NCBI GenBank assembly: GCA_031292515.1
Contig: JARLGZ010000254.1
Coordinates: 1 to 49,814, forward strand
Direction: 5' to 3'
Origin: Puia sp.
Lineage (GTDB): Bacteria; Bacteroidota; Bacteroidia; Chitinophagales; Chitinophagaceae
DNA length: 49,814 nucleotides
Numbering within the stretch: the first letter of the stretch is position 1; each line of letters begins with the position of its first letter. Under the pieces are notes generated by a model. The model had not been told where the DNA came from. It did not search any database and worked only from the letters and a program-made list of their open reading frames with translations. Below, in pieces: positions 1 through 49,814 of this stretch. A program made the translations under genes and the position numbers.

Positions 1-1265
<1,265 letters not shown>

Positions 1266-1456
1266 TAAATGAGTTTTGATCTGACTTTAATCTCTTTCAA
1301 AATTAACGTCGTGGATCTGTCGAATTTATTTCGCTAAATTAACCTTACCGTAAATGCTTAATTTACGTTGCTGTTGCTTCCAAACTTTCAAAGATCTTTC
1401 GGCTTTTTTTGCCGCCCGATTTCCGTTTCCATCTTTCGATTTTTTCGATCGGGTTG

Positions 1457-1488
1457 CAAAGGTAAGAGCCTTATTTCATTCAACCAAA
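1457..1488 (-). promoter_or_regulatory. rRNA promoter, nearest to 16S
   Basis: On the minus strand TTTG (1485-1488), 20 nt, then TACCTTTG (1457-1464), followed by CAACCCG. The spacing is one base longer than in the other two copies. Confidence 0.85.
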
Positions 1489-1571
1489 TTTTTCTGATTT
1501 TTTTCGAAGATTTTTTTCTTCGATTTTCAACCTGAGTTTTTGAAGAACTTCCGCTTTTTTGAAGCGGGTTG

Positions 1572-1602
1572 CAAAGATACGGTGACTATTTTTCTCAGCA
1601 AA
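1572..1602 (-). promoter_or_regulatory. rRNA promoter, middle
   Basis: On the minus strand TTTG (1599-1602), 19 nt, then TATCTTTG (1572-1579), followed by the same CAACCCG initial region as its two neighbours. Confidence 0.85.
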
Positions 1603-1710
1603 TTTTTTCTTCTCTTTTTTTCAAAATTCTTTTCTCATTTGCCGGGCGTCTTTCCGCTTCCGCTGCTCTCAATCTGTAAAGAACTATTCCGTTTTTTTCG
1701 TTTCGGGTTG

Positions 1711-1741
1711 CAAAGATAAGCAGCTTCACTTCCCTACCAAA
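1711..1741 (-). promoter_or_regulatory. rRNA promoter, most upstream
   Basis: On the minus strand TTTG (1738-1741), 19 nt, then TATCTTTG (1711-1718), followed by CAACCCG. This matches the Bacteroidota primary-sigma consensus TTTG-N19-TAnnTTTG exactly. Confidence 0.85.
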
Positions 1742-1863
1742 TATTTTTGAATCTTTTTTTTGCACCCTGTGACTAAATGCTGACTGGCAGCGGGTTTCAG
1801 GGGCAAAAATAATTTCACTCCCCCCGCTTGCCAATAACCCGCCCTCCGCTTTTCAATTCTTTA

Positions 1864-2634
1864 TCAACTCTCCGCCTCGCTGCTTCCGCCCACTCCCGCC
1901 ATACTATCTGGAAAGCTCACCCGAAATAGAAAAAGGCCGTGCCCCGGAACACTGAAATCGGCACGGTTTCCATCCCTGCTCCCGATGATATCATCGAACT
2001 CCGAAAGACTCAGTTTACCCCTTCCCACCCTTAACATTGTTCCTACCAAACCCCGTACCATCCCCCTCAAAAACCGGTTCGCCCTGACCCGGTATACCAG
2101 GCCATTGACCGTCTCCTGCCACTCGCTTTGCTCCACCGAACACAAAAAGGTCTTTACCTGGGTATTGCGCTTCGAAAAGCTGGTGAAGTCATGATGGCGG
2201 GGAATGATAGCCGCAGCCTCCTTCAAAAGACCAAGCTCCAGCTTATAAGGGAAAAAGTAAGCACGATCCGCCACAAAAGGATCTTTCTCTCTGTAAATGA
2301 AGTATTTGTACTCCCGGGCCGTCGCGTCAAACCGGCAGTGAGCATTGTCAGCCACCCGGAAAAGCCCCCTCGCGACGATATCACCCGGAAGAATTGCATT
2401 AATGTGGTAAAGGCAGCCCGGAGGCGCCGGCTCCTCCAGATCAAAATGGAAAAAGTTCTGAAGAGCATGCACCCCCCTGTCCGTCCTGGATGAACCCGTC
2501 ATCGATATGGCCCGGCGGAAAAAGACCCCAAAGGCCCTTTCTACCTCTGCCTGTACCGAAGGAGCATTCTTTTGAATCTGAAATCCACTGTAATTCAATC
2601 CGTTATAAGAAACTTCGAGAAAATATCTTGGCAT
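1864..2634 (-). CDS. truA: tRNA pseudouridine synthase A
   Basis: Converts uridine to pseudouridine at positions 38-40 of the tRNA anticodon arm, in the cytoplasm. The 256-aa length fits the family. The N-terminus (PRYFLEVSYNGLNYSGFQ) is the usual TruA opening, and the catalytic aspartate lies in SSRTDRGVHA (Asp52). The middle and C-terminal parts (FDATAREYKYFIYR; FLRGMVRGLVGTML) are also typical. The ATG is 16 bp after the stop of the DUF4476 gene on the same strand, so both are probably on one transcript running towards the rRNA promoters. Nothing looks broken. Confidence 0.95.
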   Translation of the reverse strand: MPRYFLEVSYNGLNYSGFQIQKNAPSVQAEVERAFGVFFRRAISMTGSSRTDRGVHALQNFFHFDLEEPAPPGCLYHINAILPGDIVARGLFRVADNAHCRFDATAREYKYFIYREKDPFVADRAYFFPYKLELGLLKEAAAIIPRHHDFTSFSKRNTQVKTFLCSVEQSEWQETVNGLVYRVRANRFLRGMVRGLVGTMLRVGRGKLSLSEFDDIIGSRDGNRADFSVPGHGLFLFRVSFPDSMAGVGGSSEAES

Positions 2635-2650
2635 ACATGAGAATTATCGC

Positions 2651-4174
2651 CTAGGGCTGCCCCGTCATGTCTTTGAATTGTTTGATGGCTTTGGGATCGG
2701 TGAGGAAATTGACCAGCCCCTTGAAGGGCTCGCTGTCCGTCACAAAAGGATAGACGGCTTTAAAGAACAGAAACCGCCCCTGGTCGTTCATAAACAGATT
2801 GGCCAGCCATTTGACCTGGCCGGTGGTGACACATTTGCTTTTGAAGACCTTTACCGCCAGGTCGATCCTGGCCTGGTCGGAAACGGCCGTCACCATCCTG
2901 TTCCTCAGTTTATCGATATCCTCGTCGGAAGCGAAATCCCTGCAATCGGAATTGACAAGGACCGGTTTTTTGGCAGGAGTTCCGGCAGCAACATCTCCCG
3001 CTGCGCCGGCACGGGCCCTGAGAGGACCCGCAGCCGACGAATCCGGTTGGCCCCTGCGCTTCACCGGTGAATTGCCCGAAATATTGCCGGTGGAACGGAA
3101 AGAAGCCAGGTTGACAGGCCCCTCCTGCGTCTTGCCCTTCGAACTCGCTCCTCCGCCCGTTGTCACCGGCGTGTCAACCGGAATCCGGATCTGAACGGTA
3201 TCTCCTTTTCCTGATTTGTCATGGTCGACAAATACCATCTTTAACTGGTGGGCGGTTCTCTTCTCACTAAGCTTTTCCACAAAGGGAGCTTCTTCCTTCC
3301 TGAAGGGAATATCTTCTTTCTTCATGGGAATCTCCTCTTTCTTCAAAGGAACTTCTTCTCTCTTTGCCGGAGGCGATGGCTTATCGACGAAGGGCTCCTC
3401 TTTTTTCACGGCAGCCGCTGTCCCGGTAGAATCTTTTATAACTACTCCTGTCGCTTTTATGGCGGAATCCCGGACAATAACATTGGCAGCAGCCCTCCCC
3501 ACGGTATCTTTTATCGTCTTCATGACCTTGCCCTCCGAATCGCTTCCCGTTCCCACAGCAGTATTCGTCATAGACCCCGGTCCGGGAACCCCGACCCGGG
3601 GGATTCCGCCCGGCGCCGGGACATCCGGAACAGAAGGCTGTTCTTCTGCCGCTTTTGGCAGCACGGCTTGTCCAGACCCGGTCGTGACCAGGCCACCCCC
3701 ATTCTGCGTCTGCCCGACGGCAGAACCGGCGTACATAACCGCGGTATCGTTCACCACCCCGGCCATTAAACGGGAAAAAGCATCATCCTTTTTTTCCCCA
3801 TCCGGCGTCATCGGCTTGTCTGCACTGGTTTTTTTGACAGGTACTTTTAATTCCTGGGATCGGGGATCAAAAAGACCCCAGCTTCTTTCATCCGAAACCC
3901 TTAAACGGAGGCTCAGATCCTCCTTGTCGATCCGGATAGCGTATTGCTGCTCGGGGAATAAGTCTTTTGGAAAACCGATCGTCAGGAGATAGGCGCTGTC
4001 CCTTAGTCCCGGCAGGATCAGATGCCCCAGCGAAGAGGACGGGTAGGTTTTCCCGTCCAGCACGGCATAAAATGGCTGGTTATTGTCAGCCTGTAATAAG
4101 ATGAAATGGTTCTCCTGGGAATAGCTCTTGCCTGCTATCAACAACAATATCGCCACCAAACCGGTCTTTGACAT
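2651..4174 (-). CDS. secreted DUF4476 domain protein with a low-complexity linker
   Basis: 507 aa with a signal peptide (residues 1-20, ending SYSQ). Residues about 20-115 look like a compact N-terminal domain. Residues about 115-400 form a low-complexity linker rich in Pro, Ala, Gly and Thr. Inside the linker is a run of repeats of the form KKEEIP/KKEDIP/RKEEAP (about residues 265-300), which also shows as a purine-rich repeat in the DNA. The last ~95 residues (from CRDFASDEDIDKLRNRM) match the DUF4476 pattern, a helical domain of unknown function common in Bacteroidota exported proteins. Function is unknown; a cell-envelope role is inferred from export. It is divergent from the aminopeptidase gene and probably cotranscribed with truA. 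Confidence 0.8.
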   Translation of the reverse strand: MSKTGLVAILLLIAGKSYSQENHFILLQADNNQPFYAVLDGKTYPSSSLGHLILPGLRDSAYLLTIGFPKDLFPEQQYAIRIDKEDLSLRLRVSDERSWGLFDPRSQELKVPVKKTSADKPMTPDGEKKDDAFSRLMAGVVNDTAVMYAGSAVGQTQNGGGLVTTGSGQAVLPKAAEEQPSVPDVPAPGGIPRVGVPGPGSMTNTAVGTGSDSEGKVMKTIKDTVGRAAANVIVRDSAIKATGVVIKDSTGTAAAVKKEEPFVDKPSPPAKREEVPLKKEEIPMKKEDIPFRKEEAPFVEKLSEKRTAHQLKMVFVDHDKSGKGDTVQIRIPVDTPVTTGGGASSKGKTQEGPVNLASFRSTGNISGNSPVKRRGQPDSSAAGPLRARAGAAGDVAAGTPAKKPVLVNSDCRDFASDEDIDKLRNRMVTAVSDQARIDLAVKVFKSKCVTTGQVKWLANLFMNDQGRFLFFKAVYPFVTDSEPFKGLVNFLTDPKAIKQFKDMTGQP

Positions 4175-4310
4175 GAAATAAGATGTTATTCTTCAGGCAA
4201 ATCTAATTAATTGCCTACTCTGTTTGGGCATTTAGCCAAATTTTCTATACGTTAGTGTCGCGTCTGCTATCTTTAGAAAAAATAGCGCCACAAAAACAAA
4301 AAATAAACTG

Positions 4311-6815
4311 ATGAAAAAAGTATTTATTCTCCTGGGCGGGCTCCTTACCATATTCGTTATGGTGGGTTCCGCTCAGCCGGGCCAGGATGCAAAAGACGAT
4401 TCCTGGAAAAAGATCTATCGTGCCTCCGCCACTAAAATCAACGATCTTGAACATACCCGTCTCGACGTAAGATTTGACTATGCCAAATCTTACCTGTATG
4501 GAAAAGCCTGGATCACCGCGAAACCCCATTTCTATCCCACGGATTCCTTGTCACTGGACGCAAAAGGAATGGACATACATGAAGTGGCCTTGGTAAAAGC
4601 AGGCAAAAATGCCCCGTTGAAATATGAATATGACGGTATGATCCTGAACATACATCTCGATAAGCTTTATAAAGACGACGAGACCTATACGGTTTATATA
4701 GATTATACCTCCAAACCCAATGAACTGAAGGCGCAGGGAAGTGCTGCCATCACGGATGCCAAAGGGCTCTACTTCATCAATCCGCTGGGAGAAGAAAAAG
4801 ACAAGCCTACCCAGATATGGACGCAAGGTGAGACGGAAGCGAATTCCGCCTGGTTTCCCACCATCGATAAACCGGATCAAAAGACAACGGAAGAGATCTA
4901 TATGACGGTACCCTCGAAATACGTGACTCTATCGAATGGCAGGCTCGTTAGTCAGCATAATAATAAAGATGGTACCCGGACCGACTATTGGAAGATGGAT
5001 CTTCCACACGCCCCCTACCTGTTCTTTATGGGCGTCGGAGACTATGCCATTGTAAAAGATCAGTATAAGGGTAAGGAAGTAAGTTACTACGTCGAGAAGG
5101 AATACGGCTCCGTCGCGCGAAGGATCTTCGGTCATACGCCTGAAATGATCGCCTTCTATTCCCGCATTACCGGCATAGACTTTCCCTGGAATAAATATGC
5201 GCAGATCGTCGGCCGTGACTACGTGAGCGGCGCCATGGAAAACACGACCTCCACCCTGCACCAGGAGAGCGCCCAACAGGATGCACGCGAATTGGTCGAT
5301 GGGAATGGCTGGGAAGATGTCATCGCCCACGAATTATTCCACCAGTGGTTCGGAGATCTGGTAACCACGGAAAGCTGGAGCAATATCACCCTCAACGAGT
5401 CTTTTGCCGACTACAGCGAGACCCTCTGGAATGAATATAAGTACGGCAAAGATGCCGGGGACGCCGTCAACTTCACAGGCTTGCAGTCCTATCTGAGACA
5501 GCCGGAAAACGAACAAAAAGACCTCGTCCGGTTCTACTACAATGACAAAGAAGACGTCTTCGATGCGGTGAGCTACTCCAAAGGAGGCCGGATCCTGAAC
5601 ATGCTTCGCAATTATACGGGAGATAGCGCCTTTTTTAAATCGCTGCACGCCTACCTGACGGAAAATAAATTCAAATCGGCCGAAGCCCACAATCTCCGGC
5701 TGGCTTTCGAAGAAGTCACCGGTCAGGACATGAACTGGTTCTGGAACCAGTGGTATTACGGAAGCGGACACCCGAAACTGGACATCTCGTACAACTATAA
5801 TGACGCGGCAAAGACGGTAAAAGTCTTCGTCACTCAAACCCAGGAAACCAACAAGATCTTCCGGCTGCCCCTGGCCATCGACCTCTATAACGGTCCCGTG
5901 AAGGAGCGTTTCAAGGTTTGGCTGGAGAACAAGTCGGACACTTTCTCCTTTGCCTATAACACCCGGCCGGACCTCGTCAACGTGGACGGTGACAAGATCC
6001 TGTTGGGAGAGAAAAAAGACGATAAAACCCTGGCGAACTTCATTCATCAGTATAAATTCGCCGGGCTCTATTTAGACCGGCGGGAAGCCATCGATTTCTG
6101 TGGAGGCCTGCAGGACCAGCCCGCTGCGCTGGACCTGTTAAAAACAGCCATGAAGGACCGCTTTTACGGTCTGCGGCTTTATGCCCTGGAAAAGCTCGAA
6201 ATGAAGAAAGAAAATATAAGAGCAGCCGTGGAACCTTTGCTGGTAGATCTGGCAGAGCATGACCCGAAGCCAACCGTTAAGGCCAAAGCCATCGAATTGC
6301 TGGCCGGCTATGACAATAACCGCTACAAGTCTTTATTCCTGAAAGCCACCGGCGACTCGTCCTATTCGGTGGCAGGCTCCGCTTTGCAGGCGTATAGCCT
6401 GCTTGACAGTACCGCTGCATTTTCCCTGGCCAGGAAATTATCCCGCATGCCCTCCAAAGGCAAGCTGAGGACCGCCATTTCTGCCGTCATGATCCGGTTC
6501 GGCGACCAGAGCACCTTCGACATGGTCACCGAAGATTTCGATAAAATGCCCGCGGACCAGGCCAAATTTGATTTCCTGCCGCTTTATGCGGATTTGCTGT
6601 CTCGAATAAACGATATGGACAAACTGAAGAGAGGAATAGGCCTGATCATCAAATTCCGGGAATCGATCCCGGCCGCGGTAAGGGAACAGACCGATGGTTA
6701 TATCAACAGTATCATCCTCCACGGTCTGGCCATGAAGAAAAAGTCTGCCGGACAACAGGAACAAGCCGACTATATCCTTTCACAGATCAACGCCAAAGGA
6801 TCCGATAAACCATAG
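4311..6815 (+). CDS. M1 family metalloaminopeptidase, exported
   Basis: Zinc aminopeptidase that removes N-terminal residues from peptides, probably in the periplasm (signal peptide 1-21, ending GSAQ). The exopeptidase motif GAMEN is at about residue 306. The zinc site HELFH is at about 340-344, with the third ligand glutamate 18 residues further on in NESFAD, the M1 signature HExxH-x18-E. The last ~280 residues are helical and look like HEAT-type repeats. At 834 aa it is a typical long Bacteroidota M1 enzyme. A -7-like box TATCTTTA lies at 4268-4275 without a clear -33 element. It stands alone and ends in a strong terminator. Confidence 0.93.
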   Translation: MKKVFILLGGLLTIFVMVGSAQPGQDAKDDSWKKIYRASATKINDLEHTRLDVRFDYAKSYLYGKAWITAKPHFYPTDSLSLDAKGMDIHEVALVKAGKNAPLKYEYDGMILNIHLDKLYKDDETYTVYIDYTSKPNELKAQGSAAITDAKGLYFINPLGEEKDKPTQIWTQGETEANSAWFPTIDKPDQKTTEEIYMTVPSKYVTLSNGRLVSQHNNKDGTRTDYWKMDLPHAPYLFFMGVGDYAIVKDQYKGKEVSYYVEKEYGSVARRIFGHTPEMIAFYSRITGIDFPWNKYAQIVGRDYVSGAMENTTSTLHQESAQQDARELVDGNGWEDVIAHELFHQWFGDLVTTESWSNITLNESFADYSETLWNEYKYGKDAGDAVNFTGLQSYLRQPENEQKDLVRFYYNDKEDVFDAVSYSKGGRILNMLRNYTGDSAFFKSLHAYLTENKFKSAEAHNLRLAFEEVTGQDMNWFWNQWYYGSGHPKLDISYNYNDAAKTVKVFVTQTQETNKIFRLPLAIDLYNGPVKERFKVWLENKSDTFSFAYNTRPDLVNVDGDKILLGEKKDDKTLANFIHQYKFAGLYLDRREAIDFCGGLQDQPAALDLLKTAMKDRFYGLRLYALEKLEMKKENIRAAVEPLLVDLAEHDPKPTVKAKAIELLAGYDNNRYKSLFLKATGDSSYSVAGSALQAYSLLDSTAAFSLARKLSRMPSKGKLRTAISAVMIRFGDQSTFDMVTEDFDKMPADQAKFDFLPLYADLLSRINDMDKLKRGIGLIIKFRESIPAAVREQTDGYINSIILHGLAMKKKSAGQQEQADYILSQINAKGSDKP

Positions 6816-6851
6816 GATCTTCGTAAACGATAAACACAAAAAGCCCCTGCA

Positions 6852-6893
6852 AAAGAAATCCCGGTCTTTTCGATAGACCGGGATTTCTTTTTA
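6852..6893 (+). terminator. intrinsic terminator after the M1 peptidase
   Basis: The arms at 6852-6865 and 6876-6890 pair around a core of AAATCCCGGTC and GACCGGGATTT, followed by a T-rich stretch. The near-symmetric A/T flanks could let it also work for the convergent TPM operon. Confidence 0.85.
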
Positions 6894-6967
6894 TCTATAT
6901 ACCGGAATCAAACACCGGCTCGCACTCTATTGATTTCCCGGTTCGTTCGACTGGTGAGTCTCTCCGG

Positions 6968-7768
6968 CTACCAGCTTCCGCCTGCTCCGCCACCGCCGCC
7001 GCTGCCGCCACCAAAGCCGCCAAAACCTCCGCCGCCACCTCCATCAGACCAGCCGCCACCGCCACCTCCTCCACCGGACCAACCGCCGCGACCCGCACCG
7101 CCCAGCATGCTCCCCAGTATAAAAGGCAGGATGCCCGACCCGCTGAAAAGACCTCCTCCTCCCCCACCGCCACCTCTGCCGATTACCAGGAACAGGATGA
7201 TCAGCACAATGATCCCCAGACCGATGAGGTTCCCACCGCCGCCGCCTTTGCCGCGTTGACGATACCCCTCGGGCGCCTTATATTCGCCGGCCGCCGCTTT
7301 TATGATCGCATCGGCTCCCAGGTCGAAGCCCCGGTAATAGTTATCCTGATCACTGCCACGGAAATTGGGTGTGATCTCGTTATCGATGATCGATTTAACA
7401 GTTACATCCGGCAATACGCCTTCCATGCCATATCCCGTCGCAATCCATACCTTGCGCTCCTTGACCGCCACCAGGATGACCACGCCATTATTCGTCTTCT
7501 TATTACCGACACCCCAATCCCGCTGTATCTTTAAAGCGACGTCTTCGATAGCGTCATCTCCGATGGTTGCCATGGTGACAACAGCAACCTGTACCGAAGT
7601 ACTATCGTCATAATTCACCAGCTTGCGCTCGAGAGCCGAAACCTGGTCGGCCGTCATCACCCCCGCGAAATCATTCACCAGCCTGGGCGGATTGGGCTTT
7701 GGCGGTATCTGCTGTCCATAGGTGAAAAAACAGGAAATGGTCAGCAATATTGAGAGGATCTTCTTCAT
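6968..7768 (-). CDS. TPM domain protein with membrane anchor and Gly-rich tail
   Basis: I placed the start at the Met of MKKILSILL because it opens a signal peptide (to YGQQ) and lies 20 bp after the upstream stop; the open frame extends further upstream without support. The 266-aa product has a TPM (Psb32/YgcG-like) domain at about 25-165 (VNDFAGVMTADQVSALERKL; RKVWIATGYGMEGVLPD), a transmembrane helix near 190-210, and a tail made almost entirely of Gly with Trp and Ser. TPM domains occur in envelope proteins of uncertain biochemistry. It is last in the LemA-TPM-TPM operon, an arrangement common in Bacteroidota. Confidence 0.88.
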   Translation of the reverse strand: MKKILSILLTISCFFTYGQQIPPKPNPPRLVNDFAGVMTADQVSALERKLVNYDDSTSVQVAVVTMATIGDDAIEDVALKIQRDWGVGNKKTNNGVVILVAVKERKVWIATGYGMEGVLPDVTVKSIIDNEITPNFRGSDQDNYYRGFDLGADAIIKAAAGEYKAPEGYRQRGKGGGGGNLIGLGIIVLIILFLVIGRGGGGGGGGLFSGSGILPFILGSMLGGAGRGGWSGGGGGGGGWSDGGGGGGFGGFGGGSGGGGGAGGSW

Positions 7769-7787
7769 GAGACGGTTTCGCTTGTTT

Positions 7788-8288
7788 TTATTTTCCAAAC
7801 ACGATGTCATCAGGCAACTCATTCTCATCCGTGTTCTTATCATAAGGGAAATGAGCCCGGAGCGTTTCTCCGATCTCCGTGACAATCCTTGCCAGCCCCT
7901 CCGCATAACCAGCCCTGCTGAAATGGGAGAGCATGATCCTGACCTTCTCATTCCAGAAGCCATTCCCCACTTTTTCATGGATACCCTTGTCACCCAGAAG
8001 AGCCAATTGCCTGTCCTTTAATGCAATGTAAACCAGGACGGCATTCCTGGCAGCGGTCTTTTCCATTTTTAGCGCGGTAAAAACCTCGGCGGCCCTGTCC
8101 AGGGGATCCACAAAACGGCAATGGCTTTCTACGTAGACACGTATTTCCCCACTCGTCTGCCTTTCGGCCGATCGGATGGCGTCTACGATCTGCTGATTTT
8201 CGGCTTCCGTAAAGAAAGGCTTACGGCGAAAAAATGGGATCTGCAAAACGGTCTGTTTATTTAATGTTGAATTGAATATCGGGCGCAT
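7788..8288 (-). CDS. TPM domain protein, soluble type
   Basis: 166 aa with the TPM fold from about residue 25 (FTEAENQQIVDAIRSAERQTSGEIRVYVE), then ALKDRQLALLGDKGIHEKVG. It lacks a signal peptide, unlike its downstream paralogue. The listed ATG overlaps the end of lemA by 32 bp. The conserved part begins only near PFFRRKPF, so a non-ATG start (for example the TTG-type codon near residue 15) closer to the lemA stop is possible. Role unknown; probably works with LemA and the membrane TPM protein. Confidence 0.85.
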   Translation of the reverse strand: MRPIFNSTLNKQTVLQIPFFRRKPFFTEAENQQIVDAIRSAERQTSGEIRVYVESHCRFVDPLDRAAEVFTALKMEKTAARNAVLVYIALKDRQLALLGDKGIHEKVGNGFWNEKVRIMLSHFSRAGYAEGLARIVTEIGETLRAHFPYDKNTDENELPDDIVFGK

Positions 8289-8850
8289 TTTCAGAACCCG
8301 GATCTGACTTATAGTAGGGTTTCTCGTGATAGCCGAAGATACCCGCGAATATATTGTTCGGGAACGTCTTCACTTTGAGGTTGTAAGCGTTGACGGCGGC
8401 ATTGAAATCCCTTCTCGCTACATTGATACGATTTTCCGTACCGCCTATATCCGTCTGGAAATTCTTAAACTGATCGGTGGTCTTCAGGTCGGGATAGGCT
8501 TCTGCAACCGCCATCAAACGGCTGAAGGATCCCTGCAACTGCCCCTGCGCCTGCTGGTACCTGGCCAGGGATGCGGAGTCGTTGATATCTACATTCACGC
8601 TGGTAGCCTTCGCCCTGGCGGCTATGACCTCCTTCAGCGTGGATTTTTCAAAATTTGCAGACCCCTCGATGACCTTGATCACACTATTATACAGGTCCGT
8701 TCTACGCTGGTAATTCGTTTCGACATTCCCCCAGGAAACCTTGACAGACTGATCGACATTGATGAGACCGTTGTAACTGCTGCATCCGCAACCGCCCAGC
8801 AATAATATAAGGACTATCACTACGATCAACGTTAAATTCTTCGTGCTCAT
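8257..8850 (-). CDS. lemA: LemA family protein
   Basis: 197 aa. An N-terminal hydrophobic helix ends in LLLGGCGCSS, which could be a lipoprotein lipobox or a membrane anchor. The helical LemA domain follows (YNGLINVDQSVKVSWGNVETNYQRRTDLYNSVIKVIEG; FNAAVNAYNLKVKTFPNNIFA). LemA proteins are envelope proteins of unclear function, often next to TPM proteins, as here. It is first in a three-gene operon. The intergenic DNA upstream (8851-8933) shows no clear consensus promoter. Confidence 0.93.
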   Translation of the reverse strand: MSTKNLTLIVVIVLILLLGGCGCSSYNGLINVDQSVKVSWGNVETNYQRRTDLYNSVIKVIEGSANFEKSTLKEVIAARAKATSVNVDINDSASLARYQQAQGQLQGSFSRLMAVAEAYPDLKTTDQFKNFQTDIGGTENRINVARRDFNAAVNAYNLKVKTFPNNIFAGIFGYHEKPYYKSDPGSENAPDIQFNIK

Positions 8851-8933
8851 TTTTTAAGATTTTAGGTTAACTCATTAAAATTAACACATTTGGGGTTGCA
8901 AGAAACAGATTTTTAGGCGAGCACCCGGCTTTT

Positions 8934-10025
8934 TTACTTCCCAGCCGCAAAACCGGCGGCGAGTTGACCGATCCTGCCGGTAGAAAGCCTTTCAGGCCCG
9001 GCGGCTAGTACGATCCGATAGCGGAAAGTGACGGAATCGCCTTTGCGAAGACTATAATTAAGAGTCTCTTTCCCATTGCTGAAGACCTTTTCACCCAGTG
9101 GATTGGCGGCAAACAGACCATAGCCACGTGCATGCCAGTAGGTAGGGTATCCCGGGTTCGAAGGATGATCTATGATAGCGACGCTCAGTATATCGCCTTG
9201 TTTCTTCCCGTAAAGCAGGCACCATACCCCTCTTGTGGCCCATGCGCTGTCGCCCGTCTTCCCTTCACTGGTCAGGTAATTCCCGTTTACAAGCGTGTCG
9301 GCGCTGGCTGCGACCGTCGTGACATTTCCCTTGTTGTCCGAAAATTTCAGGGGGCCACCGGCCGGTATCTGCAATTCACGGGTTACCCGTAACCCCAGCA
9401 GACCGTCTTTTGCATCGGGCATCGAAATATCCCGGACGGCTGTCAGGGTGGTGATCCGGTCGATGATCCGCTCGCCCTCGCGGGCACTGAAGACGAGGCT
9501 GGTCGTTTCCTTCATCAACACATTTCGCTGCTGGTCCGTCCAGTTCGCAGTATAACGAAGACTCCCCTGGGATCCGTCGTGGACCTCAAGGATGCTTTCC
9601 GTCCGGATCCAGCCATATTGAGATTTCCTATCCGCGGGGATGGCAAAAGAATTGTTCCAGAAATCCAGGCCGTTCACCTTTTCATAGTTGAACCATAACC
9701 CCAGGTGATGAGGATGGTCGGTAGGCTCCCCGGGTCGCGGGGCCAATGGAAATCCACGGGTTACCAGCTGTCCATCCGGAGCATAAATGGGATAAAGGAC
9801 CGGCTTCTCCAGGCTGTCGGGGTAGAGAAACTCGGTAAAGGGCCGGCCACCCGCCGTAACAATGAACCTATGCTCCCCCGGTACTGCTTTAATACGGATC
9901 CGCTGCGTCCCCCCCTTGTCTTTTTCCTGAGCGTAAAGATGGCTGCTGCAAAATATAAGAAGGCCTCCCGTAAACGCCAGGAGCCGGCAAACGGAAAATA
10001 GTGAAACCGGTATCTTTTTCATCAT
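8934..10025 (-). CDS. exported DUF6807 (PmoA-like) family protein
   Basis: 363 aa with a signal peptide (about 1-32, ending LYAQ). The body matches the DUF6807 pattern often annotated as PmoA-like: YPIYAPDGQLVTRGFPL, then PTDHPHHLGLWFNYEKVNGLDFWN with its conserved histidines, and near the end HPSNPGYPTYWHARGYG. In Bacteroidota these proteins usually sit in sugar-degradation loci beside Gfo/Idh/MocA oxidoreductases, and here one is divergent from it across about 150 bp. Enzymatic activity is not established; a carbohydrate role is inferred from context. Two adjacent ATGs (10025 and 10022) are possible starts. Confidence 0.82.
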   Translation of the reverse strand: MMKKIPVSLFSVCRLLAFTGGLLIFCSSHLYAQEKDKGGTQRIRIKAVPGEHRFIVTAGGRPFTEFLYPDSLEKPVLYPIYAPDGQLVTRGFPLAPRPGEPTDHPHHLGLWFNYEKVNGLDFWNNSFAIPADRKSQYGWIRTESILEVHDGSQGSLRYTANWTDQQRNVLMKETTSLVFSAREGERIIDRITTLTAVRDISMPDAKDGLLGLRVTRELQIPAGGPLKFSDNKGNVTTVAASADTLVNGNYLTSEGKTGDSAWATRGVWCLLYGKKQGDILSVAIIDHPSNPGYPTYWHARGYGLFAANPLGEKVFSNGKETLNYSLRKGDSVTFRYRIVLAAGPERLSTGRIGQLAAGFAAGK

Positions 10026-10083
10026 ATCCGAATTATTAAAAAAAAACTGTTTTTAATGGGTATTTAACGTCGATAAAGCTCTG

Positions 10084-10131
10084 TTCATTTAGATCACTGT
10101 ACATTTAGATTACTGTACCAATAGATTGCTG
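10084..10131. repeat. three 16-bp direct repeats in a divergent promoter region
   Basis: Three head-to-tail 16-mers: TTCATTTAGATCACTG, TACATTTAGATTACTG and TACCAATAGATTGCTG, followed by a partial TAGATTG. They lie between the divergent DUF6807 and Gfo/Idh/MocA genes. The phasing of 1.5 helical turns and the position suggest a multi-site operator; the binding protein is unknown. Confidence 0.6.
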
Positions 10132-10172
10132 TAGATTGTAAATTAGTAAATCCTCACCAAAAATCATTTGCC

Positions 10173-11531
10173 ATGAAAAATTCCCGCAGGGATTTTATTC
10201 GAAAAAGCTCGATGGCCGGCATGGCCACTTATATGGGTAGCCTGGGTTTTACCGCCAGAAGCTACCGGAATATTATAGGAGCGAATGACCGCGTCCGTGT
10301 GGGCGTGGTCGGTTTCTCCGATCGGTTCAGAGGGGCCCACGTGCCTTCGTTTCTGAAGTCCTGCAAAGAGCTGAATTTCGACATGATCGCCGTCTCGGAT
10401 ATCTGGAAAAAAAGAAGGGAAGAGGGGAGCGCCTGGCTCGCCCAAAAATTCGACCATCCCGTAAAAGCATGCGCAAACAACGACGAGCTATACAATATTA
10501 GGGAAGTCGATGCCGTCATGATCAGCACGGCCGATTTCCAGCATGCATGGCATACGACGGAAGCCGTCAAAGCAGGCAGGGACACCTATACGGAAAAGCC
10601 ATTGGCCGAAACCATGGAGGACAACCGCGCCGTTCTCAAAGCGGTAAAAGAATCCGGAAGGATCGTCCAGATCGGCTCGCAAAGACGAAGCGGCGCCAAC
10701 TACCAGGCAGCCTGCGACTTCGTAAAAGCCGGCAAATTCGGTTCCCTGGTAATGGTTGAGCTCACCTGGAATGTGAACCAGCCCGGCCGCTGGCGCAGGC
10801 CCGACCTCGTACCCCTGCTGAAAGAAGAAGATACCGACTGGAAGAGATTCCTGATCAACCGTCCCTACGAGCCTTTCGACCCAAGAAAATATCTGGAATT
10901 TCGCCTGTTCTGGCCCTATTCTTCCGGGATCCCCGGCCAGTGGATGAGCCACCAGATCGATACCGTGCATTGGTTTTCGGGCCTGCCTCACCCGCGCAGC
11001 GTGGCCGTAAACGGCGGCATTTATGCCTGGAAAGACGGCAGGAAAAATGCCGATACCCTGACGGCGGTTTTCGACTATGGCCCGCTGAACGATCCGTCCA
11101 GCGGCTTCCAGGTTTTATTCGCTTCCAGGCAGAACAACGCCGCGGGCGACGTAAAAGAGATCTACTATTCCGTCGGTGGCACGATGAACCTTGACACCAA
11201 TAAAATATCCCCCGAAGGCGGTCTGAATGAGAAATATGCGAAAGCCATGGGCATGCAGGCCGATCTCCTGCCCGAACTTTCCCTCAACGAAATGACCCCT
11301 AAGGTTTCCACCGACGCCAACACCGGCGGAGACTTCCTGACAGAAGCCCATGTACGCAACTGGATGGAGTGCGTGAGAAGCCGCAAACAACCGAATGCCC
11401 CCATCGAAGCCGGCTATCACCACGCGATCGCCGTGATCATGGCCAACGCCGCCTATCGAACCGGAGAGAAAGTGACATTTGACGAAAAGACCCAGGAAGT
11501 AATGGCCGGCGGTAAGCCTTTCAAGTATTGA
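10173..11531 (+). CDS. Gfo/Idh/MocA family oxidoreductase, Tat-exported
   Basis: 452 aa. The N-terminus has a twin-arginine signal (NSRRDFIRKSSMAGMATYMG), so it is probably exported folded with its NAD(P) cofactor. A Rossmann domain follows (RVRVGVVGFSDRFRG), with the family motif TEKPLAETMEDNRA at about residue 140-153. The larger C-terminal domain carries the substrate site. Members oxidise or rearrange sugars and cyclitols; the substrate here cannot be read. It is followed after 3 bp by an MDR dehydrogenase and sits divergent from DUF6807, so all three probably act on the same carbohydrate. Confidence 0.92.
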   Translation: MKNSRRDFIRKSSMAGMATYMGSLGFTARSYRNIIGANDRVRVGVVGFSDRFRGAHVPSFLKSCKELNFDMIAVSDIWKKRREEGSAWLAQKFDHPVKACANNDELYNIREVDAVMISTADFQHAWHTTEAVKAGRDTYTEKPLAETMEDNRAVLKAVKESGRIVQIGSQRRSGANYQAACDFVKAGKFGSLVMVELTWNVNQPGRWRRPDLVPLLKEEDTDWKRFLINRPYEPFDPRKYLEFRLFWPYSSGIPGQWMSHQIDTVHWFSGLPHPRSVAVNGGIYAWKDGRKNADTLTAVFDYGPLNDPSSGFQVLFASRQNNAAGDVKEIYYSVGGTMNLDTNKISPEGGLNEKYAKAMGMQADLLPELSLNEMTPKVSTDANTGGDFLTEAHVRNWMECVRSRKQPNAPIEAGYHHAIAVIMANAAYRTGEKVTFDEKTQEVMAGGKPFKY

Positions 11532-11534
11532 CCC

Positions 11535-12536
11535 ATGAAATCTTTAGTGCTTGAAGACAAAGACAGGGAACTGGTCCTGCTGGACCGGCCCGATCCGGTT
11601 GCAACAGGGCGGCAGGCAGTAGTCCGGATCCTTGCCGCGGCGCTCAACCATCGCGATGCCTGGATCCGCCAGGGTCGCTATGCCGGGTTGAAATTCCCGG
11701 TCATACCCGGATCAGATGGATCCGGCGTGGTATTATCCGTCGGAGACGACGACGATGCCCATTGGGTAGGACAGGAAGTCATCATAAACCCGTCGATGGG
11801 TTGGGGAGATAGTCAGACCCACCAGGACCAGCAGCACTACAGGATATTGGGGCTGCCGGATGACGGGACCCTTTCGGAGCAGGTCATGGTCCCGGTCAAC
11901 AGTCTCGTCCCAAAGCCGCCCTCACTTTCTTTCGAAGAAGCGGCGGCCCTGCCGCTGGCCGGTCTGACAGCCTTCCGGGCGCTTTTCAAAAGAGGGAGCT
12001 GCCTCCCGGGAGAGCGCGTATTGATAACGGGCGTCGGTGGAGGCGTGGCGTCGTTTGCATTGCAATTTGCGCTTGCAGCCGGCGCCATCGTCTATATCAG
12101 TTCCGGAAGCCCTGAAAAAATCGAAAAGGCCCTTGCACTCGGAGCTACGGCCGGTGTCGACTATAAGGATCCCGGATGGGTACAATCCCTGCAGCGACAG
12201 GCCGGGGATTTCGACCTGGTCATAGACGGGGCCGCCGGTGAAGGCGTCGCCGCCCTGCTGCAACTGACACGACCCGGGGGAAGGCTCGTATTCTATGGCG
12301 CTACCAGGGGGAACCCCACCGGCATCGATATGCGCCGCATATTTTGGAAGCAATTAAATATCCTGGGATCTACCATGGGCAGCCCGGAAGATTTTAGCGA
12401 AATGATCGCTTTTGTCGACCGGCATGGCATTCACCCGGTGATCGACACGGTCTTTTCTATGGAGGAAGGCGAAACCGCTCTGCGGCGGATGGACGACGGC
12501 CGCCAGTTCGGAAAGATCATCATAAAAATTCCCTGA
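11535..12536 (+). CDS. zinc-independent MDR oxidoreductase (quinone-oxidoreductase-like)
   Basis: 333 aa, starting 3 bp after the previous stop, so cotranscribed and probably translationally coupled. It has an MDR GroES-like domain (LNHRDAWIRQGRYAGLKFPVIPGSDGSGVV), then the Rossmann domain with GERVLITGVGGGVASFALQFA. The cysteine cluster of the structural zinc loop is absent, and the usual catalytic cysteine position reads LNHRDAW, pointing to a zinc-independent reductase. NADPH-dependent reduction of an activated double bond or carbonyl is a family-level expectation; the substrate is unknown. Confidence 0.88.
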   Translation: MKSLVLEDKDRELVLLDRPDPVATGRQAVVRILAAALNHRDAWIRQGRYAGLKFPVIPGSDGSGVVLSVGDDDDAHWVGQEVIINPSMGWGDSQTHQDQQHYRILGLPDDGTLSEQVMVPVNSLVPKPPSLSFEEAAALPLAGLTAFRALFKRGSCLPGERVLITGVGGGVASFALQFALAAGAIVYISSGSPEKIEKALALGATAGVDYKDPGWVQSLQRQAGDFDLVIDGAAGEGVAALLQLTRPGGRLVFYGATRGNPTGIDMRRIFWKQLNILGSTMGSPEDFSEMIAFVDRHGIHPVIDTVFSMEEGETALRRMDDGRQFGKIIIKIP

Positions 12537-12573
12537 TATCGAATCGCGCTCAGCCTCTTCGTCAGAAATTCGT

Positions 12574-14454
12574 TTATTTCTTTCTCACGGCTTTAAAAGT
12601 CCCGTTTGGTTGTACGGACAGAAGCTCGGTTACTGCGCCCGTCGCGTCGACATGGAATTGAACGGTAAACCCTGTGAGGCTCTTTATGGAGAACCTATCG
12701 GTATCTACGGCCACCAGCTCATAATCGGACTGCCCGGGTACGGAGAGATACAGGGTCTTCTCGCCTTTGATAAACACTTTTAGGGTCAGGCTTTGGCCAA
12801 GCACATATTCCCCCACATATTTCTGCAGGCCTTCTTTGGCGATCTCCTGCGGCTTGAGCCCCTTGCTGAAGACGACCGGTTTAGCGCCCGATCCGGGCTC
12901 CATGTCTATCGAAATACTCCCGATATCGCCTGCCAGATCGGTGTTGAACTGCAACTTTTCACCCCCTTCCGCGGTGTCTACCCCTTCCTTTGTCTGGTCA
13001 AACGGTTCAAAGACATCGTAGTGATAATGCCGAAGCCACCAGATCTGGTTGCCCGCGGCTGCGAACAGGGAATCATGGCGAAGGGATACCTCGATACTTC
13101 CGGTGCCGGGATTACTGAAAAACCCCGTGTAATCCGAAAGAGCATGAGAGGGATGCGTGCCCGTCTTTTTGCCGGAAAGGACATTCTTTTTGGCTTCTTT
13201 CGCCGCCAGTTTCATTTTTTCCATCCTTGCCTTCAACTCTCCATTCCAGTCTTTATAAGGCAGGTTCAGCATCCTGTCTGCAATAATGTCTCTCACGACA
13301 GAGGGTACAACGGATGCATCCTGGTTGCTCAGGACAACGATGCCGATACTGTCGGAAGGGAAGAAGCAGGTGCTGGCCGAAAACCCATCTATATTGCCAC
13401 CATGTTCCACCCGGTAATGTCCCCTGTAGGAACTGAGGAACCAGCCAAAGCCATAACCGGAAAAATAGATATCCGGTGTCTCTTTGGAGGGAAGGCCGCC
13501 TCCCATCGCCATTTGCGAACTGATGGCCTGGCTCACATAAGACTCCGGAAGGATCTCCTTCCCTTCATATTTGCCAGCGTTGATCCAGGTGATCAGCCAA
13601 TGGGACATATCGGTGATATTGCTGTTGATGCTGCCGGCAGGCCCCATGGACCGGATCTCATAATAGTCCCTTTTTTTTATCAGGCTATCTTGCTTCACGG
13701 TATAGCCCAGGGAAGCGTCTCCATTCTTCACCATATCCTTTACCGAGAAATCGGATTCCGTCATTCCCAAAGGCTGAAACAGTTTTTCCGACACGTTCTC
13801 CTCCCAGGTCCGGCCGCTCAGCTTTTCTATCACCGCACCCTGCGCGAAGAACATAAAATTGTTATACTCCCACTTCTCCCTGAGCCCTGCATGGGGCTCC
13901 ATGTATTTTATCTTTTGCAGCATCGAATCCCGTGAATCGGTGTTGAAGAGGTACCATACATAATCATGCCTCGACAAACCGGTGCGATGACACATCATAT
14001 CCCGCAGCGTCACCGTCTCGTCCAGCTTTTCATTATAGAACTTCAGGGCAGGCAGGTAATCCCTGACGGGTTTGTCGATATCCACTTTGGCCGCCTTGTC
14101 CAGCAAACCGATCAGGGAAGCGGTAAAAGCCTTGGTGCAGGAGCCGATGGCAAAAAGTGTGTGCGGAGTGACAGGCAACTTATTCTCATAATCCCGGTAG
14201 CCAAAGCCTTTGGCATAGAGCACCTCGTTTTTTCTCACGACGGCGACGGCGAAGCCGGCCGCATGCCAATCCTTTAATACCCGGGCAAAGCTGGTATCCA
14301 GTCCGGCAAAAGGATCCCCGGCGGTTATATCTTTGTCAAGCGACACACCCTTATCAGAAGGAGTATTCCTGTGCTTCTGGGCGATCGCAAGTCCTGGCAG
14401 GCAGAAAATCGCTATGCAGCAGCAAATCGGCAAAAAGAAAGGAGGAGGTCTCAT
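12574..14454 (-). CDS. exported serine beta-lactamase-like hydrolase with C-terminal DUF3471-like domain
   Basis: I chose the Met of MRPPPFF because it begins a clear signal peptide (to LAIAQ). A longer frame to 14496 would start inside an inverted repeat. The 626-aa protein has the class C/penicillin-binding fold: SxxK is SCTK (Ser105), the Tyr motif is in WEYNNFMFF, and VEHGGNIDGFSAS supplies the third motif. The last ~160 residues resemble DUF3471. Such proteins are usually peptidases or esterases acting on envelope peptides rather than true resistance enzymes. It is downstream of gap-pgk on the same strand but separated by a hairpin. Confidence 0.9.
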   Translation of the reverse strand: MRPPPFFLPICCCIAIFCLPGLAIAQKHRNTPSDKGVSLDKDITAGDPFAGLDTSFARVLKDWHAAGFAVAVVRKNEVLYAKGFGYRDYENKLPVTPHTLFAIGSCTKAFTASLIGLLDKAAKVDIDKPVRDYLPALKFYNEKLDETVTLRDMMCHRTGLSRHDYVWYLFNTDSRDSMLQKIKYMEPHAGLREKWEYNNFMFFAQGAVIEKLSGRTWEENVSEKLFQPLGMTESDFSVKDMVKNGDASLGYTVKQDSLIKKRDYYEIRSMGPAGSINSNITDMSHWLITWINAGKYEGKEILPESYVSQAISSQMAMGGGLPSKETPDIYFSGYGFGWFLSSYRGHYRVEHGGNIDGFSASTCFFPSDSIGIVVLSNQDASVVPSVVRDIIADRMLNLPYKDWNGELKARMEKMKLAAKEAKKNVLSGKKTGTHPSHALSDYTGFFSNPGTGSIEVSLRHDSLFAAAGNQIWWLRHYHYDVFEPFDQTKEGVDTAEGGEKLQFNTDLAGDIGSISIDMEPGSGAKPVVFSKGLKPQEIAKEGLQKYVGEYVLGQSLTLKVFIKGEKTLYLSVPGQSDYELVAVDTDRFSIKSLTGFTVQFHVDATGAVTELLSVQPNGTFKAVRKK

Positions 14455-14470
14455 AAGCACTGTTTTTAAA

Positions 14471-14512
14471 GTAATTGGGCTGATAAATGTACTCATTCAT
14501 CAGCCCAATTAC
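14471..14512 (-). terminator. 14-bp perfect inverted repeat after pgk
   Basis: Arms GTAATTGGGCTGAT (14471-14484) and ATCAGCCCAATTAC (14499-14512) with a 14-nt loop lie 54 bp past the pgk stop. On the minus strand only TTT follows, so this is a terminator or mRNA-end hairpin without a proper U tract. An operator for the hydrolase gene is the alternative. Confidence 0.55.
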
Positions 14513-14565
14513 AAAATTATCAGTTCACAGAACCTATCCTTTTCTCATTCGTTGAGAGCGCCTCT

Positions 14566-15795
14566 CTATTCGTTAATTGCCGCGATACCCGGCAATACCT
14601 TGCCTTCGAAATACTCCAGCATCGCTCCGCCACCGGTAGAGATGTAACTCACTTTATCCGCGTAACCGAACTGGTTGACCGCAGAAACCGAGTCTCCTCC
14701 ACCGACCAATGAAAAAGCGCCTTTGGCAGTGGCTTCCGCTATCGCCTTTGCGACCGACTTGGTGCCGCGCTGAAATTTCTTCATTTCAAAGACGCCCATC
14801 GGCCCGTTCCACAAAATGGTCCTGGATTTATGGATGACATTGGTAAATTGCTCGCAGGCGTTCTCTCCGATATCCAGTCCCATCCACCCGTCGGGGATAT
14901 TGTTGCTGGGCGCCGTGGAATCGTTGGCGTTTGCGTCGAATTTGTCGGCTATGATCGAATCGGATGGCAGGTGGATGCTGACCCCCTTGGCCTCCGCCTT
15001 TTTCAGGAGATCGAGCGCCATCTGGAGACGGTCGTCTTCGCAAAGTGAATTACCGATCTTGCCTCCTTCGGCCTTCATAAACGTGTAGGCCATCCCGCCT
15101 CCTATAATGATATCGGTCGCCTTCTCAAGCAGGTTCTCGATGATCAGGATCTTGTCGGAAACTTTCGCGCCGCCGATAATAGCGACAAAAGGCTTTTGGG
15201 ATTGGTGCAGCACTTTTTCAGCACTCGCCACCTCCGCTTCCATTAATAGCCCGAACATCTTTTTCCCTTTCGGGAAGAATTGGGCGATGACGGCCGTGGA
15301 AGCATGGGCCCGGTGTGCCGTTCCGAAAGCATCGTTGACATACACGGTCCCGAGTTTCGCCAGCTTCTGCGCAAAAGCCTTATCTCCCTTCTCTTCTTCT
15401 TTGTAAAAACGCAGGTTCTCCAGGAGGAGTACTTCCCCGGGCCTGAGCATACCCGCCGTCATATAAGCCTGCTCGCCGACGCAGTCATTGGCGAACAGCA
15501 CGTTGACGGGCTCGGCGACGGAACCCGCGGAGCCGGACGGCTTGTTCAGCAGCTGATACAAATGAGGAACCAGGTGTTTGAGAGAATATTTATCGGCTGG
15601 GCCGTCCTTGGGTCGCCCCAGGTGGCTCATGAGGATGACGCTGCCCCCGTCTGCCAGTATCTTTTTGATAGTGGGAATAGCAGCCGTCATACGGGTGTCG
15701 TCCGTGATCTGGAATTGGTCATTCAGGGGAACATTGAAATCCACCCTGACCAGGGCCTTCTCGTTAGCAAAGTTATATTGGCTGAAAACACTCAT
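14566..15795 (-). CDS. pgk: phosphoglycerate kinase
   Basis: Cytoplasmic glycolytic enzyme transferring phosphate between 1,3-bisphosphoglycerate and ADP. 409 aa, full length. Recognisable parts are the N-terminal substrate site ([12 protein letters not shown]), [10 protein letters not shown], the [15 protein letters not shown] segment, and the C-terminal nucleotide loop [13 protein letters not shown]. It starts 9 bp after the gap stop and is cotranscribed with it, the usual order for this pair. Confidence 0.98.
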
Positions 15796-15804
15796 AAAAT
15801 TATC

Positions 15805-16818
15805 TTATTTCGAGATCAGTTTGGCGAAGTAGTGAAGGCTACGGACCAGTTGGCTGACATAGCTCATTTCGTTGTCATACCAGCTTACGGTCTTTACCAG
15901 CTGATGATCGCCGACCGTAATGACACGGGTCTGGGTGGCATCATAGAGGGAACCATAGGTGATACCGATGATGTCGCTGCTCACGATCTCGTCTTCGGTA
16001 TAACCGAAGCTTTCGTTGGCGGCTGCCTTCATAGCGGCGTTCACCTCTTCGAGGGTCACTTTTTTATTCAATACGGTGACGAGTTCGGTGAGGGAGCCGG
16101 TCAACGTGGGAACCCTTTGTGCGCCTCCGTCCAGTTTACCTTTCAGCCTGGGAAGGACCAGGCCGATGGCCTTGGCTGCGCCGGTGCTGTTCGGAACAAT
16201 ATTGGCGGCAGCGGCGCGGGCCCTGCGCAGATCACCTTTGGGATGCGGGGCATCCTGCGTATTCTGGTCATTTGTATAAGCATGGATGGTCGTCATGAGA
16301 CCGGTGATGATCCCGTACTTGTCATCCAGCACCTTTGCCATGGGAGCCAGGCAGTTAGTAGTACAGGAAGCACAGCTGATGATCGTTTCGGTGCCGTCGA
16401 GGATATCATGGTTCACGTTGAAAACGATGGTTTTCAGATCACCCGTAGCCGGGGCGGAAATGACCACTCTCTTTGCCCCTGCGGTAATATGAGCCTCAGC
16501 CTTGTCCTTATCGGTGAAGAAGCCCGTGCATTCCAGGACCACGTCTACCGCATGCTCTTTCCAGGGAATCTCAGCCGGGTTCTTGTGTGCATATATCTTA
16601 ACTTCCTTACCGTTTACCACGATGGAATTCTCGGTCGCCTTTACATCCTGTTCGAAACGTCCCTGCGCACTGTCATATTTCAGCAAGTGAGCCAAAACCT
16701 TAGGACTCGTCAAATCATTGATCGCCACAACTTCTATATCCTTCAAACCGTGGATCTGGCGAAAAGCCAAGCGCCCGATACGGCCAAAACCATTAATAGC
16801 AACTTTAACTGTGCTCAT
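15805..16818 (-). CDS. gap: glyceraldehyde-3-phosphate dehydrogenase, type I
   Basis: Phosphorylating NAD-dependent glycolytic enzyme. The start is set at [16 protein letters not shown], the conserved N-terminus and NAD-binding loop; the frame's 18 extra upstream residues do not fit the family. The product is 337 aa, with the active-site motif [12 protein letters not shown] (catalytic Cys152) and the C-terminal [10 protein letters not shown]. It is the first gene of gap-pgk. No consensus promoter could be fixed upstream with confidence. Confidence 0.98.
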
Positions 16819-17168
16819 AACTATTTGTTTGAATTTAAAAAATGAGGTAGCGAAGTTACAATATTGCCCCATTACGGGATTGTAAATTTTTGGCTATCAA
16901 TTTAAAAGATCATCTAATTTTCTTAAGCACAGGCTTTTGTTTTGTCCGGATATCCGTTGGAGATAATAGAAAAGTCCAAATCCGCGCCAAACCGCGCCGG
17001 CCATTCCCCCCCTCACCTCTCTCACGGCAATTGTCAATAACCTGGTAAAAAATTTGGCTGATTTTACTCATAACTATATCTTTGCACTCCTTTCGCAGAA
17101 AATCCGGTCAAATAATCGGAAAAAAGCGGACGGATTCCAGCCGGTGGTTGGAAAAAACGCAGACAATC
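16819..17168. other. intergenic region between gap and tRNA-Glu
   Basis: About 350 bp with no supported protein gene. It must hold the gap promoter (minus strand) and holds the tRNA-Glu promoter near 17053-17084. The open frame starting at 17054 begins inside that promoter and runs through the tRNA. Confidence 0.7.
17053..17084 (+). promoter_or_regulatory. promoter of tRNA-Glu
   Basis: TTTG (17053-17056), 20 nt, then TATCTTTG (17077-17084), a consensus Bacteroidota promoter placed about 85 nt before the tRNA. Confidence 0.8.
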
Positions 17169-17240
17169 GCCGCGTTGGTCAATCGGTTAAGACGCCTCCC
17201 TTTCACGGAGGAATGAGGGGTTCGACTCCCCTACGCGGTA
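17169..17240 (+). tRNA. tRNA-Glu (anticodon UUC)
   Basis: The cloverleaf folds with acceptor arms GCCGCGT and ACGCGGT (one G-U pair), anticodon stem CCTCC/GGAGG with loop CTTTCAC giving anticodon TTC, and T arm GAGGG-GTTCGACT-CCCTA. CCA is not encoded. It is a likely past integration site because an integrase remnant follows. Confidence 0.96.
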
Positions 17241-17244
17241 CAAA

Positions 17245-17278
17245 AAAACGGCTTGAAGATCAAGCCGTTTTGCTTTTT
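17245..17278 (+). terminator. intrinsic terminator of tRNA-Glu
   Basis: AAAACGGCTTG and CAAGCCGTTTT pair around a 5-nt loop, followed by GCTTTTT. Confidence 0.9.
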
Positions 17279-17279
17279 A

Positions 17280-17515
17280 AGTAACTACAGTGACCAAAAC
17301 AGTAACCAAAATTTGGGCAAGTTTGTCACCTGGAAACCGCCAAAGCTCTACAAAGGCAAGCGCTGGTGGATAGAATATCAGTTCCGCATCCCCGAGGAAC
17401 TGCGGCCCCGTTATAAGGGTGCCAAATGGAAAGGCTTCCCGTCTTTGAAGACATTAATCGACACAAGACGGATCAATAATGCTTGTGAAATGGAAAAGAA
17501 TTGATTCGTTAAATT
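17280..17515 (+). pseudogene. decayed tyrosine-recombinase (integrase) N-terminal fragment
   Basis: After the tRNA terminator one frame reads KLYKGKRWWIEYQFRIPEEL followed by PRYKGAKWKGF. This resembles the N-terminal arm domain of Bacteroidota phage and conjugative-element integrases. Just after KGF a second frame continues with VFEDINRHKTDQ and a stop, the expected next family motif, so a frameshift interrupts the gene. No core-binding or catalytic domain follows. Its position directly behind a tRNA fits an integrated element that has been lost. Family assignment is from memory of the motif. Confidence 0.6.
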
Positions 17516-17598
17516 ATTCAACATCGGAGTTTCGCGTATGCGCAATAATGGTTAAATAGTGTTAGGCGAAAACCTTGCTGGGACAAATAAGCACTGGT

Positions 17599-17620
17599 CC
17601 TATACCTGCGCCGGTATAGG
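17599..17620 (-). terminator. short hairpin after the MBL hydrolase gene
   Basis: Arms CCTATACC and GGTATAGG enclose a 6-nt loop directly beyond the minus-strand stop at 17623. There is no T run on the minus strand, so termination is plausible but unproven. Confidence 0.4.
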
Positions 17621-17622
17621 CG

Positions 17623-18480
17623 TCAGTACTTCGCGGCCTTTGCTCCCCCCCATAATGACCCAGGGTTCGCCCAGCGTGGATATAACTCAAGCATCCGGTT
17701 GTAAAGTTCCAAAGGTGTTGAAGTTTCAGCTTCAATACGATTGAAGTCTCGAAGATATTTAGCCGTAAGTGTGGCTGTTTCCGGGTCATCAGGAAGATCT
17801 GGCTGCTTATGTCCTGAAATTACCGCGATAGGATTTAACGCTCCCAGTCTTTCAGCTGCTTTCGCCCAGTGCTCACGTGATTCGGTTGTGGATTCCATGG
17901 TAAAAGGATGTGTATGGTTGTAAACCACGTCACCTGCAACAACTAGGCGGAGATCCTGAACCCACAGGCTTGTGGAATGAGCGGTGTCGGTGTGCCCGGT
18001 ATCAACAATCTCAAGGCGATGGCCTTCCAAATCAATGAAGCCATCTTTCAGTATAACAGGATAGACGCTTGTTGGTATTTCGCCAGGGAAAAGCTTCTCC
18101 CAAAAATTTTCCCGCCAAGCCGGCTGGTCATTAATCGGCGCGTCTGCAACCGTAGCTTCTGTTCCAACGGCAACAGCCTCGGGAAATGCTTTTAATATCT
18201 GCCCGATTCCAAACCAGTGATCACCGTGTCCATGAGTAATATAAATGTGGGTTAATTTTCGATTAAACGACTTGACCCATGACACCAATTCATCATTCTG
18301 AGAAATAGAAGTAAAGGTATCAACGAGCACGGCATCGTGTTCTCCGTAGATTAGCGTGGCTGAATTTGCCACCCACTGAAGATCTTCCGGTCCGTGCGGC
18401 AAGTCGCGGGTTACGCCTTTTCGTGTCGCGGTTTTTACAGCGTATGATAACCCAATGCTTTGTTTAATGTTCTTTTCCAT
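17623..18480 (-). CDS. metallo-beta-lactamase fold hydrolase
   Basis: I placed the start at MEKNIKQSIGLSYAV; 29 further upstream residues have no family character. The 285-aa protein has the zinc motif HxHxDH as THGHGDHW, a later metal ligand in DTGHTDTAHS, VVAGDVVYNHTHPF and a histidine near ISGHKQPD. There is no signal peptide, so it is probably cytoplasmic. It is divergent from an HxlR-type regulator across 160 bp, suggesting induction by a toxic or redox-active compound. Substrate unknown; a detoxifying lactonase or thioester hydrolase is only a guess. Its DNA is more AT-rich than the chromosomal neighbours. Confidence 0.85.
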   Translation of the reverse strand: MEKNIKQSIGLSYAVKTATRKGVTRDLPHGPEDLQWVANSATLIYGEHDAVLVDTFTSISQNDELVSWVKSFNRKLTHIYITHGHGDHWFGIGQILKAFPEAVAVGTEATVADAPINDQPAWRENFWEKLFPGEIPTSVYPVILKDGFIDLEGHRLEIVDTGHTDTAHSTSLWVQDLRLVVAGDVVYNHTHPFTMESTTESREHWAKAAERLGALNPIAVISGHKQPDLPDDPETATLTAKYLRDFNRIEAETSTPLELYNRMLELYPRWANPGSLWGGAKAAKY

Positions 18481-18560
18481 TTTGTTCAATTTTACATTTA
18501 TAATAAGATTAGTTACATTTTTTTGAATGCGAATAGTTCCATTTTTTCCTCTTTTTTGAA

Positions 18561-18590
18561 TTGACAATGCAAAACTAAATATTAACTTTA
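18561..18590 (+). promoter_or_regulatory. promoter of the first HxlR gene
   Basis: TTG (18561-18563), 19 nt, then TAACTTTA (18583-18590), one base from the -7 consensus, about 50 bp before the ATG. Confidence 0.55.
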
Positions 18591-18640
18591 CAGAAAGAAA
18601 GAACTTACTAAATTGTTATATACTTACCAAAAGGAAAGTA

Positions 18641-18997
18641 ATGAGAAAAGAAAATTCAACCGCCTCCATAAATGACAAAAGATTATTAAGCCAATGTCCT
18701 ATGCAAATTGCCATGACAAAAATTGATGGTAAATGGAAAATTATAATCCTCTCCTATATCAGCCAAAATGAAAACCGTTTCAGCCTGCTTAAAAAACGCA
18801 TACCGTCTATTACTGATAAAATGCTTTCCCAACAAATAAGGGAACTGGAAAACGATGGCTTGCTCACCCGCAAAATTTACCCGGAAATACCTCCGAAAGT
18901 AGAATACAGCTTAACTGATGATGCCAGAAGTTTGATTCCTGCTATTGAGATAATATATAAATGGGGACAAGATCAAAAAAACAAAGAAAAGCCTTAG
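18641..18997 (+). CDS. HxlR family transcriptional regulator
   Basis: 118 aa, a winged-helix DNA-binding protein. The HxlR pattern is clear: CPMQIAMTKIDGKWKIIILSY, then FSLLKKRIPSITDKMLSQQI, with a cysteine (residue 19) at the position that acts as redox or electrophile sensor in some relatives. It is divergent from the MBL hydrolase gene, which it probably controls. The coding DNA is clearly AT-richer than the surrounding chromosome, supporting horizontal origin of the pair. Confidence 0.9.
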   Translation: MRKENSTASINDKRLLSQCPMQIAMTKIDGKWKIIILSYISQNENRFSLLKKRIPSITDKMLSQQIRELENDGLLTRKIYPEIPPKVEYSLTDDARSLIPAIEIIYKWGQDQKNKEKP

Positions 18998-19063
18998 ACT
19001 ATTCTGCAAAAAACGGAAAATTGAGATCAATCGAACTATGATTAGAGAGCTACGGTTAACAGG

Positions 19064-19170
19064 GTATTTGCAACATGGCGGCTTGACGTTAAATGCTCAG
19101 CTTTATGCTGCTACTTAACTTTTGTATAAATTCAGCTGACGAATTTATATTGCCGCCACATCGCAAATAC
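19064..19170. repeat. imperfect inverted repeat, possible small mobile-element relic
   Basis: Outer arms at 19064-19082 and 19152-19170 share GTATTTGC-x4-TGGCGGC-like sequence (15 of 19 positions pair). Nested inside is a perfect 8-bp hairpin, ATAAATTC and GAATTTAT (19126-19148). The ~107-bp size and nested arms fit a MITE-like relic or a hairpin end of a lost element. No transposase is near. Confidence 0.45.
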
Positions 19171-19214
19171 CTAAACCATTGCCTGCAAGCATTTTAACGG
19201 CACAGTGCATTGAC

Positions 19215-19466
19215 CTATATTTCCATTTCATAAACCATGCGATAAGCGTCCTGTATCTGTCGTATCTCCCGATCGGTCAATTGGCTCGGATACGGATACC
19301 AGGGTGATTTCCCGAAGATATGGAAGCCATGGCTACAAGGTCTTTCATTAGCGAAGCAATAGAAAATCTCGCACCCTGCCTTCCCCGATTTCACCAGGCC
19401 GATGGACTTTATTCGCCGATAGCAGCCATTTCGCCGACTTTCGTTTGCTGTCGTTCCTTCATGACT
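19215..19466 (-). pseudogene. start-less open frame, possible C-terminal gene remnant
   Basis: The minus-strand frame is open for about 83 codons without an ATG. Its last ~60 residues look protein-like, including CEIFYCFANERPCSHGFHIF and SPWYPYPSQLTDREIRQI. A second minus-strand frame ending at 19409 overlaps its upstream part, as expected after a frameshift. I do not recognise the family. It may be chance; the aromatic-rich, charge-balanced C-terminus is the only support. Confidence 0.3.
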
Positions 19467-19529
19467 TCAACTAACGGATGGACCCCAATAGACTTGCAAG
19501 GGAGGGAAATATCATACCCTTCCTTTGCC

Positions 19530-20453
19530 TTATTTCGTCTTCAGTTTGACAATATCCCCGGGGGACTGCTGGGTTGCCCTCCTGAAAAAATAGGAAAAAT
19601 AATTCGGGTCGCCAAACCCCACTCTATGGGCGATCTCCTTTACCGATAAGGAAGAGTGTGTCAGGTAGTACTTCGCCTCCATGACTACCCTGGACAGGAT
19701 GACATCCTTTGCCGACCGGCCGGTATGCTTTTTAACCAAAGAATTGAGCGTGTTCGGGTGCATGTTCAGGGCTCCCGCATAGAACGTCACAGAATGCTTT
19801 GTAGAAAAATATTTTTCCAGCAAGTCGTTGAACCGGTCGACCACCTCGGGATAAATGACTCCCTCCTCAATGAGATTGCTGTCCGCAAACAGCCTGTCAC
19901 AGGTAATCATCAGCTCCAAAATCCTGAGGGCGATCATTTCGCTATGCCCATGAGGATTTTCAGGATGCAGATGCTCCTGCAGCAACTGTTCGAAAATTGC
20001 CTGAACCTTACACCCTTGATCCACATCCAGTACCAGGTATGGACGGAGTGATCGCTTAAAGATCAATTTATCGGTGATCAATTGCCTGGGAAAGCGGTTG
20101 TCCAGAAAATATTCGATACTAAATCCCACCACATACCCGGCATAATCGGGAGAACTGTACGCTCCTCCGTGAATTGCCCTGGGAGGAATAATCATCAGCA
20201 TATTATCAACGATCGGGAATCGGGTAAACCCGATCGTTTTTACACCGGCGCCCTTCCTGATAAATGCGATATAATAGCTGGATTCCCGGTTCGTTGGGAC
20301 AACGCCGTTTAACTCTTTCAAGCGGTCTTCGAGGCGATACACCGTAAAATGGAGCTTCGGCAATTGCTTTTTGTCCATGTCGATGACCTCTTCCTGCCTG
20401 AATTTTAAAAATGCCTCATTGTATTTTTTTACTATCCGCCAGTCGTCCATCAT
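19530..20453 (-). CDS. AraC family transcriptional regulator
   Basis: 307 aa. Residues about 35-170 form the cupin-like ligand-sensing domain (YYIAFIRKGAGVKTIGFTRF; MLMIIPPRAIHGGAYSS). The last ~100 residues hold the double helix-turn-helix of AraC proteins, with YAGALNMHPNTLNSLVKKHTG, SLSVKEIAHRVGFGDPNYFS and FFRRATQQSPGD. An internal Met (20378, MDKKQLPKLHF) is an alternative start that fits many relatives. It lies 28 bp after the unidentified 291-aa gene on the same strand, so they may share a transcript. The ligand is unknown. Confidence 0.92.
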   Translation of the reverse strand: MMDDWRIVKKYNEAFLKFRQEEVIDMDKKQLPKLHFTVYRLEDRLKELNGVVPTNRESSYYIAFIRKGAGVKTIGFTRFPIVDNMLMIIPPRAIHGGAYSSPDYAGYVVGFSIEYFLDNRFPRQLITDKLIFKRSLRPYLVLDVDQGCKVQAIFEQLLQEHLHPENPHGHSEMIALRILELMITCDRLFADSNLIEEGVIYPEVVDRFNDLLEKYFSTKHSVTFYAGALNMHPNTLNSLVKKHTGRSAKDVILSRVVMEAKYYLTHSSLSVKEIAHRVGFGDPNYFSYFFRRATQQSPGDIVKLKTK

Positions 20454-20481
20454 GCGGTTTTCGTTTCCAACTTGAATATAC

Positions 20482-21357
20482 TCATTTACAAGCCCTTCTC
20501 CAAATCCCGGCCAAGACCGCAGGCACCCATCTTTCCGCGGGACAACGGCTCCAACTATCTGACATAAAGATTACATCTTTTACACCGGTAAGCTTGTAAG
20601 CATCGCTCAACTTAAACTGAAACATCGAAAATTTAGCAAAAGGGCAGCCGCTCACCTCCCCCGCCGAAATGGCCTGCCGGAAAACAACGGGCGGGGGAGA
20701 CAGGCTGAGCTCAACAGCTCTCTCGGCCTTGATCGAAAAGCGAAGAGCTTCATCAGCATACATTTGCTTCATCTTCCCTACGCTCGCCACCATATTATGC
20801 AGGGCGATAGCCGTGCCATGCAGAAAAACGATGTCATTGCCCGCCATGGCCCCCAATAGACGCTTTGCCCGGCTGACCTTTCCGGTGATCTTCCACCAGA
20901 TCATTTTCAGCAGATTTCGGGAGCGGGCAGCTATATTCAGCGTAACGGCCGCCTCCCAGCTTTCGGCGGTCGCTTTATATTGATCGGACCAAAACAAGCC
21001 TATGACCTGCTGAACCAATATGCCAGGCTCTTCCAAAGGCCTCTCTCCTTTTATCCAACGGCTTAGGTCCTCCAATTCCTCTGGTCCTCCCGCCATCCAC
21101 GCAGCTCTTTTACTGAAGAGCTCCCAAAGTTCATCCTGCCGTGACCTGCGCCCCGCATACCCACGCGGCAAAAGATGGGGAAATCGGCCACCCCTGTAGG
21201 ACAAGGTCCGGATCAGCCGTTTCAGGAACGACCCATTCCACAACGGAGCGTGTTTAAAAACCCGGTCGATCCGGGAATCTTCGGACAAGGTCCTGATCAA
21301 TCCGGGGTCGTCGACCGTGATTGTATCAACGACACCGGGAAATTTTACTCTTTTCAT
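20482..21357 (-). CDS. unidentified 291-aa protein, possibly cytochrome-P450-related
   Basis: I do not recognise this family with confidence. The sequence is well formed, with no signal peptide or obvious membrane helix. The N-terminus (DTITVDDPGLIRTLSEDSRI) resembles the opening of cytochrome P450s, where a strand and 'DPxLIRxL' helix occur, and GCPF near residue 240 and SWSRCPAERWVP near the C-terminus contain cysteines. However, the normal P450 haem loop FxxGxxxCxG is absent and the length is short. It precedes an AraC regulator gene. It could be an unusual haem protein or unrelated; treat as hypothetical. Confidence 0.6.
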   Translation of the reverse strand: MKRVKFPGVVDTITVDDPGLIRTLSEDSRIDRVFKHAPLWNGSFLKRLIRTLSYRGGRFPHLLPRGYAGRRSRQDELWELFSKRAAWMAGGPEELEDLSRWIKGERPLEEPGILVQQVIGLFWSDQYKATAESWEAAVTLNIAARSRNLLKMIWWKITGKVSRAKRLLGAMAGNDIVFLHGTAIALHNMVASVGKMKQMYADEALRFSIKAERAVELSLSPPPVVFRQAISAGEVSGCPFAKFSMFQFKLSDAYKLTGVKDVIFMSDSWSRCPAERWVPAVLAGIWRRACK

Positions 21358-21713
21358 AACTCAGGCTGCGTTTAGTGGACGCTGGCGCTAAGAAATGAAA
21401 TTCTTTGGGCCCGACCCTTATAAAATCCATGAATTCGCTTCAAAAATCACCTTGCCTGACCACCAGGATGGCTAAATCTGTCTATCCGGCCGGACCAGCC
21501 CAATTTTATGTCTCCGCCATCGGCTCCGCCACCCGTCGCATTTTCCCCTCCTCCCCCTCTCGATCGGAGGCGGATTAAAGCTTTTCGATGACAAGGGGGA
21601 ATTAAAGAAATTCGGGCTCAAACACGCCCGCCCGTTCGACAACGGCGTTCTTATTCTCGAATATCAGCCGATCAGTTGACCCGGGATGCGGCCGATCGAT
21701 GCACAAAACAATA
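21358..21713. other. intergenic region with gene remnants
   Basis: About 355 bp between two minus-strand genes. It contains a plus-strand C-terminal fragment (21560-21679, listed separately) and a 26-codon plus-strand frame from 21395 (starting MKFFGPDPYKIHEF) that may be another scrap. No complete gene, RNA or promoter is evident. Confidence 0.5.
21560..21679 (+). pseudogene. C-terminal remnant of a DHFR/RibD-like reductase
   Basis: The plus-strand frame reads SIGGGLKLFDDKGELKKFGL, then KHARPFDNGVLILEYQP and a stop. This resembles the last ~40 residues of dihydrofolate-reductase/RibD-like family proteins (a glycine-rich loop followed by LF, then a final DNGVxxLxY strand). The upstream DNA does not continue the family, so this looks like a truncated pseudogene in the accessory region. 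Assigned by motif memory only. Confidence 0.5.
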
Positions 21714-22136
21714 TTACTCCTCACTCAATGCCGTCGTGACCGCAAGAGAGTCCATATAGTCGCGCCAATACACTATCTTTCTGTCTTTGATTGTGATTAT
21801 GGAGCAAAATCTGTTGTTATAGGGTCTTTGGGCTGGAGTCACACCATGAACAGCATATTCCAAAATGATAACCCCGGGAACAGTGGATTTGTGAATGACC
21901 AGCTGGTCCGCAGACTTAAGTTCCATGCTATATCCCCCAAACCACTCCATGTACTTTTTGCGGCCATTGATTTTATTGGGAAATCCCGGAAAATGGTATA
22001 AAAATTCAAAAACGGCATCCTCAGCTACCGCATCCCAGAAATGTTCGCCATCGACTTCCCCCTTAAGCCCTTTCATAATAATGCTGTAAAACGGCTCAGC
22101 GCCTTTTTTAAATGCAGGATGATTTCTATTTACCAT
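21714..22136 (-). CDS. NTF2-like / SnoaL-like family protein
   Basis: 140 aa, the size of a single cone-shaped alpha+beta domain. The pattern fits the nuclear-transport-factor-2/SnoaL superfamily: an N-terminal helix with a buried aromatic segment (FWDAVAEDAVFEFLYHFPGF), a central GRKKYMEWF helix and C-terminal strands YNNRFCSIITIKDRKIVYWR followed by DYMDSLAV. No signal peptide. It is divergent from a second HxlR regulator. Relatives act as small isomerases, hydrolases or ligand binders; no activity can be assigned. Confidence 0.8.
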   Translation of the reverse strand: MVNRNHPAFKKGAEPFYSIIMKGLKGEVDGEHFWDAVAEDAVFEFLYHFPGFPNKINGRKKYMEWFGGYSMELKSADQLVIHKSTVPGVIILEYAVHGVTPAQRPYNNRFCSIITIKDRKIVYWRDYMDSLAVTTALSEE

Positions 22137-22200
22137 GACATCAATTTATAGTTGAAAAAACATATCTCAACGACCCGGTTACAATGAATCTGACAAGTTC

Positions 22201-22231
22201 TTGGTTAAAACTGCCCACAAAGTTATCTTTG
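22201..22231 (+). promoter_or_regulatory. promoter of the second HxlR gene
   Basis: TTG (22201-22203), 20 nt, then TATCTTTG (22224-22231), about 40 bp before the ATG. Confidence 0.7.
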
Positions 22232-22272
22232 AATAGACATTTATACAAGAACCTACTCCAAAGTAAGCGCCC

Positions 22273-22668
22273 ATGACAAAGGTAAAAGAGCATTCCACCC
22301 TGCAACAGAACAAACAGGCTTCTGAAATGCTTTGCCCCATAACTTATGCCATGAACAAAATTGGCGGCCATTGGAAAGCGATCATCCTCTATTATTTGAT
22401 GGCGGGTCCTAAACGTTACCACGAATTAAAAAAGACGATTCCCGCGATCACGGAGAAAATGCTGGCCCAACACCTGAAGCAGTTGCAGGAGGACGAACTC
22501 ATAACAAAAGACGTTCAGCAGCTAAAGCCGCCTGTCACCATTTATAGCCTCACCCCGGCGGGTGAACAACTGAGTCCCGTCCTGTTGGGCATGGCAGATT
22601 GGGCCATGAAAGTCAGCGATAAGTTTCAGCACCTCATGAAAATCGAAAAGATCGAAACCGGATCCTAA
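22273..22668 (+). CDS. HxlR family transcriptional regulator
   Basis: 131 aa winged-helix regulator. The family core is intact: CPITYAMNKIGGHWKAIILY, RYHELKKTIPAITEKMLAQH, LKQLQEDELI. The conserved N-terminal cysteine is present (about residue 25). It is a clear paralogue of the HxlR protein at 18641, and again sits divergent from a small enzyme-like gene, here the NTF2-like protein it probably regulates. The base composition is closer to the chromosome than that of the first HxlR gene. Confidence 0.92.
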   Translation: MTKVKEHSTLQQNKQASEMLCPITYAMNKIGGHWKAIILYYLMAGPKRYHELKKTIPAITEKMLAQHLKQLQEDELITKDVQQLKPPVTIYSLTPAGEQLSPVLLGMADWAMKVSDKFQHLMKIEKIETGS

Positions 22669-22887
22669 CCGAATTAAACATCCGGTTTTCTCTCTCCCGG
22701 CCACTTCACTATTTTTGGGTCGCGGTGATCAAAAAAACTGCTTGCGCTTGTATCCAATGTCTTGACGACGTCCATGCCTTCCCCACTAAGCCCAGAATCG
22801 AAAATATCGAAGTTTTCCGCCATTCTTTCTTACCTAGCGGCAATTGAACGCAACAGACCTCGAAGGCGCCCTTTGCGGGCAGTTCCA

Positions 22888-22917
22888 TTGACCGCACCCC
22901 GGAAACCCCTACCTTTG
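22888..22917 (+). promoter_or_regulatory. promoter of the DUF6660 gene, predicting a leaderless mRNA
   Basis: TTG (22888-22890), 19 nt, then TACCTTTG (22910-22917). The ATG follows at 22923, so the expected transcription start coincides with or touches the start codon. Confidence 0.75.
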
Positions 22918-22922
22918 TACCG

Positions 22923-23255
22923 ATGAAACGGCTGTTATATCTCTTCTCCCTTTACATTCTGCTCCTGTCGGGCGTGCCCTGCAGCCCCGACGATGAATGC
23001 TGCAGGGAAGAGATAAACGCCACAGCCCTGGCCCGGCAGAACTCCGGCCACCCCGACAAAACCACAGACCATAAATCCGGTCTTCCCTGTTCCCCCTTGT
23101 TTCCATGCGGAGCCTGTTCCGGCATAGTCATACCTGACCAGATCGTGCAGACCGTCCAACCACTCCCTTCCATAGCGAAACAAGTTTCTCTCTATACCCA
23201 AAGGCCGCTTCTGACCTTTACCCCCGCTATCTGGCAGCCTCCCAAATCGGCATAA
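22923..23255 (+). CDS. small exported DUF6660-like protein
   Basis: 110 aa with an N-terminal signal (RLLYLFSLYILLLSGVPC), possibly a lipoprotein. The mature part has paired cysteines (CSPDDECC; LPCSPLFPCGACSG) and ends in a Pro-rich stretch. Small proteins of this shape (DUF6660) typically lie just before TonB-dependent receptors in Bacteroidota, as here. Cysteines and histidines suggest metal handling, which is inference. Translation probably starts at the very 5' end of the transcript. Confidence 0.75.
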   Translation: MKRLLYLFSLYILLLSGVPCSPDDECCREEINATALARQNSGHPDKTTDHKSGLPCSPLFPCGACSGIVIPDQIVQTVQPLPSIAKQVSLYTQRPLLTFTPAIWQPPKSA

Positions 23256-23310
23256 CCCGCTTATAACATGACCTCCCGCTATGGCCTTTGAGTCCTGGCC
23301 TGTATCCATT

Positions 23311-23356
23311 ATTCATACATCCTCCCATACAAATTATTTTATTCATACATCTCTCC
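23311..23356. repeat. two direct repeats before the TonB receptor
   Basis: ATTCATACATCCTCC at 23311 and ATTCATACATCTCTCC at 23341 are spaced exactly 30 bp apart, the second ending 5 bp before the receptor ATG. This could be a regulator site or a duplicated translation-initiation segment. Confidence 0.45.
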
Positions 23357-23360
23357 AACA

Positions 23361-25529
23361 ATGAAACAAACATTGGCATTTATACTATTGCTGTGCACCG
23401 GCATTTCCGGCATAGCCCAACATACCCTTTCCGCCCTTATCAAAGATGCCTCTACCAAAGCCCCGCTGCCAGACGCCAGCGTACAAGTGACCGGCACCGC
23501 CAAAGGCGCCAAAGCCGATAACATGGGGCTCGTCATCCTCTCCGACATGGCAGATGGCCCGAGGCAAATCACCATCCACTTCGTCGGCTATAAAGACCAG
23601 GACATAACCCTCACCTTTCCCAGGAACAACGATACCCTGACCATCCTCCTGGAACAGGCCAATGCAGAAATGAACACCGTCGTCATTTCCTCTACCCGCA
23701 ACAACCGGACCTTTCAAAACATCCCCACCCGTGTGGAATTTATCAACGGCGAAGAACTCGAAGAAAAAGGCAATATGAAGCCCGGCGACATCCGCATGAT
23801 GCTGGGCGAAAGCACCGGCATCCAGACCCAGCAGGTGTCCGCCACCTCTGCCAACTCCAGCATCCGGATCCAGGGTCTCGATGGACGCTATACCCAGATC
23901 CTGAAAGACGGTCTCCCCCTATTCGCCGGATTCTCCGGGGGGCTGGGCCTGCTCCAAACCCCGCCCCTCGATCTCAAACAAGTGGAAATCATAAAAGGGT
24001 CCTCCTCCACCCTCTACGGGGGCGGCGCCATCGCAGGGCTCGTCAATCTTATATCCAAAACTCCAAAAGAAGAAAGAGAGTTGCGTTTTCTCGTCAATGG
24101 AACCTCAGCCCACGGTCTCGACCTCAACGGCTTCTACGGGCAGAGATGGGGCAAAGTCGGACTTACCCTTTACGGTGGCCGCAGCAGCAACGCCGCCTAT
24201 AACCCCTCCGGACAGATCATCTTCAGCGCCATCCCCCAATTCGATCGCTACGTCCTAAACCCCAGGATTTTCCTATACTTCAACCCCGCAACCAAACTCA
24301 GCTTCGGCGTAAATACCAGCTTTGAAAACCGTATCGGCGGCGACATGCAGTATCTCAAAGGCCACGGAGACAGCACTCATAGCTATTTCGAGCGCAACAA
24401 AAGCCAGCGGCTGTCTACCGAGTTCAGTTTTGACCATCAATTCAACCAACACAGCAGCCTTACCATCAAAAATTCCGTCAGCAATTTCAACCGCGCCATC
24501 ACCATCCCGGGCTATACCTTTGACGGCAAACAATGGTCCAGTTATACCGAGATCGCCGGCAATACCCATCAGAAAAACGTCGAATGGGTCGCGGGCCTTA
24601 ACGTATATGCCGATGACTTCAAAGAACGTCCCACCGATACCTTCCCCAAACGGAGCTACCGGCAAAACACCATCGGCGGCTTCATTCAAAATACCTGGTC
24701 TGTCCGCCCCTGGCTCCAAACCGAAGCCGGTCTGCGCGGTGACTATATAATAAACTATGGGCTCGCCCTCCTGCCCCGGATCTCCGCTCTCTTCAAAATC
24801 ACCCCCCGGCTGACCTCCCGGGTCGGCGGCGGCCTGGGTTATAAAACGCCCACCATCTTTACCGAAGAAACCGAACGCGTCCAATATCAATCCGTACTCC
24901 CCATCTCACCCGACAGCAATCGCCTGGAACGATCCTATGGCGTGAATGGAGACGTGAATTACCGCTCCCGGATCGGGAAACTCAGCTTTAGCGTCAACCA
25001 GCTCTTCTTTTACACCCGCATCGACGCCCCGCTCGTCCCCGACACCCTGACCGGCCCCGTTTACCGCCTAACCAACCACCCCGGCTACCTCCAATCAAAA
25101 GGCTTTGAAACCAACGTAAAACTGGCTTATCAGGATTTCAAACTCTACATCGGCTATACCTTCACCGATGCCCACCTCAACGAAAACGGCGTCATCCGCG
25201 AAAATCCCCTGACCGTCAGGCACCGGCTAAATAACGTCCTCATCTATGAAAAAGAAGACCAATGGAAACTCGGCCTCGAAGCCTATTACTTCAGCACCCA
25301 GCCCCTGAACGACGGCACTACCGGTAAAGCCTACTGGACCTTTGGTTTTATGGCGGAAAAAATATGGAAACCCTTTTCCCTGTTCATCAACTTCGAGAAC
25401 TTTACCGACACCCGACAGACCCGTTTCGACGCCATCTATACAGGCACCATCACCCATCCCGTTTTCCGGGATATTTACGCCCCCCTGGACGGTTTCGTCA
25501 TAAACGGAGGATTAAAACTGAAACTATAA
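23361..25529 (+). CDS. TonB-dependent outer-membrane receptor
   Basis: 722 aa. A signal peptide (to SGIAQ) is followed by a carboxypeptidase-D-regulatory-like beta-sandwich (about 20-100, with PLPDASVQVTGTAKG), a plug domain (about 105-215, with SSIRIQGLDGRYTQILKDGL and QVEIIKGSSSTLYGGGAIAG), and a beta-barrel to the C-terminal GLKLKL. It imports a substrate across the outer membrane using TonB energy. No SusD partner is adjacent, which argues against a glycan system. Together with the cysteine-rich DUF6660 protein this favours a metal or metal-chelate substrate, unproven. Confidence 0.95.
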   Translation: MKQTLAFILLLCTGISGIAQHTLSALIKDASTKAPLPDASVQVTGTAKGAKADNMGLVILSDMADGPRQITIHFVGYKDQDITLTFPRNNDTLTILLEQANAEMNTVVISSTRNNRTFQNIPTRVEFINGEELEEKGNMKPGDIRMMLGESTGIQTQQVSATSANSSIRIQGLDGRYTQILKDGLPLFAGFSGGLGLLQTPPLDLKQVEIIKGSSSTLYGGGAIAGLVNLISKTPKEERELRFLVNGTSAHGLDLNGFYGQRWGKVGLTLYGGRSSNAAYNPSGQIIFSAIPQFDRYVLNPRIFLYFNPATKLSFGVNTSFENRIGGDMQYLKGHGDSTHSYFERNKSQRLSTEFSFDHQFNQHSSLTIKNSVSNFNRAITIPGYTFDGKQWSSYTEIAGNTHQKNVEWVAGLNVYADDFKERPTDTFPKRSYRQNTIGGFIQNTWSVRPWLQTEAGLRGDYIINYGLALLPRISALFKITPRLTSRVGGGLGYKTPTIFTEETERVQYQSVLPISPDSNRLERSYGVNGDVNYRSRIGKLSFSVNQLFFYTRIDAPLVPDTLTGPVYRLTNHPGYLQSKGFETNVKLAYQDFKLYIGYTFTDAHLNENGVIRENPLTVRHRLNNVLIYEKEDQWKLGLEAYYFSTQPLNDGTTGKAYWTFGFMAEKIWKPFSLFINFENFTDTRQTRFDAIYTGTITHPVFRDIYAPLDGFVINGGLKLKL

Positions 25530-25540
25530 CCACCCATCAC

Positions 25541-25582
25541 CGGGGATCTCAGGATTAACAACCAAAAATCTTGAGATCCCCG
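25541..25582 (+). terminator. inverted repeat after the TonB receptor
   Basis: Arms CGGGGATCTCAGGATT (25541-25556) and AATCTTGAGATCCCCG (25567-25582) pair over 16 bp with one G-U, loop 10 nt. No T run follows. Confidence 0.6.
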
Positions 25583-25815
25583 TATCACTGATACTTAACT
25601 GATACTTATGAAGCCGGCTTATCGTTCCCTCCGATTTTTCCGTCCGGCTCAACCCCCTGAAATTTAGAAATATTTGACTCCCGTAATCAATTGTTTTGAT
25701 TTCGAGACTGCCTGTCCGGCCGTAACCTTCTTATCCCAAAACCGGATTCCTCCGGATATTCCAGTCCATTCTGCCTGACAAAATCCATACCTTTAGTACC
25801 CTTAACCTGCTCCCC

Positions 25816-26391
25816 TTGCTATTCACTTTCAAAAATCGTTTTCCAGACCTGAACCCCTACTGGGAGAAATACATCGCGCTGCAACAACGTGCGGAATATC
25901 CCGCCAAAACTATTCTGTTGCAAGAAGGCAAAACCGCCCAAAATTACTACTTCGTCGAACAGGGTTGTCTTCGCTTGTGGTTTGACAACAATGGAAAAGA
26001 TACGACGGTCCAATTTTTCTTTGAGAATGAGGGCGCCGCGTCACTGGAAAGCTTTCAAAAGAACATGCCGAGCGCCTTTGCCATAGAAACCATTGAGCCC
26101 AGCGTTATCCGGATCCTGCCCAAAAGCATATTCAACGGCATGCTGAAAGAACTGGATCAAAACCCTGACTTCCTGAAGGCCCTCATGGAGATTTCTTTTG
26201 AACGGCAGCGCCATTACATGTACGAATTTATCTCCCGCATAAGAGATACCCCCTTACAACGCTATCTGAATCTTATAAAAGAAAGACCGCACATCGTCAA
26301 ACGGGTGCCCCAGCACTACATCGCCTCCTATCTGGGCATCACATCCGTACACCTCAGCCGGCTCAAAAACCAGCTGGCCCGGAAAAAGTAA
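25816..26391 (+). CDS. Crp/Fnr family transcriptional regulator, short form
   Basis: 191 aa with a cyclic-nucleotide-binding-like beta-barrel (about 15-115, with QEGKTAQNYYFVEQGCLRLW) and a C-terminal winged helix (RVPQHYIASYLGITSVHLSR). There is no ATG near the N-terminus; the start is read as TTG at 25816, and a -7-like TACCTTTA at 25788-25795 lies just upstream. The nucleotide-binding residues of classical Crp are not evident, so the effector is unknown. It precedes the MDR oxidoreductase gene with a palindrome between them. Confidence 0.88.
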   Translation: MLFTFKNRFPDLNPYWEKYIALQQRAEYPAKTILLQEGKTAQNYYFVEQGCLRLWFDNNGKDTTVQFFFENEGAASLESFQKNMPSAFAIETIEPSVIRILPKSIFNGMLKELDQNPDFLKALMEISFERQRHYMYEFISRIRDTPLQRYLNLIKERPHIVKRVPQHYIASYLGITSVHLSRLKNQLARKK

Positions 26392-26406
26392 TCCCGGACC
26401 GCATTT

Positions 26407-26422
26407 GATAACAAATGTTATC
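26407..26422. promoter_or_regulatory. palindrome between Crp/Fnr regulator and MDR gene, candidate operator
   Basis: GATAAC-AAAT-GTTATC is a perfect 6-bp dyad with a 4-bp spacer, the geometry of a Crp/Fnr-type dimer site. It is 22 bp upstream of a -7-like box TACCTTTA (26444-26451) preceding the ADH-like gene. Confidence 0.5.
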
Positions 26423-26466
26423 GTCCCGCACCACATGCGGCTCTACCTTTACTGGAAATAAACATT

Positions 26467-27438
26467 ATGAAAGCAGCTGTGATATATAGCAAAGGGGAAA
26501 TGCCGCAGTATACAGAATATCCGGAACCCATCGTACGAAATGCCGATGAAATCCTGGTATCTGTGAAGGCCGTTGCACTAAAACATCTTGACAAGAGCCG
26601 CGCTAAGGGTGAGCACTATTCTGCCACCGGCGCCGGGCAAGACGCGAAAGTGCCCGGCGGCGACGGAGTCTGTCTGCTGCCCGACGGTACCAGGATATAT
26701 GCATTGGGTGTCAGTGGAATGCTGGCAGAAAAGGCAACCGTCGGCAAGGATAGGATCGTACCCTTACCGGCAGGACTGGACGATGCCACCGCCGCAGCCT
26801 TGCCGAACGCAGTATTTGGCGCAGCGATGGCTCTCCGGTTCCGGGCTGGTATCGAGCCAGGTGATACCGTGCTAATCAACGGCGCAACAGGCTTCACCGG
26901 CAGAGCCGCCGTACAAATCGCCAGGTACTACGGAGCCGGCAGGGTTATCGCCACCGGCAGAAACCCCCAATCTTTACAGGACTTACCAGATCTGGGCGCT
27001 GATGAGATCGTTTCTATACGGCAAACCGACGAAGAATTTACCTCCCGGTTGCGGCTGATCCACCAAAATACTCCCATAAATGTGATCATCGATTACCTGT
27101 GGGGTCACACAGCGGAGATAATTCTGGCTTCCCTCAAAGGCGCCGGCTCTTTCACGCCGAAAACACGGTTTGTATCGGTAGGTAGCGTAACAGGAGACGA
27201 GATCCGGTTATCCGCCACCAATCTCCGCAGCGTGGACCTCCAACTCTCGGGATCCGGTCTCGGCAGCTGGACAAAAGACCAGGTCAGGATCCTCTTCGCC
27301 GAAATCCTCCCCGAAATGTTCCGGCTGGCCGTCGATGGAAGATTGAAGACCGGCACCGTGACTGTCGCGCTTCCCGATATTGAAAAATTGTGGAACATGG
27401 ATGTTCCGGATGGAAAACGCCTGGTCGTTCGGATATAA
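26467..27438 (+). CDS. quinone-oxidoreductase-like MDR protein
   Basis: 323 aa zinc-free medium-chain reductase. The N-terminal GroES-like domain (VKAVALKHLDKSRAKGEHYS) lacks the zinc cysteines. The nucleotide-binding domain has GDTVLINGATGFTGRAAVQIA (about 135-155) and the late strand TRFVSVGSVTGDEI. An NADPH-dependent reduction of quinones or enones is expected from the family. It lies 75 bp after the Crp/Fnr gene and is the likely target of that regulator. Confidence 0.88.
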   Translation: MKAAVIYSKGEMPQYTEYPEPIVRNADEILVSVKAVALKHLDKSRAKGEHYSATGAGQDAKVPGGDGVCLLPDGTRIYALGVSGMLAEKATVGKDRIVPLPAGLDDATAAALPNAVFGAAMALRFRAGIEPGDTVLINGATGFTGRAAVQIARYYGAGRVIATGRNPQSLQDLPDLGADEIVSIRQTDEEFTSRLRLIHQNTPINVIIDYLWGHTAEIILASLKGAGSFTPKTRFVSVGSVTGDEIRLSATNLRSVDLQLSGSGLGSWTKDQVRILFAEILPEMFRLAVDGRLKTGTVTVALPDIEKLWNMDVPDGKRLVVRI

Positions 27439-27480
27439 GAACGTTCAACCACCATTTTAAAATCGATTGTCACCCATCCC

Positions 27481-28245
27481 TTACAACAGGTTGACCATCG
27501 GAATATCCATGAGCAACACCTCGGCGTCTTCTTCTGCAAAGACTTCCGGCGCTTCGTCTCCGGAGACACCAAGTCCATCCCTGCGTCCGAGGGTCTCTTT
27601 TTCGACGGTGAGCCGGCCTTCGATGACAAAAATATAGACTCCGTTTCCAGCCTTTTTTATGGGATAACGCAGACTCGTCCCCTTGCTGATCCGGGCCAGG
27701 TTGAACCAGGCATCCTGCCGGAGCTTCCCCGTATTTTCTTGAGTGACGGCATTCTGCCCTGTCGCGGGATCACCTGCTGCTGCTCCGAGAGGCTCCAGGA
27801 TGACCTGCCACTCATTGAGAGGCGTGGGATATACATAATCCGCCTGACGGTAGCCGGGCGGCGTGTTCAGTTGGTTGGGGTAGACCCATATCTGCAGGTT
27901 GTTGGCGGAGAGGGCCGCCCCCTTGTTATATTCGCTATGAAAGATGCCCGATCCTGCCGAAATGATTTGCAGCCGCCCTGGTCGGGCGATCCCCTCGTTA
28001 CCGAGACTATCGGAATGCGTGATTTCGCCGTTTACCATGATCGTAATGATCTCCATATTGTCATGCGGATGACTGCCGAATCCGGCCCCGGGAGAAACGA
28101 CATCATCATTCAATACCCGCAAAGCGCCGAATCCCAGTCTGTCCTCACGGTACAGGTCGCCAAAACTGAAAGAAAAATAGGAGTCGGCCCGTTCGTTTCG
28201 CACATGGAAGCGGTCGCCGGCTTTGTGTAGGATCGTTACTGTCAT
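27481..28245 (-). CDS. pirin family protein
   Basis: 254 aa bicupin. The N-terminal cupin carries the metal-binding segment GFGSHPHDNMEIITIMVNGE, later GSGIFHSEYN, the normal pirin ligands (His, His, His, Glu). The C-terminal cupin has GNGVYIFVIEGRLTVE. Bacterial pirins are metal-dependent and some are quercetin dioxygenases; the in vivo role is usually unknown. It is convergent with the MDR gene across 42 bp and preceded upstream by the receiver-like gene. Confidence 0.92.
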   Translation of the reverse strand: MTVTILHKAGDRFHVRNERADSYFSFSFGDLYREDRLGFGALRVLNDDVVSPGAGFGSHPHDNMEIITIMVNGEITHSDSLGNEGIARPGRLQIISAGSGIFHSEYNKGAALSANNLQIWVYPNQLNTPPGYRQADYVYPTPLNEWQVILEPLGAAAGDPATGQNAVTQENTGKLRQDAWFNLARISKGTSLRYPIKKAGNGVYIFVIEGRLTVEKETLGRRDGLGVSGDEAPEVFAEEDAEVLLMDIPMVNLL

Positions 28246-28281
28246 GGGAATTCATTTTGTATCGTGATTCTAAAATCGGAC

Positions 28282-28629
28282 TTAGCTCTTGCGATGGCTC
28301 AAAAAATAGGTGATCTCGTTAAACAATAGTCCGCTGCCGCCTCCATAATGCTGCAGAATGGGGATTCCGGGCCGCCGCTGGACCAGCCACTCACGCAGGG
28401 AAGCATCCGTGACGCGGTCCAGACCGTTGGTGATCAGCACGAGATCTACCGGCATATTGGAAAAGAGCTCCCGGGCCTGTTCGGGCTCCGTCGTACCGAC
28501 CGCATGATAGCGGGCCTTCTTAAAATCGTTCAGCAGCCGCAGGACCGTCTGGAGGATCGCAGGATCCTTTCCGATGACCAGCACGTGTACAGGCTGCTCC
28601 CCCGTCTCATTAGCAACATTCATATACAT
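28282..28629 (-). CDS. receiver-like protein lacking the phosphorylation site
   Basis: 115 aa, the length of one REC domain. The alternating strand/helix layout fits (PVHVLVIGKDPAILQTVLRL; ARYHAVGTTEPEQARELFSN; VDLVLITNGL; GIPILQHYGG). The site that normally holds the phospho-accepting Asp after the third strand reads DLVLIT (Thr67), the acidic pair after strand one is reduced to a single Asp (Asp22), and the conserved Lys of strand five is not seen. If it is a receiver it is a degenerate one that cannot be phosphorylated normally. Start could be either of two close ATGs. Confidence 0.6.
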   Translation of the reverse strand: MYMNVANETGEQPVHVLVIGKDPAILQTVLRLLNDFKKARYHAVGTTEPEQARELFSNMPVDLVLITNGLDRVTDASLREWLVQRRPGIPILQHYGGGSGLLFNEITYFLSHRKS

Positions 28630-28863
28630 GATTTATACCCATAAATTTACGTGTATTCCGGTTTAATACGCCTCCGGTTGCACCTAATCCAAAACTTATC
28701 GGCGGCATTCGGTTAAAAAGACTACCTTCCCGCTCTAATTGAGATTTTACAACATTAAGTTATCGAAAAGTTTTCCTGCTTAATTTCCTCACGCACGATC
28801 GAATCTTCTGTACTTTTTATTGTTCTTGGCTCAATTCATTTATAACAATCTAATTACGACAGC

Positions 28864-29154
28864 ATGAACATGTATGTTTCAAATCTGGGTTTTCACGTTA
28901 CCGATGAAGACCTGAAAGCCTTATTCACAGGCTTTGGAGAAGTGACTTCCGCCAAAGTGATAACCGATAGAACCACAGGCAGATCCCGTGGATTCGGATT
29001 CGTGGAAATGCCCGAAGACACTGCAGCAGAAGAAGCCATGAAGAAACTCGAAGGCAGCGAAGTGGAAGGCAGATCCATCTCCGTATCGAAGGCAAAACCG
29101 AAGTCCGATGACCGGAACAGCTCGTTTTCCGGCAATAAGAGCTCCCGGTGGTAA
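28864..29154 (+). CDS. RNA-binding protein with one RRM domain
   Basis: 96 aa single RNA recognition motif. RNP2 is MYVSNLGF (residues 3-10) and RNP1 is RGFGFVEM with the preceding GRS. A short basic, Ser/Gly/Arg-rich tail follows (SSFSGNKSSRW). Such small RRM proteins are abundant in Bacteroidota and bind single-stranded RNA, often in cold or stress response. It stands alone with about 230 bp of upstream DNA and a strong terminator downstream. Confidence 0.95.
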   Translation: MNMYVSNLGFHVTDEDLKALFTGFGEVTSAKVITDRTTGRSRGFGFVEMPEDTAAEEAMKKLEGSEVEGRSISVSKAKPKSDDRNSSFSGNKSSRW

Positions 29155-29185
29155 AATAAGCCGATAACCGACGGCATTCCGTCTG

Positions 29186-29224
29186 AATTGCCCTGAAAGA
29201 CTTTCTTTCAGGGCAATTTTATTT
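29186..29224 (+). terminator. intrinsic terminator after the RRM gene
   Basis: A 14-bp perfect stem, AATTGCCCTGAAAG and CTTTCAGGGCAATT, with a 5-nt loop and following T-rich tail. Confidence 0.92.
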
Positions 29225-29299
29225 GTCTCCCGTTCAGCCTGTTCGGCTCCGCCCTGCCAGGCCCGGCTTCAGGACCTCGCGCTATGCCAACTCAGGATA

Positions 29300-29397
29300 T
29301 CGAACTATCCCGGCTTCAGACCATCAGGCCACTCCGCCTTCAGAAACCATCAGGCTATCCCGGCCTCCGACTATCAGGCTACTCCGGCTTCAGGATT
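29300..29397. repeat. degenerate short tandem repeats beyond the beta-CASP stop
   Basis: Variants of ATCAGGCTACTCCGGCTTCAG-like units (about 21-29 bp) recur four times between the convergent RRM and MBL genes and run right up to the MBL stop codon. No coding function is apparent. Confidence 0.55.
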
Positions 29398-30801
29398 TCA
29401 GGTCAATCCAACCTCAGAATGCAGATCCGGAATTTCCACATCGGTAAAGCCCTTTTTGATCAGCCTGTCCCTAAAAGCCTGCTGGACCTCATATTCACCG
29501 TGTACGATAAATAATTTTTTCACGAGCTTCGGAGCCTGGCAGGACAGGAACTGCGTTAGGTCTTCGTAGTCACCATGAGCGCTCATGCTGCGGATACTGC
29601 CGACCTCGGCGTGGACTTCATGTAAAATCCCGAAGATATTCACCTCCTTTGCACCTGCCATCAGTCTGCCTCCCAACGAGTGAGGCTCGCAATAGCCTAC
29701 CAGCAGCACCGTATTACGGCTATTTTCGATATTGTTGCTGATATGGTGTTTCACCCTTCCCGCATCTGCCATCCCACTGGCCGAAATGATGACAAAAGGA
29801 CCATCCCGGTAATTCAATTGTTTCGACTCCTCGACCGATCTGATATACTTCAGCCCCTTAAAGGAGAAGGGATCGTCATCCGTCTCCAGTATTTTCTGGA
29901 TCGTCTTATTGAAATAACGGGGATATTTTTTTACGATCTCCGTGGCCTCTATACTCAGCGGGCTATCCACAAAATAGTCCAGGTCAGGCAGTTTTCCCTC
30001 CAGTTCGAGCTGGTTCAGCGTGAAAAGGATCTCCTGCGTCCGTCCAACGCTAAACGCCGGGATGATCAGTTTCCCCTTTTTTTGCAGACAGGTCTTCCGG
30101 ATCCAGTTCAACAGCAGCTCAGGCGTGGTCGTATCGGGGTCGTGAAGACTGTTTCCGTAAGTGGACTCGATAAGGATATAGTCGGCCTGCGGGAATACCT
30201 CGGGAGATTTCAGGATCACATCGCGGTAGCGTCCGACATCCCCGCTGAAAGTCAACCTCGTCTCTTTCCCGTCTTCTTTGATAAGTAGGTTCACTGCTGC
30301 GCTGCCGATAATATGACCGGCATCGGTATACATGACCTGCACGTTCTCATCGACCGTTTGCCAGCTGTCATACTCGACCGTGTGGAACAGGGTCATGGCC
30401 TGTTCGGCATCCTGTTCATTATAAAGCGGCTGAAGATATTGCTGCCCCTCCGCCGATCGCTTCTTATTGGTGAAGCGGATGTCTTCCTGCTGGATCCGGG
30501 CAGAGTCGGCCAGCAGCACCCCGGTCAATTCCCGGGTGGCGGGAGTACAAAATATCCCGCCCTTGAACCCGTCTTTTACCAGTTTCGGGATCAGCCCGCT
30601 GTGATCGATATGCGCATGAGAAAGGATGAGGAAGTCGACTTCCGACGGGATGAAGCCCCAGTCGCGGTTAAGCGTGTCGGTTCGGGCTCCCAATCCCTGG
30701 AACATGCCGCAATCCAGCAGATATTTCTTGCCATTCTTAAGTGTCAGTAAGTGTTTGGAGCCGGTGACAGTACGTGCGGCGCCGTGGAAAGCAATCTTCA
30801 T
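29398..30801 (-). CDS. MBL-fold beta-CASP ribonuclease-like protein
   Basis: 467 aa. The MBL core has SHAHIDHSG (His62-His67), DAGHIIGSA and FSGDVGR. A beta-CASP insert follows (IIPAFSVGRTQEILFTL), then MSAHGDYEDL and VHGE in the C-terminal RMMBL-like part. This is the architecture of CPSF73-like RNA endo/exonucleases, widespread in bacteria; RNA processing is likely, the specific target unknown. The N-terminus (KIAFHGAARTVTGS) is the usual start of the family. The DUF4442 gene starts upstream on the same strand. Confidence 0.92.
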   Translation of the reverse strand: MKIAFHGAARTVTGSKHLLTLKNGKKYLLDCGMFQGLGARTDTLNRDWGFIPSEVDFLILSHAHIDHSGLIPKLVKDGFKGGIFCTPATRELTGVLLADSARIQQEDIRFTNKKRSAEGQQYLQPLYNEQDAEQAMTLFHTVEYDSWQTVDENVQVMYTDAGHIIGSAAVNLLIKEDGKETRLTFSGDVGRYRDVILKSPEVFPQADYILIESTYGNSLHDPDTTTPELLLNWIRKTCLQKKGKLIIPAFSVGRTQEILFTLNQLELEGKLPDLDYFVDSPLSIEATEIVKKYPRYFNKTIQKILETDDDPFSFKGLKYIRSVEESKQLNYRDGPFVIISASGMADAGRVKHHISNNIENSRNTVLLVGYCEPHSLGGRLMAGAKEVNIFGILHEVHAEVGSIRSMSAHGDYEDLTQFLSCQAPKLVKKLFIVHGEYEVQQAFRDRLIKKGFTDVEIPDLHSEVGLT

Positions 30802-30806
30802 TTTTT

Positions 30807-31316
30807 TTATTTTGTTAAAACTTTTGTCTTCGCTTTAAATGACCAGGTGATCAGGAATTCGGCGACCGGATCTCCCGCCTCGTTGGTCCCCGTAGACTTC
30901 ATGACCAGGGTCTGCGGCTGACCGGAACGGACGGCCTCTTCGATGGCCGCCTTGACCGCCATCCCGTCCGTACAAAGAAATGTGGTAAGACCGGTAGCCT
31001 TTTTGAAATACTTCGACTCGAGCCCGACCACAAGCATGGATACCGGCGGATCGCTTTTATAGGAATGCGCCATGGCCAGGGAGCCGGCGCTCATTTCTGC
31101 AGCCATGCCCAGACAGGCAAAATACGTAGAACGGAACGGATTCTGAGAAAACCATTTATACGGTACCGTGACCTCGCTCCGCTCTTCTGCAATCTCCCGG
31201 ATCCTCACTCCCGAAAAAAAGGCGCTCGGGATGCGATAGAACAGGAACAACCTGAACTTTACAGGACTTTTCAGCAAACCAATAAACTTTTCCGTTTGTG
31301 TCGGCATAAAAATCAT
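30807..31316 (-). CDS. DUF4442 hotdog-fold protein
   Basis: 169 aa. The sequence fits DUF4442, a relative of acyl-CoA thioesterases: YKWFSQNPFRSTYFACLGMAAEMSAG is the hotdog helix region, followed by VVGLESKYFKKATG. An acyl-thioester role is a family inference. The ATG overlaps the thioredoxin stop by 4 bp (ATGA), so translation is probably coupled to the upstream gene. It ends 5 bp before the beta-CASP start, giving a three-gene minus-strand operon. Confidence 0.82.
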   Translation of the reverse strand: MIFMPTQTEKFIGLLKSPVKFRLFLFYRIPSAFFSGVRIREIAEERSEVTVPYKWFSQNPFRSTYFACLGMAAEMSAGSLAMAHSYKSDPPVSMLVVGLESKYFKKATGLTTFLCTDGMAVKAAIEEAVRSGQPQTLVMKSTGTNEAGDPVAEFLITWSFKAKTKVLTK

Positions 31317-31867
31317 TTATACAAGGCTGGATTCAAGGCCTGTGGTGTCCATTGGATAAGAAATTCGTATACCCTTTGCTTGTTATAACTCCTGCCCTGT
31401 TCCAGGTATTCCGAGTTCTGCGTATGGATCCTGGCGCCTTCCGCGTCCAGGATGACGAACACGGGAAACCCAAATCGCTGCGGATAACCATAGCGCGCAA
31501 ATATCGCATTATTCGTATTCTCCTTGCTGTAGTTCAAATGATATACGACGAAGCATTTTTCGATCAGCGAATCGATCTGGCCGGTCGCATGAACAAAACG
31601 GTTGAACTCCATGCACCAGCCGCACCAGTTTCCTCCCGCCTGCAGGAGGACATGCTTATTCTCCGCCTTTGCTCTTTTAAGCGCAGCGGCAATATCGGCT
31701 CCCGCATCGGCCAAAGGATCGTATGGCTTTGACTCGCCGGCGGCAGGAACTCCGGCTCCGCCGCCTCCCGCTGCGGAAACAGCCTGGGCATGTATGGCAG
31801 AACCGGGGCTCAGAGCTGCCACGATCAGCATGACAAAAAAAAGGACCAAAATTTTTCTCGTTTTCAT
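31313..31867 (-). CDS. periplasmic thioredoxin family protein
   Basis: 184 aa with a signal peptide (to AIHAQ) and a short Gly/Ala linker. The thioredoxin fold shows in KHVLLQAGGNWCGWCMEF, with redox motif CGWC (Cys82, Cys85), and the cis-proline loop near YPQRFGFPVFVILD. It probably acts as a disulfide reductase or isomerase for exported proteins. First in the operon with DUF4442 and the beta-CASP protein. Confidence 0.9.
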   Translation of the reverse strand: MKTRKILVLFFVMLIVAALSPGSAIHAQAVSAAGGGGAGVPAAGESKPYDPLADAGADIAAALKRAKAENKHVLLQAGGNWCGWCMEFNRFVHATGQIDSLIEKCFVVYHLNYSKENTNNAIFARYGYPQRFGFPVFVILDAEGARIHTQNSEYLEQGRSYNKQRVYEFLIQWTPQALNPALYK

Positions 31868-31884
31868 CGGCTATCCTTTATCTC

Positions 31885-31985
31885 GTTACCTACCTGTCAT
31901 ATCACCTACCCATCTCGCAGCCTGCCCATCTTGTTACCTGCCCATCCTGTCAAATACCCATCCCGTCAGATACCCATCCCGTCAA
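31885..31985. repeat. degenerate 16-18-bp tandem repeats beyond the peptidase stop
   Basis: Units like ATACCCATCCCGTCAG recur about six times with decreasing similarity away from the peptidase stop codon (31986), filling the gap to the thioredoxin gene. Confidence 0.6.
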
Positions 31986-33605
31986 CTACGGCTGTTTATC
32001 GATCCTGACGAGGCAAGCCACCACACTGTTATCGTCTCCCGACGCCGTAAACTGGAGATTTCCCTTCTGCGAACTTTGAAAACGTAGGTTTTTTATCAGC
32101 TTCCCCGCTAACGCCGCATTTAGCCGGCTACCATAATCCTGGCCGGGGTTCTGACCGATCTGCTTGTTGATCGCATTCCAATCCAGGGGCTCTTTGCTGA
32201 CCACGACAGCCATCTCGTCCCTCGTTCCTATGCTGTCGGCCATCATACTTTTGTCCTTTGGAAAAAGCCGGTAGCCGGTGATTCCGCAAAAGGGAGAGTA
32301 TTTTGTCCTGGCAGGATCATCCTGCCGCGGGTAAGGAAAAAGAGTATAGCTGCTCCCATCCGTCTCCTTGCCAAACACATAGATATAGCATTCAGTCGAG
32401 TTTTTGACTTCCATCTTAAACCGGCTTCCCGCCTTTATGGGAGTAGCCGTTTCAAACACGTTGCTGCCATTGGTCTTGAGGGGAATATAGTCGCCCGTGA
32501 CGGTTTTTTTGCCTTGGTAACTGACTTGCACCAGCCCTATTTCACAGGCAAAGGGAGTATTGGCGGCTGCACCCGTCTTTGCCATTGCCTCCAGGCCATA
32601 TGCTTCACGTACAAAATTGCGAAAGTCACTATAGCGAACCCAGGCGAACCCATTGTTACCCCAGGACGGTCCCCAACTGTTCATGATCAGGAAGGCGCCG
32701 CCGTATTTTTTATCGTCATAACCTACCACGCATTGGGCATGACCGCCGAATCCCATCATACTGCGGTCCTCTGCCGTCGGGTTCCACACGTCCTGCCCCA
32801 TCATGGGCTGCATATAGCTCCCCCCGACCATCATCCCGATAACGACCGGCGCTCCCTGTGACAGGTTCTCTTTTATAGCACGCAGGTCCACCGCATTGTT
32901 ACGGTCGCCCGGGGAAAGCCGGTTAAAACCACGCATCTTGTATGCTGCCGCTTCCTCCAGCTGTTGCTGGCTGGGCTGACGGGAACAATCCTTGTCATTG
33001 TAAGGAAATTGGTCATAAGAGAGGGCCCCCTTATCCTTCATAAACTGCATGGCATTGACGATATAAGAACCATCACAGTTTTCCAGCCCGATCTGGTTAT
33101 ACAGAAAAGAGGGGCTGAAGCGGAGACTGTTGGGATCCTGCCCGGTACGGGCTGCCTCGGCTATTGTCCTGGCTCCGTAGGCGCTGCTCCAGGCTACACA
33201 GCTCCCCTGGTGGCCCTGATCCCCGACCCGCGGGGCGAACTTCTGCAGGTTGGCCGATTCGGGCAACGGGTTCCGCGTATCATCGTCATCGAGGGACTCA
33301 TAGATATTCGCCTTTTCATACTGCCTGGGGCTTAAATAGCCACCGGTAGCCAGCTGCGTGATCTGCTGAACAACTCCTCCGCCACCCCCAATGCCGTTAC
33401 AACCGCCGCGCCCCAGCACAAAATAACCCAGCGCCCCGATCACCAGCAGAAAGATCAGGCCACGGCCACGAAAAAGGCCCAGCAACAACAAAATTAATTG
33501 AAGGATTCCTCCTCCACCTCCGGAAAAACCACCCTCTCCTTGCCCGCCTCCCCCGCCATCACTGTCCTGGGGATCCTGGGGATCGTCGACCATGCGAATA
33601 GGCAT
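31986..33605 (-). CDS. papain-like (C1) peptidase with N-terminal membrane anchor and C-terminal DUF4384-like domain
   Basis: 539 aa. The N-terminus is Gly/Asp-rich, followed by a hydrophobic stretch (about 34-65). The peptidase domain has GDQGHQGSCVAWSSAYG (catalytic Cys136, with the preceding Gln), GHAQCVVGYDD (His289) and LIMNSWGPSWGNNGF (Asn309), the full papain triad. The C-terminal ~180 residues resemble DUF4384 (FKMEVKNSTECYIYVFG; LFPYPRQDDP), a domain of unknown function. It would be a membrane-tethered cysteine peptidase; side of the membrane is uncertain because no classical signal is present. Confidence 0.88.
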   Translation of the reverse strand: MPIRMVDDPQDPQDSDGGGGGQGEGGFSGGGGGILQLILLLLGLFRGRGLIFLLVIGALGYFVLGRGGCNGIGGGGGVVQQITQLATGGYLSPRQYEKANIYESLDDDDTRNPLPESANLQKFAPRVGDQGHQGSCVAWSSAYGARTIAEAARTGQDPNSLRFSPSFLYNQIGLENCDGSYIVNAMQFMKDKGALSYDQFPYNDKDCSRQPSQQQLEEAAAYKMRGFNRLSPGDRNNAVDLRAIKENLSQGAPVVIGMMVGGSYMQPMMGQDVWNPTAEDRSMMGFGGHAQCVVGYDDKKYGGAFLIMNSWGPSWGNNGFAWVRYSDFRNFVREAYGLEAMAKTGAAANTPFACEIGLVQVSYQGKKTVTGDYIPLKTNGSNVFETATPIKAGSRFKMEVKNSTECYIYVFGKETDGSSYTLFPYPRQDDPARTKYSPFCGITGYRLFPKDKSMMADSIGTRDEMAVVVSKEPLDWNAINKQIGQNPGQDYGSRLNAALAGKLIKNLRFQSSQKGNLQFTASGDDNSVVACLVRIDKQP

Positions 33606-33687
33606 CGTATTACGGTTTGGTTACACTAAAAATAACAAGTTTTTTTTACTCGGGTGGAAAGGGAGCATTATATTACAGGTACAACTT

Positions 33688-34908
33688 CTATAGAGACAGT
33701 TCGATCTGGTTGCGAAGGAGATCCTCGAACCGGTCCCTCCGGCGGATCAGGTGGGCATTACCGTCTTTAACCAGGACTTCTGCCGGTTTATATCGGGCAT
33801 TAAAGTTGGACGACATTTCAAATCCATAAGCGCCGGCATTGCGAAATACCAGGTAATCCCCTTCCCGTACTTCGTGGATCCGACGGTCCCAGGCAAACGT
33901 ATCGGTCTCGCAGATATTCCCGACGACCGAATATTTTTTCTCGGCGCCCCCCGGATTGCTGACATTCTCGATATAGTGATAGGCATCGTAGAACATGGGA
34001 CGGATCAAATGATTGAAACCACTGTCCACGCTTACAAAAGTGGCGGCCGAGGTCTCTTTGATCACATTTACCTGGGTGACGAAATAGCCGCATTCGCTCA
34101 CCAGGAATTTCCCTGGCTCGAACCAAACCTGCAGGGGTCGCCCCCCGGGGTTGGGATGGCTGGCAAATGCCGCCCCGACCTTTTGGGCCAGCAGGTTGAT
34201 ATCCGTCTCCGTATCTCCGTCTTTATAGGGCACTTTAAATCCCCCTCCCAGATCGATGAATTGGAGGTCCGCGAATTGGGGGATGATATCAAAAAGGATC
34301 TCAATGCCTTTTACAAAAACGTCGACATCTTTAATTTCACTGCCCGTATGAATATGCAGATCCGCGACGAGGAGATTGTATTTCTTTACAACTGCCAATA
34401 CTTCGCCGATCTGGTCGACCGGTATCCCGAATTTACTTTTATCATGCCCCGTAGAGATCTTCAGGTTGCCCCCGGCCATGATATTGGGACGGAGACGAAC
34501 ACCGACGGGATAACTGTGCCCGAATCGCTGGCCAAATTTCTCCAGGTTGGAAAGGCTGTCGATATTGATGATGACACCCAGGCTCTGCGCCTCTTCGATC
34601 TCTGAAAAGGCAATGCCGTTGGAAGTATACAGGATCCTCGTGGGTGGGAAACCGGCGTGCAGGGCCAGCCTGACCTCGTTGATGGAGCTGCAATCGACAT
34701 TGGCGCCGAGCTGGCAGACATATCGTAAAATATTGACATTGGTCAGCGCCTTGCAGGCATAAAAAAAGACGGTATTGCTATTGCTGAAAGCGGTGGTCAG
34801 TTTCTGATATTGTTCCTTTATCTTTTCCGCGTGGTATACATATAGGGGAGTTCCAAATTCTTTTGCCAGGCTGATGAGATGGTCCTTCGATAATTGTGTC
34901 ATACCCAA
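33688..34908 (-). CDS. lysA: diaminopimelate decarboxylase
   Basis: PLP enzyme making L-lysine from meso-diaminopimelate, last step of lysine synthesis. 406 aa. The PLP lysine is in FFYACKALT (Lys53), then KFGIPV, HIHTGSEI, FIDLGGGFKVPY and the C-terminal GNICETDTFAWDR carrying the second-subunit active-site cysteine. The domain order and length match LysA. A start two codons later (MTQLSKD) is equally possible. Confidence 0.96.
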   Translation of the reverse strand: MGMTQLSKDHLISLAKEFGTPLYVYHAEKIKEQYQKLTTAFSNSNTVFFYACKALTNVNILRYVCQLGANVDCSSINEVRLALHAGFPPTRILYTSNGIAFSEIEEAQSLGVIINIDSLSNLEKFGQRFGHSYPVGVRLRPNIMAGGNLKISTGHDKSKFGIPVDQIGEVLAVVKKYNLLVADLHIHTGSEIKDVDVFVKGIEILFDIIPQFADLQFIDLGGGFKVPYKDGDTETDINLLAQKVGAAFASHPNPGGRPLQVWFEPGKFLVSECGYFVTQVNVIKETSAATFVSVDSGFNHLIRPMFYDAYHYIENVSNPGGAEKKYSVVGNICETDTFAWDRRIHEVREGDYLVFRNAGAYGFEMSSNFNARYKPAEVLVKDGNAHLIRRRDRFEDLLRNQIELSL

Positions 34909-34951
34909 AAAATATTACGGCTCAAGGTGTCTGTTTCCTGCCCTGTCTTTT

Positions 34952-36028
34952 TCAGACTTTGTGTTCATTGTCCTCCGGATCCTCGTCATCCAAACCCCTT
35001 TTCTTTTTCTCCGGATGACCCTTTGCTTCCGCTTCATCCTCTTCTTCATCCCCACCCTCTCCTTCTTCCTCTTTATACCCACCCTCTTCCTCCTCTCTCT
35101 CTTCGCCTTCCCCCTCCTGCGCACCCGTCGTTCCTTCCCCGAAAGCACCTTCTTCCGCCGTGTCTTCGAAAGCCTCTTCTGCTTCTGTTTGTTCCTCTTC
35201 TGCTTCCGTCCGCTCTGCCTCTATTTCTGTTTCTTCTGATGCCGTCCCTTCTGCCTCTGTCTCCTGCTGTTCCCTTGCCTCCCTTTGCTCATTCTCAACC
35301 AGTTCGCCATTTTCACTGATGATCAGCGTGATCGATGCGGATTCTGTATCCTGCCCGGCTATTTCCCCGGATACAGGCCCCTCTTCTTCAAAGCCGGGCT
35401 CCGGGCTCCCCTCTTCGGATCCCGCGGCTGGTTCTGCGCCTTCCAGGAGCCCGCTGACAAGGGTTGGCTCTGCCAGCGTATCGGCAAAGACTTCCTTCAG
35501 CTTGGGCAGGTCGCCGGGGGAGTTAAGCCCGAAATAGTCCATAAAGGTCTTGGAGGTCGTATAGATCAGGGGCTTACCTACCATATTTTCGTTGCGTCCG
35601 GCGATGATGATCAGCTCTTTTTCCAACAGCTTCTGGATCGAATAGTCGCTGCTCACACCACGTATCGACTCGATCTCTCCTTTTGTAATAGGCTGTTTAT
35701 AGGCGATGATCGCCAAAGTCTCAAGAGCGGCCGAAGAGAGCCGTTTGAGGAATTTCTCTCCGTTTAGCTGTCCGACCGTTTTGTGAAATTCTTTTTTTGT
35801 CAGGAATTGCCAACCTCCGCCGCTCTCCCGCACTTCAAACGGATAAAATGCAGCCGAATACTTTTCGATGATCCCTTCCAACGCCGTCTGAACCTGTTCC
35901 AGGGTCAACTTCTCTTCCATAAAACCGAAAGCGTTATTGATCAGCTCTGTCAGCTCCATGGAAGTCAAAGGCTTTTCACTGGCAAAGATCAGTGCTTCAA
36001 GATGGGGGATGATTTCTGCAATTTCCAT
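34952..36028 (-). CDS. scpB: segregation and condensation protein B with a long acidic tail
   Basis: Partner of SMC-ScpA in chromosome condensation. Residues 1-190 are a normal ScpB with two winged helices (HLEALIFASEKPLTSMELTELI; LETLAIIAYKQPITKGEIES; GRNENMVGKPLIYTTSKTFM). Residues about 195-358 are an extra tail made mostly of Glu with Ala, Gly and Thr, ending in a small basic patch (GHPEKKKRGLDDED). The tail is encoded by a purine-only-like coding strand. The tail makes the protein about 1.8 times the usual length, and its function is unknown. Confidence 0.93.
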   Translation of the reverse strand: MEIAEIIPHLEALIFASEKPLTSMELTELINNAFGFMEEKLTLEQVQTALEGIIEKYSAAFYPFEVRESGGGWQFLTKKEFHKTVGQLNGEKFLKRLSSAALETLAIIAYKQPITKGEIESIRGVSSDYSIQKLLEKELIIIAGRNENMVGKPLIYTTSKTFMDYFGLNSPGDLPKLKEVFADTLAEPTLVSGLLEGAEPAAGSEEGSPEPGFEEEGPVSGEIAGQDTESASITLIISENGELVENEQREAREQQETEAEGTASEETEIEAERTEAEEEQTEAEEAFEDTAEEGAFGEGTTGAQEGEGEEREEEEGGYKEEEGEGGDEEEDEAEAKGHPEKKKRGLDDEDPEDNEHKV

Positions 36029-36077
36029 ATTCTAGCTGCAAGTTTCTAATTGAGCGAAGCAAAATCGTTTTGACCCG

Positions 36078-36965
36078 TTAGCCCTGCAGCGCCGCAGCAC
36101 CGCTTACGATTTCCGTGAGTTCGGTGGTGATAGCCGCCTGGCGTGCGCGGTTGTAGGACAACCGGAGCGATTTGAGCAATTCATTGGCATTGTCGCTGGC
36201 CTTATCCATGGCAGTCATTCGGGCGCCGTGCTCCGAAGCGTTGGCATCTAGCACCGCTTTATACAATTGAGTGTTGAGGATCTTCGGCATGAGTTCGGCG
36301 ATCAGTTCCTCTTTGTCCGGCTCAAAAATGAAATCGTTCTTTTTGGCCTTACTGCCATCTTTATTGACCACTTTGGGAATAGGCAGGAACTTCTCCAGCA
36401 CGAAACGCTGGGTGGCGGCATTCTTAAACTCGCTGTAAACGATCTGCACAGTATCGAACTCCTTGTTCTGGAATCCTTTTACGGCAGCCTGGGCACAGGC
36501 TTGCACGTTCAGGAAGCTGAGCTGCAGGAAAATATCCTTATAAGTATCGGCAACCTTGAAATTGTTCTTCTGAAAATGCTCGTAGCCCTTCTTCCCGATG
36601 CTCCAGATCGTCACATTGCCTTTCGCGAATTGCGAGGGATACTGATCCTTGATCGTCTGTTTGGCTAATTTGATGATATTGGTGTTATACGCGCCGGCCA
36701 ATCCCCGGTCGCTGGTGATCACGATCAGGAGAACCTTTTCAACAGGCCGCTCGGCCGCCAGGCTCATCCCTGCCTCTCCATCCGAATTGCTCACGATATT
36801 GCTCAGTAATTCCTGCAATTTTTTCGCATAGGGACGCATCTGGAGAATGGCATCCTGGGCACGGCGCAATTTGGCCGCACTTACCATTTTCATGGCTTTT
36901 GTGATCTGCTGGCTGTTTTGAATGGATTTAATCCTGTTGCGGACTTCTTTGAGTTGACCTGCCAT
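36078..36965 (-). CDS. atpG: F1 ATP synthase gamma subunit
   Basis: 295 aa central shaft of the F1 motor. N-terminal helix (LKEVRNRIKSIQNSQQITKA) and MVSAAKLRRAQ, the central ITSDRGLAGAYNTNI, and the C-terminal helix SLRLSYNRARQAAITTELTE are all conserved. The other atp genes are not in this window; atpG stands alone with its own promoter, so the ATP synthase operon is split or atpG is last of a separate unit. Confidence 0.97.
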   Translation of the reverse strand: MAGQLKEVRNRIKSIQNSQQITKAMKMVSAAKLRRAQDAILQMRPYAKKLQELLSNIVSNSDGEAGMSLAAERPVEKVLLIVITSDRGLAGAYNTNIIKLAKQTIKDQYPSQFAKGNVTIWSIGKKGYEHFQKNNFKVADTYKDIFLQLSFLNVQACAQAAVKGFQNKEFDTVQIVYSEFKNAATQRFVLEKFLPIPKVVNKDGSKAKKNDFIFEPDKEELIAELMPKILNTQLYKAVLDANASEHGARMTAMDKASDNANELLKSLRLSYNRARQAAITTELTEIVSGAAALQG

Positions 36966-36987
36966 ATTACGGGTTTAAAATCGGCTG

Positions 36988-37017
36988 CAAAGGTAGCGGA
37001 AACGGGTTAAAAATCAA
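36988..37017 (-). promoter_or_regulatory. promoter of atpG
   Basis: On the minus strand TTG (37015-37017), 19 nt, then TACCTTTG (36988-36995), about 23 bp before the atpG ATG, so a very short leader is expected. Confidence 0.75.
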
Positions 37018-37060
37018 GGTAAAGTCGGAAATAATCCGGACTTTTGCGTCCTTATAACCT

Positions 37061-37846
37061 ATGGCCAAGTCAAAAAAGAAGGATCCTCCGGTGATCCTGA
37101 TCACTAACGATGATGGAGTCAGCGCACCCGGTATATTCAACCTGGTAGAGGCAGTCAAAGACCTGGGGAAAATCGTGGTCGTGGCTCCGGACAAACCCCA
37201 ATCCGGTATGGGGCATGCCATAACGATCGGGAACCCGCTCAGGCTCCATCCCGTCCATCTTTTCGAGGGAATTGAAGCCTGGCAGTGCTCGGGAACCCCC
37301 GTGGATTGCGTGAAACTGGCGGTTGACAAGATCCTGCACCGCAAACCCGACCTTTGCCTCAGCGGGATCAACCACGGCGCCAACCATTCCATCAATGTCA
37401 TCTATTCCGGCACCATGTCCGCCGCAGTCGAAGCTGCTATAGAGAGCATCCCTTCGGTAGGGTTCTCGCTGCTGGATTACAGCGTGGAAGCCGACTTTAC
37501 CGCAGCCCGGAAATACGTCAGGATCATTGTGGAAAATCTGTTGAAAAATCCACTTGATAAACACCTGATCCTCAATGTCAATTTCCCGGCCGTGCCCGTT
37601 TCTTTGATCAAAGGAATGCGGATCTGTAAACAGGCTTATGCCAAATACGAGGAGGACTTCCTGGAAAGGAACGATCCGACAGGAAAAAAATACTATTGGC
37701 TGACAGGAAAATTCGTGAATTTCGATAAAAGCAGGGATACGGATGTGTGGGCGCTTGAGCACAACTATGTGAGCGTGGTGCCGGTGCAATTTGATCTCAC
37801 GAATTACGTTCTTAAAAGCAAACTACAAAAAACGTGGAAATTGTGA
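37061..37846 (+). CDS. surE: 5'/3'-nucleotidase SurE
   Basis: Metal-dependent phosphatase for nucleoside monophosphates. 261 aa. N-terminal metal site ILITNDDGVSAPG, then DKPQSGMGHAIT, ECSGTPVDCVK-type loop (WQCSGTPVDCVKLA) and SGINHGANHSINVIYSGT. Cytoplasmic, stationary-phase or stress associated in relatives. The stop overlaps the start of the next small membrane gene by 13 bp. Confidence 0.97.
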   Translation: MAKSKKKDPPVILITNDDGVSAPGIFNLVEAVKDLGKIVVVAPDKPQSGMGHAITIGNPLRLHPVHLFEGIEAWQCSGTPVDCVKLAVDKILHRKPDLCLSGINHGANHSINVIYSGTMSAAVEAAIESIPSVGFSLLDYSVEADFTAARKYVRIIVENLLKNPLDKHLILNVNFPAVPVSLIKGMRICKQAYAKYEEDFLERNDPTGKKYYWLTGKFVNFDKSRDTDVWALEHNYVSVVPVQFDLTNYVLKSKLQKTWKL

Positions 37847-38139
37847 TCTTCAAAAAAGACAACCTAAAGTTCGGAGCGGCACTGGGCCTGATAGCCCCGG
37901 TGATCAGCCTCGTGATTTATTATTTTGTGAAGTTCTTCCCCCTCTATTCCCTGAAGGATTTTCTGTTTTTTTTGCAGACAAACAAGACCCAGGTGACCGC
38001 CCTTTCGGTGCCCTGCCTGGTACTGAACATTGCCCTATTCACCTATTACATTAACTCCCAACGCGATAAGACCGCCAAAGGGATCTTCGCGGCCACATTG
38101 GTATATGCCATCGCGGCCATCTTGTTCAAGTACGTGTAA
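37834..38139 (+). CDS. small three-helix membrane protein
   Basis: 101 aa, with three predicted hydrophobic segments (about 13-35, 52-70 and 83-100) and a short basic N-terminus. Overlaps surE by 13 bp, so it is translationally coupled to it. The same pairing occurs in other Bacteroidota as far as I remember, but I have no family name. Function unknown; last gene before tRNA-Gln. Confidence 0.7.
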   Translation: MEIVIFKKDNLKFGAALGLIAPVISLVIYYFVKFFPLYSLKDFLFFLQTNKTQVTALSVPCLVLNIALFTYYINSQRDKTAKGIFAATLVYAIAAILFKYV

Positions 38140-38182
38140 CAATCATAAAAACGCGATCCGTTTTATCCTACGGGCAAAATCT

Positions 38183-38214
38183 TTTGGAATCTCTTTCGGC
38201 AGACCGTATTTTTG
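38183..38214 (+). promoter_or_regulatory. promoter of tRNA-Gln(UUG)
   Basis: TTTG (38183-38186), 20 nt, then TATTTTTG (38207-38214), 30 bp before the tRNA. Confidence 0.7.
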
Positions 38215-38243
38215 CACACCTTCTGAAAATCAGGAGACAGGAT

Positions 38244-38314
38244 TGCCCGATAGTATAATGGCAGTACAACTGATTTTGGTTCAGTTTGTCGAGGTTCGAA
38301 TCCTCGTCGGGCAA
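38244..38314 (+). tRNA. tRNA-Gln (anticodon UUG)
   Basis: Acceptor arms TGCCCGA and TCGGGCA, anticodon stem ACTGA/TCAGT with loop TTTTGGT giving anticodon TTG, T arm GAGGTTCGAATCCTC. CCA is not encoded; the structured element starts at the next base. Confidence 0.96.
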
Positions 38315-38432
38315 CAAGAGACCCCTCGCGACAGCGAGGGGTTTTGTTTTTCCCGGAAGCGGGAAGAGCTTGCTCTTCTAAGCGGACGGGGAAAACAAAA
38401 CCATTCCGGCGAAGCCGGAATGGGGTCTCTTG
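38315..38432 (+). repeat. structured inverted element behind tRNA-Gln, copy 1
   Basis: Outer arms CAAGAGACCCC (38315-38325) and GGGGTCTCTTG (38422-38432). Inside: hairpin A, CCCCTCGC/GCGAGGGG (38322-38341); an inner stem, GGTTTTGTTTTTCCCG (38340-38355) with CGGGGAAAACAAAACC (38387-38402); an apical hairpin, GAAGAGC/GCTCTTC (38363-38378); hairpin B, ATTCCGGC/GCCGGAAT (38403-38421). Read inwards from each end, both halves have the same plan: CAAGAGACC, a hairpin, then GGTTTTGTTTT. The first half is the tRNA terminator. Function unknown. Confidence 0.85.
38322..38351 (+). terminator. intrinsic terminator of tRNA-Gln(UUG)
   Basis: CCCCTCGC-GACA-GCGAGGGG followed by TTTTGTTTTT; it is the left half of the structured element. 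Confidence 0.9.
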
Positions 38433-38452
38433 TGTAATGCAAATGCGCCGCA

Positions 38453-38680
38453 GGATCACCGGAGGTCGCGAAGCGGACCGAAGGTAATCCTCCAGATTTC
38501 GTTAGGGGTTGAGGATCACCGAAGGTAATCCTCCAAAGGTCGCGAAGCGGACCGAAGGTAATCCTCCAGATTTCGTTAGGGGTTGAGGATCACCGAAGGT
38601 AATCCTCCAAAGGTCGCGAAGCGGACCTTCGGTTACCCTCAAGATTCCTCCGAAGGCCGCGAAGCGGACCTTCGGCAATC
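38453..38680. repeat. 74-bp tandem repeat array behind structured element copy 1
   Basis: The unit starting AGGATCACCGAAGGTAATCC repeats with a period of exactly 74 bp (38511, 38585), preceded and followed by partial units to about 38680. It consists of small hairpins with GAA loops (GGATcACC-GAA-GGTaATCC; GGTCGC-GAA-GCgGACC) and the spacer GATTTCGTTAGGGGTTG. The region from 38433 has no gene and runs up to the stop of the propeller-like gene. Confidence 0.85.
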
Positions 38681-38681
38681 C

Positions 38682-39731
38682 TCACCCGGACATCCTGAGC
38701 CTGAAAGTGGCGATATGCTTTTTGTATAAAGCAATAAGAATCCCGGAATCGATAAAGAGAGACTGGATATTGTCTTCCCCGATATTGGGAATGTAGAAAC
38801 TCCCCGTATAACGGCCATCGGGTACCCGGTAAATATCTACAACGCTGTTGTGCCGGAAATTTTCCGGGCTTTCATTGTCGGCCTTTAATTCGGAGATCAC
38901 GTACAAAAGGCCATTGCTTGCAAATGAATTCCTGATGATTGGAAAACGGGGCGTCACCGGAACAAGCTTTTGCTCGTAATCGTTCTTCAACTTTTTTATC
39001 CGGACAGGATTGTATCGTGTTGTGTCTATGGTATGTCCTTGATACAACAGGTTCAGATTGGTATCCAGGCAAAAAAATACGTTCTGGTAATATTGAAGAT
39101 AGAGTATCCGGTGGTAGGTAGAATCATAATTAAGAAGTCCATCCGTAGCAAATCCTCCATCTGCATCGTCTACCAGGGGATTTCGATGGGATATCAGGCC
39201 ATTTCGCAAATCGACGGTTTTAAAAACCTGTCGCATCGGGTCGTCATCAAAACCCCGTATCACTGCCAGGTCCTTTTCAAGACGGATCGAACGGGTAAAA
39301 ATCCCTTTTCCCAGTTTGATGGAATCGATGCCGGGTTGGTCGATCCCCGCCTTATAGAGAGTGGAGAGATTATTGGCAAACAAATAAACCTCGGGAGAAT
39401 CTACAATCAGTCCATTGGCCGCCTGTAATTTTTGCGTCAGGGGGATATTTAAAGTCAGGACACCCTTCTGTTCCAGCTTCCTGTCAAATGACATCAAATA
39501 TTGAGGATTTTGACCGGCCGTATAAATGCGATCGCCGGAAACACCGCATATGCGGACCAGCGGCGCCGGAATCGTTTTTTGGTCTTGTCCTTCTATCCAG
39601 TCTGTAAGCCATTTCCGGGCAAACCCGTTAGGCTTTGCATTGGGTGACCGGTTGAAATAAGCGAGTGAGGCCAGGATGATAACCGCCAACAGCAATAAAG
39701 CCCCTAATTTAAGTAAAACCTTTTTTTGCAT
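38682..39731 (-). CDS. exported or membrane-anchored propeller-like protein
   Basis: I set the start at MQKKVLLKLGALLLL, a signal anchor; the 77-residue longer frame overlaps the upstream peptide gene. The 349-aa product after the anchor is rich in strands with repeated motifs of the form 'G.RIYTAGQ..YLMSFD' and 'LLYVISEL', consistent with a beta-propeller similar to the BF3164/6-bladed lipoproteins found next to MauE-like and small peptide genes in Bacteroidota. That family label is an inference. Last gene of the MauE-like/peptide/propeller cluster, separated from the peptide gene by a strong hairpin. Confidence 0.65.
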   Translation of the reverse strand: MQKKVLLKLGALLLLAVIILASLAYFNRSPNAKPNGFARKWLTDWIEGQDQKTIPAPLVRICGVSGDRIYTAGQNPQYLMSFDRKLEQKGVLTLNIPLTQKLQAANGLIVDSPEVYLFANNLSTLYKAGIDQPGIDSIKLGKGIFTRSIRLEKDLAVIRGFDDDPMRQVFKTVDLRNGLISHRNPLVDDADGGFATDGLLNYDSTYHRILYLQYYQNVFFCLDTNLNLLYQGHTIDTTRYNPVRIKKLKNDYEQKLVPVTPRFPIIRNSFASNGLLYVISELKADNESPENFRHNSVVDIYRVPDGRYTGSFYIPNIGEDNIQSLFIDSGILIALYKKHIATFRLRMSG

Positions 39732-39779
39732 GATGTTGGTTCCTGGCTTTGATAAGATGTTCCGTAAGGAAATGACGGG

Positions 39780-39824
39780 AATATTGAAAGTACGCGAATA
39801 AAAGAATCGCGTACTTTCAATATT
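39780..39824 (-). terminator. 18-bp perfect hairpin between peptide and propeller genes
   Basis: Arms AATATTGAAAGTACGCGA (39780-39797) and TCGCGTACTTTCAATATT (39807-39824) pair perfectly, loop 9 nt. It lies 51 bp after the peptide stop and 49 bp before the propeller ATG on the minus strand, with no T run. It may act as attenuator or processing/stability hairpin. Confidence 0.7.
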
Positions 39825-39874
39825 AAACAAAGAAGATCGCCGGTTGACCACAGAGGCCGCAGCCTCGCAACGGG

Positions 39875-40207
39875 CTAAAACCCGGTATAACAGGTAACTG
39901 ACGAAATGTACCCGGTGGTGCTTTCGATATTTGCGCAGCAGAACCTGTTTCCTCCGGGGCAACTAACCGCGGGGTTGCTCACCACTCCCGAAAACGCGGT
40001 AGCCGTAAAGCCTACCTGCGCCCCTGCCGTGGCACATCCGCTTGAACCCTGGTTGATCGAAGTTCCTGGTGAAGGGATGGTAGCGCTTGTATAACACGCG
40101 ATGTAGTAGTTAGAAGCCTTTTTAAAATGAGCGATGCTGCCGCCCTGGGAAGCGATTGTAATGCCGATTGCCGCGAGTGCGACCAACACGAATTTTACAT
40201 TTTTCAT
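39875..40207 (-). CDS. small exported cysteine-containing peptide (DUF6520-like)
   Basis: 110 aa. Signal peptide about 1-20 (VALAAIGITIASQ), then a Ser/Thr/Gly-rich mature part with six cysteines (YYIACYTS; SSGCATAG; AVSCPGG; RFCCANI; VTCYTG). It resembles the DUF6520-type small proteins that accompany MauE/DoxX-like membrane proteins. The Cys content and exported state suggest a disulfide-bonded secreted peptide; function unknown. It is 42 bp downstream of the MauE-like gene. Confidence 0.65.
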   Translation of the reverse strand: MKNVKFVLVALAAIGITIASQGGSIAHFKKASNYYIACYTSATIPSPGTSINQGSSGCATAGAQVGFTATAFSGVVSNPAVSCPGGNRFCCANIESTTGYISSVTCYTGF

Positions 40208-40249
40208 AATTTTAATGGTTTTGATTAAAAGATGGATTTGAGATATTGA

Positions 40250-40729
40250 TTAATGCATAGTAAATACACGGCGACTTTTCACATTGATATCGTTTTCCAG
40301 GATGACGGCGACCATGGCGAGCAGGGTAAACAAGCTGTTAAATAACAGGTGATCGTGCCAGGACATTTTAGCCAGAACTCCACCACAGCTGCAGGGAAGG
40401 TCATAGCTGAAATGAAGCATCATAAATATGTATCCGGTAAACAAGACCATCAGGAAGAAAGAGGCATAGAGACCTGCTAAACGCGTCCGTTTAAATAAAA
40501 GAACGGATGCGATCAACAATTCTCCTGCAGGAAGTACCGTGGCGATAAAATTTGAGATGGGTTGTATAAAAGGCGATCTGTTCAGCTGGTACTTGAAGTT
40601 GGTATGATCCATCATTTTACTAAGGCCGGTATAGATGAACAGCACGATGAGTAACATCGTAATGATCTCTACGATTGTACTTTTTCTAACAAGACCGGCG
40701 CCGACTCCGGCAAAGGAGTGTCGTACCAT
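40250..40729 (-). CDS. MauE/DoxX-like membrane protein
   Basis: 159 aa with four hydrophobic helices (about 18-35, 58-78, 85-105, 130-148). The segment LPCSCGGVLAKMSWHDHLLFN between helices three and four carries a CxC pair and histidines, the MauE-like redox signature. MauE-type proteins help form disulfides in the periplasm. Together with the adjacent cysteine-rich peptide this suggests that it oxidises or transfers disulfides to the peptide; this is inference. Confidence 0.8.
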   Translation of the reverse strand: MVRHSFAGVGAGLVRKSTIVEIITMLLIVLFIYTGLSKMMDHTNFKYQLNRSPFIQPISNFIATVLPAGELLIASVLLFKRTRLAGLYASFFLMVLFTGYIFMMLHFSYDLPCSCGGVLAKMSWHDHLLFNSLFTLLAMVAVILENDINVKSRRVFTMH

Positions 40730-40912
40730 AGCGATAAGGTGATTATAAATATCTTATTAAAAATTGCCATTTGAGCGGGCTTGATCCAAAAAAATCGGGG
40801 GCTAAAGGTTAATCGCCGGACAGGCTCCATGATCCTTTGTAGCCACCCCCTTTATATTATTGTATTTCATCGCATTACACATTCGGACGAAGTTGGTTTA
40901 AAACGCCTGATC

Positions 40913-41347
40913 CTACTCCAGCACCAATGCATAGTTCTGGGAGTAAATCCAGAAATAGATCTGTACCCTGTTGCCCTCCGGCCAGCCGTCCTGTGCCAAA
41001 GATGACAAAGTCGATCCCACGATACATACCTGGTCGCCGTTCTCATCGGTATATTTATACCATTTGTTTTTTGCGTCATAAGCTGTATAGCTCACGGTGA
41101 AACTGTTTCGCGACCCATTCACCTCCACACTGAGCGTAAATGACACGCCCCTGTCATCCAGATTCGTGATTTCAAGCACCGGTTCGGACCCTTGCTGGAA
41201 ATAGGTGTATTCCTCGGGCCAGCCGGACCAGCCACCGGAATAGGCATTATATTTTTCCATTTTCTCCTTTGTTATCTTGAGCCTGTGCTGTGCCTGCGAT
41301 GAGTGGCCGATAAGAATCGCCGCGATCATTACGAACAAGAGTTTCAT
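40913..41347 (-). CDS. exported hypothetical protein, 144 aa
   Basis: A signal peptide (about 1-19, to SSQAQ) precedes a strand-rich domain rich in aromatic residues (YSGGWSGWPEEYTYFQQGSE; NKWYKYTDENGDQVCIVGST) and ending in RVQIYFWIYSQNYALVLE. I do not recognise the family. It follows the glycoside hydrolase gene after a 245-bp gap with a hairpin, so probably its own unit. Confidence 0.65.
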   Translation of the reverse strand: MKLLFVMIAAILIGHSSQAQHRLKITKEKMEKYNAYSGGWSGWPEEYTYFQQGSEPVLEITNLDDRGVSFTLSVEVNGSRNSFTVSYTAYDAKNKWYKYTDENGDQVCIVGSTLSSLAQDGWPEGNRVQIYFWIYSQNYALVLE

Positions 41348-41528
41348 GATTTTTGCTTTTAAGTTTTGATAGACTTTTTATTACTTTAAATTTCTTTTGC
41401 AGCGCTGTTTGTATCATACAGTACTGCCGCGCGTAATAAAATCTACCGCCGCCTTGCATTTTTTCTGAAATTTTGCGGATTTTTTGCCGGGAGAGCATCC
41501 TCATCATGGATCGACACGACGACTCCTT

Positions 41529-41563
41529 CCACATAACTATTATACTGTCAAATAGTTATGTGG
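41529..41563 (-). terminator. 13-bp perfect inverted repeat after the GH106-like gene
   Basis: Arms CCACATAACTATT and AATAGTTATGTGG, loop 9 nt, 30 bp past the hydrolase stop on the minus strand; no T run follows. Confidence 0.6.
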
Positions 41564-41592
41564 ATCTCAGTCAGGAGCGTACTTTTTAGCTA

Positions 41593-44460
41593 TCAGGAAA
41601 TAGACAATAGGCGAACAGGCTTTATCAGACCCATCGGGTAGAAAGGGGTGCCGGAAGTCCAGGCATCGGCGGCGCGGTTGTGTTTTAAAGTCTTCATATA
41701 ATTGCCCAGCGTAGTGACCAGCCTGATGGTAAGATAGTTGTCACCCGCTATAAGGGCATCTGAAATATCATATAGATGATCCCCATACCATCTTACACCC
41801 TGGGGACGGCCATTAACCTCCACCTCGGATACACACCGGATACTTCCGAGATCCAGCCAGACCGGATGACCGGGCTGATCGACGTGAAACCGGTTCCGGT
41901 ACGTGATGATCCCGGCAAAGGATCGCAGCTCTTCTTGCTGGCTGAAATCGACCAGGTCTTTCAATACCCTGCTTTCGGTAACCCCGTCGACATGATTCAG
42001 GGTCAGATCCCAGGGGCCTTTCAGAGCAGTTTCTTTCGCAGTGCCGTTGCGCACCGCCAGGGCAAGCGCCGACAAGACAGGTTTCTCTCCTTCCGACAAG
42101 GTATCGAATGCGATCAGCCTCGATTCCGAAGGTCCGAGACTAAGCGTCAGGGTATTTTTGGAGGGGCCGGCCGGGTAAAGCGACCGCTCCCCCGTTTCGG
42201 GGTTCCATAACCAGGCGGTCCGGTCGCCTGTATTGAAGACGGCTTCGAAAGTGTTGGAACGCGCAGGACCGTAATTAATAAAAAAGAAGAAATCCTTATC
42301 TCCGCTCCGGTAGTGCAACTGACTGATAAAATCGGTTGGATGGCTGATGCGCACCGCCGGATCCAGCGAGAATTGCTGCTGAAGATTGCGGAACCAGTTC
42401 AACAGGTCTTTCTCATCGACCGGGACAAGCCCCGTCGTACGCGGATGCGCCGCAAGCAGCGATCGTATGAGGCCGTCGACTTCCTTGCTTTCCCGGTTGT
42501 GATCGACCAACCCGTCAGACAAGTGCGGAGCCTTCCCGACAAATATCACTTTGCCCCCGGCGGCCGCAAACTTTTTGAGGACTTTGGCAGTGGCCGGACG
42601 CATGGACTCTACCTCAAGCAGGAGGAGCGCCTTATAATACCGGTCTTTATAGACAAGGCCGCCATCCCGGATCACTGAACCGTTGAGGATCTCCTCCGAT
42701 ACATAGTCGCAACCGCTTCCGTTCTGGTGGATGACCTCCCAGATCTTATGCACATAGGGCGGATAGGCGAGGCGAGGGAAAGGATCCCTTTGAAACCCAT
42801 ATTTGGCGGCCATATCGGCCAGCGGATGAAGGACGGCAATGTCAGCCTGCATCACGGAATGCTGGAAAAGGACCGAAAGCCGGGCCTTATAATCCGTCCA
42901 GCGCCGGAAATAAGGCCACCAGGTATTTCGTTCGTTAAAAAAGGTTCCATATCGGACCCATCCCGGGAACGGCGTTTCGAGAGGACTGTAATTGAACCCA
43001 TGAAGGATGGAGTGGGTCACTCCTGACAGCATACTTTGGTCGCCGGCTTGTTTGATCCGGTCGAGAGATGCATGAAAGGGATCTCCCGTATTGGTCATCT
43101 CTTCGCAACTGATGAGTTTCTTCCCCGAGAGATGTGCGGAAGAAGAGACAAATTTATTGATCATGGTATAGCTGCGCCCGCGATTATAATCACCGGTTCC
43201 GAAATCCAGCAACTCTTCCGACCAGATCCAGGTCTCACACTCGGGAATGTCGACCATCATTCCGGAGGCAATCGGGTCGCAATCCATTCCATAAGCCTGC
43301 ATTCGTGACTGGACGCCGTTCCGGGTACACCAGTCCGCAAAGGTCCGTATAAAACGCTCCTGGAATAATGCACGTTTGGTAGTCTCGAAATCGTACCGGA
43401 CCCATTCGATCTTTTCCTTTAACCCGGGCGCAAACCGGGCGCCATATTCTCCGCTAACTGCATTCCCCATTTCCCCGACCTTGAAAAGAATAAAAGGGAA
43501 CCAGGGCGCCAGGTCATAACCCCTTCTCTGCCGGAACTGCTCATAGAAATCGGCGCACCAGTTGGCTCCTTCCAGCTCTATACTATCCGTAAAGAAAGCC
43601 CTGAAATAGCCGCCCAAAGGCCCCAGCCTGGCCGTGAGCTTGTCCGAAAGACGGTTCAGGTATTTTTCGACGGCTGCCTGGTTATAGTGATTGAGGACGG
43701 GACCGCTGGCCCCGGGAGCCCCATTAATAACCGCCATGAAGCCCGTGATCTTCACCAGGTAATACAATACGTGATCCCCTGCCGGCACGTCGACAATCAG
43801 GTTATCCTGGCTCAGTCTGTCATCGAGATTCAGCACCTGGCTCAGGTCCTGTAACTCGGCCGGCACCAGCTTCAAACCCACCAATTCCTTCAGGGGGTCA
43901 TGGTAACCCGAGGCAAAAGCCGGGCTGACGCTATCCAGTAACTCTTTTTTTGTGAGGTTGACGGATCCGCCGCCGGTTACATTCCTCGTACCCAGGGCAA
44001 TCATCTGGGTCTGTTCTTCGCGGGTGAGGAATTCGCCGCCATAAGGCCAGCCGGATCCGACGATCATATCGCAGATCATCCCTTTTTGCCGGGCGCCTCT
44101 CAGAGCTATCTCGAGCATACTGATCCATTCGTCGCTCAGCCAGGTCAACGGCTTTGTATCTACAGGATCGGCCTCATCCGGAAATTTGATCGGGTTGATC
44201 TCCACGCCGCCGATCCCGGCATCTTTTAACACGTCCAGTTCCCGCAGGATCTCGTCCCCGGATAGCCGGTCCCCATTCCACCACCAGCGGACAAAAGGCC
44301 GATACCTGTTCCCTGGATCCAGGAAGAGGGTATAGATATCCTCCGTGCCCTCCGGCGGGTAGTGTCTGATTGCTCTTGATCCGATTGCCCTTGAAAATTT
44401 TGACAAAGGCAGCGATCCCGCCGTAAGGGAAGTCAGCCTGATAAAATCTCTTCTGATCAT
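41593..44460 (-). CDS. GH106-like glycoside hydrolase (alpha-L-rhamnosidase-type), Tat-exported
   Basis: 955 aa. N-terminal twin-arginine signal (MIRRDFIRLTSLTAGSLPLS). The N-terminal catalytic part has PFVRWWWNGDRLSGDEILRE, IGGVEINPIKFPDEA and MICDMIVGSGWPYGGEFLT, the usual opening of GH106-like enzymes; a beta-jelly-roll type C-terminus follows (VWLDLGSIRCVSEVEVNGRP). Expected to release alpha-L-rhamnose from plant or bacterial glycans; substrate not established. The transporter-like gene lies 23 bp upstream on the same strand and may be cotranscribed. Confidence 0.88.
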   Translation of the reverse strand: MIRRDFIRLTSLTAGSLPLSKFSRAIGSRAIRHYPPEGTEDIYTLFLDPGNRYRPFVRWWWNGDRLSGDEILRELDVLKDAGIGGVEINPIKFPDEADPVDTKPLTWLSDEWISMLEIALRGARQKGMICDMIVGSGWPYGGEFLTREEQTQMIALGTRNVTGGGSVNLTKKELLDSVSPAFASGYHDPLKELVGLKLVPAELQDLSQVLNLDDRLSQDNLIVDVPAGDHVLYYLVKITGFMAVINGAPGASGPVLNHYNQAAVEKYLNRLSDKLTARLGPLGGYFRAFFTDSIELEGANWCADFYEQFRQRRGYDLAPWFPFILFKVGEMGNAVSGEYGARFAPGLKEKIEWVRYDFETTKRALFQERFIRTFADWCTRNGVQSRMQAYGMDCDPIASGMMVDIPECETWIWSEELLDFGTGDYNRGRSYTMINKFVSSSAHLSGKKLISCEEMTNTGDPFHASLDRIKQAGDQSMLSGVTHSILHGFNYSPLETPFPGWVRYGTFFNERNTWWPYFRRWTDYKARLSVLFQHSVMQADIAVLHPLADMAAKYGFQRDPFPRLAYPPYVHKIWEVIHQNGSGCDYVSEEILNGSVIRDGGLVYKDRYYKALLLLEVESMRPATAKVLKKFAAAGGKVIFVGKAPHLSDGLVDHNRESKEVDGLIRSLLAAHPRTTGLVPVDEKDLLNWFRNLQQQFSLDPAVRISHPTDFISQLHYRSGDKDFFFFINYGPARSNTFEAVFNTGDRTAWLWNPETGERSLYPAGPSKNTLTLSLGPSESRLIAFDTLSEGEKPVLSALALAVRNGTAKETALKGPWDLTLNHVDGVTESRVLKDLVDFSQQEELRSFAGIITYRNRFHVDQPGHPVWLDLGSIRCVSEVEVNGRPQGVRWYGDHLYDISDALIAGDNYLTIRLVTTLGNYMKTLKHNRAADAWTSGTPFYPMGLIKPVRLLSIS

Positions 44461-44483
44461 GTTGATCCGGATTTATAATTTAG

Positions 44484-45551
44484 TTAGGGTTTGCCGTCCT
44501 TCTTCACCCGATCGAAAGGTAAGGAATTTTGCTCCTCCTTCTGCCGGGCCGCAGCCATTTTTTGTGCGATGATACTCGCAGAGATCAACTGGAGCGCATG
44601 ATACAGCATCAGGGGCAGCAGGAGAATACCCATGAACCCGCTGTTTGAAAACAGCACCTTCACCATGACCGATCCATGCACAAGGGATTTCTTGGAACCG
44701 CAGAAAACCGCCGTAATCCGGTCTTCGCGGTTAAAGCGCAGCAGCCGGCATGCCAGGGAAACCAGGGAATATACGAAGAAGAACAGGCCGAGCATGCAGC
44801 CCCCCAGGATAAAGAGCTGCGACCATCCCAGGCTGCTGAACAGGTGACGGGCGAACGACTCGCAGAAAGCCGTATACACGATCAGCAGGATGATCAGCTG
44901 ATCGAGGTATTTGAGTTGCTTCCGGTATTTCCCGGCGAACCACCCCCATCGGCTGTTCAGAAGCAGGCCGGATGTAACTGGAACCAATACCTGCAAAACC
45001 AGTTTCAGGATGATTTGCCCCAGATTGCTTTCGCCTGGAACGGGTTTCGTCACCAGCTGCATCCATAGCGGGGTGATAAAGACCCCGATAATGCTTGAAA
45101 TACTCGCGTTGAAAATAGCCGCGGGAATATTCCCCCCTGCGATAGAGACCATGACCACCGAAGAGGAAACGGTAGAAGGCAGGGAAGCCAGAAAAAAGCA
45201 GCCCAGCCAGAGTACTTCGATGGAAGTATGCACAAAGAAACCTTTTACCGATAAAAGCAGAAGGGGAAACAGGATGAAAGTGCTGCCATGCACGACGAGA
45301 TGCAATCTCCAATTGCTAAGCCCGGCCGTCAGCCTGGAACGGCTGAGGCGCAATCCATAAAAAAAGAATACAAGACTGACGCCGTAGTTGGCGATATCCG
45401 GCAATGATAGGAAGCGCCCCCTCATACCGCCGGCGGGATACAGGGACGCCAGCACGATCATCCCGATCAGTGACAGGATGAAGCCATCCAGCCCGAAACG
45501 TTTAAGGGTCTTGCTTGCCTTATTGAAGCTTACACTGACAGCAGAATACAT
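44484..45551 (-). CDS. bile acid:sodium symporter family transporter (SBF-like)
   Basis: 355 aa with about ten hydrophobic segments. The conserved region SLPSTVSSSVVMVSIAGGNI and the late segment SKKSLVHGSVMVKVLF fit the SBF-like (YfeH/DUF4137-type) branch of the BASS superfamily, in which Na+ drives uptake of organic acids. Substrate unknown; adjacency to the GH106-like gene could mean uptake of a product of glycan degradation, inference only. Confidence 0.88.
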   Translation of the reverse strand: MYSAVSVSFNKASKTLKRFGLDGFILSLIGMIVLASLYPAGGMRGRFLSLPDIANYGVSLVFFFYGLRLSRSRLTAGLSNWRLHLVVHGSTFILFPLLLLSVKGFFVHTSIEVLWLGCFFLASLPSTVSSSVVMVSIAGGNIPAAIFNASISSIIGVFITPLWMQLVTKPVPGESNLGQIILKLVLQVLVPVTSGLLLNSRWGWFAGKYRKQLKYLDQLIILLIVYTAFCESFARHLFSSLGWSQLFILGGCMLGLFFFVYSLVSLACRLLRFNREDRITAVFCGSKKSLVHGSVMVKVLFSNSGFMGILLLPLMLYHALQLISASIIAQKMAAARQKEEQNSLPFDRVKKDGKP

Positions 45552-45637
45552 AACGGCAAAATAAATAAAGGTCTGTTCAGAGAATTTAGCAAATTTATTA
45601 AACTATTTGCCATAGACTTTGTTATTTAGCAGTACAA

Positions 45638-46504
45638 ATGGAGCCATATATGAAAACGTTGTTAATACCTGTAGACTTCTCCCCTTCCTCGGACAATGCC
45701 GTACGTTATGCTGCCCAATTGTCCGGAGCCCCTGCAAACAAAATCGGCCGTATTATCCTGCTTCACAGTTATTTTGTCTCTATCTATGAACAGATACTTC
45801 CCTCCCCCGATCTGATCCAGGTGGGAGAAGAGGAAGTGCTGGAAAAAAGAAAGCAGGTCAAAGATCGTCTCGCGAGATTGGCCCGGGAGATTTTCGCGGA
45901 CTTGCCCCCAGACATCGCCATCGAGCAGGTATGCAGCGCGCTGCCCTTGATAAGGGCCATTCTGCAACAGGAGAAAGACAAAAAACCGGACCTGCTGATC
46001 CTCGGAAGCAGCGAGAACGGAGATCCCGCGGCCGGCAATATCGCAGCCCAACTGATCTGGATCACGAAGGCCAGCCCGGTGCCCGTCCTGATCGTTCCCC
46101 CACACACAAGCTATGCGGTCACCAACCGGGTCCTGCTGCCCTGTGATTTCAGGACGCTTTCAAACACCGATCCGCTGAAAAGTCTGGCAGCCTCCCATGA
46201 CTGGATCAAAAAAGACCTGCTGGTGCTAAATGTCGATCCCGACCTGAAACGTGCACAGCCGGACGAAAAATTCCGGGCAGTTTCGGAGAGGTTGAATACC
46301 TGGTTGAAAGAGATCCCCCACGAGATCTACTACTCCGATGAGCCGGATATCCTTCGCGGCATACTCGGTTTTGCAGAGGAGAAACAGGTGGACCTCGTCA
46401 TCGCACTCCCGGGGAAACATAGCTTTTTTTATGCCCTTACACACAAAAGTATAACGGACGCCCTGTCGGTAAATGCTCAAAAACCGGTATTAATATTAAA
46501 ATGA
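45638..46504 (+). CDS. universal stress protein with two Usp domains
   Basis: 288 aa with two tandem Usp folds (about 1-155 and 156-288). The opening MKTLLIPVDFSPSSDNAVRY is typical, and an alternative start at that Met (45650) is as likely as the ATG four codons upstream. In domain one the LILGSSENG loop lacks the full ATP-binding spacing (G-x2-G-x9-S/T), and domain two has LVIALPGKHSFFYAL, so ATP binding is not certain. Probable stress or redox response role. Confidence 0.9.
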   Translation: MEPYMKTLLIPVDFSPSSDNAVRYAAQLSGAPANKIGRIILLHSYFVSIYEQILPSPDLIQVGEEEVLEKRKQVKDRLARLAREIFADLPPDIAIEQVCSALPLIRAILQQEKDKKPDLLILGSSENGDPAAGNIAAQLIWITKASPVPVLIVPPHTSYAVTNRVLLPCDFRTLSNTDPLKSLAASHDWIKKDLLVLNVDPDLKRAQPDEKFRAVSERLNTWLKEIPHEIYYSDEPDILRGILGFAEEKQVDLVIALPGKHSFFYALTHKSITDALSVNAQKPVLILK

Positions 46505-46586
46505 GTCGGTCGGAATAAAGATTATTGAATAAATTTAAGAACGGAAATTCGTTCGGTTTGATTATTTACCAAAAAAATACATACAT

Positions 46587-47390
46587 ATGACAGGGAAATT
46601 GCTAAGACCTACGCTTGGACTAATATTACTGCTAACCGTTATGACCAGCGCTGATGCCCAATGGGATATCGGCGTCAAGGGCGGAATCAGCATCCCCAAC
46701 CTCACGGCCGGAGGTTCCCAGCAGAACCCGCTGAACACGGGCTACAGTTCCCGCTTTGGCCCCGATTTCGGCGTCTCGGGGGAATATCGTTTTACAAAGC
46801 TCTTTTCCCTCGAAGCCGCAGTGGAATATTCCTCCCAGGGTGGCAAGAAAAATGGCTTTCAGGCTTTCACGCCGCCTCCGGAGCTGGCAGCCTATTTCGA
46901 AGAACAGAATATGACGGTCCCCCCCTATCTGTATGCCAACTATAAAAGTGAGGCGAAATTGAACTACCTGATGATCCCCGTACTCGCAAAGGTAGGCTGG
47001 GACCTGGGTCCGCAGTCTCCGTTTCGCTTCTATGTGGCAGCAGGTCCGTTTCTGGGGATATTACTGTCCGCGAAACAGGTTACCAGCGGCAACAGCATCG
47101 TCTATCTCGATGCGGCAGGGACCGAGCCCTTACCCGCGGGCTCGCAGAGCTTCGACCAGACTACAAATATCAAAGACCAGCTCAATACAGTCAACTTCGG
47201 TATCGACGGCCATATCGGGCTTTCCTATGCGCTATGCCATAGTAAACAGCAGCACCTGTTCGTCGAAGCAGGCGGCAACTATGGCTTCCTCAACATCCAG
47301 AAGGGAACCGCTAACGGCAAGAACAATACCGGCGCCGCCGTGGCGACCATCGGCTATTCCCATTCCATCGGAAAACACAAGAAGAGTTAA
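46587..47390 (+). CDS. PorT-like outer-membrane beta-barrel protein
   Basis: 267 aa. Signal peptide to TSADAQ, then GVKGGISIPNLTAGG and a series of alternating amphipathic strands (LFSLEAAVEYSSQGGKK; LNYLMIPVLAKVGWDLG; RFYVAAGPFLGILL), the PorT-family opening and barrel. Outer-membrane location expected; porin or adhesion role not known. An inverted repeat GAACG-GAAATT-CGTTC sits in the upstream region (46540-46555). Confidence 0.88.
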   Translation: MTGKLLRPTLGLILLLTVMTSADAQWDIGVKGGISIPNLTAGGSQQNPLNTGYSSRFGPDFGVSGEYRFTKLFSLEAAVEYSSQGGKKNGFQAFTPPPELAAYFEEQNMTVPPYLYANYKSEAKLNYLMIPVLAKVGWDLGPQSPFRFYVAAGPFLGILLSAKQVTSGNSIVYLDAAGTEPLPAGSQSFDQTTNIKDQLNTVNFGIDGHIGLSYALCHSKQQHLFVEAGGNYGFLNIQKGTANGKNNTGAAVATIGYSHSIGKHKKS

Positions 47391-47431
47391 AGAGCACAAT
47401 AAAACAATACATTCCGGTTTTGGAATATCGG

Positions 47432-47458
47432 ATGCCCCTCTTAGGGGCATTCTTTTTA
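47432..47458 (+). terminator. intrinsic terminator after the PorT-like gene
   Basis: ATGCCCCT-CTT-AGGGGCAT followed by TCTTTTTAT. Confidence 0.93.
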
Positions 47459-47489
47459 TAATGACCTTTTCGATATAGACTGCTACCCT

Positions 47490-47549
47490 GCCTGCCACAA
47501 CCTCTTCTTTCCGGCAACTTACCAACTCATTCCGGCAACTTGCCAGCCA
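47490..47549. repeat. degenerate ~21-bp tandem repeats beyond the epimerase stop
   Basis: Units like TTCCGGCAACTTACCAACTCA recur about three times and end at the stop codon of the convergent minus-strand gene (47550). Confidence 0.5.
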
Positions 47550-48509
47550 CTACCGGCTACTCCCTTTTTCGGTAAGATACCATGCTGCCGTAGCGCGGAT
47601 CCCTTCCTCATACGAAGTGGGGGTGAAAGAAAAAACCCGCTCGAATTTCGTCGAATCCAACTCCAGGGGAAACTCATTCTGATACATCATCTCGTACATT
47701 TCCTTCATAAAAGGGTTGAACCATCCGATCACACCGATCAGCCATTTGGGGATCACCTGCAGGGTGATCCTCTTATTCTCGTTTCCTTTCATATATTTCG
47801 AAGCGAGGGCGGCAAACTCCCTGCCGTTCGGGGTCGGTGTCGCGACAGGAAGATGCCAGGTCTGCCCGTAAGCTTCCTGGCTGTTCGCCAGCAGGTACAA
47901 CGCCTTCGCCGCATCGGGTGTATAATTGAAAGAGCGGGGCACGCGTGAGTTGACAAACCATTGCGGCTTCTTACCCTGCCGGAGACGCTCGAATACCATG
48001 ACGCCCGTGGCGCTTTTGTCCGTACAGCGCGGGCCGTAAAAGTCGGTAGCCTTTGCGATCAATGCCCGGATGGCCCCCTTTTTCATTTCATCCGTCAGCA
48101 GACGATCGACACCTGCCCGGATGGTTCCTTTTTTGCTGATAGGATGATACGGCGTATCCTCCGTGATCTTGCCGGCTACTTTCCCATACATATAGATATT
48201 GTCGAAGAAGACCAGCCTGGCCCCCGAGGTCTTACATGCTTCAACGGTATTATTCATGATGAGCGGCCATGAATTCTCCCATACTTTATGATTATATTCC
48301 AATCCGACCAGCAGGTAGACGATATCAGATCCCTTCACGGCCTCCAGCACCTGACGGGGATCCAGCACGTCGGCAGCAAAGACCGTCGCCCCCGCCACTG
48401 GCCGCGGATTCCGGGAGACCAACCTGACGGATTCTTTATTTGAGAGAAGGATGGGGACGAGTTCCGTGGCGATAGTGCCGTTTGCGCCTAATAAAGTGTG
48501 GAGTGCCAT
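47550..48509 (-). CDS. NAD-dependent epimerase/dehydratase-like SDR protein
   Basis: 319 aa extended SDR. The nucleotide loop is LLGANGTIATELVP, followed by ADVLDPRQVLEAVKGSDIVY. The catalytic Tyr-Lys position is at about ITEDTPYHPISKKGTIRA, and the usual YxxxK is not clearly seen, so dehydratase activity is uncertain. A non-catalytic NAD-binding role is also possible. Probable sugar nucleotide or small-molecule modification; no substrate can be named. Confidence 0.85.
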   Translation of the reverse strand: MALHTLLGANGTIATELVPILLSNKESVRLVSRNPRPVAGATVFAADVLDPRQVLEAVKGSDIVYLLVGLEYNHKVWENSWPLIMNNTVEACKTSGARLVFFDNIYMYGKVAGKITEDTPYHPISKKGTIRAGVDRLLTDEMKKGAIRALIAKATDFYGPRCTDKSATGVMVFERLRQGKKPQWFVNSRVPRSFNYTPDAAKALYLLANSQEAYGQTWHLPVATPTPNGREFAALASKYMKGNENKRITLQVIPKWLIGVIGWFNPFMKEMYEMMYQNEFPLELDSTKFERVFSFTPTSYEEGIRATAAWYLTEKGSSR

Positions 48510-48529
48510 AATGATTGATTTTTATAGCA

Positions 48530-48537
48530 CAAAACTA
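48530..48537 (-). promoter_or_regulatory. -7 element of the epimerase-like gene
   Basis: On the minus strand TAGTTTTG, 20 bp before the ATG; the -33 element upstream is weak (TTTA). Confidence 0.45.
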
Positions 48538-48653
48538 GGAACACAGCCCGCTTCTAAACGTTGACCTTGGTTAAGATCGACATCCTTCTTTGATTTTTCC
48601 GCATCATTTTTCACGCGGTCGTTTCGCCTGGTCGGCACCATTGTTCCGGATAC

Positions 48654-49289
48654 TCAGTGCCGCTGCATCACCCTTTTTCGGATCCTGCTCAGCGATTCCG
48701 GGGCCACGCCGAGATAGGACGCTATATAATGCTGGGGAACCCTTTCAAAGTAGATGCTGTTATCCGTCAAGGTCTTAAGATATCGTTGTTCCGGCGTCTT
48801 CAGCAACAGGCTGTGCATACGCTCATCCAGGCAGGTGACGAGGTATTCGGCCATCAGCCTGCCAAAAAGCCCGACCGCCGCGAACTTTTTGTAGAGGCCT
48901 TGCAGATCATCGTAGTGCAGCACCAATAGTTCGGCATCTTCCATCGCTTCAACACTGACAAAGCTGGGAGTCTTGTTGAGAAAGCTGGTATAGGAGCTCG
49001 TCCAGTTGTTTTCAAAGGAGAAAAAGGTAGTGACTTCGATACCATCGATGATCTTATAATACCGGAAAGACCCCGCCACGATAAAGGCAATCTCCTTACA
49101 CACGCGCCCTTCCGCCACAAACAGATCCTTCTTCTTATAGGTTTTTCTCACCAGGCATTCCCGGAACCCCTCCCAGGCCGCATCGTCGATCTGCACCCAT
49201 TGCCGCAAAAACTTATGCAGGGCCTCCAGACCGGCCGTCTGAGTCCCCTTGTCCATAACAGGCTGTGCTGTTGTTGATACATCCGACAT
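48654..49289 (-). CDS. Crp/Fnr family transcriptional regulator
   Basis: The start is placed at MSDVSTTAQPVMDKG; 26 further residues would lie in the promoter region. The 211-aa protein has a cyclic-nucleotide-binding-like barrel (KKKDLFVAEGRVCKEIAFIV; FSFENNWTSSYTSFLN) and a winged helix with RVPQHYIASYLGVAPESLSR. It shares RVPQHYIASYLG with the regulator at 25816, so the two are paralogues. Effector and targets unknown. Confidence 0.9.
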   Translation of the reverse strand: MSDVSTTAQPVMDKGTQTAGLEALHKFLRQWVQIDDAAWEGFRECLVRKTYKKKDLFVAEGRVCKEIAFIVAGSFRYYKIIDGIEVTTFFSFENNWTSSYTSFLNKTPSFVSVEAMEDAELLVLHYDDLQGLYKKFAAVGLFGRLMAEYLVTCLDERMHSLLLKTPEQRYLKTLTDNSIYFERVPQHYIASYLGVAPESLSRIRKRVMQRH

Positions 49290-49517
49290 ATTCTCAATGT
49301 TATTTGACACTGGCCCGACCTTGACCACTGTGAAGATAGTAAAATGACAAAGAGAACCGGCGACCAAAAAATTCTATCAATTTTTGCTGTAAAAACCAAC
49401 GACTTGCGTTAACTTTGCCGTCCGATCTATGGCTGCTTTTCCGCAGCGTCTTGATCGACTAAAATACAAGCCATTGAATATTAATCGATAACATTTCAAT
49501 TTTTGTTTTTAGCTCCT

Positions 49518-49588
49518 TGCCTGATAGTATAATGGTAGTACGACAGATTCTGGATCTGTTTGTCTTGGTTCGAATCCAGGTCGGGCAA
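49518..49588 (+). tRNA. tRNA-Gln (anticodon CUG)
   Basis: Acceptor arms TGCCTGA and TCGGGCA (one G-U), anticodon stem ACAGA/TCTGT with loop TTCTGGA giving anticodon CTG. CCA is not encoded. A -7-like TAACTTTG (49410-49417) lies about 100 bp upstream. Confidence 0.95.
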
Positions 49589-49704
49589 CAAGTGACCCGC
49601 AACGCAAGTTGCGGGTTTTGTTTTTTCCGGGAGCGGGGTGAGCTTGCTCACCAAAGCGGACGGGAAAAACAAAACCGCCCGATGAAATCGGGCAGGGTCA
49701 CTTG
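49589..49704 (+). repeat. structured inverted element behind tRNA-Gln, copy 2
   Basis: Outer arms CAAGTGACCC (49589-49598) and GGGTCACTTG (49695-49704). Inside, hairpin A is CCCGCAAC/GTTGCGGG, the inner stem is GGTTTTGTTTTTTCCGG with CGGGAAAAACAAAACC, the apical hairpin is GGTGAGC/GCTCACC, and hairpin B is GCCCGAT/ATCGGGC. Same plan as copy 1, different stem sequences. Followed by GTAATGCAAA, as in copy 1. Confidence 0.85.
49596..49626 (+). terminator. intrinsic terminator of tRNA-Gln(CUG)
   Basis: CCCGCAAC-GCAA-GTTGCGGG followed by TTTTGTTTTTT. Confidence 0.9.
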
Positions 49705-49753
49705 GGTAATGCAAAGCGGGCGGCTCACCGAAGGCGCGGAGCGCCGTAGGTAA

Positions 49754-49814
49754 TCCAGGTCGGGCAACAAGTGACCCGCAACGCAAGTTGCGGGTTTTGT
49801 TTTTTCCGGGAGCG
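49754..49814 (+). repeat. second tandem copy of tRNA-Gln 3' end plus structured element, partial
   Basis: From 49754 the sequence TCCAGGTCGGGCAACAAGTG repeats the tRNA 3' end and element start seen at 49575, an offset of 179 bp, and is identical up to the window edge. It implies a tandem array continuing beyond the window. Confidence 0.9.

Follow-up and report, generated by a model that had tools for sequence, protein, structure and literature searches.

The window, which is the whole stretch of 49,814 bp analysed here, comprises all of contig C121 of a 7.34-Mb genome of Puia, a genus of the Chitinophagaceae, in 285 contigs (G000), and it carries two tRNA-Gln genes, each of which is followed directly by a folded element with four arms. 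In the naming used here, P1 is the outer stem, P2 is the hairpin near the tRNA, P3 is the central arm with a T-rich/A-rich stem, an internal loop and an apical hairpin, and P4 is the far hairpin. R1 is a covariance model of the 58-nt central arm, built from eight copies of this genome. The features of the two units are the following:

38244..38315, + strand: tRNA-Gln(UUG), which anchors unit 1 (ARAGORN)
38315..38432, + strand: four-armed element 1 (118 nt), fold z -9.8
38318..38345, + strand: arm P2 and T tract of element 1, a sense terminator-like hairpin (pattern match only)
38343..38400, + strand: central arm P3 of element 1, with the conserved internal loop GAAGCG / AAGCGGA and a CUUG apical hairpin
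38343-38400: R1 core of element 1, E 1.1e-13 (this copy is among the rows that built R1)
38401..38423, - strand: arm P4 of element 1, an antisense terminator-like hairpin with a T tract (pattern match only)
38453..38490, + strand: hairpin GGATCACC...GGTAATCC of unit 1, the 3' arm of which starts the tRNA-3' repeat in other copies
38463..38684, + strand: tandem array of the unit 1 hairpin, with a 74-bp unit, 2.2 exact copies and diverged ones after these
49518..49589, + strand: tRNA-Gln(CUG), which anchors unit 2 (ARAGORN)
49589..49704, + strand: four-armed element 2 (116 nt), fold z -10.2
49594-49617, + strand, and 49695-49675, - strand: terminator-like hairpins of element 2 (pattern match)
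49617-49674: R1 core of element 2, E 2.3e-14 (this copy is among the rows that built R1)
49722..49756, + strand: hairpin GGCTCACC...GGTAATCC of unit 2, ahead of the tRNA-3' repeat (read from the sequence)
49752..49768, + strand: second tRNA-Gln(CUG) 3' end, AATCCAGGTCGGGCAAC (17 nt; first copy at 49573-49589; period 179 bp)
49765..49814, + strand: start of a second tandem element copy of unit 2, 100% identical to the first over 50 nt and cut by the contig end

The first-pass annotation had placed the same fold behind both tRNA-Gln genes, and these places are confirmed by the fold scores. The sense-strand minimum free energies of elements 1 and 2 are -74.1 and -70.8 kcal/mol, compared with shuffle means of -38.7 and -35.8, and none of 200 shuffles folds as well for either element. 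The antisense strands also fold (z -8.4 and -9.4 for elements 1 and 2), and both elements have one common plan of P1, P2, P3 and P4 on either strand. The paired changes noted earlier between the two copies, GAGA/TCTC versus GTGA/TCAC and GAAGAGC/GCTCTTC versus GGTGAGC/GCTCACC, are present in the sequence. When the whole window is searched with the Rfam covariance models, no described family is found above its gathering score for the fold; a known RNA family was rejected, as apart from tRNA there are sub-threshold matches only. The best of these is the Streptococcus SpF41 sRNA (48.8 bits versus a cutoff of 52, window 38240-38349). This match spans the tRNA and the terminator, and it may be, as a guess, that the Rfam entry is itself based on a tRNA-Gln gene with its terminator.

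The element has many relatives. A DNA search of the Puia genome finds copies behind tRNA-Pro, tRNA-Ser and tRNA-Leu genes and also away from intact tRNAs, and eight copies of the 58-nt P3 core from this genome can be aligned without gaps. The two sides of the P3 internal loop mostly read G(G/A)AGCG and (A/G)AGCGGA, and the apical hairpin has six pairs and a loop that is mostly CUUG or CUCG. The covariation claimed from two copies also holds beyond them: in the eight copies 13 of the 19 pairs vary on both sides, which is reached by none of 500 shuffles, and in 98 distinct rows all 19 pairs do so, with 94.7% of the cells pairing versus 68.2% when shuffled, although this larger alignment was fitted to the model and is biased toward pairing.

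The further copies that the earlier reading would call for were found by scanning with R1. The Puia genome has at least 17 places at E < 1e-3 among the 150 of 1071 candidates that were scored, including the eight that built the model and one (on C174) that may duplicate another (on C170). Matches are present in at least 16 of the 23 other genomes of the genus, in 1 of 15 genomes of other families (a weak match), in at least 36 of 396 genomes of the order and in at least 7 of 395 genomes of the phylum, three of the latter being from another family of the class; in the order and phylum scans 14 candidates per genome were scored. The copy counts are lower bounds because part of the candidates was scored. 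An exact pattern scan of named genomes gives one record, Puia dinghuensis. No title or abstract describing such an element was found in the open-licence literature of PubMed Central. Two exact patterns find no copy in viral contigs and one 153-nt query finds none in plasmid and phage records, searches that diverged copies would escape; with these results a phage or plasmid carrier was set aside. Five contigs of the Puia genome (C121, C39, C59, C170 and C174) terminate in or beside element copies, and its copy number is therefore probably underestimated. The window contig starts with a partial bacterial 16S rRNA gene (window 1-1266, strand -); with this gene at one end and the tandem element copy at the other, both contig ends look like repeat breaks. 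Contig C39 begins with the repeat of unit 2 and bears a degenerate element copy.

The association with tRNA genes is general, and it is not an association with tRNA-Gln. An intact tRNA or tmRNA gene directly precedes 78 of the 129 matches examined, where directly means on the same strand and at most 75 nt upstream; the 129 include weak ones (E up to 0.05) and at least one (L149) that is unlike an element. These 78 follow tRNA-Ser (17), tRNA-Leu (16), tRNA-Pro and tRNA-Arg (11 each), tRNA-Gln (9), tRNA-Val (6), tRNA-Glu (3), tRNA-Lys (2) and, once each, tRNA-Cys, tRNA-Met and tmRNA, which makes eleven kinds when tmRNA is counted. In another family of the class, five fetched copies follow tRNA-Ser, tRNA-Phe and tRNA-Pro. 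Among the 51 matches that are not adjacent to an intact tRNA, 3 repeat a core, and 44 of the other 48, as judged by eye and with two doubtful cases, follow a whole, broken or altered tRNA 3' end. A Gln-specific element is thus rejected, given the ten tRNA kinds and tmRNA that serve as anchors, with tRNA-Phe in the further family. This is a real, covarying and widespread family of elements anchored at tRNA 3' ends.

The first-pass annotation missed, besides this independence of Gln, the tandem repeat of unit 2 and the second copy of the tRNA 3' end past the fold, which is the decisive feature. Past the fold there is a spacer that, judged by eye, resembles its counterparts behind the same kind of tRNA in other species (with Gln, for example, it reads GGGTAATGCAAA, and with Arg(ACG) GGGTAAGGCCAATGCG). 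The spacer usually leads to a hairpin of the type GGATCACC...GGTAATCC, the 3' arm of which merges into the second tRNA 3' end, and the 5' arm of this hairpin tracks the tRNA (GGAT with ATCC, GAGAT with ATCTC, by eye). The tRNA-3' repeat is found at 15 or more of 18 positions in 39 of the 78 tRNA-adjacent copies, compared with 0 of 78 when a randomly chosen downstream stretch from another tRNA family is used as the control. The distance between the two tRNA-end copies is 155-210 bp in 37 of these 39, the extremes being 139 and 243. The other 39 copies score below this threshold, window element 1 included, where the remnant of the tRNA end is AATCCTC (7 nt) only; the Gln(CUG) unit of the window shows the complete design, with 17 nt and a period of 179 bp. 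Even for a gene with GATTC (tmRNA) or GAGTC (Lys) the repeat begins with TAATC, which places the border between element and tRNA letters near T60/C61. Behind the tRNA-Leu(CAG) gene of contig C197 of the same genome (L054, about 955-835, strand -), the hairpin GGATCACCG...GGTAATCC is present three times, and so the hairpin also multiplies on its own.

Filled and empty sites can be compared for tRNA-Leu(GAG), a gene found in 30 of 33 genomes of the genus. By eye, 23 of these 30 loci are without an element; among the remaining seven, four have at least one element, two have a degenerate copy, and the last breaks off at a contig end within a possible element. In one genome (G012) the gene is followed by an element, by a second tRNA 3' end 158 bp on and then by a terminator, TTAGAGCCTTG...CAAGGCTTTTTTATT, and in G017 and G014 a terminator of this kind lies directly behind the gene, with no element. 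When G012 is aligned with these two, the aligned blocks overlap by exactly 17 bp, the tRNA 3' end being present once in the empty and twice in the filled site. This comparison is direct evidence of the insertion of 158 bp flanked by a 17-bp repeat, at one locus only, with a downstream likeness that consists of the terminator stretch of about 60 nt only. Six of ten empty relatives match the terminator of G012 well (score 50 or more), one matches partially (38) and three are unlike it (17-21). Behind the same gene, with matching upstream flanks, G006 has one element and G005 a different one, in three tandem copies that are nearly identical. The row of G005 (contig C26, L146, 1528-1915, strand -) consists of three 165-bp units with 99% identity and then a degenerate fourth, and it is a recent expansion. 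Two contigs of the Puia genome, C223 and C279, share one unit (95% over 211 nt), and their identity begins inside the tRNA 3' end and ends about 8 nt past the repeat. At tRNA-Gln(UUG), 7 of 19 rows with flank carry an element; G419 is without one, but it matches upstream only and not downstream, and an empty site was not obtained there. The idea of a mobile repeat linked to tRNA-Gln is kept in part: the element has the behaviour of a mobile repeat linked to tRNA genes, and a link with Gln is not supported.

Several genomes have elements at intervals of about 1-5 kb behind a tRNA, and the intervals contain genes. Such cargo is closed by a second type of site, a tRNA 3' end whose T-loop is enlarged (for example GGTTTGAAATCCGTCCAATCCGGGTCAC for Arg and GGTTCGAAAACTGTCCCTCTTGCCCCGCAA for Ser). 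Pfam matches in or beside these rows include short-chain dehydrogenases, AraC regulators, AbiEii, PIN, ORF6N, KilA-N, AAA_14/DUF4143, FRG, an Xre-type antitoxin and the dihydrodipicolinate synthase family. The scan covered 40 proteins, some from outside the rows and four from the window, and none of the 40 matches a recombinase family.

The reading that we prefer, with a probability of about 0.6, is that of a gene-less mini integrative element at tRNA and tmRNA 3' ends that is mobilised in trans and carries two inward-facing terminators, its four-armed fold perhaps being a recombination signal. The fold would be the tRNA-proximal part of a small unit, usually of 155-210 bp, that inserts at the tRNA or tmRNA 3' end. 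Such a unit would bring a spare tRNA 3' end and in this way leave the tRNA intact, a copy of about 15-17 nt then being found at the far end, ahead of the old terminator. The insertion may proceed by conservative site-specific recombination near the border of T-loop and T-stem, with a recombinase that acts in trans and is probably a tyrosine recombinase. The sense hairpin would substitute for the displaced terminator of the tRNA, and the antisense hairpin would halt transcription that arrives from the opposite direction. The part recognised as folded DNA by the recombination machinery could consist of the long-range stems, the conserved AGCG/AGCGGA loop and the apical hairpin of nearly fixed size. 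A circle of 165 bp is short for conventional recombination.

The terminator part of this proposal is based on GC-rich hairpins with T tracts, which occur on both strands of both window elements and are predicted to terminate transcription. That the half near the tRNA is its terminator, as had been stated, is in agreement with the terminator-like hairpin and T tract on the sense strand, a match to a loose pattern that occurs 5 times in the element 1 region versus 1.1 expected and also matches elsewhere in that region. The far half was described as an inverted terminator-like copy; it is indeed terminator-like on the antisense strand, but an inverted copy is not supported, since the side hairpins differ in sequence and complementarity is limited to the outer and inner stems. 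G-T pairs, taken as a sign of the strand on which pairing is kept, were compared in the 51 of 94 copies that are four-armed on both strands. They favour the sense strand in P3 (71 versus 8, p 3e-8) and the antisense strand in P4 (46 versus 19, p 0.04) and P1 (64 versus 33, p 0.05), and the sense excess in P2 is not significant (11 versus 4, p 0.15). This polarity fits two putative convergent terminators, and the suggestion of a bidirectional insulator is supported in part.

These same observations agree with another view, in which ordinary convergent tRNA terminators evolve in place, and tandems and tRNA-3' repeats arise via slippage or unequal crossing-over. A shared A-tract/T-tract would then give part of the outer and inner pairing, and the copies in G005 resemble a local tandem expansion. 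We consider this view unlikely, as it does not account for the insertion ahead of an existing terminator in G012, for the presence of one unit on both C223 and C279, for the geometry of internal loop and apical hairpin that is conserved over genera, or for the likeness of the spacers by tRNA kind across species (by eye). Long outer stems are also not needed for termination, and a helix of at least 10 bp in the outer stem is found in 36 of 94 copies, compared with 3.3 per 94 after swapping the partners and 1.2 per 94 after shuffling. A lenient test of the four-arm fold has modest specificity, being passed by 71 of 94 real, 152 of 470 shuffled and 223 of 470 partner-swapped sequences. As neither the conserved loop nor the enriched outer stem is required for termination, we infer that some protein reads the four-armed form, probably as DNA, when the element is mobilised.

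A structured RNA with its own function, forming the 3' trailer of the tRNA, is quite improbable. In its favour, folding is better on the sense strand for 84 of 94 copies and, when the central arm is taken by itself, for 91 of 94, in copies that were chosen by a sense-strand model; G-A closed tetraloops are also common (35 of 75 in P2 and P4). The outer stem and the far hairpin, however, lean antisense, and orthologous tRNAs of relatives carry different elements or none (the 23 of 30 tRNA-Leu(GAG) loci, by eye), and for these two reasons the structured 3' RNA proposed earlier is less likely; moreover, no Rfam family is found, and 27 of the 75 tetraloops are GNYA and only 8 are of the RNA-typical GNRA type. 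Of the 54 triloops of P4, 44 are GNA, 34 of these being GAA; DNA hairpins with GNA and GNNA loops are stable. Least probable is that a casposase, an integrase of the Cas1 type, transposes the element and duplicates the tRNA 3' end as its target site: the exact 15-17 bp repeats and the rows that extend beside the tRNA resemble CRISPR or casposon insertion, and casposons too have their site at or beside tRNA 3' ends and make short direct repeats, but this mechanism was rejected since no Cas1 homologue is found in 8 of the 12 carrier genomes searched, this Puia genome included (4 have one), and, in addition, the hairpin arm matches the T-stem of the target (by eye) and the TAATC start of the repeat is unlike the letters of the GATTC and GAGTC genes, so that the first repeat bases derive from the element.

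The mini integrative element mobilised in trans is supported by the filled and empty locus, the many tRNA kinds, the tandem rows, the cargo rows and the covariation; the cargo without a recombinase, the lack of a clearly co-occurring one, the half of the tRNA-adjacent copies below the repeat threshold, the single filled and empty locus, the negative outcome of the viral, plasmid and phage searches, the shortness of a 165-bp circle and the weak outcome of the lenient fold test speak against it. Mobility by site-specific recombination together with a double-terminator role is the best-supported mechanism, and since the breakpoints are precise, the insertion idea is directly testable. The 3' ends of tRNA genes are classic landing sites of mobile DNA, the known passengers being large and bringing an integrase. 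The Puia element resembles tRNA islands and CIMEs (cis-mobilizable elements, recombinase-less island derivatives) in that it targets the 3' part of tRNA and tmRNA genes, leaves the tRNA intact, has a tRNA-3' copy at its far end and accretes in tandem. Islands are usually kilobases long and have an integrase, whereas the Puia element is usually 155-210 bp, is gene-less and has a covarying four-armed body with one plan for tRNA genes of eleven kinds and for tmRNA. REP/BIME and ERIC-like families are small, gene-less, palindromic and dispersed, with compensatory pairs that preserve the structure, and these properties are shared by the Puia element; it differs from them in having the tRNA 3' end as its site and a tRNA-3' repeat on its far side.

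The rows of cargo are similar to integron cassettes, as they are short cassette rows with toxin-antitoxin- and abortive-infection-like cargo and folded palindromic sites, and as there is no recombinase inside. These rows start at a tRNA gene, unlike those of integrons, and have two tRNA-3'-like sites in place of attC. A more far-reaching and tentative possibility is that tRNA genes of Bacteroidota serve as docking sites for a system that resembles an integron without being one, in which a recombinase acting in trans reads the four-armed site and the tRNA-3' mimic and captures and shuffles gene cassettes behind the tRNA 3' end, the fold terminating transcription and sparing the tRNA. A gene-less unit of about 165-190 bp that targets tRNA genes of eleven kinds and tmRNA, supplies its own terminators and arranges cargo genes in rows would be a minimal system in which to study how a tRNA is targeted, how recombination depends on structure and how the tRNA transcript is protected, and it would account for the origin of part of the accessory genes in these bacteria.

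Those recombinases of the carriers that approach the integron-integrase model all score below its cutoff. The Puia genome has 14 PF00589 matches, none of which is at the places of the arrays. In an NCBIfam scan of 10 of these recombinases (one as a part only), a single protein attains the XerD cutoff, and the best score with the integron integrase model TIGR02249 is 129.5 bits versus a cutoff of 265; among 8 proteins from related loci the best score is 191.6, also below the cutoff. For the genomes searched, no recombinase stands out by eye as co-occurring with the element, and G281 and G008 have only three PF00589 matches each. One PF00589 recombinase is found beside an element in G011. XerC/integron-integrase-like proteins start about 1.25 kb behind a tRNA-Met element core in G401 (L239, 5018-6172, strand -) and about 0.6 kb behind one in G295 (L240, 9604-10551, strand -); no tRNA-Met end repeat was found at these two loci. 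The protein at L240 is followed by an IS91 transposase and another recombinase. Paired tyrosine-recombinase genes are present in three element carriers (G000:C210:141380-142718, G007:C27:394133-395468 and G352:C3:4095-5505). Where scanned, the paired proteins are XerC/D-like; the pair is absent from some of the carriers searched, and the side-by-side recombinases are a possible trans-acting pair.
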